NCBI GenBank assembly: GCA_028823105.1
Contig: JAPKCC010000009.1
Coordinates: forward strand, 1-51,299
Reading direction: 5' to 3'
DNA from: Phycisphaerales bacterium
Lineage (GTDB): Bacteria > Planctomycetota > Phycisphaerae > Phycisphaerales > SM1A02
DNA: 51,299 nt
Shown here: piece by piece, positions 1 to 51,299 of the stretch
Layout of the letters: each line of letters opens with the position of its first letter
Position numbering within the stretch: position 1 is the stretch's first letter
Notes under the pieces: model-generated
Database searches by the model: none
What the model saw: the letters and a program-made list of their open reading frames with translations, nothing else
What the model was told of the DNA's origin: nothing
Made by a program: the position numbers and the translations under genes

Positions 1-570
1 CTCGCCGGTCCCTCGGGGTGTGGAAAGAGCACCCTGCTCCTGCTGGCCGCCGGGCTGCTCGACGCCGAATCGGGGGAGATTGAGCTCGCCGGAAGATCGA
101 TCGCCAATGCTCGCGGCGGCCGTCGGGATGCCCTTCGTGCCGACCGGGTTGGCATGGTGTTCCAGACCCACCACCTGCTCCCCGGATTCACCGCGCGTGA
201 GAACGTCTCGGTGCCACTTCTCTTCGGAGGGGTTCGGCCTGCCCAACACGCCGCGATCGCTGATCCACTGCTCGACCGGCTGGGCATCTCCGACCCACTT
301 GTTCGCGTCGATCGGCTCAGTGTCGGGCAGCAACAGCGGGTGGCGATTGCTCGAGCGCTGGTCGGTGGACCCGCCGTGGTCTTCGCCGACGAACCCACGG
401 CGGCGCTCGACCCGGAGAACGCCGCGAATGCCGTCTCGCTTTTGAAAGACATCTGTCGCGAACGGAATGCCGCCCTCCTCCTTACCAGTCATGATCCTGG
501 ACTCGAGTCGGCGTTCTCGCGGGTGGTTCGATTCGAGGAACTGGCACAGACCTCGGAGGCCGTCGGATGA
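1..570 (+). CDS. ABC transporter ATP-binding protein, LolD/MacB-like (5' truncated by window edge)
   Basis: Frame 1 is open from base 1: LAGPSGCGKSTLL (Walker A), LSVGQQQRVAIARAL signature, VVFADEPTAALD Walker B; stop 568-570. Overlaps the next CDS by ATGA. Confidence 0.93.
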   Translation, partial: LAGPSGCGKSTLLLLAAGLLDAESGEIELAGRSIANARGGRRDALRADRVGMVFQTHHLLPGFTARENVSVPLLFGGVRPAQHAAIADPLLDRLGISDPLVRVDRLSVGQQQRVAIARALVGGPAVVFADEPTAALDPENAANAVSLLKDICRERNAALLLTSHDPGLESAFSRVVRFEELAQTSEAVG

Positions 571-1973
571 CCGATCTCAGGCTCATTCTGAAATCATTGA
601 TGGCGCGAGCCACTTCGACCGCGGTCACCTGTCTTCTGATCGCCATCGCGGTCGCGTTGCTCCTCTCGATGCTTTCTCTCCGGGAAGCAGGCAGACGTAG
701 TTTCACCCGAGGCGTCGGGAACGCGCATCTCGTGGTGAGCGGGGACTCAAGTCCGTTGGTCGCGGTGCTCAACGGGCTCTTCTATGCGAACCCGCCACGG
801 GCGGCGCTGCCGGAGTCGAAGGTCATCGAGATCACCACGAGCTTTCCGTGGGCCTGGGCGATCCCGACCCAGCTCGGCGATTCGTTCCGGGGATTTCCGG
901 TCATCGCGACGACGCCTCAGTTCCTCAAAGACTTCGAGCCGGCTCCTGGGGAGCCTTGGGTCTTCGCAGACGGAAGAAACATCGAGCGTCCCTTCGAGGT
1001 CGTTCTCGCGAGCGGCGTCGCTCGTGCCACTGGGCTGGGGATCGGTGATCGACTGCACCTCACGCATGGCATGGGCGTCGGCGGGTCTCCCCCCCCACGG
1101 GCTCCGGCCAGGCAGGAGTCCCAGGTCGTTTCGGTTCCTGGACCCATGGTCGATGAGGTCAATGAGGTCATGGAGGTCAATGAGGTCATGGAAGATGACC
1201 ACCATGGCCACGTGCACGCCGACGGCGGCGAGCACGTGCACGACGAAGTGGTCTTCGAAGTGGTCGGCGTGCTGGCACCGAGCGGCACGCACCATGATCG
1301 GCTCGTGATCACCGAACTTCAGGGCGCCTGGTTCATCCATGCGATCGACCGCCGCGAACTCGCGGGTCGGCCGGCGCCAGGCTCGGTCGAGCAACTTGAG
1401 GAAGCCGATCGGCTGATTACCGGGATCCTGCTCCGGACGCCGGTTCGGGCGGGGCGGAGCAGTGCGGCCATTCTCCAAGGCGCCTTTGATCGCTTGCGCA
1501 GGGACCCATCCATCACGGTGGCCTCCCCCTCGACGCAAGTGGATCGACTCTTCGGAATCGTCGCGAGTCTCGATGCCGTTTTCATCGCCTTGGGTGCGGG
1601 GATCCTGCTCTCCGGCGTGATCTCGGTGATGCTGGTCCTCTGGAATTCGATGGAACTTCGACGTCGGCAAATCGCCGTGCTGAGAGTCCTTGGTTGCCCG
1701 CAGCGACGGATTCTCGGTCTGGTACTGACGGAGAGTGCAATCATTGGTCTGGTTGGCGCGATCGCAGGCGGCTTGCTGGCGGTCGGCGGCGCCTCGCTGG
1801 CCGCTGGTCTTTTGGCGATCCGAACCGGCGTGGTCGTCTCGCCGAACGTTGATCCAAAGGCGGCGGTCCTCATCGCGGCGGGCACCGTCGCATTGGCGGC
1901 CCTGGCAGGCGTCGCACCGGCCATCAAGGCCTATCGCACCCCGGTCGCGGACAATCTCCGGCCGTTGGATTGA
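567..1973 (+). CDS. FtsX/MacB-type ABC transporter permease with His-rich periplasmic insert
   Basis: N-terminal TM, large extracytoplasmic region, three C-terminal TMs with an FtsX-like region (MELRRRQIAVLRVLGCPQRRILGLVLTESAIIGLVGAI); insert VDEVNEVMEVNEVMEDDHHGHVHADGGEHVHDE. Confidence 0.9.
   Translation: MTDLRLILKSLMARATSTAVTCLLIAIAVALLLSMLSLREAGRRSFTRGVGNAHLVVSGDSSPLVAVLNGLFYANPPRAALPESKVIEITTSFPWAWAIPTQLGDSFRGFPVIATTPQFLKDFEPAPGEPWVFADGRNIERPFEVVLASGVARATGLGIGDRLHLTHGMGVGGSPPPRAPARQESQVVSVPGPMVDEVNEVMEVNEVMEDDHHGHVHADGGEHVHDEVVFEVVGVLAPSGTHHDRLVITELQGAWFIHAIDRRELAGRPAPGSVEQLEEADRLITGILLRTPVRAGRSSAAILQGAFDRLRRDPSITVASPSTQVDRLFGIVASLDAVFIALGAGILLSGVISVMLVLWNSMELRRRQIAVLRVLGCPQRRILGLVLTESAIIGLVGAIAGGLLAVGGASLAAGLLAIRTGVVVSPNVDPKAAVLIAAGTVALAALAGVAPAIKAYRTPVADNLRPLD
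1148..1201 (+). repeat. In-frame 9-bp tandem repeat (ggtcgatga/ggtcaatga/ggtcatgga, about 6 units)
   Basis: ggtcgatga ggtcaatga ggtcatgga ggtcaatga ggtcatgga agatgacca read directly; encodes VDE-VNE-VME-VNE-VME. Confidence 0.9.
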
Positions 1974-2069
1974 GTCGCTGGCCACGGTGGGAGCAACCAA
2001 GCATCGTCTCGGAAGTACGATGATCGACCATCGGTCTTTTGTGGGCCGGTCTGGAGAAGCCAAGATCTC

Positions 2070-3161
2070 ATGAGATTCATCTGGGCGATCATCGCCGGCC
2101 TCTTTCTCGCTGCAGGCGTGTTGCTGTTTCGTTCGCCCGACGCGGCGCGGACGTCGCCCCCGGCGAATCCCGCCCCCACCTCCGACGCCGACGTTGATTC
2201 GCCGTCGCCGGTTGATCGAATCTCAAGTCTGGCGTCAACTGCGGACGTCGCGTCGCCTGAGGCGACCACCGCCACTACCGCAATCACCGCCACCGCCAGC
2301 ACGGCGGCGGTCATCGAGCCATCGAGCCTCCCTGAGGCCATCACGCCGCAAGACCAGTCGGTCACCGAGTTGACACATGTGCTCGTGGCCGGCGACACGC
2401 TTCAGTCCATCGCTCGACGCCGCTACGGCGACGAACGTCTCTGGCGAAAGATCGTCGATGCGAACCCGGATCTCGCCGCGGGAAAACTCGAACTGGGTGA
2501 CACCATCGAATTGCCGCCGTTGGAGTCGATCGAGGTGGTTGATCCCGCGGCATCCTTGATCGCCGATCTCGATGCCGGCCGGTCCGCGCGGCCGGCGACC
2601 TCGACTGACGCCGAGCCGATCGAGGTGGCTCCAGAAGCACCGAGGCTCGATCTTGGCCTCGATCGGGAGATCCTCGATGCCACGGTCGTACCCGGTGATC
2701 TCGTCCGGCTCGCCGACGATCGGTTCGTCGCAGACGGCGAGTTCACCATTCGTGGCAAAGGCACCCGCGAGGCACCGTACCGCGTGAGTTGGGAACTTCT
2801 AGCCAGTGCCGCGGATACCTACCGACCAAGCCTCGGCGAGCGAGCGATTCCACAGCGGATCGCCGCGTTGGATGGCGCGTGGATCCGGATCGACGGATAC
2901 GTCGCATTCCCGCTTGGTGGCGAGGAAGCCACCGAAATTCTCGTGATACTCAACCAGTGGGATGGTTGTTGCATCGGCGTGCCCCCAACGCCATATGACG
3001 CCATCGAGGTGGCGCTTACCAACGCGGTGCCTCGGTCCCAACGCCACGCCATCTCCTTTGGCACACTGGTGGGAAGACTCCAAGTCTCCCCGTACCTCGT
3101 CGAGAACTGGTTGGTCGGCCTCTATCTCATGGACGATGCCGAAATCAGTCTCGAACTCTGA
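2070..3161 (+). CDS. LysM domain protein with C-terminal DUF3299-like domain
   Basis: N-terminal TM/signal; LysM: THVLVAGDTLQSIARRRYGDERLWRKIVDANPDLAAGKLELGDTIELPP; C-terminal IDGYVAFPLGGEEATEILVILNQWDGCCIGVPPTPYDAIEVAL resembles DUF3299. Confidence 0.82.
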   Translation: MRFIWAIIAGLFLAAGVLLFRSPDAARTSPPANPAPTSDADVDSPSPVDRISSLASTADVASPEATTATTAITATASTAAVIEPSSLPEAITPQDQSVTELTHVLVAGDTLQSIARRRYGDERLWRKIVDANPDLAAGKLELGDTIELPPLESIEVVDPAASLIADLDAGRSARPATSTDAEPIEVAPEAPRLDLGLDREILDATVVPGDLVRLADDRFVADGEFTIRGKGTREAPYRVSWELLASAADTYRPSLGERAIPQRIAALDGAWIRIDGYVAFPLGGEEATEILVILNQWDGCCIGVPPTPYDAIEVALTNAVPRSQRHAISFGTLVGRLQVSPYLVENWLVGLYLMDDAEISLEL

Positions 3162-3197
3162 ACGATCCTCCACGCCTCCTCATCGGAATCAACCGAA

Positions 3198-4940
3198 ATG
3201 CTCATTCCGCTCCTTCTCGCCTTCGGCCCACTGCAAACCGCACCGCCTTGGGATGGATACCTCGATGACACCTCGTTGTCGACCCGTCTGCAAGGCTGGA
3301 CGACGGCCTTCCCGGAACATGTCCGGGTCGACGCATATGGCACCAGCCGAGAAGGTCGTCCGCTGATGGTCGCGACCCTCGCGGGCGATCTGGCCACCGC
3401 CGGGTCGAAGCCAGCGATCCTGGTGGTCGCGGGGCTCGACGGCCTTCATCCCGCGGGAACGGAGTATGCGGTTCGAATCGCCGAACTGTTGCTGGCCGAA
3501 CACTTGGAATCACTTGGTGAAACGACGATCTACGTACTTCCCATCGCCAACCCCGACGGGATCGCCGCCAATCGTGGCAAGGTGAACTTGGGCCGGCGCG
3601 GGGTGAGTCGTCAGGTCGACGGCGATCGAGACGGCACCATTGATGAGGATGGTCCGCGCGATCTCAACGGTGACGGCGTGATCTCGCAGATGCGCTGGCT
3701 TGATCCGCCGCTCTCCAGACCAGCCACGCACCTTCCCGACCCGGCCGAGCCACGGCTCATGAAGACCCCCGACCGTGCCAAGGGCGAAGAGGCGACGCAC
3801 GTGATGATGATCGAAGGCGTTGATGAAGATGGCGACGGTCTGGTCGCCGAAGACGGTCCCGGAGAAGTCCGGCTCGATCGGAACTTCCCCCATCTCTGGC
3901 AGGAGCATTCGGTCGACGCCGGCCCCTACCCGCTGAGTGAGCGGGAGTCCTTGGCGATCGTCGAATTCGTGCTGGCTCATCCAAGAATCGTGGCCGCGGT
4001 CGTCTACGGACCGAACGACTCGGTGGTGGCGATTCCCCCAAGTGACAAGAAGGATCAGACGAACCAGACTCCCCTGGGCATCGATGCCGGCGACAAGAGT
4101 CTCTACACGAAGATCTCCGAGGCGTACGCCGAACACACTTCGCAAAAACGAGCGTCCAACGACGGTGATGAGGGCGGACTCCATTCCTGGCTATACGCGC
4201 ATCGCGGTATTCCCACTGTCTCGAGCAACGGATGGGGTCGTCCGGATCCGACCGCACCGGAAGAAGTCGCGCCGGTGGAGGCTCCCGAAGAAGACAAACC
4301 GCCGGTCGAGGCCGACGGGGGCACCAAAGATGCCGAGACCGAAGAGGTAAAGAAAGAGGAACCACCGAAACCTGCGGACGCTGAAGCGGCCGGCTGGCTG
4401 GCCTGGTCAGATGTGGATCGCGATGGAAGTGGCTTTGTCGAATGGCAGTCGTTCGAGCACCCCACTTTCGGCACCGTCGAAATCGGTGGCATGGTGCCGG
4501 GCTTCAGGTTGAATCCCCCGGCGGACCGGCTGGATGAGATCGCACGCGAGCAAGTTGCCTTCCTTGTCGCCTTCTCGGCGATGCAGCCGGACGTTTCGAT
4601 CGAAGGACCGGAGGTCGAAGCCGTCGGCCACGGAACCTATCGCGTCCGGATGGCAATGGTGAACGCCGGCGGTATGCCGACCCGGACCTCGATGGCTCGC
4701 CGCAACCGGGCGATTCGTCCGATTGTCGTTCGGCTGGAGCTCGAACGGGATCAGATTCTTGACGGTGCGCCCGTCAATCGCATCGACGGGCTCGACGGCG
4801 ATGGCGGACGGGCGACCCTGGACTGGGTCATCCGGCCCAAAGCGAATTCCGTGAGGATTCGGATCGACGATCCGCTCACCGGGGTTCGGACGATCGAAGT
4901 TCCCTTGCCGCAGCAAGGACCAGAGGGAGACGCATCGTGA
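3198..4940 (+). CDS. M14 carboxypeptidase-family protein with substituted metal-site residues (predicted pseudopeptidase)
   Basis: Collinear with the downstream M14 protein (NPDG, DxDxDG loops, LDRNFP, GIPTVSSNGW), but DGLH lies opposite HGNE and VYGPND opposite SYHNTG. Confidence 0.82.
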   Translation: MLIPLLLAFGPLQTAPPWDGYLDDTSLSTRLQGWTTAFPEHVRVDAYGTSREGRPLMVATLAGDLATAGSKPAILVVAGLDGLHPAGTEYAVRIAELLLAEHLESLGETTIYVLPIANPDGIAANRGKVNLGRRGVSRQVDGDRDGTIDEDGPRDLNGDGVISQMRWLDPPLSRPATHLPDPAEPRLMKTPDRAKGEEATHVMMIEGVDEDGDGLVAEDGPGEVRLDRNFPHLWQEHSVDAGPYPLSERESLAIVEFVLAHPRIVAAVVYGPNDSVVAIPPSDKKDQTNQTPLGIDAGDKSLYTKISEAYAEHTSQKRASNDGDEGGLHSWLYAHRGIPTVSSNGWGRPDPTAPEEVAPVEAPEEDKPPVEADGGTKDAETEEVKKEEPPKPADAEAAGWLAWSDVDRDGSGFVEWQSFEHPTFGTVEIGGMVPGFRLNPPADRLDEIAREQVAFLVAFSAMQPDVSIEGPEVEAVGHGTYRVRMAMVNAGGMPTRTSMARRNRAIRPIVVRLELERDQILDGAPVNRIDGLDGDGGRATLDWVIRPKANSVRIRIDDPLTGVRTIEVPLPQQGPEGDAS

Positions 4941-6727
4941 ACCAGCATGGAATTACAGACCGTCTGTGTCATCTCGGCCTCGGCGTAGTCTTCGCCCTCC
5001 CGTTCGCAGCGGCTTCTCGCTCCGCGAATGCGCAGCAGCAGATCGAGGCCGAGGTTCCGATCGCCTTCAATCGCTTCTACGACTACGACGATCTCTCGGC
5101 GACCATGGCGGTTCTCGCCGCCGCGCACCCGAAACTTTGCTCGATCCACTCGATCGGAACGAGCGAACAGGGACGCGAGATGTGGCTGCTGACCATCAAC
5201 AATCCCGAGACCGGGCCGGATCTCGCGAAGCCTGCCATGTGGATCGACGGAAACGTCCACGGCAATGAGGTTCAGGCGGGTGAGACCGTCCTCTACGCGG
5301 CCTGGTATTTGCTCGAAGGATATGACGAGGTCCCCGCGATCCGCGAGCTCGTGGACGCGAACGCTTTCTATCTGCTTCCCTCGGTGAACCCCGACGGCCG
5401 CGCGGGCTGGTTCCGTGATCCACACACCCCGAACTCGAACCGAACCGGTCTGCGACCGACCGACAACGATGCTGATGGCCTGCTCGACGAGGACGGTCCG
5501 GAGGACCTCGATGGGGACGGGCACATCGGCCGCATGTGGCGGCCGGATCCCAACGGGACGCATCGTCGCAACGAACGTGACCCGCGGATTTTCGAACGGG
5601 TTCCCGCGGTGCCGGGCCCTGACGGGCGCATCATGCGTGGAAAATGGTCGATGGCCGGAAGCGAAGGCATCGACAACGATGGAGATGGTCGGATCAACGA
5701 GGATGGTGAGGGCGGCTACGACATGAACCGCAACTGGCCGAGTGACTGGCAGCCCACGCACGTTCAGCGCGGTGCGGGGACGCACCCGTTCAGTTATTCC
5801 GAGACCCGAAACGTCGGCGACTTCATCCGTGCCCATCCCAACATCGCCGCGGGCCAGAGTTATCACAACACCGGCGGAATGATCCTCCGCGGCCCGGGTA
5901 CGCCCTACGAATCCGGCAACTATCCTCGCGCCGATCTCCGGGTCTACGACGCCCTCGGCGCGGCGGGCGAGGAGCTGCTCCCCCACTACCGATACATGGT
6001 CATTCATTCGGATCTGTATCCCGTCCACGGAGGGTTCGTGAACTGGCTCTCCGAAGGACTCGGCATCGTGAGTTTTACCAACGAACTGTGGTCGGAGAAA
6101 CGAATCACGCAGAACGGTTCCAACGGCCTCGCCGACGAGGCCGCGAGAATGCGATGGCAGGATCGAGTCTTGTTCGGCCAGACCCACAGCGACTGGACCG
6201 AAGTCGATCATCCCGAATTCGGAAAAGTCCTCGTTGGCGGAGGTACCAAGTACTCCCGTCGGACTCCGCCGCCGTTCATGCTCGAAGAGGAGGCTCACCG
6301 CAACTTCGCCTTCACGATGTTTCATGCTTCGGAGATGCCATCCCTCCGGCTCAACGAGATCATCACCAAGGACCTCGGTGACGGCGTCTGGCAGGTTGAC
6401 CTGGAGATCGCCAACGATCGGATCATTCCAACCCGTCTCGCGCATGCGGCATCGAACAGGATCGGGTTGCCCGATTTCTTGAGTTTCGAGGCGGGCGAGG
6501 GAACAGAGATCCTGCTCGCAGGGCCGGCGACGAATCGATTCGCAAAGACCTTCGACCCCGTCGAATTCAAACCGGAGCGTTTGAAGGTCGAGGCTGGGAT
6601 CAAGGGTAGGAGCATCTCGACCTTCCGGTACATCTTGGCCAGCGATGGCCCGCCGACCGGGACGTTTCATTACCAAGCGACGAAGGCGGCCGATATCACG
6701 ATTCCGCTCGAAGTCGTGGTGGAATGA
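4937..6727 (+). CDS. M14 family zinc carboxypeptidase
   Basis: IDGNVHGNEVQAGE (HxxE), SVNPDGR, YDMNRNWPSDW, GQSYHNTGG, VSFTNELW motifs; signal-like N-terminus; 4-bp overlap with the preceding gene. Confidence 0.9.
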   Translation: MNQHGITDRLCHLGLGVVFALPFAAASRSANAQQQIEAEVPIAFNRFYDYDDLSATMAVLAAAHPKLCSIHSIGTSEQGREMWLLTINNPETGPDLAKPAMWIDGNVHGNEVQAGETVLYAAWYLLEGYDEVPAIRELVDANAFYLLPSVNPDGRAGWFRDPHTPNSNRTGLRPTDNDADGLLDEDGPEDLDGDGHIGRMWRPDPNGTHRRNERDPRIFERVPAVPGPDGRIMRGKWSMAGSEGIDNDGDGRINEDGEGGYDMNRNWPSDWQPTHVQRGAGTHPFSYSETRNVGDFIRAHPNIAAGQSYHNTGGMILRGPGTPYESGNYPRADLRVYDALGAAGEELLPHYRYMVIHSDLYPVHGGFVNWLSEGLGIVSFTNELWSEKRITQNGSNGLADEAARMRWQDRVLFGQTHSDWTEVDHPEFGKVLVGGGTKYSRRTPPPFMLEEEAHRNFAFTMFHASEMPSLRLNEIITKDLGDGVWQVDLEIANDRIIPTRLAHAASNRIGLPDFLSFEAGEGTEILLAGPATNRFAKTFDPVEFKPERLKVEAGIKGRSISTFRYILASDGPPTGTFHYQATKAADITIPLEVVVE

Positions 6728-6749
6728 TCTTGAGGCGGATACAGGCGTC

Positions 6750-8015
6750 ATGGTGAGTCGGGAACAGATTTCGATCGCGATCATTGGTGCCGGTGCGGCG
6801 GGGCTGATGGCGGCGATACATGCCGGTCGATCCTCCGAGGGACGGCTCGGCCCGATTGTGGCCTTTGATGGGGCTCGAACTATTGGGGCGAAGATCCTCG
6901 TGGCGGGCGGTGGGCGTTGCAACGTCACTCATCATGAGGTACTCCCCGAGGACTACGCGGGCTCGAGCAGAAACGCGATCCGAAAAGTGCTTCGCGCCTA
7001 TCCAGTGGACGCGGTGATCGCTTTCTTCGAAGCAGAAGGCGTCACGCTCAAGCGGGAGGACACCGGCAAGCTCTTTCCGACGACGAACAAGGCGAGAACG
7101 GTGCTTGACGCGCTGCTCCGCTCGGTCGAGAACGCCGGTGCCGAAGTGCGACACCCCGCTCGCATCGACTCGATCGATCCAGTACCCGATGGCTTTCACA
7201 TCCAGGGCGACGAGCTTGACGTTCATGCGGAACGGGTGATTCTCTGCACCGGTGGAAAAGCGCTTCCAAAGACGGGGTCCGACGGGCTGGGGCTAGAAAT
7301 CGTTCAGCGACTGGGACACTCGGTGACCGCCGCGATCCATCCGGCGCTGGTCCCGCTACTCCTGCCCGAAGGCGATGCGGTCTGTGAGCTCTCAGGGATC
7401 GCGGCACCGGTGACGTTGTCGATCCGCACCGGGGCCGGCCGGCCGATCGCGGCGTATTCCGCCCCCATCCTCTGCACGCACTTCGGCGTCTCCGGGCCTG
7501 TTGTGCTTGATGCGAGCCGGTATCTCCTCGCCGCTCGTGCCGCGGGCGAGGCTGCCGAGGCATACGTCGACTGGCTTCCGGATGAGGATCGCGGCGAGTT
7601 CGAGCGTGCGATGCTCTCCTCGTCCGGGCAGGTGACTTGCCAAGGAATTCTCCGAGGTCGATTTCCGGAGCGGCTCTTGCGGATGCTTCTTCTCGCGGGT
7701 GGGGTCGACGCTACGGATCGCGTTCGAACCCTCACCAAGGTTCAACGAATCGGTGTGCTTGAGGCGTTGTTCAATCATCGCCTCGACGTGGTTGGTGATC
7801 GTGGGTACACCTTCGCGGAAGCGACCGCGGGAGGCGTTCCGCTTTCGGAGATCCGGCTCGACTCGATGGAATCCCGCATCGTCCCGGGCCTCCATCTCGC
7901 GGGTGAAATCTGCGACGTCGATGGTCGGGTCGGCGGGTTCAATTTTCAATGGGCCTGGGCGAGCGGGTTCCTTGCCGGACGAGCCGCGAGCCGCCTCGCT
8001 GCCCAGACCTCCTGA
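6750..8015 (+). CDS. HI0933/YhiN-like FAD-dependent oxidoreductase
   Basis: IAIIGAGAAGLMAAIHAG Rossmann motif; GAKILVAGGGRCNVTH; GEICDVDGRVGGFNFQWAWASG C-terminal motif. Start set to the internal ATG at 6750. Confidence 0.9.
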   Translation: MVSREQISIAIIGAGAAGLMAAIHAGRSSEGRLGPIVAFDGARTIGAKILVAGGGRCNVTHHEVLPEDYAGSSRNAIRKVLRAYPVDAVIAFFEAEGVTLKREDTGKLFPTTNKARTVLDALLRSVENAGAEVRHPARIDSIDPVPDGFHIQGDELDVHAERVILCTGGKALPKTGSDGLGLEIVQRLGHSVTAAIHPALVPLLLPEGDAVCELSGIAAPVTLSIRTGAGRPIAAYSAPILCTHFGVSGPVVLDASRYLLAARAAGEAAEAYVDWLPDEDRGEFERAMLSSSGQVTCQGILRGRFPERLLRMLLLAGGVDATDRVRTLTKVQRIGVLEALFNHRLDVVGDRGYTFAEATAGGVPLSEIRLDSMESRIVPGLHLAGEICDVDGRVGGFNFQWAWASGFLAGRAASRLAAQTS

Positions 8016-8063
8016 TCAGCACGGGAGAATGGTCAGGCAAGTAGCATGCGACCCACGAAGAAC

Positions 8064-8137
8064 GGGCTGGTAGCTCAGCGGTCCAGAGCCCCCGACTCAT
8101 AATCGGTGAGACCCCGGTTCGAATCCGGGCCGGCCCA
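8064..8137 (+). tRNA. tRNA with CAT anticodon (tRNA-Met or tRNA-Ile2/lysidine type)
   Basis: gggctgg...ccggccc acceptor, gctc/gagc D stem, anticodon loop ctcataa (CAT), cccgg ttcgaat ccggg T arm; discriminator a; no encoded CCA. Confidence 0.9.
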
Positions 8138-8160
8138 TCTCTCGCTCTTCGTCCGGTCGT

Positions 8161-10416
8161 TCAGTTCGACTTCCCGGCATCCCGCCGTCGCCGCTCACGA
8201 GAGAGTGAATTCTTCAATCGAACCGCGTTGCCGATGACGGAGATATCGCTGCAGGCCATCGCCCCGGCGGCGATCAATGGCCCCGAGGTTCCCAGCAAAC
8301 CGAATGCGGCGGCCGGAATCGCGACGCTGTTGTACACGAAGGCCAGGAAGAGGTTCTGTCGGATCGTGGTCAAGGTCCTCCGGGCCAGATGGATCGCATC
8401 TGGTACGGCTTCCACGCGATCGGGAGGAACCACCACGTTGGCGGCTTCGATGGCGGTACCCGTGCCGCCAGCCATGGCGATGCCCAGGTCGGCTCGGGCC
8501 AGCGCGGCGGCATCGTTGATTCCGTCTCCCACCATCGCGGTGTTCGGCCCGGCCGCCTCGATGGCCTTCAACTTCGACTCGGGAGTCGCCTCGGAGGTGA
8601 TCTCGTGCGGTTGAAGGCCTAGTTTCTCGGCGATTCGCTCGGCGGAAGCTTGACGATCCCCGGTCAGCATCCCGACTTCAAGGCCCATGGAGCGAAGCCT
8701 CGCAATGGCTCGCGCGGCGTCCGGACGGGGCTCGTCATCGATCAGGAGCCTGGCCACGAGTTCACCGTCGATCTCGATCCGGCAACTGGCATCGGGATCA
8801 CGACCGACTCGGACCGCTCGCCCCTCGACAGTCGCCGTGACGCCCTCCCCGGGAATCGCGGCGAATTCCGTGGCCCGGGGCGGAATGATGCCACGTTGTT
8901 CCGCCGCCATCGCGATCGCCCTCCCGATGGGATGTTCGCTTCCCGCCTCCGCCGCGGCAACGGTGCGAAGAACAGATGCCTCGTCGAACGCGTCGTTCAC
9001 GATTTCGATCGCGACCACTCTGGGCCGTCCGAGGGTGAGCGTCCCGGTCTTGTCGAAAATCACCCGCGACAACCGTCCCGAAGCCTCGAGACTGGCGGCA
9101 TCCTTGACCAGAATGCCACGACGGCTTGCTTCGCCGGCCCCGACCATCACCGCCATCGGGGTCGCCAGGCCGAGGGCGCAAGGGCACGAGATGATCAGGA
9201 CGGTGACTGTGCTCACCACGCCGGTACTCCAGTCACCCATCAGCAGGCCCCAGCAGAGCAGCGTGGCCACCGCGATCGAGAGCACGGCAGGAACGAAGAT
9301 CGAGGAGACCCGATCGGCGAGGCGCTGGATCGGCGCTTGACTGGATTGCGCCTGCTGTACCAGTTCGGCGATTCGAACCACCGTGGTGTTGCGGCCGTCA
9401 ACGATGGCTTCGAGAACGAGCCGGCCGGTGCCGTTCAACGTCCCTGCCACCACTGGATCGCCGGGCGACCGATCCACGGGAATCGGTTCGCCGGTCACCA
9501 GTGACTCATCGAGTTCACTTCGACCTTCGACAATGAACGCATCGACGGGGATCCGGCCTCCCGGTCGTACCTGCAGACGGTCGCCGACTTCGAGATCCCG
9601 ACTCCGAACTTCGGTGATCAGGTCATTCGAGTCGAGCCGTTCGGCGACATCGGGTTGGAGCTCGAGCAATTCCCGCACCGCGGTACCCGCGTGAGCTGAC
9701 GCCTTGGCCTCGAGGAAGTGACCGAGGCTGATGATGCCGAGGAGGGCGGCGGATTCTGCGAAGTACAGTGGCAGCGGCATCCAGGCTTCGGGGTTGACCA
9801 GCACCCGCTGGGCGACGAAGACCACCAAGCTCCATACGAACGCGGTGGTCGCACCGATCGCGATCAGTGTGTCCATGTTCGTGCCGCCTCGTCTGGCCGC
9901 GGTCCAGGCGGAGGCATAAAAACCACCACCCGCGAATCCCAGAACGATCGAGGCTCCGAGAAGCATGACCCACGGCACCCAGGATTCACCGTGGGCACCA
10001 AGTGTCCAGTGCATCACTTCCAGAGGAATCCAGATACCCAATCCGATCATCGCCCGGCGTCGCCACATGCCGACGGTCCGCGACTGCGCCAGTTCCATTC
10101 GAGAGCGGGTCTCCGCCAGATCGATTCCCGGTGGCAGATGTTCGCCGTCGAACCCCTGTCGCTTGATCGCGTCGAGAATCGGGAGCGATCCGGCTTCACC
10201 CTGGATCACCGCGAGTCCGGTGGTAAAACTCACCGTCGCCTCCCGAACCTGAGGCAGTTGGAGCAATGCCTTCTGAAGATCGGTGGCACATCCGGTGCAG
10301 TGCATTCCCTCGATTCGATATCGGGAGGGCCCCTCGGCCTCTTGGGCGGGCCCGTTTGCCACGGGTATGGCCGGTTGATGATGGGAATGTGGGGTTGGGT
10401 CGAGTTCGTCAGCCAT
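8161..10416 (-). CDS. copA: Heavy-metal (copper-type) translocating P1B ATPase
   Basis: HMA motif GMHCTGCATDL, SCPCALGLATP, DKTGTLTLGRP, HP motif SEHPIGRA, MVGDGINDAAALARADLGIAM. Confidence 0.94.
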   Translation of the reverse strand: MADELDPTPHSHHQPAIPVANGPAQEAEGPSRYRIEGMHCTGCATDLQKALLQLPQVREATVSFTTGLAVIQGEAGSLPILDAIKRQGFDGEHLPPGIDLAETRSRMELAQSRTVGMWRRRAMIGLGIWIPLEVMHWTLGAHGESWVPWVMLLGASIVLGFAGGGFYASAWTAARRGGTNMDTLIAIGATTAFVWSLVVFVAQRVLVNPEAWMPLPLYFAESAALLGIISLGHFLEAKASAHAGTAVRELLELQPDVAERLDSNDLITEVRSRDLEVGDRLQVRPGGRIPVDAFIVEGRSELDESLVTGEPIPVDRSPGDPVVAGTLNGTGRLVLEAIVDGRNTTVVRIAELVQQAQSSQAPIQRLADRVSSIFVPAVLSIAVATLLCWGLLMGDWSTGVVSTVTVLIISCPCALGLATPMAVMVGAGEASRRGILVKDAASLEASGRLSRVIFDKTGTLTLGRPRVVAIEIVNDAFDEASVLRTVAAAEAGSEHPIGRAIAMAAEQRGIIPPRATEFAAIPGEGVTATVEGRAVRVGRDPDASCRIEIDGELVARLLIDDEPRPDAARAIARLRSMGLEVGMLTGDRQASAERIAEKLGLQPHEITSEATPESKLKAIEAAGPNTAMVGDGINDAAALARADLGIAMAGGTGTAIEAANVVVPPDRVEAVPDAIHLARRTLTTIRQNLFLAFVYNSVAIPAAAFGLLGTSGPLIAAGAMACSDISVIGNAVRLKNSLSRERRRRDAGKSN

Positions 10417-10599
10417 GTCCGCATGCTAGGGAAAGAAGGCCGCTTCCGACCTCTTGGTTGGGGAATCCAGGGTCCGGGAGCCGATGTAGCGACTACCAAC
10501 CTCAGCGATTGCCGCCAGTTCCGGCGTCATTGCCTTGCCTTCGCGCCTGAGTCGCGGATATTCTTCACAACCCTCTTTGCATCAGGTCTCCGCCGACTT

Positions 10600-10935
10600 A
10601 TGAACCACCCCGCCTTCGAACGACGAGAATCGACCCCCATTTCCGCGCTGGCCGCGGTGCTGGCGGCGGCGATCGTCCTTTCGGTCGGGGGTGCCACGGG
10701 AAGTCTGGGTGGGTTCGCGCCTGCCGCGGTCGGGGCCGTCTTGATCGGCGGAATCGGGTGTGTCGCTGCGAACGCGGCCAACCCGCTCGCCGACGGGCGA
10801 ACCGCACCACGCATCCGACCGGTGACCAGTGCAGGTTCGAGTGATCACGAAGCGCACCCCGCAGTGTCGATTCTGCGAATGTCCGGTCCGTCGGGACCGG
10901 CCTCGGCGGATCTCCCGCCCCCTACGGTCGCCTGA
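10600..10935 (+). CDS. Hypothetical small membrane protein
   Basis: ATG 10600 to TGA 10935; MNHPAFERRESTPISALAAVLAAAIVLSVGGATGSLGGFAPAAVGAVLIGGIGCVAANAANPL has one or two hydrophobic stretches. No recognised family. Confidence 0.4.
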   Translation: MNHPAFERRESTPISALAAVLAAAIVLSVGGATGSLGGFAPAAVGAVLIGGIGCVAANAANPLADGRTAPRIRPVTSAGSSDHEAHPAVSILRMSGPSGPASADLPPPTVA

Positions 10936-11099
10936 CGATTCGGCGTCGGACTCGCTCCAAACGCCATCGAATCGACTCGCTTCGACCAGGACCCGTATTT
11001 TAGATTCAGATTCACCCACGTCTCGCGGCACACCCGTGAGTTCGTGCTCCGATCCCCCGCCGACCAACGTGGTGGATCGTTTCCCGAAAGGATTCCGCC

Positions 11100-14000
11100 A
11101 TGGGCGTTCCGTTCTTCGGCTGGGCTGCCAAAAGGCTCTTCGGTACTCGTAATCAGCGACAGGTCAGCCGTTACCTCGAGAAGGTCAATAGAGTCAATGC
11201 GTTCGAAGATAAGATGCGGGCGCTCACGGATGTGGAACTTCGAGCCAAGACGGGAGAATTCCGGACGCGGATCGTGGAAGGTGGAGAAGTCGCCTACGAA
11301 CTGATTCCTGAGATCTTCGCGGTCGCCCGTGAGGCGATGGATCGGGCAGTGGGGATTCGAAACATCTTTAATCCCGACGCCGGATTCGACCCCGCGACGC
11401 TCCCTGACGACGCTCGGCGACTCTTCGATGAAGTCAAGGCGGTGATCGACCAGACCGACCCGAGGCCTCCGGAAGGGGATCTGCTCGGCTGCGAGGAAAC
11501 AGTGCCTTCCTGGCAGTTCGTCGACATTCCGACTCCGCTCTACGACGCGGTGCGGGTCCTCTTTCCCGAGAGCAAGCCGCCCTTCCGCGCCCGTCCGTTT
11601 GACGTGCAGTTGATCGGTGGCACCGTCTTGAGCGAAGGTCGGATCGCCGAGATGAAGACGGGCGAAGGCAAGACGATCGTCGCCCCGCTCGCGTGCTATC
11701 TGGCCTGCGTCGAGAACAAGCAGGTCCATGTGGTGACGGTCAACGACTACCTGGTGCAGAGAGACCGTAACTGGACGTTCCCGTTTTTCCACGCCCTTGG
11801 CCTCACGGTCGGCGCCATCCATCCGTTCCACATGCAGTCGGGAGATCTGAAGAAGTCCATGTACGACTGCGACGTCGTCTACGGGACCACCGCCGAATTT
11901 GGCTTCGACTACCTCCGGGACAACATGAAGCTCCGCGCCGAGGATCAGGTGCAGAAGCGTCGGCAGTTCGCGGTGGTCGATGAGGTCGATTCGATTCTGA
12001 TTGACGAGGCGCGGACGCCGCTCATCATCTCCGGTCCCGCCCACTCGGTACGCCCCCGGTACGAGTTAGCCGATGGCCTGGCGAGGCACCTTGTCGAAAG
12101 TCAGAAGGAGTGGGCGGTCGCGGACGAAAAAGTCCAGTCGTGCGAAGTGCGGGTCTCCGGGCTTGAGGGTGATATCCGCAACGCACGCGACAAATCGGCG
12201 CTACCGCGCATGAAATCCGAAATCGAGGAAGCTCGGGCGGAACTGCCGCGACTGGAGGCGACGCGCGACAGATTCGTGCAGTTCTTCGAAGTTGAACTCG
12301 ACAAGAAGCAGGCGTCGTTGACGCATGAGGGGATCACCGAAGCCCAGCGGAAGGCGGGCGTCGGCTCCTTCTACGTCGGCGAGAACATCGACCTCCCCCA
12401 CCTGCTCGAGCAGGCGCTGCGGGCCCACGTGGTCTACATCGGCGATCGCGATTACGTGGTCTCCCCGGATGAGAAGGGCGAGTTGGAAGTGGTGATCGTC
12501 GACCAGAACACCGGCCGAAAGATGGTCGGGCGCCAATGGTCGGACGGGCTGCATCAGGCGGTCGAAGCGAAGGAAGGGGCTCCGATCAAGGACGAGACCC
12601 AGACCATGGCGACCATCACCATCCAGAACTTCTTCAAGATGTACGAGCGTCTTTCGGGCATGACCGGAACCGCGGACACCGAGGCCACAGAGTTCCACGA
12701 GATCTATCGTCTCGACGTGGTATCGATTCCGACCAATGTTCCCGTGGAGCGAAACGATGGGAACGACCTGGTGTATCTCAACGAGCGGGACAAGTGGGAT
12801 GCGATTGTCGAGGAGGTCCGCCGTTCCCACGAGGTCGGAATGCCGGTATTGGTCGGTACGACCAGTGTCGAGCGCAGCGAGATGCTCAGCCGCATGCTCA
12901 CCAAGGCCCATCGAATCCCCCACGAGGTGCTCAACGCGAAGCAGCATGAACGAGAAGCGGACATCATTCTCGGCGCGGGCGGCCTCGGGGCCGTGATGAT
13001 CGCGACCAACATGGCGGGTCGCGGTACCGACATCAAACTCGCGAAGATCACCCGTGCCGAACTCATTGATCATTGGAAGCGTGCGGGCATCTGTCCGAAA
13101 GAAGCGAACATCGAGATGCAGGACGAGCAGGTGATCGATCTCTGCTGGTTGCATCTCGCCCAGCGAAGCCTCGGTGTCTCGAAGAAGGACGCGGAGTCGA
13201 TGGATCCCGCGGATGCTCGTCGACGGCTGATGGTCGCCTGGGCGGTGGAACTCGCGTGGCAGGACGAAGTGAAAGCCGCCGGGATGTCGGTCGAGATGCT
13301 CGAAGAAGTGCTTGATTCGTCGGGAACCTGCCGACTTCACCGGCTCGGCTTCCACGACTCGGTGGAGTCGATGGGCGGTCTCCACATCATCGGAACCGAA
13401 CGTCACGAGAGCCGGCGGATCGACAATCAGCTCCGAGGTCGGGCCGGACGTCAGGGCGACAACGGCAGTAGTCGGTTCTTCCTCAGTCTCGAAGATGACC
13501 TGATGAAGATGTTCGCCGGTAAGAAGACGCTCTACATCCTCTCGAAGCTCGGCATGAAGGACGGGGACGCGATCGAACATCCGATGCTCTCCCGCTCCGT
13601 CGAGAACGCACAGCGAAAGGTCGAGGAGCGGAACTTTACGATTCGGAAGAACATCCTCGAGTACGACGAGCCTATGGAGCATCAGCGTCAGGCCTTCTAC
13701 TCGATTCGGCAGCCGGTCCTCGAGCATAAGGAGATCAAGGCGCGGATCTTCGAGTACGTCGAAGAATCAGCCCACGACGAGGCCGAACGTCTTCTGTCGA
13801 AGAGCTACCGAGCCCGGTGCATCAGCGAGTGGATTCATGAGCACCTCGGATTCATGGTCGACGCCGAGCGGATCCGCAAGAAGGATCGGGAGGATCTTCA
13901 CGCCTTGATCCGCGCCGACTATCTTGAAGAGGGCAGCGAAGTCGTCGCTAACACTTGCAATGAGTATCTGGCCGACGATCTCGACTCATCCGAGTGGGAC

Positions 14001-15260
14001 GTCGAAGGCTTCGCCCGGTGGGCGAAGACGGAATACGACGCGGAAATCGACCCCGAATGGCTTCGGGGCGCAGCGCGTCGTGAGGTCATCCACAAGGTCG
14101 AAGAGGCGCAGAGCCGCAAGATCGAGGCCTTCGACTTGTCGCCGTTGGACACTTATCTGGTGAACGACTACGGCGCCCGCGAACTGGTCAAATGGGCGAA
14201 CAGCAAATTCGATACCGAATTCGAGCCGGAGATCGTGTCCGGATTCTCGACATCGGGGGAAACGGCCGAGCGGCTTCTGGAAGCCGCCCGCGAGGCATAT
14301 CGTCGAAGAGAGATCGAGTACCCAATTGAGTATGCAGTGGACATGACCACCGCGAGCATGCCTTCGGATCCCCGCGGTGCGCTGGGGCAGTTCTGCACTT
14401 GGGCCAAGTCACGATACGAACTCAACTGGTCCGCTTCGGCGCTTCCGTCGACGGATCCGAAGGAGCTCCAACGCCTGCTCATCGAGCAGGCGCACAAGTG
14501 GGATGACGCTCGGATCGCCGAGCGGGCCGGCGAAGCCGTGAAGTCCGCGGGCAACGACGTCGAAGCTCTTGACGAGTGGTTCCAGCGGGAGTGTCTGATC
14601 CAGCTGACCGATGATGAGAAGGCGGATGCGGTTCGCGACGGCCTCGAGGTCTTTGCGAATCGGCGAATCAGCGAATTACTTCGGACCGAGCTCAGTCAGT
14701 TTGAACGCTGGGTCATGCTCCAGATTCTCGATTCGACCTGGAAGGACCATTTGCATTCGATGGACCAGATCAAGGACGCCATCGGATTCCGGGCCTTCAG
14801 CCAGAAGGACCCGCGAATCGAATTCAAACGGGAGTCGGCCCGACTCTTCGACGAGATGAAGGAGCAGGTCCGGGATCGACTCACGGATCTGGTGTTCAAG
14901 GGGCGTCTGCAGGCCCAGCCCCAGAAGCCCGCTGCTCCGGCATCGACGGCCGCCGTCCAGAAGACCGAGGCGGCTCGCCCGTCAGTGTCCGCAGCGGCGG
15001 CGATGATGGCGGAAGCGGCCGAGGAGGCGGATGCCGGGACCGAGGCGCAACGCCGCGACCTCGAGATCGCCGAGCGAGCCGGGGCGTCGCCGTCGGACAC
15101 CGGCGGGTCGAGGGTCAGCACGGCGACCAAGCCCAAGGCGGTCCCGGCCATCGGTCGAAACGAGATGGTCGGCGTGATTAATCCGGAGACTGGCAAACGT
15201 GAACAGATGAAATGGAAGAAAGCCGAGCCACTGGTTAAGAAGGGGTGGAAACTGAGCTGA
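11100..15260 (+). CDS. secA: Protein translocase subunit SecA (long form, 1386 aa)
   Basis: EMKTGEGKT, VVDEVDSILIDEARTPLIISGPA, MAGRGTDIKL, GGLHIIGTERHESRRIDNQLRGRAGRQGD, LDSTWKDHLHSMDQIKDAIGFRAFSQKDP. Confidence 0.97.
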   Translation: MGVPFFGWAAKRLFGTRNQRQVSRYLEKVNRVNAFEDKMRALTDVELRAKTGEFRTRIVEGGEVAYELIPEIFAVAREAMDRAVGIRNIFNPDAGFDPATLPDDARRLFDEVKAVIDQTDPRPPEGDLLGCEETVPSWQFVDIPTPLYDAVRVLFPESKPPFRARPFDVQLIGGTVLSEGRIAEMKTGEGKTIVAPLACYLACVENKQVHVVTVNDYLVQRDRNWTFPFFHALGLTVGAIHPFHMQSGDLKKSMYDCDVVYGTTAEFGFDYLRDNMKLRAEDQVQKRRQFAVVDEVDSILIDEARTPLIISGPAHSVRPRYELADGLARHLVESQKEWAVADEKVQSCEVRVSGLEGDIRNARDKSALPRMKSEIEEARAELPRLEATRDRFVQFFEVELDKKQASLTHEGITEAQRKAGVGSFYVGENIDLPHLLEQALRAHVVYIGDRDYVVSPDEKGELEVVIVDQNTGRKMVGRQWSDGLHQAVEAKEGAPIKDETQTMATITIQNFFKMYERLSGMTGTADTEATEFHEIYRLDVVSIPTNVPVERNDGNDLVYLNERDKWDAIVEEVRRSHEVGMPVLVGTTSVERSEMLSRMLTKAHRIPHEVLNAKQHEREADIILGAGGLGAVMIATNMAGRGTDIKLAKITRAELIDHWKRAGICPKEANIEMQDEQVIDLCWLHLAQRSLGVSKKDAESMDPADARRRLMVAWAVELAWQDEVKAAGMSVEMLEEVLDSSGTCRLHRLGFHDSVESMGGLHIIGTERHESRRIDNQLRGRAGRQGDNGSSRFFLSLEDDLMKMFAGKKTLYILSKLGMKDGDAIEHPMLSRSVENAQRKVEERNFTIRKNILEYDEPMEHQRQAFYSIRQPVLEHKEIKARIFEYVEESAHDEAERLLSKSYRARCISEWIHEHLGFMVDAERIRKKDREDLHALIRADYLEEGSEVVANTCNEYLADDLDSSEWDVEGFARWAKTEYDAEIDPEWLRGAARREVIHKVEEAQSRKIEAFDLSPLDTYLVNDYGARELVKWANSKFDTEFEPEIVSGFSTSGETAERLLEAAREAYRRREIEYPIEYAVDMTTASMPSDPRGALGQFCTWAKSRYELNWSASALPSTDPKELQRLLIEQAHKWDDARIAERAGEAVKSAGNDVEALDEWFQRECLIQLTDDEKADAVRDGLEVFANRRISELLRTELSQFERWVMLQILDSTWKDHLHSMDQIKDAIGFRAFSQKDPRIEFKRESARLFDEMKEQVRDRLTDLVFKGRLQAQPQKPAAPASTAAVQKTEAARPSVSAAAAMMAEAAEEADAGTEAQRRDLEIAERAGASPSDTGGSRVSTATKPKAVPAIGRNEMVGVINPETGKREQMKWKKAEPLVKKGWKLS

Positions 15261-15335
15261 CCTGGATCGGGTGGATGGTCATCTTCCGGAGGCTCGGCGA
15301 CTTGAAGACGGAGCGGGAATGGTTACACTCTCCCC

Positions 15336-15408
<73 letters not shown>

Positions 15409-15480
15409 TTAGAAGCGGGGTTTTCTATCCCTCGAGTCAGGCCCAGACTCCTCGCGAGTGAAATGGCTTGGACAACGTCG

Positions 15481-15519
15481 AAAAAGAGCGCCCCTCGGCA
15501 TCTGCAGGATGCCGAGGGG
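15481..15519 (-). terminator. Hairpin terminator for the minus-strand ORF at 15546
   Basis: 11-bp perfect stem cccctcggcat-ctgcagg-atgccgagggg (15491-15519); on the minus strand followed five bases later by TTTTT (15485-15481). Confidence 0.65.
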
Positions 15520-15545
15520 TGTGTTCATAGGAAGCCATCCGCGGT

Positions 15546-15788
15546 TCAGCGGATCTCCCCCACGTCGTCCTCGCCGTACTCCCAGGCCAGTTCCTCTCGA
15601 AGCCAATCGAGCAGGTCATTTCCGTCGACGGGTTGGCCCGGGTCACATTCGGCTCGGTAACTCGCGGCGGCTTCATAGGCGCGGACGACCAAGGCATCGA
15701 TCTCTTCATCTGTCGCGTGCTGCTCGACGTGAAGCACCAGCGTGGTGTCCGCCCAGCCGAACTCGATCTGAATCTTCCGTCGTTGCAT
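15546..15788 (-). CDS. Hypothetical protein, 80 aa, acidic
   Basis: MQRRKIQIEFGWADTTLVLHVEQHATDEEIDALVVRAYEAAASYRAECDPGQPVDGNDLLDWLREELAWEYGEDDVGEIR; terminator hairpin downstream. Confidence 0.65.
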   Translation of the reverse strand: MQRRKIQIEFGWADTTLVLHVEQHATDEEIDALVVRAYEAAASYRAECDPGQPVDGNDLLDWLREELAWEYGEDDVGEIR

Positions 15789-15967
15789 CTATTAAGGAGG
15801 ACCTCCGAGCCGTGCACGTATCCGAGTACGTACCCGGCGGTCGATCGTACCGAAACATGTAAAAAAGCCCGCCAAGGGTGTCACGTCGGCTTGATCGGGC
15901 CCTACGGGATGCTGAATCCAAGGAACACCGCGGATGCCATTCCCACCCGATTAAGGAAGACCACACC

Positions 15968-16075
15968 ATGCTCCTCGACGACCTCACCATCGTGCTCTTC
16001 ACCTCCTGCTGCATTGCGATCTGTCTCGGCGGCTTCCAGATACTGGATCGACGTGGGGCATTCCAATCCCATTGA
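15968..16075 (+). CDS. Candidate 35-aa single-pass membrane miniprotein
   Basis: ATG preceded by ttaaggaagaccacacc (SD-like); MLLDDLTIVLFTSCCIAICLGGFQILDRRGAFQSH; hydrophobic helix; short hairpin plus TTTTT immediately after the stop. Confidence 0.5.
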   Translation: MLLDDLTIVLFTSCCIAICLGGFQILDRRGAFQSH

Positions 16076-16085
16076 AGGGGTTTTT
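16064..16085 (+). terminator. Possible short intrinsic terminator after the 35-aa ORF
   Basis: aatccc-attgaa-ggggtt followed by tttt; stem only about 6 bp, including a U-G pair. Confidence 0.35.
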
Positions 16086-16092
16086 AGGGGGT

Positions 16093-16192
16093 ACCTGAGC
16101 CTCGGAATCAGGTTCAAGGGACATGACAGAGAGACGCCCCATGCATTGTTGGGGCGATCCGGCACGGCGTGGCCATCCGGCCGCGTCGTGCC
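16093..16192 (+). other. Cluster of three consecutive hairpins upstream of the FlgI-like gene
   Basis: acctga/tcaggt (16093-16113), cgcccca/tggggcg (16135-16156), ggcacggcgtggcc-atcc-ggccgcgtcgtgcc (16161-16192; 14 bp allowing G-U). Confidence 0.5.
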
Positions 16193-16310
16193 ATTGTCGG
16201 AGAAGGGAAGGTTCCTGACGTTCCTGACTGCTAGAATGCGATCTCGTTGGATACTCGAGAAAACTTGTCTCGAGGCCGAACCGACCTCGCCGTGATCTGG
16301 ATCCGAAACC

Positions 16311-18194
16311 ATGCTCAGATTTCGCTCGACTCGCCTGGTTGCCGGGCTGATGGATCGCTCCGTCGTCCCGATCCTCGCCCTTGGGATGGCCCTCGGGCTG
16401 ATCGGTCCAGGGTGCGATTCGTTCAGCATGATCGAGCGAGCCGACCCTGACAAAGCGGCGTCCAGTCTCGACCGCCGGAACTTCGAAATCGACGTCCAGC
16501 CCATGATGCGCGGGACGGTCGCCAGCGAAGCCGTGATCGCCGGCGAAAATCCGACGATCGTTCGAGGCTACGGGTTGGTGGTCGGGCTCCGAGGTACTGG
16601 AAGTCGACTCATGCCGGCGCAGGTTCGATCGTGGATGCTGCAGGAGATGGCACGACGTGGCGTCGGGAACACGGCGACCGGATTCGGGAACGTGACGCCG
16701 GAGAGCATGCTCGATTCAGAGGACACCGCAGTGGTAGTGGTCGAAGGGGTGATTCCTCCGGGCGGTGTGAAGGGCGGCCGATTCGACGTCCGTGTCTACT
16801 CCGCGCCGGGAACCGGAACCACCAGCCTTGAAGGTGGCAAGCTCTATACCACCGACCTCCGACCGGGTGACATCAGCGTCGGACCAAAGCAGGCCACGGC
16901 CCTGGCGATCTCCCGAGGCCAGGTCTTCATCAATCCGTTCGCGGAACCCGACGCGCGAAACCAGGATTCGGTCGATCGTCTCACCGGTCGAATTCTCGAC
17001 GGTGGCATCGTCGTCAACGACATGCCGCTCAAAATCCGCATGGCGGTTCGAAGTCACACTCGCACCATGGCGGTTCGCGATGCCATCAACTCACGATTTC
17101 CCCGCGAGCCTGGACAATCCGAAGTGACGGCACACGGCAAGAGCGGCGAAGAAATCATGCTCACGGTTCCGCCAACCCACCACGATGATCCAGGGCAGTT
17201 CGTGGAATTGGTAAAGCACAGCTCGCTGCGTCCCGAAGCGGTGGAAGCGACGGCGCTGGCTATTCGGCGCTCCTTGCTTGCCAATCCGGGCTTCGCACGC
17301 GACGCGACGCTTCGTTGGCAGGCCCTCGGGCCCAAGTCGATTCCCGTGATCCAGGATCTCTACGATTATCCAGAGGAAGGGCCACGACTGGCGGCCTTGA
17401 TTGCCGGGGCGGCCCTCGATGATGCTTCCGTCGCGTCTCATCTCATCAAGATCGCCAACAGCGGTTCGGTCGACGCAAGGCTTGCGTGCATCAAGATGCT
17501 TTCCGAGATGGGATCGAATCCGGCGATTCAGATGGGGTTGCGTCCTCTTCTGGACAGCAAGGACATCGACGTCCGGCTGGCCGCATTCGAAGCCCTGGAG
17601 AAGCGGAACGATCCGATCGTCGAGGCCTACGACATCGATCAGAAGTTCATCCTCAATCTCGTGCCCAGCAGCTCGCCGATGATCTACGTCGCGCAGACCG
17701 GAAAGCCACGGATTGTGATCTTCGGCGAGGCTCAAGAAGTCAAGCGGCCCATGTTTCTAGAGGCCTGGAGCAACCGCCTGCTCATGAAGGCGGATACCGC
17801 CGATGGTCGTCTCGAAATCTTCTATCGCGAGACCCCCGAGCTCCCCGCCCAGATCGACGAGGTGAGCCCAGACGTCGGCCAACTGGTGGCCTACTTCGGC
17901 CATCAGACCACCATCGAAGCCCCCGCTCCCGGAATCGGGCTCTCCTACGGGGAGACGATCGGGGCGCTTCATCAGCTCTGGCGACAGGGCTATCTCAGTG
18001 CCGAATTCAAGGCGGAGCAAGATCGGGTCCTTGCCGCAATCATCCGGGCGCAGAAGGTTGAATCGACCCCGGATCGACCCGAGTTCGAAAGCGATCTTCC
18101 GACCTCGCTGGAAGAAGATCCATTATTGTCCGAGGATCCGTCCACTATTCGGCTTGAAGCTCCCCGCAAGGGCGGTGATACTGTTCCTCGGTGA
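16311..18194 (+). CDS. FlgI (flagellar P-ring)-like lipoprotein with a HEAT-repeat-like segment
   Basis: ENPTIVRGYGLVVGLRGTGSR resembles the FlgI N-terminal region; VIPPGGVKGGRFDVRVYSAPGTGTTSLEGGKLYTTDL; lipobox-like LIGPGC; mid-region LIKIANSGSVDARLACIKMLSEMGSN...IDVRLAAFEALEKRND resembles HEAT repeats. Confidence 0.8.
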   Translation: MLRFRSTRLVAGLMDRSVVPILALGMALGLIGPGCDSFSMIERADPDKAASSLDRRNFEIDVQPMMRGTVASEAVIAGENPTIVRGYGLVVGLRGTGSRLMPAQVRSWMLQEMARRGVGNTATGFGNVTPESMLDSEDTAVVVVEGVIPPGGVKGGRFDVRVYSAPGTGTTSLEGGKLYTTDLRPGDISVGPKQATALAISRGQVFINPFAEPDARNQDSVDRLTGRILDGGIVVNDMPLKIRMAVRSHTRTMAVRDAINSRFPREPGQSEVTAHGKSGEEIMLTVPPTHHDDPGQFVELVKHSSLRPEAVEATALAIRRSLLANPGFARDATLRWQALGPKSIPVIQDLYDYPEEGPRLAALIAGAALDDASVASHLIKIANSGSVDARLACIKMLSEMGSNPAIQMGLRPLLDSKDIDVRLAAFEALEKRNDPIVEAYDIDQKFILNLVPSSSPMIYVAQTGKPRIVIFGEAQEVKRPMFLEAWSNRLLMKADTADGRLEIFYRETPELPAQIDEVSPDVGQLVAYFGHQTTIEAPAPGIGLSYGETIGALHQLWRQGYLSAEFKAEQDRVLAAIIRAQKVESTPDRPEFESDLPTSLEEDPLLSEDPSTIRLEAPRKGGDTVPR

Positions 18195-18380
18195 TGATCC
18201 CGGCTCCAGAGCGTCGGTATCGGTTCCGCCCCCCGCGGGTCTTCACCGGCAAGCACCCGTCCGCCGCGAGCCTTCAGGTTCTCGAGGACGGCAGATAGCG
18301 GCTCGCGGTTCTCTCCGCGAGTCTAAATACTGCCCGCCATGGCATGGATGCGTGGTGGCGTCGACAGGAGGTCGAATTAC

Positions 18381-21300
18381 GTGCGACTTGCAAGACTCAC
18401 GCTTTGTGGATTCAAGAGCTTCGCGGACCGAACGGAGTTTTCGTTCGATGAGCCGATTATCGGCGTGGTCGGGCCGAATGGATGTGGCAAGTCCAACGTC
18501 GTCGATGCCGTGAAGTGGGTGCTTGGCGAACGTAGCGCGAAGAGCCTCCGCGGCTCCGCGATGCAGGACGTCATCTTCGCGGGCAGTGCGGCTCGAAAGC
18601 CGATGGGAATGGCGGAAGTCACTCTCACCTTCGAGAATCCCCGCCTCGAAGAACCCCGTTTCGAAGGACCCGAGGATCCGGAACTCGCACCCGACGTCGC
18701 GGCGGAGCTCGCACCCTCCCCGGTCCGCAACGAAGACCGGATGGACGACGACGAGATGGTGCTGGTCGGAGGTGACGGCACGGTCATCGATCGCTCAGGG
18801 GTCCGACATCGTCGTCTGCCGATCGATACCGACGAGGTTTCGGTGACCCGGCGACTCTACGCCGACGGTCGCAGCGAGTACCTCATCAACGATCGCAAGT
18901 GTCGCCTTCGCGACATCAAAGAACTCTTCCTCGATACCGGGGTTGGAACCAATGCCTATTCGATCATCGAACAGGGCAAAGTCGATGCGATGCTTCTGGC
19001 GAACCCCATGGAACGCCGGTCGATCCTCGAAGAAGCTGCGGGTGTGGCGAAGTTCCGTCAACGCAAACTCGAATCGACTCGCAAACTCGATGCCGCGGAA
19101 CGAAATCTCGTCCAGGTACGCGAGAAGCTCGCCAACACCGAGCGTCGCCTCCGCATCGTTCGCGGACAGGCCGAGAAGGCTGTGAAGTTCCGTTCCTTGG
19201 ATGACCGACGACGAAACCTCCGCACTTCGATCGCCCGAGATCAGTTCCATGAGTTCGACGAAGGGCTCAATGGACTCACGCGGCAACTTTCCAGTCTGGA
19301 GTCGGACCGACGCAACCTTGCCTTGGTCCTTGCGACACTCGAGGAACAGAAGCAGGCGGCAGAGATCGAGCGGCATCAGGTGCAGGAACGTCGCCACGAT
19401 CTCGAACAGCTCCGACTCTCCGAGACCAATCGCCTCGATCAGGCGCAGCAGCGAATCGAGCTAACGACTCGCCATCGTGATGATGCTGAGTCCGCGATCG
19501 GCGAAGAACGTCGGCGGATCGGCGAACTCGAGGTTCAGGTCGACGAACTGGGGCGTGAGCTCGCCGAAGTTGAGGCCAGGATTGATGAATCCGCGCAGGA
19601 AGCGGCTGCCGCAGAACAGAATCTCGCGGAAGAGACTCGAAGAAGACATGAATTCGAGACCGCCCGCTCCGAAGCGATCGCCACCGTCGATTCTTCGCGA
19701 GACGCGGTCTCCGCGGCCGATCGCGCTCGCATCCGGCTTGAATCAGCGGTTCGAGCCAGTGATGAACGAGAACTTGAACTGCAGGCCCGGCGCGGCCGGC
19801 TTGCCGAGAAATCCCGACCCTTCGCGACGGACCTCGATCTCCACCGAATCCAGCGAATCAAGGCGCGGATTCGAGTCGATGTCCTGACCGACGAGATCGA
19901 TCGTCTCGATGGGACGCTCCGGATGGAGGAGGATCGCATCGTTCGCCTGGACCATCGTCGCGCGGACCTGACCGGCAGAATCGCGGGCAACCGCGACGAG
20001 CGGACGGGCACCGAATCGCGGCGGCATCTCCTCCACGAGATGGCAACCGCAGGCGAAGGTGTCGGCGATGCCGTTCGCGATGTTCTCGCCTTGAAGACAG
20101 AGATCCCCGGAATCATCGGCACGCTTGCGGATCACATCGACGTTGATCGGTCGGATGCGGAAGCCATCGAAGCGGGCCTGGGCCCCCACCTGCAGGCGGT
20201 CCTCGTCGAGTCTTCCGCGGTGGCGGATGCGATTCGTCTTCGACATCCCGACCTGGATGGACGCGTCGAACTGCTTCCGATCAGTCGATACACGAATGCC
20301 GAGTCCAGCCTCGACGACATTGCATGCTCGGTCCAGGAGACGGAGACGTTCGTCTTCGCCGCCGATCTGGTTCGCGCCGACACTCGTCTTCGAGGCGTGC
20401 TTCAGCATCTCCTCGGCAACACCCTGGTCGTGGACACCTTCGACGAATGCCGCCGCCTCGCCCAACGAGGTGTGCCTCGCCGACTCGCAGCCCGGGACGG
20501 ACATGTCTTGGGGCGTCATGGCGAAATCATTCTGAGGGCGGCCGCGGGTCGCGAGGAAGGACACGGGCTTCTCGGCCGGAAGGCGGAACTCACAGAACTC
20601 GAGGGTCTTGGAGCCAGGCTGGAACTGGTTCGGGCCGATCTCGAGGCCGAGGCATCAAACCTCGACGCCGAACACGAGAGTCGCGGGGTCCGAAGGCGTG
20701 ATCTCGGCGAAGGACTTCGGAAGGCCCGGTCCGAAGAAGTCGAGCAGCGATATGCCATCGATCGCACGTCCCAGATGATCGACCGGATCTCTCGCGAGCG
20801 CGGCGAATTGGAGAGCGAGCTACGGGAGATCGTGGAACAGCTCACCACGATTCATGCCGAACGTCGACGACTCGATGGCGAGCGGGCCATGGCCATCGAA
20901 CATGAGGCATCGCTCACCACCGCCCTGCGAATCGCTCAAGAAGAACTCGAAGAGATCGGGGCCAGCGTCGAAGCCGCCGCGGAATGCGTGGCGGAGCACC
21001 GGACAGATCTGGGGCAGATCAACGCCCGACTTGAATCCACCAGACGGGAGCGGGCTCGAATGTCCTCCACCATCGAGGAATCGAACCGACAACTCGATCG
21101 CGGACGCACCCAGATTGGCGAACGCCAGGGCCGGATCGCGGAGTATGTTGAGACCATCGGTGCGGCGGAGATCGAAGTCGAGGCATCCTCCGCATCACTC
21201 GCCACGATGACCGATCGGTTTGCCGAGAACGGCACCGAGCTCACCTCGGCGAACGAAGCCGTGGAACACTCGGCGGTTTCGCTGGAGGCCGCCCGCGTCG

Positions 21301-22355
21301 AAGCTGGTCGGCTTGATCGAGACGCCCACGCGCTCGAGATGGCCCGCCGGGAGATCGAGATCAAACGCGAGAGTCTCGAGGAATCGATGTTTGAGGATCT
21401 CGGATTCGATATCGCCGGGCTTCTGGAGGCGCAACCGGAACTCCCGGAAGGTCCTGAAGGCACGCCTTTCGTTCGGGAGACCGCGATCGGGGAATCCGAA
21501 TCGCTCCGGGTTGAGATCAAGCGACTCGGCAACGTGAATCTCGATGCCATCGACGAACTCGAGGATCTCGAGGTTCGAAACGAAGATCTTGCCACGCAAC
21601 TCGAAGACATCGATTCCGCCCGCCTACTGCTGGGCGATCTCATCGAACGTCTCGACGCCGCATCTCGGCTTCGGTTCGAGGAGACCTTCAACCGAGTTCG
21701 CGAGAATTTCGCGGGTTCACAGGGCATGTTCCGCCGCCTATTCGGCGGAGGAAGTGCAGACCTCTACCTGCTTCCCGGCGAGGACGGAACGATCGACTGG
21801 CTCGAATCGGGAATCGAGATCCGGGCGAAGCCCCCGGGCAAGGAACCCAGAGTCATCAGCCAGCTCTCGGGTGGTGAGAAGACCATGACGGCCGTCGGCC
21901 TGCTCATGGCCATCTTCCAGAGCAAACCCTCACCCTTCTGCATCCTCGACGAAGTCGACGCCGCCCTTGATGAGGCGAACGTCGAGCGATTCTGCAACGT
22001 CGTCCGGCAGTTCCTCGACCAATCCCACTTCATCATCATCACTCATCACAAGCGAACCATGCAGGCCTGTGATCGACTCTTCGGCGTGACGATGCCGGAA
22101 CGCGGTGTGAGTCGTCGAGTCACGGTGAAATTCGATGAGGTCGGTCGTGACGGCAGACTGGCTGGAGACGCGGTCCGGCGAAGCGAGACTGAAGAGCAGG
22201 CTGAGGAATTCGGTACCGCCAAGCTCGATTCCGACGAGATGCAGATCGAGACCGAAGCGGTCGATCCTGCCACGCTCCTCGGCGGAAGGAAAGCCCCGGA
22301 GGCACCCATTCCCGAATCCTCCGGGAGTCGGCTCGCAGAAGCTTGGGACGACTGA
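18381..22355 (+). CDS. smc: Chromosome segregation protein SMC
   Basis: [20 protein letters not shown] Walker A, long coiled coils, hinge region around [43 protein letters not shown] signature. GTG start at 18381 with aggaggtc SD. Confidence 0.96.
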
Positions 22356-22397
22356 TCAACATGATCAAAATGATCAACACGATCAACACGATCAATC
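22353..22397 (+). repeat. 9-bp tandem array (TGATCAACA-type) in the gap between convergent genes
   Basis: TGATCAACA TGATCAAAA TGATCAACA CGATCAACA CGATCAATC. Confidence 0.9.
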
Positions 22398-23009
22398 CGA
22401 TTTGACCGCGAGTCGTTGGCGAAGTTCTGCATTGAGCCCGAGGAATCGCCGGGATAATTTGGAGAGTCGGTCGCGTCGTGCCGGATTCGGATCTGCGGAC
22501 GCAAGGCCTTCCGCGAGGGCCGCCACGTATCCGAGGGCCTTCTCCTGGGTCAGGAGTATTCGGAGTTCGAACGACGTCCCTCCGGAGAGGAGGAGGCCGA
22601 CGGTCTCTTGATTCCTGAGCCGGTTCCGGGCATCGATTTCAAGGATCGGAAGACCCGTGGTGCCGACCACGATCGGAGGGGCCATCGAGCGCATGGCCGC
22701 CAGATCCATGGAACCCTCGCTCGCCGCCGAAGAGATGTCCCGGAGGATCTCCTCGGTCGAGGGTGACGCGGATTTCAGCCCCAGGATGTCCGCCACACGA
22801 GCCTCGTCGGCCAGGAGGTCCATCAGCAGCGTGTATCCATGGTCGAGTCGGTGGTCCCCGGAATCCGGACCGGCGCCGTCAGGGCCTCTCAGCGGGGCCT
22901 GAAGGGTTGGGCTGCATCCCACGAACATCAGTAGCGAGAGTATCGCGACGCCCGTCCTGCGTAGGGCGGCGGCGTGGAACGCTGGAATGAGGCGGGGACG
23001 AGAACCCAT
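22392..23009 (-). CDS. Hypothetical lipoprotein
   Basis: Signal with lipobox-like motif: RRTGVAILSLLMFVGCSPTLQ; likely start MGSRPRL at 23009. Confidence 0.7.
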   Translation of the reverse strand: MGSRPRLIPAFHAAALRRTGVAILSLLMFVGCSPTLQAPLRGPDGAGPDSGDHRLDHGYTLLMDLLADEARVADILGLKSASPSTEEILRDISSAASEGSMDLAAMRSMAPPIVVGTTGLPILEIDARNRLRNQETVGLLLSGGTSFELRILLTQEKALGYVAALAEGLASADPNPARRDRLSKLSRRFLGLNAELRQRLAVKSD

Positions 23010-23040
23010 CGTCGGACGGTAGCACGCCGGACCGTTCGCG

Positions 23041-23958
23041 TCAGGAGGCCGCGGCGGGTGGTGCCCAGAATTCAACCGCGGCCCGGTGGGTCTCTGCGTG
23101 AAGATCTGCGGTCAGTTCAGGAGTGGCGGCGTAGCCACCCGAAAGCAGCAGCGTGACCGGCAATCCGCACCGATGAAGTTCCCCCAGCACGAATCGTTCC
23201 CGCTGTCGAAGCCCGTCTCTGGTGAGGGCCAGTCGGCCGTATCGATCGCCGAGCACCACGTCCACGCCGGAGAGGAGGAAGACCAGGTCGGGCCGGCTTC
23301 GATTCAGCACGTCCGGCAGGTGACCACGCAGCAGATCGAGGTACTCGAGATCACCGCAATGGTCCGCAAGTGGCACATCAAGATCACTGGGCGGCTTCCG
23401 CATCGGGAAGTTCCGGCCACCATGCATCGAGAAACTAAAGACGGAGTCATCGTCTCGGAAGCAGACCGCGTTCGCATTGCCTTGATGCACGTCGAGATCG
23501 ATGATCAGGGCTCGTCGAATCTCCTCTTCCCGCTGGAGGATTCGAATCGCCACGCCGACGTCATTGAGTACACAGAAGCCTTCGCCGTGATCCGGACACG
23601 CATGATGGGTTCCGCCCGCGAGATTCGCGCCGACGCCATCTTCGCGGGCGTTCCACGCGGCGAGCACGGTGCCCGAAACGGCTAACCGGGATCTTCGGGC
23701 GAGGGCTGGTGACCAAGGAAGGCCGAGCCGACGTTCTTCGGGAGGGCTGAGGGTCCCCAGTCGCAACTTGTCGAGGTATGCCGGGTCGTGCGCCAGTTCG
23801 AGATCCGACCAGTCGACCTCTTCGGGTGTCACGAGCTCGGCCGGTGCGATGATTCCTTCGTCAAGCAGGATTCGTCGCAAGGCGGAGAACTTCCGCATCG
23901 GAAACGGGTGGCCTTCCGGGAGTGGGATTTCGTAGTCTTCGTGATACGACGCGCGCAT
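23041..23958 (-). CDS. Histone deacetylase/acetoin-utilisation family deacetylase
   Basis: LAGGTHHACPDHGEGFCVLNDVGVAIR, IIDLDVHQGNANA, LLSGGYA. Confidence 0.92.
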   Translation of the reverse strand: MRASYHEDYEIPLPEGHPFPMRKFSALRRILLDEGIIAPAELVTPEEVDWSDLELAHDPAYLDKLRLGTLSPPEERRLGLPWSPALARRSRLAVSGTVLAAWNAREDGVGANLAGGTHHACPDHGEGFCVLNDVGVAIRILQREEEIRRALIIDLDVHQGNANAVCFRDDDSVFSFSMHGGRNFPMRKPPSDLDVPLADHCGDLEYLDLLRGHLPDVLNRSRPDLVFLLSGVDVVLGDRYGRLALTRDGLRQRERFVLGELHRCGLPVTLLLSGGYAATPELTADLHAETHRAAVEFWAPPAAAS

Positions 23959-23979
23959 TCGAGTCCTCTGCGGCCGGGA

Positions 23980-25017
23980 TCAGTCGAGACGACGAATCAG
24001 CGCGTCCGCGAATGCTTCGGTTCCGAGATCGCCACCCAGATCGCCCGTACGATCGCCTTCGCGAACCGCCGTGTTGTACGCAACCTTGATTCGTTCCGCG
24101 GCGATCTTCGCCGCAGGGTCATCGCTCCGAACGCTGATGTGGTTGAGCATCATGACGCCGCTCATGGTGATCGCGAGAGGGTTGGCGATGCCCTGGCCAG
24201 CGATGTCAGGTGCGGATCCGTGTACGGCCTCGAAGACCGCGTTGATTTCGCCGAAGTTCGCACCGGGTGTGACACCCAGACCGCCGACGAAACCGGCGCA
24301 CAGATCGCTGACCACGTCGCCGTAGAGGTTCTCGCAGAGAAGCATGTCGAATCGGCTGGGATCCTGCACCAGACGCATGCAGGCGGCATCGATGATCAGC
24401 TCTTCGTATTCGATGTCTTTGAATTCGGCTTCGTGAACCTCTTGGGAGCATCTGATGAAGAGACCATCGCTCTTCTTCAAGATGTTTGCCTTGTGGAAAA
24501 CGGTGATCTTTCGACGCCCGCGACTCCGCGCGTATTCGAAGGCGAACCGCGCGATCCGATAGGACGCCTTTTCGGTTGCGACCTTGAGGCTGGTCACCAC
24601 GCCCGGCGTGATCTCGTTTTCGAGTCCGGCGTAGAGGCCTTCCGTATTCTCCCGGATGACTACCAGGTCCACATCCTCATATCGCGTCTTCACGCCATCG
24701 ATGGATCGAACCGGCCTCACGGCGCCGTAGAGATCGAGGGTCTTTCGCAGCGCCACGTTGACCGAGGAGAAGCCGCCGCCGATCGGCGTGGTGCAGGGAC
24801 CTTTGAGGGCGACGCCAACCTTCTGAATGGCATCGATGGTCTCTTGAGGAAGAAGATCCGTGTGCCCGCGTTCGAGGGCGGTGACCCCGGCGTGGCATTC
24901 GATCCAGTCGATCGAGGAACCTGATCCAAGAAGGGCCGCGTCGATGATGCGACAGGCAGCCGCCGTGACCTCGGGGCCGATGCCGTCCCCGGGAATGAGT
25001 ACCGATCCGTGTTCCAA
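23980..25017 (-). CDS. Isocitrate/isopropylmalate dehydrogenase family (NAD-IDH-like)
   Basis: IPGDGIGPEVT, VIRENTEGLYAGLE, DMLLCENLYGDVVSDLCAGFVGGLGVTPGANFG, AVHGSAPDIAGQGIANP. Start uncertain; TTG at 25017 proposed. Confidence 0.9.
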   Translation of the reverse strand: MEHGSVLIPGDGIGPEVTAAACRIIDAALLGSGSSIDWIECHAGVTALERGHTDLLPQETIDAIQKVGVALKGPCTTPIGGGFSSVNVALRKTLDLYGAVRPVRSIDGVKTRYEDVDLVVIRENTEGLYAGLENEITPGVVTSLKVATEKASYRIARFAFEYARSRGRRKITVFHKANILKKSDGLFIRCSQEVHEAEFKDIEYEELIIDAACMRLVQDPSRFDMLLCENLYGDVVSDLCAGFVGGLGVTPGANFGEINAVFEAVHGSAPDIAGQGIANPLAITMSGVMMLNHISVRSDDPAAKIAAERIKVAYNTAVREGDRTGDLGGDLGTEAFADALIRRLD

Positions 25018-25154
25018 TGGTGCGTCCCTGATGATCGAGAGGAGTAATCGAATCGAACCGGCCGTTCCGATCCAAGGCGACCGGCCACACGATGCGACAG
25101 GATACGGGACGCACCACGCGCCCGTCGCGTTGCGTCCTCGGCTACCGTGCAGGA

Positions 25155-26405
25155 ATGCCCGAGTCGAGATCACAATCGATCGATCTGGTGGTGGTCGGCG
25201 GCGGAATCGCCGGCCTCTGGATCCTCGATGCGGCCATTCGTGCCGGATTGTCGGCGGTATGTGTGGAAGCGTCGAAACTCGGCTCCGGCCAGAGCATCTG
25301 CGCTCAGGGCATCATCCATGGCGGCCTCAAGTACACCCTCAAGGAGCGAGACCTCTCGGCTGCGGGGCCGATCAGCGAGATGCCTTTGCGATGGACCGAG
25401 CTGGCTTCAGGAGATCCGAAGAACGGACCGGATCTTCGAGCCGCCGTAATGTCCTCGCCATGCACCTGGCTCTGGCGAACCGACACGCTCGCGTCCCGAC
25501 TGGGAATGCTCGGTGCCAAGGCGGCGCTTCGCACGAAACCGTCCACCGTCACCAAGGAAAAACGCCCTCTGCTCATCCGTGACGCTCCCGGGGCGGTGCT
25601 CCGGGTCGATGAGCCAGTCTTCGACACTCGCTCCGTGCTCGGGGCCCTGGCGGCAGCCCATGAATCGACTCTGGTCGCAGTGGACGGACCGGAAGGCATC
25701 GAATTCACCTCTCAAGGCGGCCAGGTGACCAGAGTCATTCTTCGACATGGCAAGGCGGCGGTCACCCTCGTTCCACGAGCGGTGGTGCTGGCGGCCGGAG
25801 CCGGCAATGAAGGCCTTCTGTCACGGCTCGGACTCGATGCCTCGATCGCCCAGCGACGTCCTTTGCACATGACGCTTCTTCGCGCCGCATCGCTGCCGGA
25901 ATTTCATGGTCACTGCGTGGACGGGAATCGAACCCGAGTGACGATCACCAGCGGGCGCGACGCAGGCGGACGAATTGTCTGGCAGTTGGGTGGCGATCTG
26001 GCAGAGACCGGCGTGGCTCGAGATCCAGCGGCACAGATCACCTTCGCCGCCGCGGAACTTCAGGCGGTTCTTCCATCGCTCGATCTCTCTGAACGACCCG
26101 ATGCAGCCTGGAGCACCTATCGGATCGACCGCGCCGAGCGCCGGACGCGGTCCGGCCTCCGACCGGACGACGCCGAGGTCCTCTCCCTTCACGACGGCAG
26201 ACTCCTGGTCGCTTGGCCGACGAAGTGGGCGTTGGCGCCGCGCCTCGCCGCCGCAGTGCTTGCCGCACTTCCGCCGGAGATCGCCGCCGAGCCCACACCC
26301 CCCGCCGACCTCACCGGCTTCACACCACCTGAGATCGCCACCTTTCCATGGGAGAACTGCACGTGGACCAGTCATCACGACGTCCGCTCGGCCGCACCGG
26401 CTTGA
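25155..26405 (+). CDS. FAD-dependent oxidoreductase (DAO superfamily)
   Basis: IDLVVVGGGIAGLWILDAAIRAGLSAVCVEA dinucleotide-binding motif; start MPESRSQ at 25155. Confidence 0.85.
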   Translation: MPESRSQSIDLVVVGGGIAGLWILDAAIRAGLSAVCVEASKLGSGQSICAQGIIHGGLKYTLKERDLSAAGPISEMPLRWTELASGDPKNGPDLRAAVMSSPCTWLWRTDTLASRLGMLGAKAALRTKPSTVTKEKRPLLIRDAPGAVLRVDEPVFDTRSVLGALAAAHESTLVAVDGPEGIEFTSQGGQVTRVILRHGKAAVTLVPRAVVLAAGAGNEGLLSRLGLDASIAQRRPLHMTLLRAASLPEFHGHCVDGNRTRVTITSGRDAGGRIVWQLGGDLAETGVARDPAAQITFAAAELQAVLPSLDLSERPDAAWSTYRIDRAERRTRSGLRPDDAEVLSLHDGRLLVAWPTKWALAPRLAAAVLAALPPEIAAEPTPPADLTGFTPPEIATFPWENCTWTSHHDVRSAAPA

Positions 26406-27148
26406 ACCTGGCCCCGGTGGGGTTCGGCGCGTTCAAGATCGGAAGGAACGAAGCGACCAAGTACCAACGTTCCTACGACCTGCCGGATGATGCCGCATGC
26501 CAGTCGCTGCTCGACGAGGTGCTGGAGATGGGAATCAATCTGATTGACACCGCACCCGCCTACGGAACGAGCGAGGAGCGGATCGGTCGCCTCCTCGGAG
26601 GCCGGCGCGACTCATTCATCCTCTCGACGAAGGTCGGGGAGACTTTCGAGGGCGGTGTGGGCCGGTTCGACTTCTCCAGCATCGCCGTCGACCAAAGCAT
26701 CACTCGAAGCCTTGGTCGCCTCAGGACGGATCGCCTTGATCTGGTCTTCGTTCATTCCGATGGGGCGGACCAGGCAATCATCGACGATGGCGAGGTTCTG
26801 GAAACGCTGGCCCGACGACGCGAGCAAGGGGATCTGCGTTTCATCGGTTTCAGCGGGAAGACGGTTGCGGGTCATCTGAGCGCCATCAGGACCGGTTTGA
26901 TCGACTGCCTGATGGTCGAGTATCACGCCCTAGATGATTCTCAGGGCGAGGTCATCGAGGCCGCAGAAGCCGCGGGCATCGGCGTGGTGGTGAAGAAGGG
27001 GTTGGCGTCTGGTCAACTCGACCCTGCGATGGCGATTCCCCACTGCCTCCGTCCGACCGGCGTCGCCTCGGTGGTCATCGGATCGCTGACCGCCTCGCAC
27101 CTTCGCGCGAATCTCACGATCGCCCGCGGGGCGATCGCGGGGACCTGA
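26348..27148 (+). CDS. Aldo/keto reductase
   Basis: RRPLGRTGLNLAPVGFGAFKIG, GINLIDTAPAYGTSEERIG, STKVGE, SITRSLGRLRTDRLDLVFVHS. Confidence 0.92.
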   Translation: MGELHVDQSSRRPLGRTGLNLAPVGFGAFKIGRNEATKYQRSYDLPDDAACQSLLDEVLEMGINLIDTAPAYGTSEERIGRLLGGRRDSFILSTKVGETFEGGVGRFDFSSIAVDQSITRSLGRLRTDRLDLVFVHSDGADQAIIDDGEVLETLARRREQGDLRFIGFSGKTVAGHLSAIRTGLIDCLMVEYHALDDSQGEVIEAAEAAGIGVVVKKGLASGQLDPAMAIPHCLRPTGVASVVIGSLTASHLRANLTIARGAIAGT

Positions 27149-27640
27149 TTACGCGTTCGGATCGACGCCTTCGCTGCCCGGTGCGCCAGGTTTAAAATGC
27201 TCGAACATTCCGGGAAGCCGTTCGATCGGGATGCACCATCCCCCGCGATGATCATCGAAGAAAACCCCGAAGATCCCAGCCGACTGCAGCCCGGCGATGT
27301 GCCTGATCGCGGATTGGACGGGAAACGAGAGGATCGAAGGCTTGCCCACGATCGGGAGAATACCCTTCGCCAGCGCGTACTCGTGCGCTCTTCCCTTGGC
27401 GGTAAACGCCATCACGAATGGACGCTTGTCGATCACCACGGCGGCAGGCCGGACCGCGGGAAACTCACCTTGCCCGACGAAATACCATTTGGGCAAGGCG
27501 AAGGCGGCGCTCCAGAGTTCGTTCAAGTTCGCATTGTCGGTCCGACCGGCCAGTGCGAGTTCATCCATCCGGCTCGGAAGCAGGTCCGCCGCGAGTCGCT
27601 CTTGCTCGGTCGAAGGTGTGGGTGGCGTTTCTTCGCTCAT
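27149..27640 (-). CDS. Hypothetical protein (SseB-like fold possible)
   Basis: 163-aa ORF with 4-bp overlap to the upstream LysM gene; stop abuts the convergent AKR stop. Confidence 0.7.
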   Translation of the reverse strand: MSEETPPTPSTEQERLAADLLPSRMDELALAGRTDNANLNELWSAAFALPKWYFVGQGEFPAVRPAAVVIDKRPFVMAFTAKGRAHEYALAKGILPIVGKPSILSFPVQSAIRHIAGLQSAGIFGVFFDDHRGGWCIPIERLPGMFEHFKPGAPGSEGVDPNA

Positions 27641-29085
27641 GGGATCACGATTTCCATGCCCACCTTCAGATTCCCGGGATCATCACCGATGATCGCCAGG
27701 TTGGCATCGTGGATCTCTTGCCAGCGAGATGCTTTTCCAAAGTACTCCAACGAGATATCGCTGAGCGTCTCCCCGGACTGGACGGTGTGGATGATCTCAC
27801 CGCCCGCCGCGGGATTCGCTCGTCTGATCGTCGAAGTTGAATTCTTCGGCGGCAGCTTGATGATCTGGCCGACCTGCAGACGGAGCGGATCCACGGTCGG
27901 ATTCGCCATCGCAATCAGTGATTGTTTCTGCGGGTCGCCGAACCAGCTCACGGCAATACCTTCGAAGCTATCGCCGGATTGGATCGTATAGGGGGTATAG
28001 GCGTCGGCTGGGAGGCCCGCCGCGGACGGTGCTTCTGCCACCACGGGCTCGTCGTCAGGCGTATCCACCACCGTACCTGGCCTCGCCATCAACTCTCCGC
28101 GAAGTCTGGTCGCGATCCACGTGGCGTGTTCGCGATCGAATCCGCCGACGATCTGGCCTCGGTTCTGAATCGCGATTCGAAGAGTCGGCGTCGAGATGAC
28201 TTCGCCATCGACGACCCAGGCGACGGTACCGCCGACCAGATTGAACGTCGACTCTCGAACTTCATCGACGGCGTCGGCCTCAAGCAGATACGCGACCTCC
28301 GGTCTGCCTTCCGCGTCTTCTCTGACGGTGGCGCCCGCGATTCGACCGTCGAGACGCAGCCCTCCCACCGAGTCATCACGAACCAGCAGGAATCGTCGCT
28401 CGGAATCCCCCGATCGGCGGGTTCCGACGACCAGTCCTTCAACCTCGCCGGATCCTTGAATCATGTTCCAGGGAGCGAGTGGAAGCCACAGGGTGCCTTC
28501 GGTGCCAGTGGGTCGTTCGTTGCCGACGGCAGTCTCAAGATTGGTCCGGGCCACGCTCTGATCAATCCGTCCATCATCCGAGGGGACCGCTGAGAAAAGA
28601 GATACACCTGTCTCGCGGACGCCGAGGCTCGGCCCGTAGGCTCTTGACAGTCCGGTTGGTGCGACGATCGCTTCCGCCTCCGGGGGGTTCGTCGCATCTG
28701 TCGCATCCGAGCCGGCACTATGCTCGTTCGTGCCTGGACCACGCTCCGTATCGATGTCGGGCGCTTCCGAAGATTCTTTTTCGGAACTCGTCGGGGTTGG
28801 ATCAACTCCGTCGAGCTGATCGGCCTTCACCGTCGGGGCGGCGACGATCGGGACAGAGGGTGTCGGTTCTGGTTCGCGGACGACCGGAGGCGTCGATGGC
28901 TCCGTCGTGATTGTGTCGAGCGCGGAGGACTCCGGCATTCGTGCGACCTCGTCCACGGCTGGCTCCGCTGGCTTCTCCAGCCGAGCGTAGTACAAGCCCA
29001 CTGCAACCATCGCTATCACGATGACCGCCACGGTAAATCGAACGCCACTGGACATGGTTCGTCCTCCAGGTTCGGTCGATGCCAT
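27637..29085 (-). CDS. Membrane-anchored protein with SecD P1-head-like domain and two C-terminal LysM domains
   Basis: TM anchor VRFTVAVIVIAMVAVGLYYA; FLLVRDDSVGGLRLDGRIAGATVREDAEGRPEVAYLLEA...GTVAWVVDGEVISTPTLRIAIQNRGQIVGGFDREHATWIATRLRGEL resembles SecD; YTIQSGDSFEGIAVSWFG and HTVQSGETLSDISLEYFG LysM motifs. Confidence 0.85.
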   Translation of the reverse strand: MASTEPGGRTMSSGVRFTVAVIVIAMVAVGLYYARLEKPAEPAVDEVARMPESSALDTITTEPSTPPVVREPEPTPSVPIVAAPTVKADQLDGVDPTPTSSEKESSEAPDIDTERGPGTNEHSAGSDATDATNPPEAEAIVAPTGLSRAYGPSLGVRETGVSLFSAVPSDDGRIDQSVARTNLETAVGNERPTGTEGTLWLPLAPWNMIQGSGEVEGLVVGTRRSGDSERRFLLVRDDSVGGLRLDGRIAGATVREDAEGRPEVAYLLEADAVDEVRESTFNLVGGTVAWVVDGEVISTPTLRIAIQNRGQIVGGFDREHATWIATRLRGELMARPGTVVDTPDDEPVVAEAPSAAGLPADAYTPYTIQSGDSFEGIAVSWFGDPQKQSLIAMANPTVDPLRLQVGQIIKLPPKNSTSTIRRANPAAGGEIIHTVQSGETLSDISLEYFGKASRWQEIHDANLAIIGDDPGNLKVGMEIVIP

Positions 29086-29141
29086 CGACCTGGGTTCGTA
29101 TGCCCGGACGCCGTGTCACACGGTTTCCGAGCGTTCTAAGA

Positions 29142-29162
29142 GGTGATGCCCTCGGCATCACC
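29142..29162 (-). terminator. Hairpin downstream of secDF (possible terminator, weak T tract)
   Basis: Perfect 9-bp stem ggtgatgcc-ctc-ggcatcacc; minus-strand 3' flank is TCTTAGAAC. Confidence 0.35.
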
Positions 29163-29179
29163 GGTCAACGAACAGGACC

Positions 29180-32100
29180 TCAACCCGTGGTCAGCGACGT
29201 GGTCCGGGTCGAGGTTGCCGACTCGCTATCGGTGCTGGGTCCAGACCCGGTCTTGCGGGACCAGGTCAGCGGCGCGGCGATCACCACGGACGAGTACGTC
29301 GCGGCGATCAGGCCCACAAAGAATGTGAACGCAAACGGGCGGATCCCCGTTCCGCCGAGTGAATAGAGCACCATCGCCGAAGTGATCGTGGTACCACTGG
29401 TCATGATCGTTCGGCTGAACGTCTGGTTGATGGAGTTGTTCACCACATCAAGCGATGCATAACTCAGCTTTCCGCGGTTCTCGCGGATGCGGTCGAGAAT
29501 CACGATCGTATCGTTGAGCGAATAGCCGACGATGGTGAGCAATCCGGCGACCACGTTGAGATCGATTCGAATTTCGTCGAGGACCCGGACCCCGGCAATG
29601 CTCGTCTCGCCGATGACCAGACTCAACGCAATCGCTCCGAGGCAGATGCTGATGTTGAAGAGCAACGCGGAAATCGCGCAGACCGAGTAACGGAGCGAGC
29701 CGAACCGGAACCAGATGTAGACCAGCATGCCGAGCAGGCTGAGAATCACCGCCACGATGGCGCTGGCGGCGAGATTCTGCGCTACCTTCGGGGAGAAACT
29801 CGACTGATCGAGGCTTGCTTCTCGCGTCAACGCGGCCTGGATGAGTTCATATTCACGCTGCGCCAGCCCACGATCCCAAGTGTCCAACGCGACTTCGAAG
29901 CTGGAGAGCCCGTCGTCGAAGACCATGACCGCGATCGAGGAGAACGTGGAATCGTCCCCTGCGACGCCCGCTTTCTCGAGCCCCACCACTTCCATGTTTC
30001 GTCCGGCGGTATCACTGAAATCTGGCTGATTCCGCATGCGGAGGATCCGCTCGTCGACATCGACGAGCGTGATTGGCGGAACGATTCCGTCGATCACTAC
30101 GGCGACGCCGCCGCGGTACGCATCGACAGGCATCGTGACACCGCTTCGGCCGATCGACTCCCCGAGCGATTTCCGTTCAAGCGGGAAGGTGTGGCTGCTG
30201 TAATCGGGGTCCCCTTCGGCGTCGAAGTGGACCGGTTGGATCACCGCCAGGACGTCGCCAAACTGCTCGACCAATGCATTGACCACGTGGTCGGCGATGT
30301 TCTCATTGTCATCGATGCCCGGCGGGTTGGCGACCTTGACCTGGAAACTTCCCGCCTCGTTGTTCGCGGTCGTGGTCCCGATCGTCAGCACCGTGGCGTT
30401 GGACAACTGGGCGAGGATTCGATCTTCGGGATGCGTGTCGCCGATCTGGTGTACGCGGTCTTCGACCTCGCCGCGGGTGAGAAGCAGACGGCCGGTGAGG
30501 TCACGATCTGTTCCCGCGACCTCCCCGTCCTGCGCCGCCCGAGTGGTCATCTTGACACTGACCCCGCCCCGGAATTCGGTCTCCAGGACGTCGGAACCTC
30601 TCGCAAAGAACAACACCAGCGAGCCAACCGCCAGCACGGTGCTCATCACCAGGAGCGGGCCCCGGAGGGAGACCCAGTTGATCTTGGGTTCAAGGAGACG
30701 ATGGATCGAGGGGAACACGGTGGGAAGCATCGGGAGCGACTTCAGCCTGAACACCTCTGTGCAGATCGCAAAGAGGACTCGGCTGACGAAGAGCGATGTG
30801 AAGAGCGTCGAGAGCACGCCGATCGAAAGCGTGAGGGCGAATCCCTTCACTTCCGTCGCCGCGGTCTGATACAGGATGAAGCAGACGATCAGGTTCGTGA
30901 TATTGCCGTCGAGGATGGCGCTTGCCGCCTTGGCGAAACCAATTCGAATCGAATCGCGAAGGTCTTCACCGTTGTTGATCAGTTCCTCACGGATTCGCTC
31001 GAAGATCAGAACGTTGGCATCCACCGCCATACCCACGGTCAACGCGATACCCGCGAGACCCGGAAGCGTGAAGGTCCCGTCGATCATCGCCATGATTCCG
31101 AAGATCATGACCGCATTGATGAAGAGCGAGATGACCGCGATCAGGCCTGCTCCGAAGTAATAGAGCAGCATGATCACCGCGACGATGACCACCGAGATTG
31201 CGACCGCTCGAAGACCTCGAAGCAGATTGTCCTGGCCGAGCGCCGGTCCCAGAATGCTGGTTGAAATCGGTTCCGGACTGAGACGAGCTTCTAGGCTGCC
31301 CGCCGCGAGCACTCTGATCAAGTAGGTCACTTCGGCCTCGCCGAAGTTGCCTTGAATGATGCCTCTCGAGCCAATGGCGCTGTTGAGATTCGGCGCGGTA
31401 TAGACCTCGCCGTCGAGCACGATGGCCATCGGCTGGTTGATGTTCGGCGAGGTCAGTCGGCGCATCATCGAACCGCCGGCGCTGTCAAGACCGAATGACA
31501 CCGCGGGACGCCCGAGGTCATCGATGGTCTGGCTCGCCTGGCGGATCGCCCAGTTGTCGCCGCTGGTGTGCGTCATGCTCTTCTCGGGCGTGACGTACAA
31601 AAGGATGAATCGAAGACCGTCCTTCTCGTCGGCGACGAGGTTGTATCGCGACTGGAAGTATGCGACGGGATCGGCGATCAGGGCTTCGACCGACTCCGGA
31701 CGATCCTCGTCGGTCCACTGCTTCAGATCGTTGATCGGGAACCATTTGGCTACCGGAGAGTCAGTGCTGTTTGCCCCCCGCTCGGCGAGCTGTTCGCGCA
31801 AAAGCGTGATCGGAACGTCCAACGCCCCGGGTCGGACTGCGATTCGGAATTCGAGCACGCCGGCACCGCGAAGGAGCCGTTTGAGATCCTCGGGATCATC
31901 GAGGCCTGTTCGTTCCGCTTCAAACGCGGCATAGGCCGATGCGAGTGTGGCGATCTGGGCGGCGAGATGCGGAAATTCGAGTTCGAGCTCGGCGAAGGCG
32001 ACGGCCCGATCGCTGGTGGCGGGATCGAGGTTGCCATCCGCATCGCGGAGACGTGGCGTCCCTTCGAGGGCGAGGATGTTGAATAGACGATCGTCTCCGA

Positions 32101-32704
32101 AGGATTGGGAGAGAATCGTGTTCTGAAGTTCCTCAACCGTGATCTCGGCTCTGGCGATTCGATCGAGCAGTCCGTTGACTCGGATTTCGTCGACCGGATC
32201 GCCGGCCTGCGCCTCGGTCAGATCCGCCCGAGCGGCTTTCGCTTGATTCCATGCCGCCTGGAGGCGATCGAGTTCAGCCTTGCGTTTGCTGGTCCCGCCG
32301 TACTTCGCGGAGGCATCACCGGCGTCGAGCGCGGCATCCAGCTTGCTCGGACGAATCCGTGATACCGCCAAGAGCGCGTCGAGCGCATCTCGATAGGTCT
32401 GCTGCAACGCGCGAACCTGATCGTTGGGAAGCGGCATCACGACTTCGATGCGATCTCGTCCGACCGGTTGCATCCCGATGTCGAGAATGCCCTGCGGATT
32501 CACCCGCTGCTTGAGGACATCGATGGTCTGCGCGAGGACTTTGTCAGGCTCGGCCCCCTCGGCGATCTTCACGGAGTAGACCAGGCTGACGCCGCCTTGA
32601 AGATCCTTGCCGAGTCGAATCTTCTTCTGTGGCGGATAGACGGACCAGAGACAGACGCCGACGATCAGGCCGATCAGGACGAGCTTGGGAATAATGTTCT
32701 TCAT
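29180..32704 (-). CDS. secDF: Protein translocase SecD/SecF fusion
   Basis: SecD: LGKDLQGGVSLVYSV, AIVLDGEVYTAPNLNSAIGSRGIIQGNFG, ALTVGMAVDANVLIFERIREE; SecF: YSLNDTIVILDRIREN, NQTFSRTIMTSGTT. Confidence 0.96.
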   Translation of the reverse strand: MKNIIPKLVLIGLIVGVCLWSVYPPQKKIRLGKDLQGGVSLVYSVKIAEGAEPDKVLAQTIDVLKQRVNPQGILDIGMQPVGRDRIEVVMPLPNDQVRALQQTYRDALDALLAVSRIRPSKLDAALDAGDASAKYGGTSKRKAELDRLQAAWNQAKAARADLTEAQAGDPVDEIRVNGLLDRIARAEITVEELQNTILSQSFGDDRLFNILALEGTPRLRDADGNLDPATSDRAVAFAELELEFPHLAAQIATLASAYAAFEAERTGLDDPEDLKRLLRGAGVLEFRIAVRPGALDVPITLLREQLAERGANSTDSPVAKWFPINDLKQWTDEDRPESVEALIADPVAYFQSRYNLVADEKDGLRFILLYVTPEKSMTHTSGDNWAIRQASQTIDDLGRPAVSFGLDSAGGSMMRRLTSPNINQPMAIVLDGEVYTAPNLNSAIGSRGIIQGNFGEAEVTYLIRVLAAGSLEARLSPEPISTSILGPALGQDNLLRGLRAVAISVVIVAVIMLLYYFGAGLIAVISLFINAVMIFGIMAMIDGTFTLPGLAGIALTVGMAVDANVLIFERIREELINNGEDLRDSIRIGFAKAASAILDGNITNLIVCFILYQTAATEVKGFALTLSIGVLSTLFTSLFVSRVLFAICTEVFRLKSLPMLPTVFPSIHRLLEPKINWVSLRGPLLVMSTVLAVGSLVLFFARGSDVLETEFRGGVSVKMTTRAAQDGEVAGTDRDLTGRLLLTRGEVEDRVHQIGDTHPEDRILAQLSNATVLTIGTTTANNEAGSFQVKVANPPGIDDNENIADHVVNALVEQFGDVLAVIQPVHFDAEGDPDYSSHTFPLERKSLGESIGRSGVTMPVDAYRGGVAVVIDGIVPPITLVDVDERILRMRNQPDFSDTAGRNMEVVGLEKAGVAGDDSTFSSIAVMVFDDGLSSFEVALDTWDRGLAQREYELIQAALTREASLDQSSFSPKVAQNLAASAIVAVILSLLGMLVYIWFRFGSLRYSVCAISALLFNISICLGAIALSLVIGETSIAGVRVLDEIRIDLNVVAGLLTIVGYSLNDTIVILDRIRENRGKLSYASLDVVNNSINQTFSRTIMTSGTTITSAMVLYSLGGTGIRPFAFTFFVGLIAATYSSVVIAAPLTWSRKTGSGPSTDSESATSTRTTSLTTG

Positions 32705-32755
32705 GGGCAGGAGTCGAGTGAAACGAGGCGGGCGGAGTCGGGTTCGAGCGAGAAA

Positions 32756-32800
32756 GGGATCACAAGGATCTTTGGAATCAATGGGATCAATTGATCATGT
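32756..32800 (-). repeat. Degenerate 9-bp tandem array between yajC and secDF
   Basis: gggatcaca aggatcttt ggaatcaat gggatcaat tgatcatgt. Confidence 0.65.
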
Positions 32801-32809
32801 GTGGCGAGG

Positions 32810-33244
32810 TCAGGAAGATTCTTCCTCGGGCTCGAGCACCTGCTGGACGGCATCACGAGCGAAGGTCATCCGCGTGTTGCTGCTCTCGTCCACCTTGAGA
32901 AGGATCGTGTCAGGCTTGATCTCGACCACGGCGCCGATGACGCCACCGATGGTTCGAACACGATCGTGCTTCTTCACACTGCTGATGAGCGCCTCTCGCT
33001 TCTTGCGTTCCTTTCGTTGTCCGAAGACGCTGAAGAGGATCATCACCAAGATGAGCGGGAGGAACATGAACATGAGAAGGCTGCTTCCACCTTCGCCGCC
33101 GGCGGCTTCGGTATCTCCACCGGTGGCGCCTTCCGCAGAGGTGGTGCCAGTCCCCTGTCGCCCAAGTGGTGGCGTGGCCTGCCCGAGGGTCAGGAGTGAA
33201 CCATGTGGGGAGGACAGGGAGACGAAGTTGATCGAGTCGATCAT
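32810..33244 (-). CDS. yajC: Preprotein translocase subunit YajC
   Basis: LLMFMFLPLILVMILFSVFGQRKERKKREALISSVKKHDRVRTIGGVIGAVVEI; position upstream of secDF and downstream of tgt. Confidence 0.92.
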   Translation of the reverse strand: MIDSINFVSLSSPHGSLLTLGQATPPLGRQGTGTTSAEGATGGDTEAAGGEGGSSLLMFMFLPLILVMILFSVFGQRKERKKREALISSVKKHDRVRTIGGVIGAVVEIKPDTILLKVDESSNTRMTFARDAVQQVLEPEEESS

Positions 33245-34509
33245 GATTGGGACAGACCTTCCGAGTCGGAATCAGGCCCCGGGCCGTCGCCATTTGACGG
33301 CACGCTCGATGGCCCCCCAAGGTCCGGAAATGGACTTTGAGCGGCATCGAGAACCGGCCAGCGGCCGGCGAGCGAAGACCAACAATCATCCCGGATCACG
33401 GTCCGAATGTCCAGCAGGAGCCGTTGGAAGTGCCGGAGGTTGTGAAGGCTGCAGAGGATCGGGCCGATCATTTCCTTCGCGAAGAAGCAATGGCGGAGAT
33501 AGGCCCGGCTGAAACCGCCGGCACAGGCGGGACAGTCGCAAGATGGATCGATGGGTGAAAGGTCCTCCCGAAACCGGGCGTGCCGGAGTCGGAGCGGCCC
33601 TGTGGAGGTGAAGACCGACGCCATACGCCCGTTTCGGGTCGGTAGGACGCAATCGAACATGTCCACCCCCGCGGCCACGGCCATGACGATATCCCGCTCG
33701 TACCCGACGCCCATGAGGTATCGAGGGCGATCCACGGGAAGCCGCGGCGCTGTGAATTCCACAACTTCTCTGATCTTTTCCGGTCCTTCTCCGACCGCGA
33801 CGCCCCCGATCGCATATCCGGGAAGGTCAAAACCACAGACCCCCTCGATGGACGCGGCTCGAAGATCCAGATCCGTCCCGCCTTGCACGATGCCAAAAAG
33901 CGCCTGCTCGTCCGGACGGGCGTGTGCTTGAATACACCGACCCAGCCAGCGGATCGTCCGTTCGTGCGCCTCTCGGAGTCGTCGCTCCCAGTCACGCGGC
34001 GTAGGGAGCTTCGCTCGCGGGCTTCCCGCGCCATGCTTGGCATGAGGCGATGGCGGGCAATCATCGAAGGCCATGATGATGTCCGCTCCGATGGCGTTCT
34101 GAACCCGCATCGACGACTCAGGACCGAGATGGACCTTTGCCCCGTCGACGAACGATCGGAAGGAAACGCCGTCTTCATCGATCGCATTCATGTCCGACAT
34201 CGAGAACGCCTGATATCCCCCGGAGTCGGTGAGTACCGGACCGTCCCATCTCATGAACTGATGGGTGCCTCGGAATCGTTCGAGAAGTTCGATACCCGGG
34301 CGGATCATGAGGTGATAGGCGTTGTTGAGAATGATCTCCGCCCCGACGCTTCTCACTTGCTCAGGCAGAACGCCCTTCATCGCGGCGGCGGTCGCGACCG
34401 GCATGAACGCCGGCGTGGCGAAGCGGCCATGCGGTGTCTCCACGAAGCCGGCTCGCGCATGATTCGTCGAGCATTCGGACTCGATCGTGAATCGAACGGG
34501 GCCGGTCAC
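33241..34509 (-). CDS. tgt: Queuine tRNA-ribosyltransferase
   Basis: FMPVATAAAMKGVLPEQVRSVGAEIILNNAYHLMIRPG, LTDSGGYQAFSM, YAIGGVAVGE, CDCPACAGGFSRAYLRHCF...LHNLRHF zinc site. Confidence 0.96.
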   Translation of the reverse strand: MTGPVRFTIESECSTNHARAGFVETPHGRFATPAFMPVATAAAMKGVLPEQVRSVGAEIILNNAYHLMIRPGIELLERFRGTHQFMRWDGPVLTDSGGYQAFSMSDMNAIDEDGVSFRSFVDGAKVHLGPESSMRVQNAIGADIIMAFDDCPPSPHAKHGAGSPRAKLPTPRDWERRLREAHERTIRWLGRCIQAHARPDEQALFGIVQGGTDLDLRAASIEGVCGFDLPGYAIGGVAVGEGPEKIREVVEFTAPRLPVDRPRYLMGVGYERDIVMAVAAGVDMFDCVLPTRNGRMASVFTSTGPLRLRHARFREDLSPIDPSCDCPACAGGFSRAYLRHCFFAKEMIGPILCSLHNLRHFQRLLLDIRTVIRDDCWSSLAGRWPVLDAAQSPFPDLGGPSSVPSNGDGPGPDSDSEGLSQS

Positions 34510-35747
34510 CGTCGCGAAACCTCACGGAGAACTTTCTTCTCCTTCGATGTCAGGCTCTGGAGCCCGTTCTTGTGGATTTTCGCGAGAATCCGATCGATTT
34601 CGGCGTCGGCGACCGTGCTGCCTGCCCCTTGGATCTTGCCCGCGCGGTACGCGGCGCCGCTTCGGCTGGTGGGGTCGTACCTTCCGAGGAAGTCGAAGAA
34701 CCCGTGAAGCGCCTGCGGATGCCGGATCAACCAGAACCCCGCGATGGCGCCGCCGATATGCGCCGCCTCACCTCCGGCGTTGTCGCGTCCGAAGATCACC
34801 GTGAACAAGGCGATTCCGACCATGCCGTACGCCAGCGTCGAGAGCCGCATGGGAATGATGAAGAAGAGGAGCACCCTGGCATTTGGAACCAGGAAGGCCG
34901 AGGCAATCACCACGCCAAAAACACCCGCGCTGGCGCCGACCAACGGCGTCCCCGGGTCGTTCATTAACAGGACGGGAAACTCCTTTCCCGTCAACTGAAG
35001 TACGGTCCAACCCGTGAAGTTCAGCAGCAAGTAAGACGCAGCGCCGGCCATGCCACAGAGCAGGTAGAAGGCGAGATATCTCTTGCCGCCCAAGAATTGC
35101 TCGACGAGGCTGCCGAAGAAATACAGCCCGATCATGTTGAAGAGCAGGTGGGTGAAATTCGCGTGCAGGAACTGGAAGGAGATGAACCTCCAGAATTCGA
35201 ATCCTCGGAGACCCCAGAAATTGTCGAGCTGCAAGAGCGCCGTGGCAGTGGAGAAGTAGCCGTAGACCCAGATCGGTCCGTTGATCACGACCTCTTCGAG
35301 GAGCTGAACTTGGCCCTTTCGGGTGTTCCCATCCTCGTCTCGACTCGTATACGTCCCCATCGCGGGGGCGAATCCGGTGGGTGTCGATTCGAGCACGGGC
35401 ACGATGTAGGACCCGCGCGGGTTCTTACCGAATCTGAAGGGCACGAGCCCCTTCGAACCATGCACGAAGACTGGCCACTTGCCTTCGGTGAGCTGCATCA
35501 GGGTCGGCAGCCGGAGTTTTCCGCGTTCGACGGGGTCCAGGACGGCGTTTTCGGGAAGGTTCGGGGCGACCGATTGTAGTGGCGCCATCGTGGGCGGTAG
35601 GAACTGATCAAGCACGAAAACGGCGACGCAGATCGTGATCAACCATCGATTGACCGACCACCCGGCGATTGCTGATCCACGGCCGACCAGCCGGGATGGG
35701 CCCCGACCGGTGGACGGTCTTGAATAATCTCGGTCGTAGATTCCCAT
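34506..35747 (-). CDS. Rhomboid family intramembrane serine protease
   Basis: FWRFISFQFLHANFTHLLFNMIGLYFFG, LVGASAGVFGVV (GxSx), EAAHIGGAIAGF (catalytic His). Confidence 0.93.
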   Translation of the reverse strand: MGIYDRDYSRPSTGRGPSRLVGRGSAIAGWSVNRWLITICVAVFVLDQFLPPTMAPLQSVAPNLPENAVLDPVERGKLRLPTLMQLTEGKWPVFVHGSKGLVPFRFGKNPRGSYIVPVLESTPTGFAPAMGTYTSRDEDGNTRKGQVQLLEEVVINGPIWVYGYFSTATALLQLDNFWGLRGFEFWRFISFQFLHANFTHLLFNMIGLYFFGSLVEQFLGGKRYLAFYLLCGMAGAASYLLLNFTGWTVLQLTGKEFPVLLMNDPGTPLVGASAGVFGVVIASAFLVPNARVLLFFIIPMRLSTLAYGMVGIALFTVIFGRDNAGGEAAHIGGAIAGFWLIRHPQALHGFFDFLGRYDPTSRSGAAYRAGKIQGAGSTVADAEIDRILAKIHKNGLQSLTSKEKKVLREVSRR

Positions 35748-35826
35748 GGGAGGAGAAGTCTACCGGCCACGGGCACATCGTCGGGGCGTTGAGGCCGAAG
35801 TCGACGTTGTTTCCGTCGACATCGTC

Positions 35827-36915
35827 TCAAGGGGGTGACGTCGAATCATCCCCCGGTGGCTGCGCCCGTCGTCGCTCGGTCGCGTCCGCGAGGTGTTTTC
35901 GTTCGTTCGGGTCGAGCGCGGCGATGCCGTGCCGGGCGATCTTCTCCAGAATCCGGTTCAGTGACGCTTCCTCGCTGGCCAGTACTTCGGATCGCTGGAA
36001 CGCCGCATGCGACTCGGCAGCATCTTGTTCGGCGGCGTCCTGCTGGTCGAGGATGGCATCCAGCCGGATATCGACCACCTGGGCGTCCGCGCCGCCCACG
36101 ATCTCGCCGAGTTCCCGAAACCGCTGATGCGATCGTTGGAGCAATGCCGCCGAGAGAATGGCGATCAGCACCGGAACGAGGTTGAGACTGAGAATGCCCG
36201 CCACCGCCAACAGGATGGCGGTGGCGATTCCGACTCGATGGGCGGTCCGGCGAGACGCCGCTGGTCCCAGCCGCGGTCTCAGAATCGCCTCGAGCATCAA
36301 CTGGCCTCGGAACGGGGTCACCGGGAGCAGGTTCGCCACGCTCACCAGCGTCGCGGCGATACCGAAGAGGTAGAGGCCTTCCAGCCAGACCGATTCCGCG
36401 ACGCCCGGCGCATAGATGCCGGAAAAGGTGAACGGGTTGGGAGTCGGGGCAATTCCGGATCCGAGGTAGATCGCGGTGATCGCGAGGACGGCACAGAGCA
36501 TCGTCACGCCGGGTCCGACCATCGCCGCGATGAGGCTCTTGCGGCAACCGGGGGGCGAGACGCCGTTCTCGAGACCTCCGAGCGGTTGAAGGACGATCTC
36601 CGGGAGATCGCCGCCAAGACGTCGAATGACGATCATGGTCGTGACCTCGTGAATGAACACGGCACTACAAAGACCTGCGACGAAGAGGGCCGCGGGAACC
36701 GGTCCAAGGAAGAAACTCAGGTCCCCTGCAAACCAACCTGCTCGCACCAGAATGACCACGATGGCGGCCAGCAAAAGGGCATGAACTCGGATCATGGTGC
36801 CACCGAGCCGCAGAATCGGCACGGACCAACTAAGCGGATCGCCAAACTTCGGCGCCGCCCGGTGAGTCGGGAACGCCGAGAGTGGTCGTTCATCATCCGG
36901 CTTCATCGCGGCCAT
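35827..36915 (-). CDS. M50/site-2-protease-like membrane protein with substituted zinc ligands
   Basis: AVFIHEVTTMIVIRRLGGDLPEIVLQPLGGLENG and SVANLLPVTPFRGQLMLEAIL in positions corresponding to HExxH and NxxPxxPLDGG of M50 proteins. Confidence 0.82.
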   Translation of the reverse strand: MAAMKPDDERPLSAFPTHRAAPKFGDPLSWSVPILRLGGTMIRVHALLLAAIVVILVRAGWFAGDLSFFLGPVPAALFVAGLCSAVFIHEVTTMIVIRRLGGDLPEIVLQPLGGLENGVSPPGCRKSLIAAMVGPGVTMLCAVLAITAIYLGSGIAPTPNPFTFSGIYAPGVAESVWLEGLYLFGIAATLVSVANLLPVTPFRGQLMLEAILRPRLGPAASRRTAHRVGIATAILLAVAGILSLNLVPVLIAILSAALLQRSHQRFRELGEIVGGADAQVVDIRLDAILDQQDAAEQDAAESHAAFQRSEVLASEEASLNRILEKIARHGIAALDPNERKHLADATERRRAQPPGDDSTSPP

Positions 36916-37496
36916 CGATCACCGTCTCGATCCTTCGCTCGGAAGAGATACCAGGCCGCGATGGTCTTTCCATCATCGATCCGACCTTCGAGAATCGCCC
37001 GATCGATCATGTCGGGCGTCATCCGGACCACCTCGATCTCCTCCCCGGGTTCCAGGCGCTGTGGAACTGCGGACAAATCTGTCGCCGCGAAGGCGTGCAT
37101 TCGTTCGTCGCAAAATCCCGGACTCGTGAAGTAGGCGGCGATCGGATCGATGCGACCCGCGTGCCGACCGATCTCCTCTTCAAGCTCTCGGCCAGCGGCT
37201 GCCAGCGGCGACTCTTGCGGTTCGAGTTTGCCCGCACAGAATTCGAGCAACATTCGCCCCACGGCGAGTCGACCGACTTCGACCATCAGAATAGATCCAT
37301 CCGCCTCGATCGGAATCACCGTGACCGCGCCCGGGTGGCGGACGACGTCCTTGCGAATCCGTCGCCCGTCAACCTCGAAGTCATATTGCTCGACGCGGAT
37401 CACCGGTCCTTGATGACAGACGACCCCTTTGGTGCCGAGGCCTGATGGGCGTCGGTCCCCGGAAGATCGGATTCCTTGTTCGTCGGGCATTTGCAT
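36903..37496 (-). CDS. NUDIX hydrolase (ADP-ribose pyrophosphatase-like)
   Basis: Nudix box GKLEPQESPLAAAGRELEEEIGRHAG. Start uncertain among several ATGs. Confidence 0.9.
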   Translation of the reverse strand: MQMPDEQGIRSSGDRRPSGLGTKGVVCHQGPVIRVEQYDFEVDGRRIRKDVVRHPGAVTVIPIEADGSILMVEVGRLAVGRMLLEFCAGKLEPQESPLAAAGRELEEEIGRHAGRIDPIAAYFTSPGFCDERMHAFAATDLSAVPQRLEPGEEIEVVRMTPDMIDRAILEGRIDDGKTIAAWYLFRAKDRDGDRWPR

Positions 37497-37518
37497 CCTG
37501 TGCTCCAACGGGGATGAT

Positions 37519-38352
37519 ATGTCCATGATCGCTGATTCCGAAACCCAACTTCCTCCGATCACCTCGCTTCGGGGTGTTTGGAAGTCCTTTGATGGCCGCC
37601 CCGTCCTTCGTGACCTCGATCTGGACGTCGAGACGGGTCAATCCCTGGTCGTCATGGGGACCAGCGGATGCGGCAAGAGCGTGATGCTCAAGCACATCGT
37701 CGGCCTGCTCCGTCCCGATGCGGGTGAAGTCTTCTTCAAGGGAGCACGGGTCGATCAACTGAGTGAGCGTCACTTTACGCCGATCCGCCGGCAAATCGGA
37801 TTCCTCTTTCAAAGTGCCGCGCTATTCGATTCGATGACCGTTCGTGACAACGTGGCCTTCCCGCTCCTTGAGACCGGGCAGGCGGGGCCAGATCTCGAAG
37901 ACCGAGTACGCCGCACGCTGGATCGAGTCGGTCTCGCGGACAATCTTGATCAGATGCCCTCCGAGCTCTCCGGTGGAATGCGGAAGCGGGTCGGATTGGC
38001 CAGGGCGATCGTGCTCGAGCCGGAGATGATCCTCTACGACGAACCCACCACCGGCCTCGACCCGATCCGAGCCAACGTGATCAACGATCTGATCGTCCGC
38101 CTTCAACGGGAACTCAACATCACCAGCGTGGTCGTGACCCATGATCTCGATTCGGCCTTCCAGGTCGCCGATCGAATGGTGCTCCTTCATGACGGCCGGG
38201 TTCGCCTCGACGCCACCCCGGATGAAATGCGACATTCCGAAGATCCGGTGGTTCGGGCATTCTTGGAAGGGCGTGAGCTCATGCCACACGAGGCAACGCA
38301 CGAACCTACGCACGAGCACGAGCGGTCAAATCCTGCGAAGATGCCCACATGA
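37519..38352 (+). CDS. ABC transporter ATP-binding protein, MlaF/Mkl family
   Basis: VVMGTSGCGKSVMLKHIVGLL, ELSGGMRKRVGLARAIVLEPEMILYDEPTTGLDP. Confidence 0.93.
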   Translation: MSMIADSETQLPPITSLRGVWKSFDGRPVLRDLDLDVETGQSLVVMGTSGCGKSVMLKHIVGLLRPDAGEVFFKGARVDQLSERHFTPIRRQIGFLFQSAALFDSMTVRDNVAFPLLETGQAGPDLEDRVRRTLDRVGLADNLDQMPSELSGGMRKRVGLARAIVLEPEMILYDEPTTGLDPIRANVINDLIVRLQRELNITSVVVTHDLDSAFQVADRMVLLHDGRVRLDATPDEMRHSEDPVVRAFLEGRELMPHEATHEPTHEHERSNPAKMPT

Positions 38353-39353
38353 AGGATCGATACAGAGATGCCATCATCGGCATCGCGGCCATCGCCGGGG
38401 TTTCTGCGTGCATCGCGATGCTTCTCGCATTCGGCTCACTCCGCGAACTCGGTCGTGACGCATACGACGTGACGGTTCGTCTCAATCGCGCCGGTGGTCT
38501 TCGATATGGAAGCCAGATCACGCTCGACGGGGTGCCGATCGGCGTGGTTGATGCCGTGGCGCTCGAGCTGGGGGAAGCCAACCCTGTTCGAGTCACCTGT
38601 CGACTCGATGAATGGGTTCGGATTCCCGTTGTTCACATGGTCCAGGTCGAAACCGCCCTGATCGGTGGTGGAACGCGACTGTCAGTGCTTTCACTTGATC
38701 CCAACGGCGGACGCGCGGTGTTCATGCCGGACGACGTTCCGCCGCTCACGGGTAAGTTCCTGAGTCTGGACGAATCACTGATTCAGGCGCTCGACTCGAA
38801 GATGCTTCCAGTGACTGAGAGCTTCAAGGAAGTCGGCGCGCTCGCGGCCGTGTACGGCGATCTTGGCCGACGTCTGAACGAGATGGTCGGCGCGGATCCC
38901 GAGGACGAAGAGGGCCTGACGGCTTCGGTAGTACGGATCAACCGGACCCTTGCCGAAGCCGAGCGTGCCTTCAACATTGCCGGAGAATGGCTGGGCGACG
39001 AGCAATTGCGGGAAGACGCCAAGCAAGCGGTCTTCAAAGCCAATCTCTTTATCGAACGAGCGGCCGATGCCGCCGTGGCAGCCGGTGAACTTGCGACCGA
39101 ACTTGGCCGTGAAGCGCCAGCCTTCATGGCGCGACTCGCCATCACCGCCGACGCCGTTGACGCGACGCTGACAGAGGTTCGAAGAGTCATCAGGACGGCC
39201 GGCGAGGGCGAAGGCACGGTCGGAAAACTCCTCAACGACCCGGCCCTCTACAACGATCTGGACGATGCGGCTCGCAGGCTCGATGCGACGCTCGCGACGC
39301 TCTCCACGCTCATCGATGCGATCAAGGCCGAAGGCGTGAAGGTCGAATTCTGA
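38349..39353 (+). CDS. MCE/MlaD-family protein
   Basis: N-terminal TM then YDVTVRLNRAGGLRYGSQITLDGVPIGVVDAVAL MCE-like motif; 4-bp overlap with the MlaF-like gene. Confidence 0.88.
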   Translation: MKDRYRDAIIGIAAIAGVSACIAMLLAFGSLRELGRDAYDVTVRLNRAGGLRYGSQITLDGVPIGVVDAVALELGEANPVRVTCRLDEWVRIPVVHMVQVETALIGGGTRLSVLSLDPNGGRAVFMPDDVPPLTGKFLSLDESLIQALDSKMLPVTESFKEVGALAAVYGDLGRRLNEMVGADPEDEEGLTASVVRINRTLAEAERAFNIAGEWLGDEQLREDAKQAVFKANLFIERAADAAVAAGELATELGREAPAFMARLAITADAVDATLTEVRRVIRTAGEGEGTVGKLLNDPALYNDLDDAARRLDATLATLSTLIDAIKAEGVKVEF

Positions 39354-39380
39354 CCGACGCGATGGCCCACCCACCTGGGC

Positions 39381-39420
39381 CACGTCATGCCGTGTCATGC
39401 CGTGTCATGCCGTGTCATGG
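39381..39420 (+). repeat. 10-bp tandem array (cgtgtcatgc x4)
   Basis: cacgtcatgc cgtgtcatgc cgtgtcatgc cgtgtcatgg. Confidence 0.95.
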
Positions 39421-39501
39421 TGAGGCCGAATCGAGCGAACGCTCAAGACGATCAAAATGTGGATGGGCGACTGGGCCGAATATTGAATCAGCGGCAAGAC
39501 T

Positions 39502-39551
39502 AGAAAAGGCGGGGCGTCGATGCATGCTGATGCATGTCGACGCCCCGCCTT
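39502..39551 (-). terminator. Large hairpin, T tract on minus strand (possible terminator)
   Basis: Perfect 15-bp stem aaggcggggcgtcga / tcgacgccccgcctt (39506-39520, 39537-39551), inner gcat/atgc stem; minus-strand read-out continues TTCTAG after ...CCTT. Confidence 0.6.
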
Positions 39552-39590
39552 GTGTCTGCGTGTGCCTGATCTGCCTGAACTACTTGATCA

Positions 39591-39632
39591 TCCTGATCAT
39601 GCCTGATCATGCCTGATCATGCCTGATCATGG
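39591..39632 (+). repeat. 10-bp tandem array (gcctgatcat, 4 units plus degenerate flanks from about 39563)
   Basis: tcctgatcat gcctgatcat gcctgatcat gcctgatcat gg; upstream degenerate cctgatctgcctgaactacttgatca. Confidence 0.95.
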
Positions 39633-39724
39633 CGCACGTTCAAGCCAGCGGTTACCAAACCGGGCGCTTGGTCGGTGTCAACCGGCCCTGCCTCGGCCTT
39701 GGGTCGGCCCGATCGGTCGAGGGA

Positions 39725-40351
39725 TCATTCGTCGGTGACGATTGAAACTTCGACTCGTCGGCTCTTAGACTTGCTGCCAAGCGGCGAGTCAGGTCCGAAG
39801 GTCGCGTAACTGATCTCGTCGGCACTGAATCCCTGCGAGTCGAGATACGCGCCGACGGCGAATGCACGTTCAAACCCGAGGTGATAGTTCGACTTGAATC
39901 CCGATTTCTTGATCGGATCGGTGTCGGTAAAACCGGTGACGCGGATCTTCGCACTCGGATACAAGCGCTGGACCTCGTTGGCGATCTTCTTGAGCGTCGA
40001 CTTGGCGGCGGACTTCAATGAAGTTCGACCGGAATCGAAGAGCACGTCTCCGTCGATTCGGACGATCATCTCGCCCCCGGACTGGAAGACCTCGACACCG
40101 GGTCCGAAGTTGCCCACAGCGGGTTGCGCTTGAACATTGGCAGCCTGGTCATTCGCTTCATTCAACTGGAACTCAAGCTGCCGGCTCCGGGCTTGCGCAT
40201 CGTCCAGATCCTTCTGCGATGTCGTGAGGCTGTCCCGCAGTTCGCGGTTCTCCTGCATCAGCGACTGCTGGTTCATCTTTGCCTTGTTGTCACAACCGCC
40301 CATCGCCGTAATGCCTGCGAAGAGGGTGATCAGAAGAAGTCGTCCGTTCAT
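39725..40351 (-). CDS. OmpA-family peptidoglycan-binding lipoprotein
   Basis: MNGRLLLITLFAGITAMGGCDNK lipobox; coiled coil; VLFDSGRTSLKSAAKSTLKKIANEVQ...IRVTGFTDTDP...SKSRRVEVSI. Confidence 0.92.
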   Translation of the reverse strand: MNGRLLLITLFAGITAMGGCDNKAKMNQQSLMQENRELRDSLTTSQKDLDDAQARSRQLEFQLNEANDQAANVQAQPAVGNFGPGVEVFQSGGEMIVRIDGDVLFDSGRTSLKSAAKSTLKKIANEVQRLYPSAKIRVTGFTDTDPIKKSGFKSNYHLGFERAFAVGAYLDSQGFSADEISYATFGPDSPLGSKSKSRRVEVSIVTDE

Positions 40352-40509
40352 ATCGTCGAAGCCTCCGCGTAATTCGTTCGGCATCGAAGCCGAAGGGTCG
40401 TCCATGACTCGGGAATCCCGTAAGAGGACTCCCGACGTGCTAGTTCCGCCGGAACACGCCCGATCAAACCACAGATCGGGGCCGGCATGGCGAGTGTATC
40501 GCCTACGGT

Positions 40510-41730
40510 TCATCCGGGCGGATTGAAGAGTGCCCGTTGAAGTTCATCCACAAAGGGCCGAGCGAAGATCACCACCAGGGTCGCCGCTGCCAGATGCGGC
40601 CCGTACGGGAGTTCCCGCCCCTGGCGTCGAACCAGCCTTGCGATCAACCGAGAAACGGCGATCCATCCCAAGGCCAGAAACGGGGCCAGGAAGAAGATCC
40701 GGATCGGATCCACCCATCCCAAGGCGGCCCCGATGGCCGCGAGAAGATGGACGTCGCCCATCCCCATTGCTTCGCGGCCGAATCCAAGCGTCCCCAGTAT
40801 CCGGACGCCCCAGACGAGCCCCCCACCCACGAACCACCCCAGTAGCACCGCCCCGAGGATTCCGAGCACGCGGGGTGGTGTGGTCTCGATGGAGATGACC
40901 ACGGCCAGCCCCCAGCCGATCAAGCCGCCCAACAGGATGGGCAGCAGGAAGGCGAGTTCATGCCGCATTTCCCGGCGGCCATGAGGATATTCCGCCAGAG
41001 GGTCATCCTCTTTCACATAGTCGTCGTAATCGGCGAAACTTCGACGAATCTTCCCGGAACGGAGCAGTTGACAGGCCACGATCGTGCCGAGGAGCCCTCC
41101 GAGGGTGATCAGGATCGTCGTCCAGTCCGCCAGTGGAAGCGGGAAGAGTGTTGGGTCGCTGATGCGAGTTGGGAGCAGTCCTTGGAGAAGCCATCCCCCC
41201 ACCGCCACGACGGTCATCGTCGTCGTGATCCCCGCGGGGATCAGGAAGGTCCGGGCGTCTACGAGCGTCGCCGCCACCAGCCCACTCACCAGCGTGACCA
41301 TCACGAGATATGCGGGCCAGGCACCGGCGAGCTGGGACCGAGTCCACCACGAACCACCGATATCGGTCATCCAGGTGTCGGCGGGAGGCCAGAAGAACGC
41401 GAAATACGTGACCGAGAAGAGGATGGCCACCAGCAATTCGATCGACGGGTACTGGATGCTGATGCTCTCACGGCATCGACGGCAGCGTCCTCGGAGCAGA
41501 ATCCAACCGATGATCGGAAGGTTTTCATGCCAAGACAGCCCCCACCCGCATTTCGGACAGCGACTCGGCGGGCTCACCACGCTTCGACCTTCGGGGAGGC
41601 GGTACGCGACGACGTTCAGAAAACTCCCGACACACGCGCCGAAGGCGAAGAGAAAGAACGCCGTCACGATCCGGGGCGACCAGATCAGAACCCACGTCGG
41701 GAGATCGGCGATGAGCGGCTCCGGAATCAA
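40510..41730 (-). CDS. Prepilin peptidase (A24, PilD-like)
   Basis: GACVGSFLNVVAYRLP, CPKCGWGLSWHENLPIIGWILLRGRCRRC, AMGMGDVHLLAAIGAALGW. Confidence 0.93.
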   Translation of the reverse strand: MIPEPLIADLPTWVLIWSPRIVTAFFLFAFGACVGSFLNVVAYRLPEGRSVVSPPSRCPKCGWGLSWHENLPIIGWILLRGRCRRCRESISIQYPSIELLVAILFSVTYFAFFWPPADTWMTDIGGSWWTRSQLAGAWPAYLVMVTLVSGLVAATLVDARTFLIPAGITTTMTVVAVGGWLLQGLLPTRISDPTLFPLPLADWTTILITLGGLLGTIVACQLLRSGKIRRSFADYDDYVKEDDPLAEYPHGRREMRHELAFLLPILLGGLIGWGLAVVISIETTPPRVLGILGAVLLGWFVGGGLVWGVRILGTLGFGREAMGMGDVHLLAAIGAALGWVDPIRIFFLAPFLALGWIAVSRLIARLVRRQGRELPYGPHLAAATLVVIFARPFVDELQRALFNPPG

Positions 41731-41781
41731 GAAGATGACTCCGTGCGTCGACCGCTGCGACCATGCTGGTGAGCGGTTCGA

Positions 41782-42045
41782 CTAGGCATTCGAATTGGCG
41801 TCGCCTTCCACGTCGTCGAGGTCGACTTCCGCGATCTCCGCGGCGGCGGCATCGAGGATCGAACGGCATCTCGCCAGCAGGGATCGTCCTCGACCGTAGG
41901 CTTCCAGACTCTCCTCGAGCGGGATGTCGCCCTGTTCGAGCCGATCGATGATTGACTCGAGTTCCTCGGCCGCCGCTTCGAATCGAAGCGGTACCTCCGG
42001 ATCCGATCCTGATTCCGATTTCTTCTTGGTCTTGTTGGTCGCCAT
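41782..42045 (-). CDS. xseB: Exodeoxyribonuclease VII small subunit
   Basis: FEAAAEELESIIDRLEQGDIPLEESLEAYGRGRSLLARCRSIL; adjacent to xseA. Confidence 0.93.
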   Translation of the reverse strand: MATNKTKKKSESGSDPEVPLRFEAAAEELESIIDRLEQGDIPLEESLEAYGRGRSLLARCRSILDAAAAEIAEVDLDDVEGDANSNA

Positions 42046-42090
42046 GTTTCGGACTCTAGCACGCCGCGTCAGATGACACGGTCGAATCTC

Positions 42091-43626
42091 TTATCCGGAG
42101 TCGGGATCTCCGGAGGGTCGGGTGACCTCCACGGAGGCGTCGAATTCGCCGGAAGCCAGTCTGGTGGTGACGACGTCGCCTTTGGCGAGCCGAGTGGTCG
42201 ATCGGATCGGCCGGCCTTCCCTGTCAAGAGTCAGCGAGTAGCCTCTGGAAAGGACCTGATCCGGGTTCGTGGAGGCGAGTCGTTGCGACGCGTGGTCGAT
42301 CCGAGTTTTCGACTCGGCAAGGCGGCCTTGGATCACCCGAGCAAGTCGGTCGGACGCCGCCGCCAAGGTCGTCGCGGCGACCGCCAGTCGACTCCGGGGG
42401 GCGACCCGTTCCAAGCCTGTCCCGTGCCGATCGAGCCTCGCCCTCCGAGTCGCAACCTGGCCTTGAATGGCGACCTTCAGACGACCTTCGAGATCATCGA
42501 GTCGTCGCTCATGCGGAATGAGAAGTCGGTCCGGCCGACGCAGGACCTCGTGCCGGGATGCGAATTCAAGCCGGGCCGCGGATTCGCCGCATCGGCGTTC
42601 GACGAGTAGCCGCATCCTTCCGCCGCGTCCCGCAAGAATGCCACGATGTTCGTTGGCGTCCGGCACCAGGGCCATCGCGGCTTGCGTCGGGGTTGAGGTC
42701 CGATGGTCCGCGACCAGATCGGCGATCGTCAGATCAGTTTCATGCCCGATCGCCGATACCAGCGGCACCGGACGTGGCCCCCCCGCCAGATGACGTTCGA
42801 CGGCGGCCCGACGCGATTCCTGAATCGCATCTGCCACCGCTCGCTCGTTGAAACACCAGAGATCCTCGAGGCTTCCGCCCCCTCTGGTGAGCACGATGGC
42901 GTCGACCCCGAGCGACGGCGCGACCGCTCGGGCCTTCCGGATGGCGGCGGCGATCCGCGGCGTCGCCAAGGTGCCCTGGACCGCGACATGGTGCATCAGG
43001 ATCTCGAGTCCCGGCCACCGCTGCCGCGCCGTCTCTTCAATGTCACGGCGGGCCGCCCCTTCCCGACTCGTGATCATCAGGATCCGTCTCGGAAAGGTGG
43101 GCAACGGCAACCTCGCCGAAGGATCGAAGTATCCAGCCGCCTCGAGATCCGACTTGAGTCGCTCGAACCGTCGATGCAGATCCCCTTCACCCTCTTCGCG
43201 AAGCTGATGCACGATCAGCGAAAGTCGCCCCCCTTGATCCCAGTATTCAAGCTGGCCCGTGGCGACCATCAGGCTTCCGACCACCGGGGTGGCGGTATCG
43301 GGATCGAGTCGGCGTCGCTGTGCGAAGAAAGAGCATTCGATCTTCGCCTTTGAGCCGTCCTTGAGTGAGAAGTACCAGTGATCACCCAGTCTGGCCGACC
43401 CCACTTCGCCGATCACCCGGATCTTCCGTCCGCCATCGATGGTGGACAGGGTTCGATTGAGCAGCGCGACGAGCTCGCGAACGGAATAGGGCTTTGGCAA
43501 ATCCGACTCGTCGCCCGTCGTCCCGGGCGGGCGGTCCCCCGCCTTCGACGTTTCATCACGCTCAGCGTGCACGAAGAGCATCGCATCGGAAAGGGATCGT
43601 TTCTTCTCGGAGGGCTTTGGGGCCAT
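42091..43626 (-). CDS. xseA: Exodeoxyribonuclease VII large subunit
   Basis: YSVRELVALLNRTLS, FPRRILMITSREGAARRDI, LTRGGGSLEDLWCFNERAVADAI, SAIGHETDLTIADLVADHRTSTPTQAA. Confidence 0.96.
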   Translation of the reverse strand: MAPKPSEKKRSLSDAMLFVHAERDETSKAGDRPPGTTGDESDLPKPYSVRELVALLNRTLSTIDGGRKIRVIGEVGSARLGDHWYFSLKDGSKAKIECSFFAQRRRLDPDTATPVVGSLMVATGQLEYWDQGGRLSLIVHQLREEGEGDLHRRFERLKSDLEAAGYFDPSARLPLPTFPRRILMITSREGAARRDIEETARQRWPGLEILMHHVAVQGTLATPRIAAAIRKARAVAPSLGVDAIVLTRGGGSLEDLWCFNERAVADAIQESRRAAVERHLAGGPRPVPLVSAIGHETDLTIADLVADHRTSTPTQAAMALVPDANEHRGILAGRGGRMRLLVERRCGESAARLEFASRHEVLRRPDRLLIPHERRLDDLEGRLKVAIQGQVATRRARLDRHGTGLERVAPRSRLAVAATTLAAASDRLARVIQGRLAESKTRIDHASQRLASTNPDQVLSRGYSLTLDREGRPIRSTTRLAKGDVVTTRLASGEFDASVEVTRPSGDPDSG

Positions 43627-43673
43627 CCCCGTATGCTACGACCTGAACTCCCCTTCCACCGGCACCACTCCAG

Positions 43674-45785
43674 ATGACCTCACCGACCCCCTTCCAACCC
43701 GACGCAGGCATCGAAGTGGTGCCCGGGGTCGGTCCGCGGCTCGCGGCCGTGCTCGGTCGATTGGACATCGCGACGGTACGAGACCTCCTCGACCACATCC
43801 CGATGCGGTATGAACACGAACATGCCGAGGCGACGATCGCCGAAATTGAAGCCTCGCTCCCCGACGAGGAGGGTGCGGCCGCCAACGTCTCGATCCGAGG
43901 TGAGATCGCGGCGATCAAAGTTCCGCCCGGCCGACGACCTCGCATCGAGGTGACGTTGGAGGATGAGACCGGAACCGTGCAACTGGTCTGGTTCAACGCG
44001 CCCTGGCTTCGCAACAAGTTGCGACCGGGCCTGCGGATCGTCGCCGAGGGTCGAGCGAAGCGGTGGCGAGGCTATCTCCAGATCGGGAACCCGCAGTGGC
44101 GGGAAGAGGACGATGTCGACGAGACACCCGCGCGGGACGAGCGTCTCCGGCCGGTATATCCGGCGAGCGAGGACCTTCCGAGCCGGCGCATCGAAGAATT
44201 CGTGACGCGGATCCTGACCCCGGCGACCGACGTTCTCGTCGATCCGCTTCCGGAGACGATCCGTCAATCGCGGGTCTTGAACCGACTCGGCGAGGCGTAC
44301 CGTGGAATTCATCAGCCTGAGAGCCTCCGCGACGCGGCGAACGCGAGACGCCGCCTCGCGTTCGATGAACTTCTCCTTCTCCAACTCGGCGTGATGATGA
44401 AACGCCAGCACCTTCGCGAGACGATGAAGGCCGCGCCGCTGCCCATGTCCCCGGAGATTGAGCAACGGATTCTCAGTCGTTTTCCCTTTGAACTGACCCC
44501 GGATCAACGGCAAGTCTGCCACGAGATCGGCGCCGATCTCGCCCGTGAAGTTCCGACCAATCGGCTGCTGCAGGGCGATGTCGGCGCGGGAAAGACCGCG
44601 GTGGCGGTCCACGCCATGCTCTTGGCGGCCGCCCATGGGCATCAGTCCGCGATCATGGCACCGACTGGCATTCTCGCCGAGCAACACCATGCCTCGATCA
44701 GCCGGATGCTCGAGGGTGCGAAAGTCGAAGTCGGCCTGCTGACCGGATCGACGCCCGCTCGAGAGAAACGAGAACTGCTCGCTCGGATCGCCTCCGGTGA
44801 TGCGAAGCTCCTGATCGGAACCCACGCGCTGCTCTCCGAGGGAACCGTGTTTGATGATCTCGCCCTGGTGATCATCGATGAACAGCATCGATTCGGCGTC
44901 GAGCAACGATCGAAGCTTCGCCGCCCCAATGAAGCCGGCCGGGTTCCGCACGTGCTCGTGATGACCGCCACCCCGATCCCTCGAACGCTCTCGCTCACGG
45001 TCTTTGGCGACTTAGACGTATCGGTGATCCAACATCTGCCGCCGGGCCGAATTCCAACCGTCACTCGCGTGGTTCCCCCCTCGAAGGCCGCCGACGTCTA
45101 CGGATACCTCGCCGAACGGGTCGCGTCCGGCGAGCAGGGATTCGTCGTCGTCCCCGCGGTCGAAGAGTCCGAGATGGGGCTCGCCGACGTAGAGAACCAC
45201 CTGAAGATGCTCGCGGCCGGTCCGCTCTCCGGGGTTCGACTGGGCGCGGTGCACGGGCGAATGAGTCGAGACGAACGCGAGGCGATCATGGATCGATTTC
45301 GCGCCCGAGATATCGACGTCCTCGTGGCGACGGTGGTGATCGAAGTCGGGGTGGATGTCCCCAACGCCACCGTGATGGTGGTCGAGCATGCCGAACGCTT
45401 TGGCCTCGCCCAGCTTCACCAGTTGCGAGGTCGGGTCGGTCGCGGCGAAAAACGCGGGGTCTGCGCCCTGATCGGTGAACCCACCACCGACGAAGGGCGG
45501 CGGCGCCTGGAGGCCATTGGCGGGACCAACGACGGCTTCGAGATCGCCGAACTCGACCTGGGTATTCGGGGGCCCGGCGAACTCTTCGGGGCTCGCCAGT
45601 CCGGTCTGCCCCCCTTCCGGGTCGCTGACCTCATCAAGGATCTCGATCTGCTCCGCCTCGCCCGTCAGGATGCATCCGCCTGGATTGAACGGGACCATCG
45701 ACTGCTGGGGCCGGACGCCGTGGAGATGCGCCGGCTCCTGCTCGATCGTTACGGAGCGACGCTCGGCCTGGGCGACGTGGGTTGA
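43674..45785 (+). CDS. recG: ATP-dependent DNA helicase RecG
   Basis: RLLQGDVGAGKTAVAVHAML, VIIDEQHRFGVEQRSKL, VMTATPIPRTLSLTVFGDLDVS, QLHQLRGRVGRGEKRGVC. Confidence 0.96.
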   Translation: MTSPTPFQPDAGIEVVPGVGPRLAAVLGRLDIATVRDLLDHIPMRYEHEHAEATIAEIEASLPDEEGAAANVSIRGEIAAIKVPPGRRPRIEVTLEDETGTVQLVWFNAPWLRNKLRPGLRIVAEGRAKRWRGYLQIGNPQWREEDDVDETPARDERLRPVYPASEDLPSRRIEEFVTRILTPATDVLVDPLPETIRQSRVLNRLGEAYRGIHQPESLRDAANARRRLAFDELLLLQLGVMMKRQHLRETMKAAPLPMSPEIEQRILSRFPFELTPDQRQVCHEIGADLAREVPTNRLLQGDVGAGKTAVAVHAMLLAAAHGHQSAIMAPTGILAEQHHASISRMLEGAKVEVGLLTGSTPAREKRELLARIASGDAKLLIGTHALLSEGTVFDDLALVIIDEQHRFGVEQRSKLRRPNEAGRVPHVLVMTATPIPRTLSLTVFGDLDVSVIQHLPPGRIPTVTRVVPPSKAADVYGYLAERVASGEQGFVVVPAVEESEMGLADVENHLKMLAAGPLSGVRLGAVHGRMSRDEREAIMDRFRARDIDVLVATVVIEVGVDVPNATVMVVEHAERFGLAQLHQLRGRVGRGEKRGVCALIGEPTTDEGRRRLEAIGGTNDGFEIAELDLGIRGPGELFGARQSGLPPFRVADLIKDLDLLRLARQDASAWIERDHRLLGPDAVEMRRLLLDRYGATLGLGDVG

Positions 45786-45816
45786 TCGGCCCGCGGATTC
45801 CCTACGATGCGTCCCT

Positions 45817-47571
45817 ATGAGCATGAATGAAGACATCGCGAAGATCTTCGAGGAGCTGGCGACGCTGCTCGAACTCACGGGTGCCAACGGCTTCCGAGTC
45901 AACGCCCACTCGAAGGTCGCCCGCGTGGTGGAAGGCCTCACCTCCGATCTGGGCGAACTGGCTCGGACCGACGACGCCATAAAATCACTGGAAGCGATCG
46001 ACGGCATCGGAAAGTCGAGCGCTCAGAAGATCGTCGAGTTCGCCGCGCAGGGGACCGTCACGGAGCTGGAGAAGCTCCGCGCATCGGTGCCTGATGGTCT
46101 TCGCGAAGTCATGAAGGTACCGGGGCTCGGTCCCAAGACGGTTCGACGTCTTTGGCAGGAGGCGGAGATCGAATCGATCGAGGATCTGGAAGCGGCCATC
46201 GACGACGGCCGGCTCGAGGCGCTGCCGCGCATGGGCCGGAAGACCATCGACAACATCCGAGAGTCCATTGATTTCATGAAGACCGCTGGCGATCGGCGAC
46301 GACTCGGCACCGCCATGCCGATCGCCGAGCGACTTGTGGCGGCGATGCAGGCCATCCCGGGGGTTCGGAAGGTCGCCTACGCCGGCAGCCTGCGGCGTGG
46401 CCAGGAAACCATCGGCGATCTCGATCTGCTGGTGACCACCACTGATCCGACGGCCGCGAGCGAGGCCTTCCGCACGCAATCCGGCGTGACCAAGATCCTC
46501 GTGGCCGGCGAGACGAAGTCATCGGTCCGACTCGAAGACGGCATCCAGGTTGACCTGCGGGTGGTGCCCGAGGAGGTCTGGGGCGCCGCGCTCATGTACT
46601 TCACGGGGAGTAAGGATCACAACGTCGCGCTTCGAGAGCGGGCGATCGGCCGAGGTCTTCGACTCAACGAATACGGCTTGTTTCCAGATGACGGCGAGGA
46701 TGGACCTCCCCAACAGCGAGGTGTGACCGCCATTGCGTCGGCCACCGAGACCGAGATCTACGAAGCGCTTGATCTGCCTTGGATTCCCCCCGAACTCCGG
46801 GTCGATCGCGACGAGTTCGACCTCGAGGTGCCCGACGACCTCATCACCGTGGACGCGATCCATGCCGAACTCCACAGCCACACCACGGCCAGTGACGGAC
46901 GCCTCACGATCGACGAGCTCGCCGTCGCGGCACGAACCGCGGGGCGAACAATCCTTGCCATCACGGATCACTCACGTTCCAGCGCCCAAGCCAACGGGCT
47001 CGACGAAGCCAGACTTCGCCGGCATGTGGAAGCGATTCGAGAAGCCGATGCACGGATCGAGGGGATCCGGCTTCTGGCAGGAAGCGAGGTCGACATCCAT
47101 GCGGATGGCTCCCTCGACTACGACGACGACGTTCTGGCCTTGCTCGACGTGGTGGTCGCGAGTCCGCATGCCTCGCTCCGGCAGGACCCCGCCGCCGCGA
47201 CCGCGCGGCTCTGCGCCGCGGCTCGACACCCGCTGGTCTCAATCATCGGGCATCCCACGGGTCGCCTCATCGGAACCCGTAAGGGCCTCGAACCGGACAT
47301 CGAGAAAGTCATCGCCGCCGCCATCGAGGGTGGGACCGCGCTCGAAATCAACGCGAATCCATATCGACTTGACCTCCGGGACATCCATGTCCGGGCCGCG
47401 GTCGACGCGGGGTGCCTCATCGCCATCAACACCGATGCGCACCGCGCCGAACACCTCGCGTTCATCCGATACGGCGTGATGACCGGCCGTCGCGGCCGAC
47501 TGCGGAACCCAGGCTGCGTGAACACCTGGCCCGACCAACGACTTCTCGACTGGCTCGGACGGAATCGATGA
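45817..47571 (+). CDS. polX: Family X DNA polymerase with C-terminal PHP domain
   Basis: HhH motifs IDGIGKSSAQKIVEFA and VPGLGPKTVRRLW; YAGSLRRGQETIGDLDLLV; PHP AELHSHTTASDG, AITDHS, GSEVDI, NTDAHR. Start ATG 45817. Confidence 0.95.
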   Translation: MSMNEDIAKIFEELATLLELTGANGFRVNAHSKVARVVEGLTSDLGELARTDDAIKSLEAIDGIGKSSAQKIVEFAAQGTVTELEKLRASVPDGLREVMKVPGLGPKTVRRLWQEAEIESIEDLEAAIDDGRLEALPRMGRKTIDNIRESIDFMKTAGDRRRLGTAMPIAERLVAAMQAIPGVRKVAYAGSLRRGQETIGDLDLLVTTTDPTAASEAFRTQSGVTKILVAGETKSSVRLEDGIQVDLRVVPEEVWGAALMYFTGSKDHNVALRERAIGRGLRLNEYGLFPDDGEDGPPQQRGVTAIASATETEIYEALDLPWIPPELRVDRDEFDLEVPDDLITVDAIHAELHSHTTASDGRLTIDELAVAARTAGRTILAITDHSRSSAQANGLDEARLRRHVEAIREADARIEGIRLLAGSEVDIHADGSLDYDDDVLALLDVVVASPHASLRQDPAAATARLCAAARHPLVSIIGHPTGRLIGTRKGLEPDIEKVIAAAIEGGTALEINANPYRLDLRDIHVRAAVDAGCLIAINTDAHRAEHLAFIRYGVMTGRRGRLRNPGCVNTWPDQRLLDWLGRNR

Positions 47572-47579
47572 CCGCTGGA

Positions 47580-47603
47580 CCATGAGTCCATGAGTCCATG
47601 AGT
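47580..47603 (+). repeat. 8-bp tandem array (ccatgagt x3)
   Basis: ccatgagt ccatgagt ccatgagt. Confidence 0.95.
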
Positions 47604-47629
47604 CATGGAATCCATCGATTCCATGACTC
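47600..47629. other. 12-bp perfect inverted repeat between two 8-bp arrays (possible bidirectional terminator)
   Basis: gagtcatggaat-ccatcg-attccatgactc. Confidence 0.75.
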
Positions 47630-47664
47630 GATCCTTCGATGACTCGATGATTCGATGATTCGAC
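47625..47664 (+). repeat. 8-bp tandem array (gactcgat/gattcgat x5)
   Basis: gactcgat ccttcgat gactcgat gattcgat gattcgac. Confidence 0.92.
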
Positions 47665-47681
47665 CGACGACGCGCCCAAAG

Positions 47682-48260
47682 TCAGCCGCGGGAGTTCTTC
47701 GCGTTTCGAGTGCCCTGTTTCGTGACCTCTGCCTCGCCGCTCCAGGCATCGATGCTCTCGACGGTGTTCACCAGATTCAACTGGAACACGAAACTCGACT
47801 GCTTGGTTGATCCTGCGGAAGATCGAATTTCGAGAATCTTGCCGTTGATCACGAAGAACGGCAGCCGCGGAGCGTCGTCGCCGGCCTTGAAATCGCGGTA
47901 GTCGGCGACTTCGTTGGCGCGAGTATCACTGCTGGCGAATACGACCTTTCCGGACTGCGTCAGGGCGATCTTGATCTTCTGGGTCAGGAGGTCCGTGTCG
48001 ATCCGCTGTGCCGTGTCGTTCACCACTCTGGTGACTTCGATCCGCGCGGGCTTCATGGGGGCGGTCTCGAGGGCACCGCTCGCGAAGAGCTGCTGGAGGA
48101 CCTGATCGGCCGCGTTGGACCAGTCTTGAACATCGATCTGGTCGATCGACACGATCTTGTCCCGGTCATCCGTCACCACTCGGGCGGGCTGATTGCAACC
48201 CAAGATCGAAGGGAAGGTGATGGCGGAGAGAATGACGAAGAGAAGAGGCTTGGGATTCAT
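47682..48260 (-). CDS. LpoB-like (penicillin-binding protein activator family) lipoprotein
   Basis: FVILSAITFPSILGCNQPARVVTD lipobox; IDVQDWSNAADQVLQQLFASGAL...RIEVTRVVNDTAQRIDTDLLTQKIKIALTQSGKVVFAS. Confidence 0.82.
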   Translation of the reverse strand: MNPKPLLFVILSAITFPSILGCNQPARVVTDDRDKIVSIDQIDVQDWSNAADQVLQQLFASGALETAPMKPARIEVTRVVNDTAQRIDTDLLTQKIKIALTQSGKVVFASSDTRANEVADYRDFKAGDDAPRLPFFVINGKILEIRSSAGSTKQSSFVFQLNLVNTVESIDAWSGEAEVTKQGTRNAKNSRG

Positions 48261-48279
48261 GGTCGGGTTCCAGGCTGGT

Positions 48280-48657
48280 TCAATTGGCGTTGGTCAGAGT
48301 GAGTCGGAAGTCCGCCGCCCTCGGATCGCTGGCGGTTGCGGTCACGGTCGAGAAGGCGCCCGCGGCGACCTGCTCTTGACGATAGCCCGAAACCGGGCTG
48401 AAGAGCAATCGGCCCTCTGCATCGAAGAATTCGAACTTGTAGTTGAATCGGGAATTGAAGGGCTGGGTGTTCTCGACCTCGACGTCGACCCGGAGAAGAT
48501 CATCGCTCACCTTGGTCTCCCGGACCACGCGGACATTCGCATGCGAGGCGAGCCAGCCATCCTTCCGGATCTGCTGGCTACTCGTGACGGTATTGGCGTA
48601 GCAGCCGACCAAGAGGACGGACGCAACGAGGAGGGTTCGGGTGATTACTGGTCTCAT
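48280..48657 (-). CDS. YcfL-like (DUF1425) lipoprotein
   Basis: LLVASVLLVGCYANTVTS lipobox; VEVENTQPFNSRFNYKFEFFDAEGRLL...YRQEQVAAGAFSTVTATASDPRAADFRLTL. Confidence 0.8.
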   Translation of the reverse strand: MRPVITRTLLVASVLLVGCYANTVTSSQQIRKDGWLASHANVRVVRETKVSDDLLRVDVEVENTQPFNSRFNYKFEFFDAEGRLLFSPVSGYRQEQVAAGAFSTVTATASDPRAADFRLTLTNAN

Positions 48658-48686
48658 GGTCGGATTCCTTTCGTGACGAATTCGGG

Positions 48687-50156
48687 TCAGGCGGCCACGT
48701 CGATCGGTGGATCTTCGATGAGCGGATCTGCGATCGGCGGATCTTCGAGCGGCAACAGCCCGTCGAGGGGAAAGACATGGATCGAAGCCGGCCCGCCAGC
48801 CCGGAGGCTCCGCAGGACGACCATCGAATTTCGATTCAATGGTACGTCGATCTCGTGGGCTCCCGTGGGACCGGCGAGTCGGATCCGCCCATCCGCCGGC
48901 GAGGGGATTCTCGCGACGGCGTAGTAGCGAGGCAGGGTCCGCCAGGTCCGAAGGTCGGCGATCGTCGTGGAATAGCCGTAGACGTTGGTCGCGACCATGC
49001 TCGCCAGAAGTGCCCAGCCGCTACCGGAATTCTCCGCGGTGAGGTTGGCGGCGAGCGACGCCGCCGCTTTGGTCAGGGCCGAGGCGATCGCGCGGCCGGT
49101 GATCAATGGAAGTTCGACCTGAAACTCGTGGGCGATCACGCTTCCCATGTCGCAAATGATCGCCGTTTGTGCGTTCTCGGTGTCGCTGGCGATCGTCGCA
49201 TGCGTCGCCGCACCCTCGACCTGTTGCAATTTTGGCAGCGCGATTCCAATGAACGGCATCTGGGGAATGAAGGCGGGGATTCGGAACGAGACCTCTTCCT
49301 TCTTCGGGGCAAACCCGCTCTCCAGCAGAAGCCAAACCTGAGGCGGCGACACCACCGACGACTCGACCATCGCCAGGTCAGACTCCACGGCGGGGTTCTC
49401 GCCGATCGTCCCGCGAACTCGACGGAGTAGGTCGATGGAGCGATTCTTATCCCCACCGTCAACGCCATCGACGTACAGGAAAATCGCGGTCAGCCAGTCG
49501 GTGAAAGGGTTCGTCCAGCCGTCGTAGGGTCGGAAGGTCCCCTCGAGTCCGTCGTAGGTCTCTCCATACTGCGTCTTGAACCCATCGCTTCCTTCGATCT
49601 TCGTGAGGTCGCCGTGGTCAGCTTCCATCTCTTGCCGGGCCTTGGCGATCCGGTCGGCAAAACGAGCCTCGGCGTCTTCTTGCGCGAACTGCGCTCGTCT
49701 CATTTCGACCCGTGCCGTTTCGAGATCCCCCATCGCCAGCATGTCGAGGGCCCGAAGCGTGGCGCACATCACTCGATCCGAGGAACTCCCGACGTAGTCG
49801 AGCGTGCGTTCGTTCACCGCGACCGCGGTGAGGATGTCGATGAAGGTCGGATCGTCGGGGTCCGATCCCCGTGTCATCGCCCCCCAGGCCCGACCGAGAC
49901 TCTCGTCACTCTGCTGGTACTCGCCGGCGATTCGCTCCACCGTGCCGAGTTCGAGGGCGTCGATCACCGTATTTCGATCGGTCCCGTCGGAGGCGACGCG
50001 CCGCGCTGCCACAGCCGCCTCGCTCCACTGGCCGGCTTCGAGCGCCGAGAGATATCCCTCGGCGCGATCGTTGTGGTTCGCACAGCCGATCCCTCCGAGT
50101 GATACCCCGACGAGCATCATGCTCGCGAAGAATCGTCTCTCTGGGTAAATCACCAA
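48687..50156 (-). CDS. COG3014-like TPR lipoprotein
   Basis: Lipobox LGGIGCANHND; TPR-like N-terminus EGYLSALEAGQWSEAAVAARRVASDG; RVMCATLRALDMLAMGDLETARVEMRRAQFAQ. Confidence 0.78.
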   Translation of the reverse strand: MVIYPERRFFASMMLVGVSLGGIGCANHNDRAEGYLSALEAGQWSEAAVAARRVASDGTDRNTVIDALELGTVERIAGEYQQSDESLGRAWGAMTRGSDPDDPTFIDILTAVAVNERTLDYVGSSSDRVMCATLRALDMLAMGDLETARVEMRRAQFAQEDAEARFADRIAKARQEMEADHGDLTKIEGSDGFKTQYGETYDGLEGTFRPYDGWTNPFTDWLTAIFLYVDGVDGGDKNRSIDLLRRVRGTIGENPAVESDLAMVESSVVSPPQVWLLLESGFAPKKEEVSFRIPAFIPQMPFIGIALPKLQQVEGAATHATIASDTENAQTAIICDMGSVIAHEFQVELPLITGRAIASALTKAAASLAANLTAENSGSGWALLASMVATNVYGYSTTIADLRTWRTLPRYYAVARIPSPADGRIRLAGPTGAHEIDVPLNRNSMVVLRSLRAGGPASIHVFPLDGLLPLEDPPIADPLIEDPPIDVAA

Positions 50157-51299
50157 CGATTCCAGAAGGAATTCTGTCGTTCAATCACCGGCGCCTCGTC
50201 GGTGTCGACCTTGATGTCCTGCCGTTCTTGACGATCGATCCGGAATCCGCTCTGTCGTAGGAATTGTGCAAATCCGTTGATCCGCTCGACTTCGGCGGTG
50301 GTGAGCGCCGCGTCCTGCTTGAGTCCCTGGAAGATCGCCGCGTTTTCCAACCAGCGTGCACGCTCGGCCTTGGTCAGCTGAAGTCCGACCGAGATCCGTT
50401 GTGGTGCATCGGCGGTGCCGCCGAGTACGCGGATCTCCCGAGTCCAAGTTTCCGCGCCGGTTCGAGTGACCGTGAGGCGATGCGGCCCGCGATCGACCTC
50501 GACGCCGCATGGCGTGGTGCAGATCACGAACCCATCGAGCGCGATCTCCGCTCCCCCGGCGAGCACGGGGAGGCTCTCACCGGAAATGCCCCATCCACCG
50601 TCGGGATTCTGGACGATCTCCGGAACCGAGAGTCCGTCGAGAATGGCGTCGACCTGGAGATATCCCGCAACCGCCGGAGTCGTCACGCCGGAGAGCGTTG
50701 CCGCATCTGCTTGAAGTTGGTCGGCGATCATCTTTGCCGCATCCGAATAAAGACGACCTGCCAGAGATTCGTCGACCTGGACCGTCGCTGAGCCACCGCC
50801 ATCAGAAGCCATCGAGCCTACCCGGACGACGAAGTAGTCTCCGGCCTCTGCCGCGCCCGTTCCAGTCTCGAGAAGTCTCCAACCTCCCCGGAGCGTCGTC
50901 TCCTGCATGCTGGTTCGATTGCCCGATACTTCGACCCGGCGAATCGACTGGTCCACGGTCGCGAGATCGATGATGAGCACCGAGCGTGCGCCGATCGCCG
51001 CCGCGAGCCGTGCGATCGAGGCGTCGCCTTCGAGCGCTCGATCGGCATCCCCAGGTCGCATCGCGCGGATCACATCCGCGGGATCAACCGCTCGGAGCCC
51101 GATCCCGGAGACTGCACCGCCGACGTTTGCCGCCAGCGCCTTTGCCGCATTTTCCGGGAGACCCGGAACGTTCCCTTGCACCACCACCGCGACGGGGCCG
51201 AGCGCCGCAAGTGTCTCTTTGGGCGTCTTGGGTGCCTCTTTGGGCGCCTTGGAGGAGTTTTCTGGCCTCGCCTCGGGTGCGGCGGTCGGCGATGCAACT
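50150..51299 (-). CDS. PEGA-like domain protein (5' end beyond window)
   Basis: Frame open to window edge (...APKEAPKTPKETLAALGPVAVVVQGNVPGLP); IALDGFVICTTPCGVEVDRGPHRLTVTRTGAETWTREIRV resembles PEGA; ends SFWNRW. Confidence 0.78.
   Translation of the reverse strand, partial: VASPTAAPEARPENSSKAPKEAPKTPKETLAALGPVAVVVQGNVPGLPENAAKALAANVGGAVSGIGLRAVDPADVIRAMRPGDADRALEGDASIARLAAAIGARSVLIIDLATVDQSIRRVEVSGNRTSMQETTLRGGWRLLETGTGAAEAGDYFVVRVGSMASDGGGSATVQVDESLAGRLYSDAAKMIADQLQADAATLSGVTTPAVAGYLQVDAILDGLSVPEIVQNPDGGWGISGESLPVLAGGAEIALDGFVICTTPCGVEVDRGPHRLTVTRTGAETWTREIRVLGGTADAPQRISVGLQLTKAERARWLENAAIFQGLKQDAALTTAEVERINGFAQFLRQSGFRIDRQERQDIKVDTDEAPVIERQNSFWNRW

Follow-up and report, generated by a model that had tools for sequence, protein, structure and literature searches.

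Gene organization of the secDF-LysM locus

The analysed window is a 51,299-nt stretch from a Phycisphaerales bacterium (contig JAPKCC010000009.1), and all coordinates below refer to it. Its minus strand carries the gene order tgt-yajC-secDF-LysM: a tRNA-guanine transglycosylase gene (tgt, 33241-34509, minus strand; the name is our own reading of the sequence) lies upstream of yajC (32810-33244, minus; named by its position and by conservation before secDF in related loci), followed by a secDF fusion of 1174 aa (29180-32704, minus) and, directly downstream in the same direction, by an ORF encoding a SecD-type head together with two LysM domains (27637-29085, minus), hereafter the head-LysM protein. 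This ORF has 482 aa as called, while the true start is probably Met11 at position 29055, where conservation within the genus begins and GGAGG stands 7 nt before the ATG. Counted from Met11, the gap to the secDF stop is 124 nt, with no terminator-like site on the gene strand within it; the placement directly downstream of secDF had already been noticed in an initial annotation of this DNA. A further ORF of 163 aa (27149-27640, minus) overlaps the LysM stop by 4 nt; it produced no match in Pfam or NCBIfam, and its homologues were found only in the window's genus (g1) and in g55, at the same position.

The head-LysM protein starts with a single N-terminal transmembrane anchor (aa 13-33, 28987-29049, minus; Kyte-Doolittle 2.17 over 19 residues), whose motif MxSGxR...GxYY is also kept in relatives lacking the head. 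It is followed by an acidic low-complexity linker (aa 37-148, 28642-28977, minus) with 23 D/E against 7 K/R and with P, S, T, A or G at 61 of its 112 positions. After the head come LysM domain 1 (about aa 365-412, 27850-27993, minus) and LysM domain 2 (aa 433-482, 27640-27789, minus), the latter being the best of the two stretches matched by PF01476 (48.1 bits for a cut-off of 20.9, E 1.1e-12 for the protein). Hydropathy, composition and Pfam thus agree with the initial description of an anchor, an acidic linker and two LysM domains around the head. The membrane topology is a prediction, and the LysM pair would be expected to bind peptidoglycan. Neither the P1 base (SecD_1st, PF21760) nor the RND membrane domain (SecD_SecF_C) matched the protein in Pfam, which agrees with the earlier statement that the head sits outside any RND domain, and with 31.8 bits against the SecD equivalog TIGR01129 (cut-off 244.4) the protein is not a whole SecD.

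Identity of the SecD-derived head

The central domain of the head-LysM protein is a genuine SecD P1 head. Its core corresponds to the Pfam family SecDF_P1_head (PF22599; aa 248-332, 28090-28344, minus), scoring 43.8 bits (E 2.7e-11) where the curated cut-off is 27. In a single-sequence phmmer search of the PDB, the P1 domain of Thermus thermophilus SecDF (3AQO) matched aa 234-334 at E 3.8e-4, and the same entry was matched at E 1.5e-8 by a profile built from 16 LysM-heads. A SecD-head profile from this Phycisphaerales family gave 45.7 bits with the real segment, while the best of 2000 shuffles reached 7.4 bits. The P1 head of the neighbouring SecD (SecD aa 386-473, 31286-31549, minus; Pfam match) is 35% identical to the LysM-head over aa 254-336, and the resemblance to the adjacent gene that had been seen by eye is real.

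AlphaFold2 received LysM-heads alone as input, with no SecD rows. The model of the window-clade head (pLDDT 82, pTM 0.82) was compared with 350,542 PDB chains, and the ten best matches were all SecDF or SecD, one of them superposing at 2.3 A over 95 columns, with large rmsd in longer alignments across the base-head hinge. The divergent head of a sister genus (L035 clade), modelled separately (pLDDT 77), likewise matched SecDF/SecD, and at E <= 1e-3 nothing else was matched by either model. Chance resemblance is ruled out by the shuffles, the profile and the fold. The structural comparison with SecDF that the initial annotation had proposed as a check thus came out in favor of its assignment of aa 226-336 (28078-28410, minus) to the P1 head. 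These bounds are too narrow: profile comparison of heads from the window's genus with the longer heads of sister genera aligned them end to end over aa 160-330 (E 7.9e-5) and, since these relatives keep a longer homologous copy, the head extends over about aa 155-335 (28081-28623, minus), as is also consistent with the AlphaFold2 model and its PDB matches. The hairpin motif DGxV...P.(I/L)...(I)..RG.I.G.F is present in the window head as VVDGEVISTPTLRIAIQNRGQIVGGF, and this hairpin (VVDGEV...P.L..AIQNRG...GF) is largely lost in the heads of g7, g14 and g55.

Distribution of the secDF-LysM pair

Comparison of about 60 secDF loci, taken from the family and order to which the window belongs, revealed a LysM-pair protein adjoining secDF downstream on the same strand in 55 of the 56 loci with room for it (52 by the strict rule, plus L036, L037 and L086, in which the LysM frame stays open further 5' and adjacency was thereby hidden). 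The sole locus with no LysM protein after secDF (L052) is from a different family, f6. Families f1, f2, f3 and f4 contain the pair; it is near-universal in the window's own Phycisphaerales family, and three out of four examined sister families show the same pattern. Most of the secDF-linked LysM proteins have just a low-complexity linker ahead of the LysM pair, and the head was found in only four of the 39 sampled genera: g1, g7, g14 and, in a degenerate, barely recognisable form, g55. Within the window's genus it is present in all eight genomes, and it also occurs at every sampled g7 and g14 locus showing the gene. A genome scan detected the full architecture only in the window's genus, represented by Phycisphaerales MAGs that include Phycisphaera sp. 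TMED9 (L122), other matches being LysM-only; a search for viral relatives found none.

Because the pair is near-universal while the head is confined to four genera, the LysM tether is the old and constant part and the head a later addition. Being missing from 35 of the 39 sampled genera with a LysM-secDF pair, the head is dispensable for the general role of the pair. The expectation that relatives with the same secDF neighbourhood would share the architecture consequently holds for the LysM protein and fails for the head in most genera. The earlier reading of the protein as an accessory of the Sec translocon has to be shifted in the same way: the conserved pairing favors a link to the translocon, but the conserved partner of secDF is the LysM tether and not the head.

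Origin of the head

In a SecDF tree of 56 rows, the head genera g1, g55, g7 and g14 formed one group with SH-aLRT 85, short of the 95 mark, and with SH-aLRT 100 for each half of this clade; a single acquisition of the head fits such clustering. The donor lineage can be recognised from a segment of about 100 aa preceding the core head, which in the neighbouring SecD covers aa 282-385 (31550-31861, minus). SecD proteins of this order have the segment, those of outlying families matching at E 4e-19 to 1e-21. One other genome of the class gave at most a marginal match (E 0.003), and the SecDF proteins from 17 more planctomycete genomes gave none. The LysM proteins of the sister genera g7 and g14 carry the segment as well (E 4e-12 to 1e-21), and the donor was therefore a SecD of this lineage, probably the neighbouring secDF gene itself. 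The copies have worn in different ways: in the window's genus similarity to the segment is no longer recognisable and the core is kept (E 7e-12), while the g7/g14 heads have kept the first part and their core is eroded. The simplest account would be that the LysM gene downstream received a SecD head by one duplication and that the copies then wore differently. In the head tree the LysM-heads stand far from SecD, with about 3 changes per site along their branches, and such long branches dominate the tree, which does not name the donor copy; a single clade of LysM-heads was not rejected (p-AU 0.475), nor was it shown.

An origin from generic stand-alone head lipoproteins is disfavored, since the small lipoproteins are without the order-specific segment that the g7/g14 copies carry. 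L100 and L101, two stand-alone heads of greater length, have this segment too and may represent intermediates.

Selection on the head

Among six pairs of genus members, five had a core-head dN/dS of 0.02-0.14 and the most distant one (window-G005) had 0.20; the LysM pair was about as low, and the linker was at 0.25-0.77 in pairs with unsaturated dS. The values are rough because synonymous sites were near saturation in several pairs, while the contrast between the regions was consistent. The head is under purifying selection and is therefore not a neutral spacer. A view of it as a decaying duplicated fragment in a tolerant linker region might draw on its position in the variable linker and on the barely recognisable g55 heads, but we regard it as very improbable, given a core-head dN/dS about at the LysM level and far below that of the linker, a fold predicted with good confidence, and retention of the head in all genus members and at the g7/g14 loci.

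The same results bear on a second alternative, in which the LysM gene follows secDF purely for the sake of expression, with no role in export for either tether or head. Conservation of gene order alone is no proof of function, and the run includes an RNA-modification gene, tgt, that is just as conserved. Against this, the neighbouring pathway itself is the source of the added domain, the domain is kept by purifying selection, and proteins with only a P1 domain are found beside secDF independently in two other families (see below); mere positional hitch-hiking seems unlikely to us.

SecD heads elsewhere in Planctomycetota

Motor-less SecD heads recur in the phylum, for example as lipoproteins (L034, L101-L103, L108). 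One of them is encoded in the window's own genome (L034, contig C156, 8606-9076, plus strand), flanked by aroC and a gene for a short-chain dehydrogenase; it is a lipoprotein of 156 aa made up of a SecD head, and lipoproteins of this type are present in other members of the genus (L105, L106, L116, L117). A 242-aa lipoprotein-like protein with a SecD head was observed in g54, and a second, truncated SecD of 402 aa with TM1 and P1 only lies far from the main secDF in genome G063 (L099, 3055-4263, minus). In two other families, P1-only relatives of SecD are encoded directly upstream of secDF (L139, 5627-6724, minus; L140, 4316-5173, minus), one with TM1 and the P1 base and the other lipoprotein-like; these represent additional, independent heads next to the motor gene. 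A Ser/Thr kinase of the Hanks type, 570 aa long and with a transmembrane segment, from another planctomycete family (L149, 639-2351, plus; PF00069, E 2e-45) has a SecD P1 head as its outer domain (PF22599, E 3.7e-10, aa 467-546), which suggests that the head serves there as a sensor module.

The SecD head is thus a portable extracytoplasmic module, and the LysM-head might be one more case of a SecD-derived fold reused for general binding or sensing, with a peptide or wall fragment as its ligand and with co-expression as its only tie to SecDF. The recurrence of heads on their own, the kinase, for which sensing is the usual reading of an outer domain, and the rapid divergence of the LysM-heads from SecD would all suit such reuse. 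Yet this head arose in the gene adjoining secDF, from an order-specific SecD, within an otherwise nearly invariant pair, and we consider general reuse somewhat unlikely.

Possible role of the head-LysM protein

The role proposed here builds on the observed domain identity, gene order, donor lineage and selection on the head. We tentatively prefer, at a little under an even chance, a membrane-anchored wall tether made together with the Sec motor, which has gained a P1 head of SecD lineage and holds it passively near the SecDF exit, where it holds chains or docks. In this arrangement the anchor would sit in the inner membrane, the linker would cross the periplasm, and the two LysM domains would grip peptidoglycan, while the LysM gene would have gained the head by duplication from a same-lineage SecD, for which the neighbour is the simplest candidate. 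The head would be passive because it is without the proton-driven RND membrane part. Two modes of action may be envisaged: it could be a tethered holdase for emerging polypeptides, or it could dock where SecD's own head docks, so that the translocon is kept at the cell wall. The P1 head of SecD is critical for translocation and moves with the SecDF conformations (PMC9508474); the chaperone SurA is predicted to dock on SecDF at this head (PMC9987972). Both association of the head-LysM protein with SecDF and holding of polypeptides are what we infer for it from these comparisons, and a changed or relaxed binding role would fit as well as docking on SecDF, since the LysM-heads have diverged far and have largely lost the hairpin motif in g7, g14 and g55.

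A bolder version, in which the wall-bound duplicated head acts as a second head of the Sec translocon, both receiving polypeptides at the SecDF exit and pinning the holotranslocon to the wall, appears fairly unlikely. The extra head might also be a regulator that damps SecDF by competing with SecD's own head, either for the P1 base or for chaperones. The absence of the P1 base and the RND part would leave it only action in trans, but the motif is too poorly kept across the clade to suggest an exact mimic, and we regard this role as very improbable.

Returning to the preferred wall tether with a passive head, the gain of the head strengthens, short of proof, the case for a functional link between secDF and the LysM protein, and the coupling of late translocation to a cell-wall scaffold, as put forward in the initial annotation, could be one form of it. 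A tether kept across most of the order and later given the substrate-handling head of the motor suggests that Sec export and the wall are physically linked. This bears on the reception of exported chains beyond SecYEG and on the placement of the translocon relative to peptidoglycan, for which the head-LysM protein offers a natural and testable fusion.

Comparison with known systems

The Escherichia coli envelope protein Kbp (7PVC) has a C-terminal LysM domain in common with the head-LysM protein. Its partner domain is BON and not a SecD head, and to our knowledge it has no link to secDF. The head-less secDF-linked LysM-pair proteins of Phycisphaerales share with the head-LysM protein the gene position, a similar TM motif, an acidic/Pro-rich linker and the C-terminal LysM pair; they differ in having no recognised folded domain between linker and LysM and are usually 200-410 aa long where the start is clear.

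The stand-alone SecD-head proteins and lipoproteins of Planctomycetota resemble the head-LysM protein in having a P1 head without an RND domain, but they are without LysM and, except for L139 and L140, mostly unlinked to secDF. They are of a known kind, because the Pfam family already covers such proteins. No report of a SecD head fused to LysM was found in the literature within limited searching, and the LysM fusion beside secDF is what is new. With the P1 head of SecDF proper (PF22599; T. thermophilus 3AQO, 3AQP and 5YHF, and also 5XAN) the LysM-head shares both the fold and the sequence family, while, instead of standing on a P1 base and an RND domain, it is carried by a single transmembrane anchor and two LysM domains.
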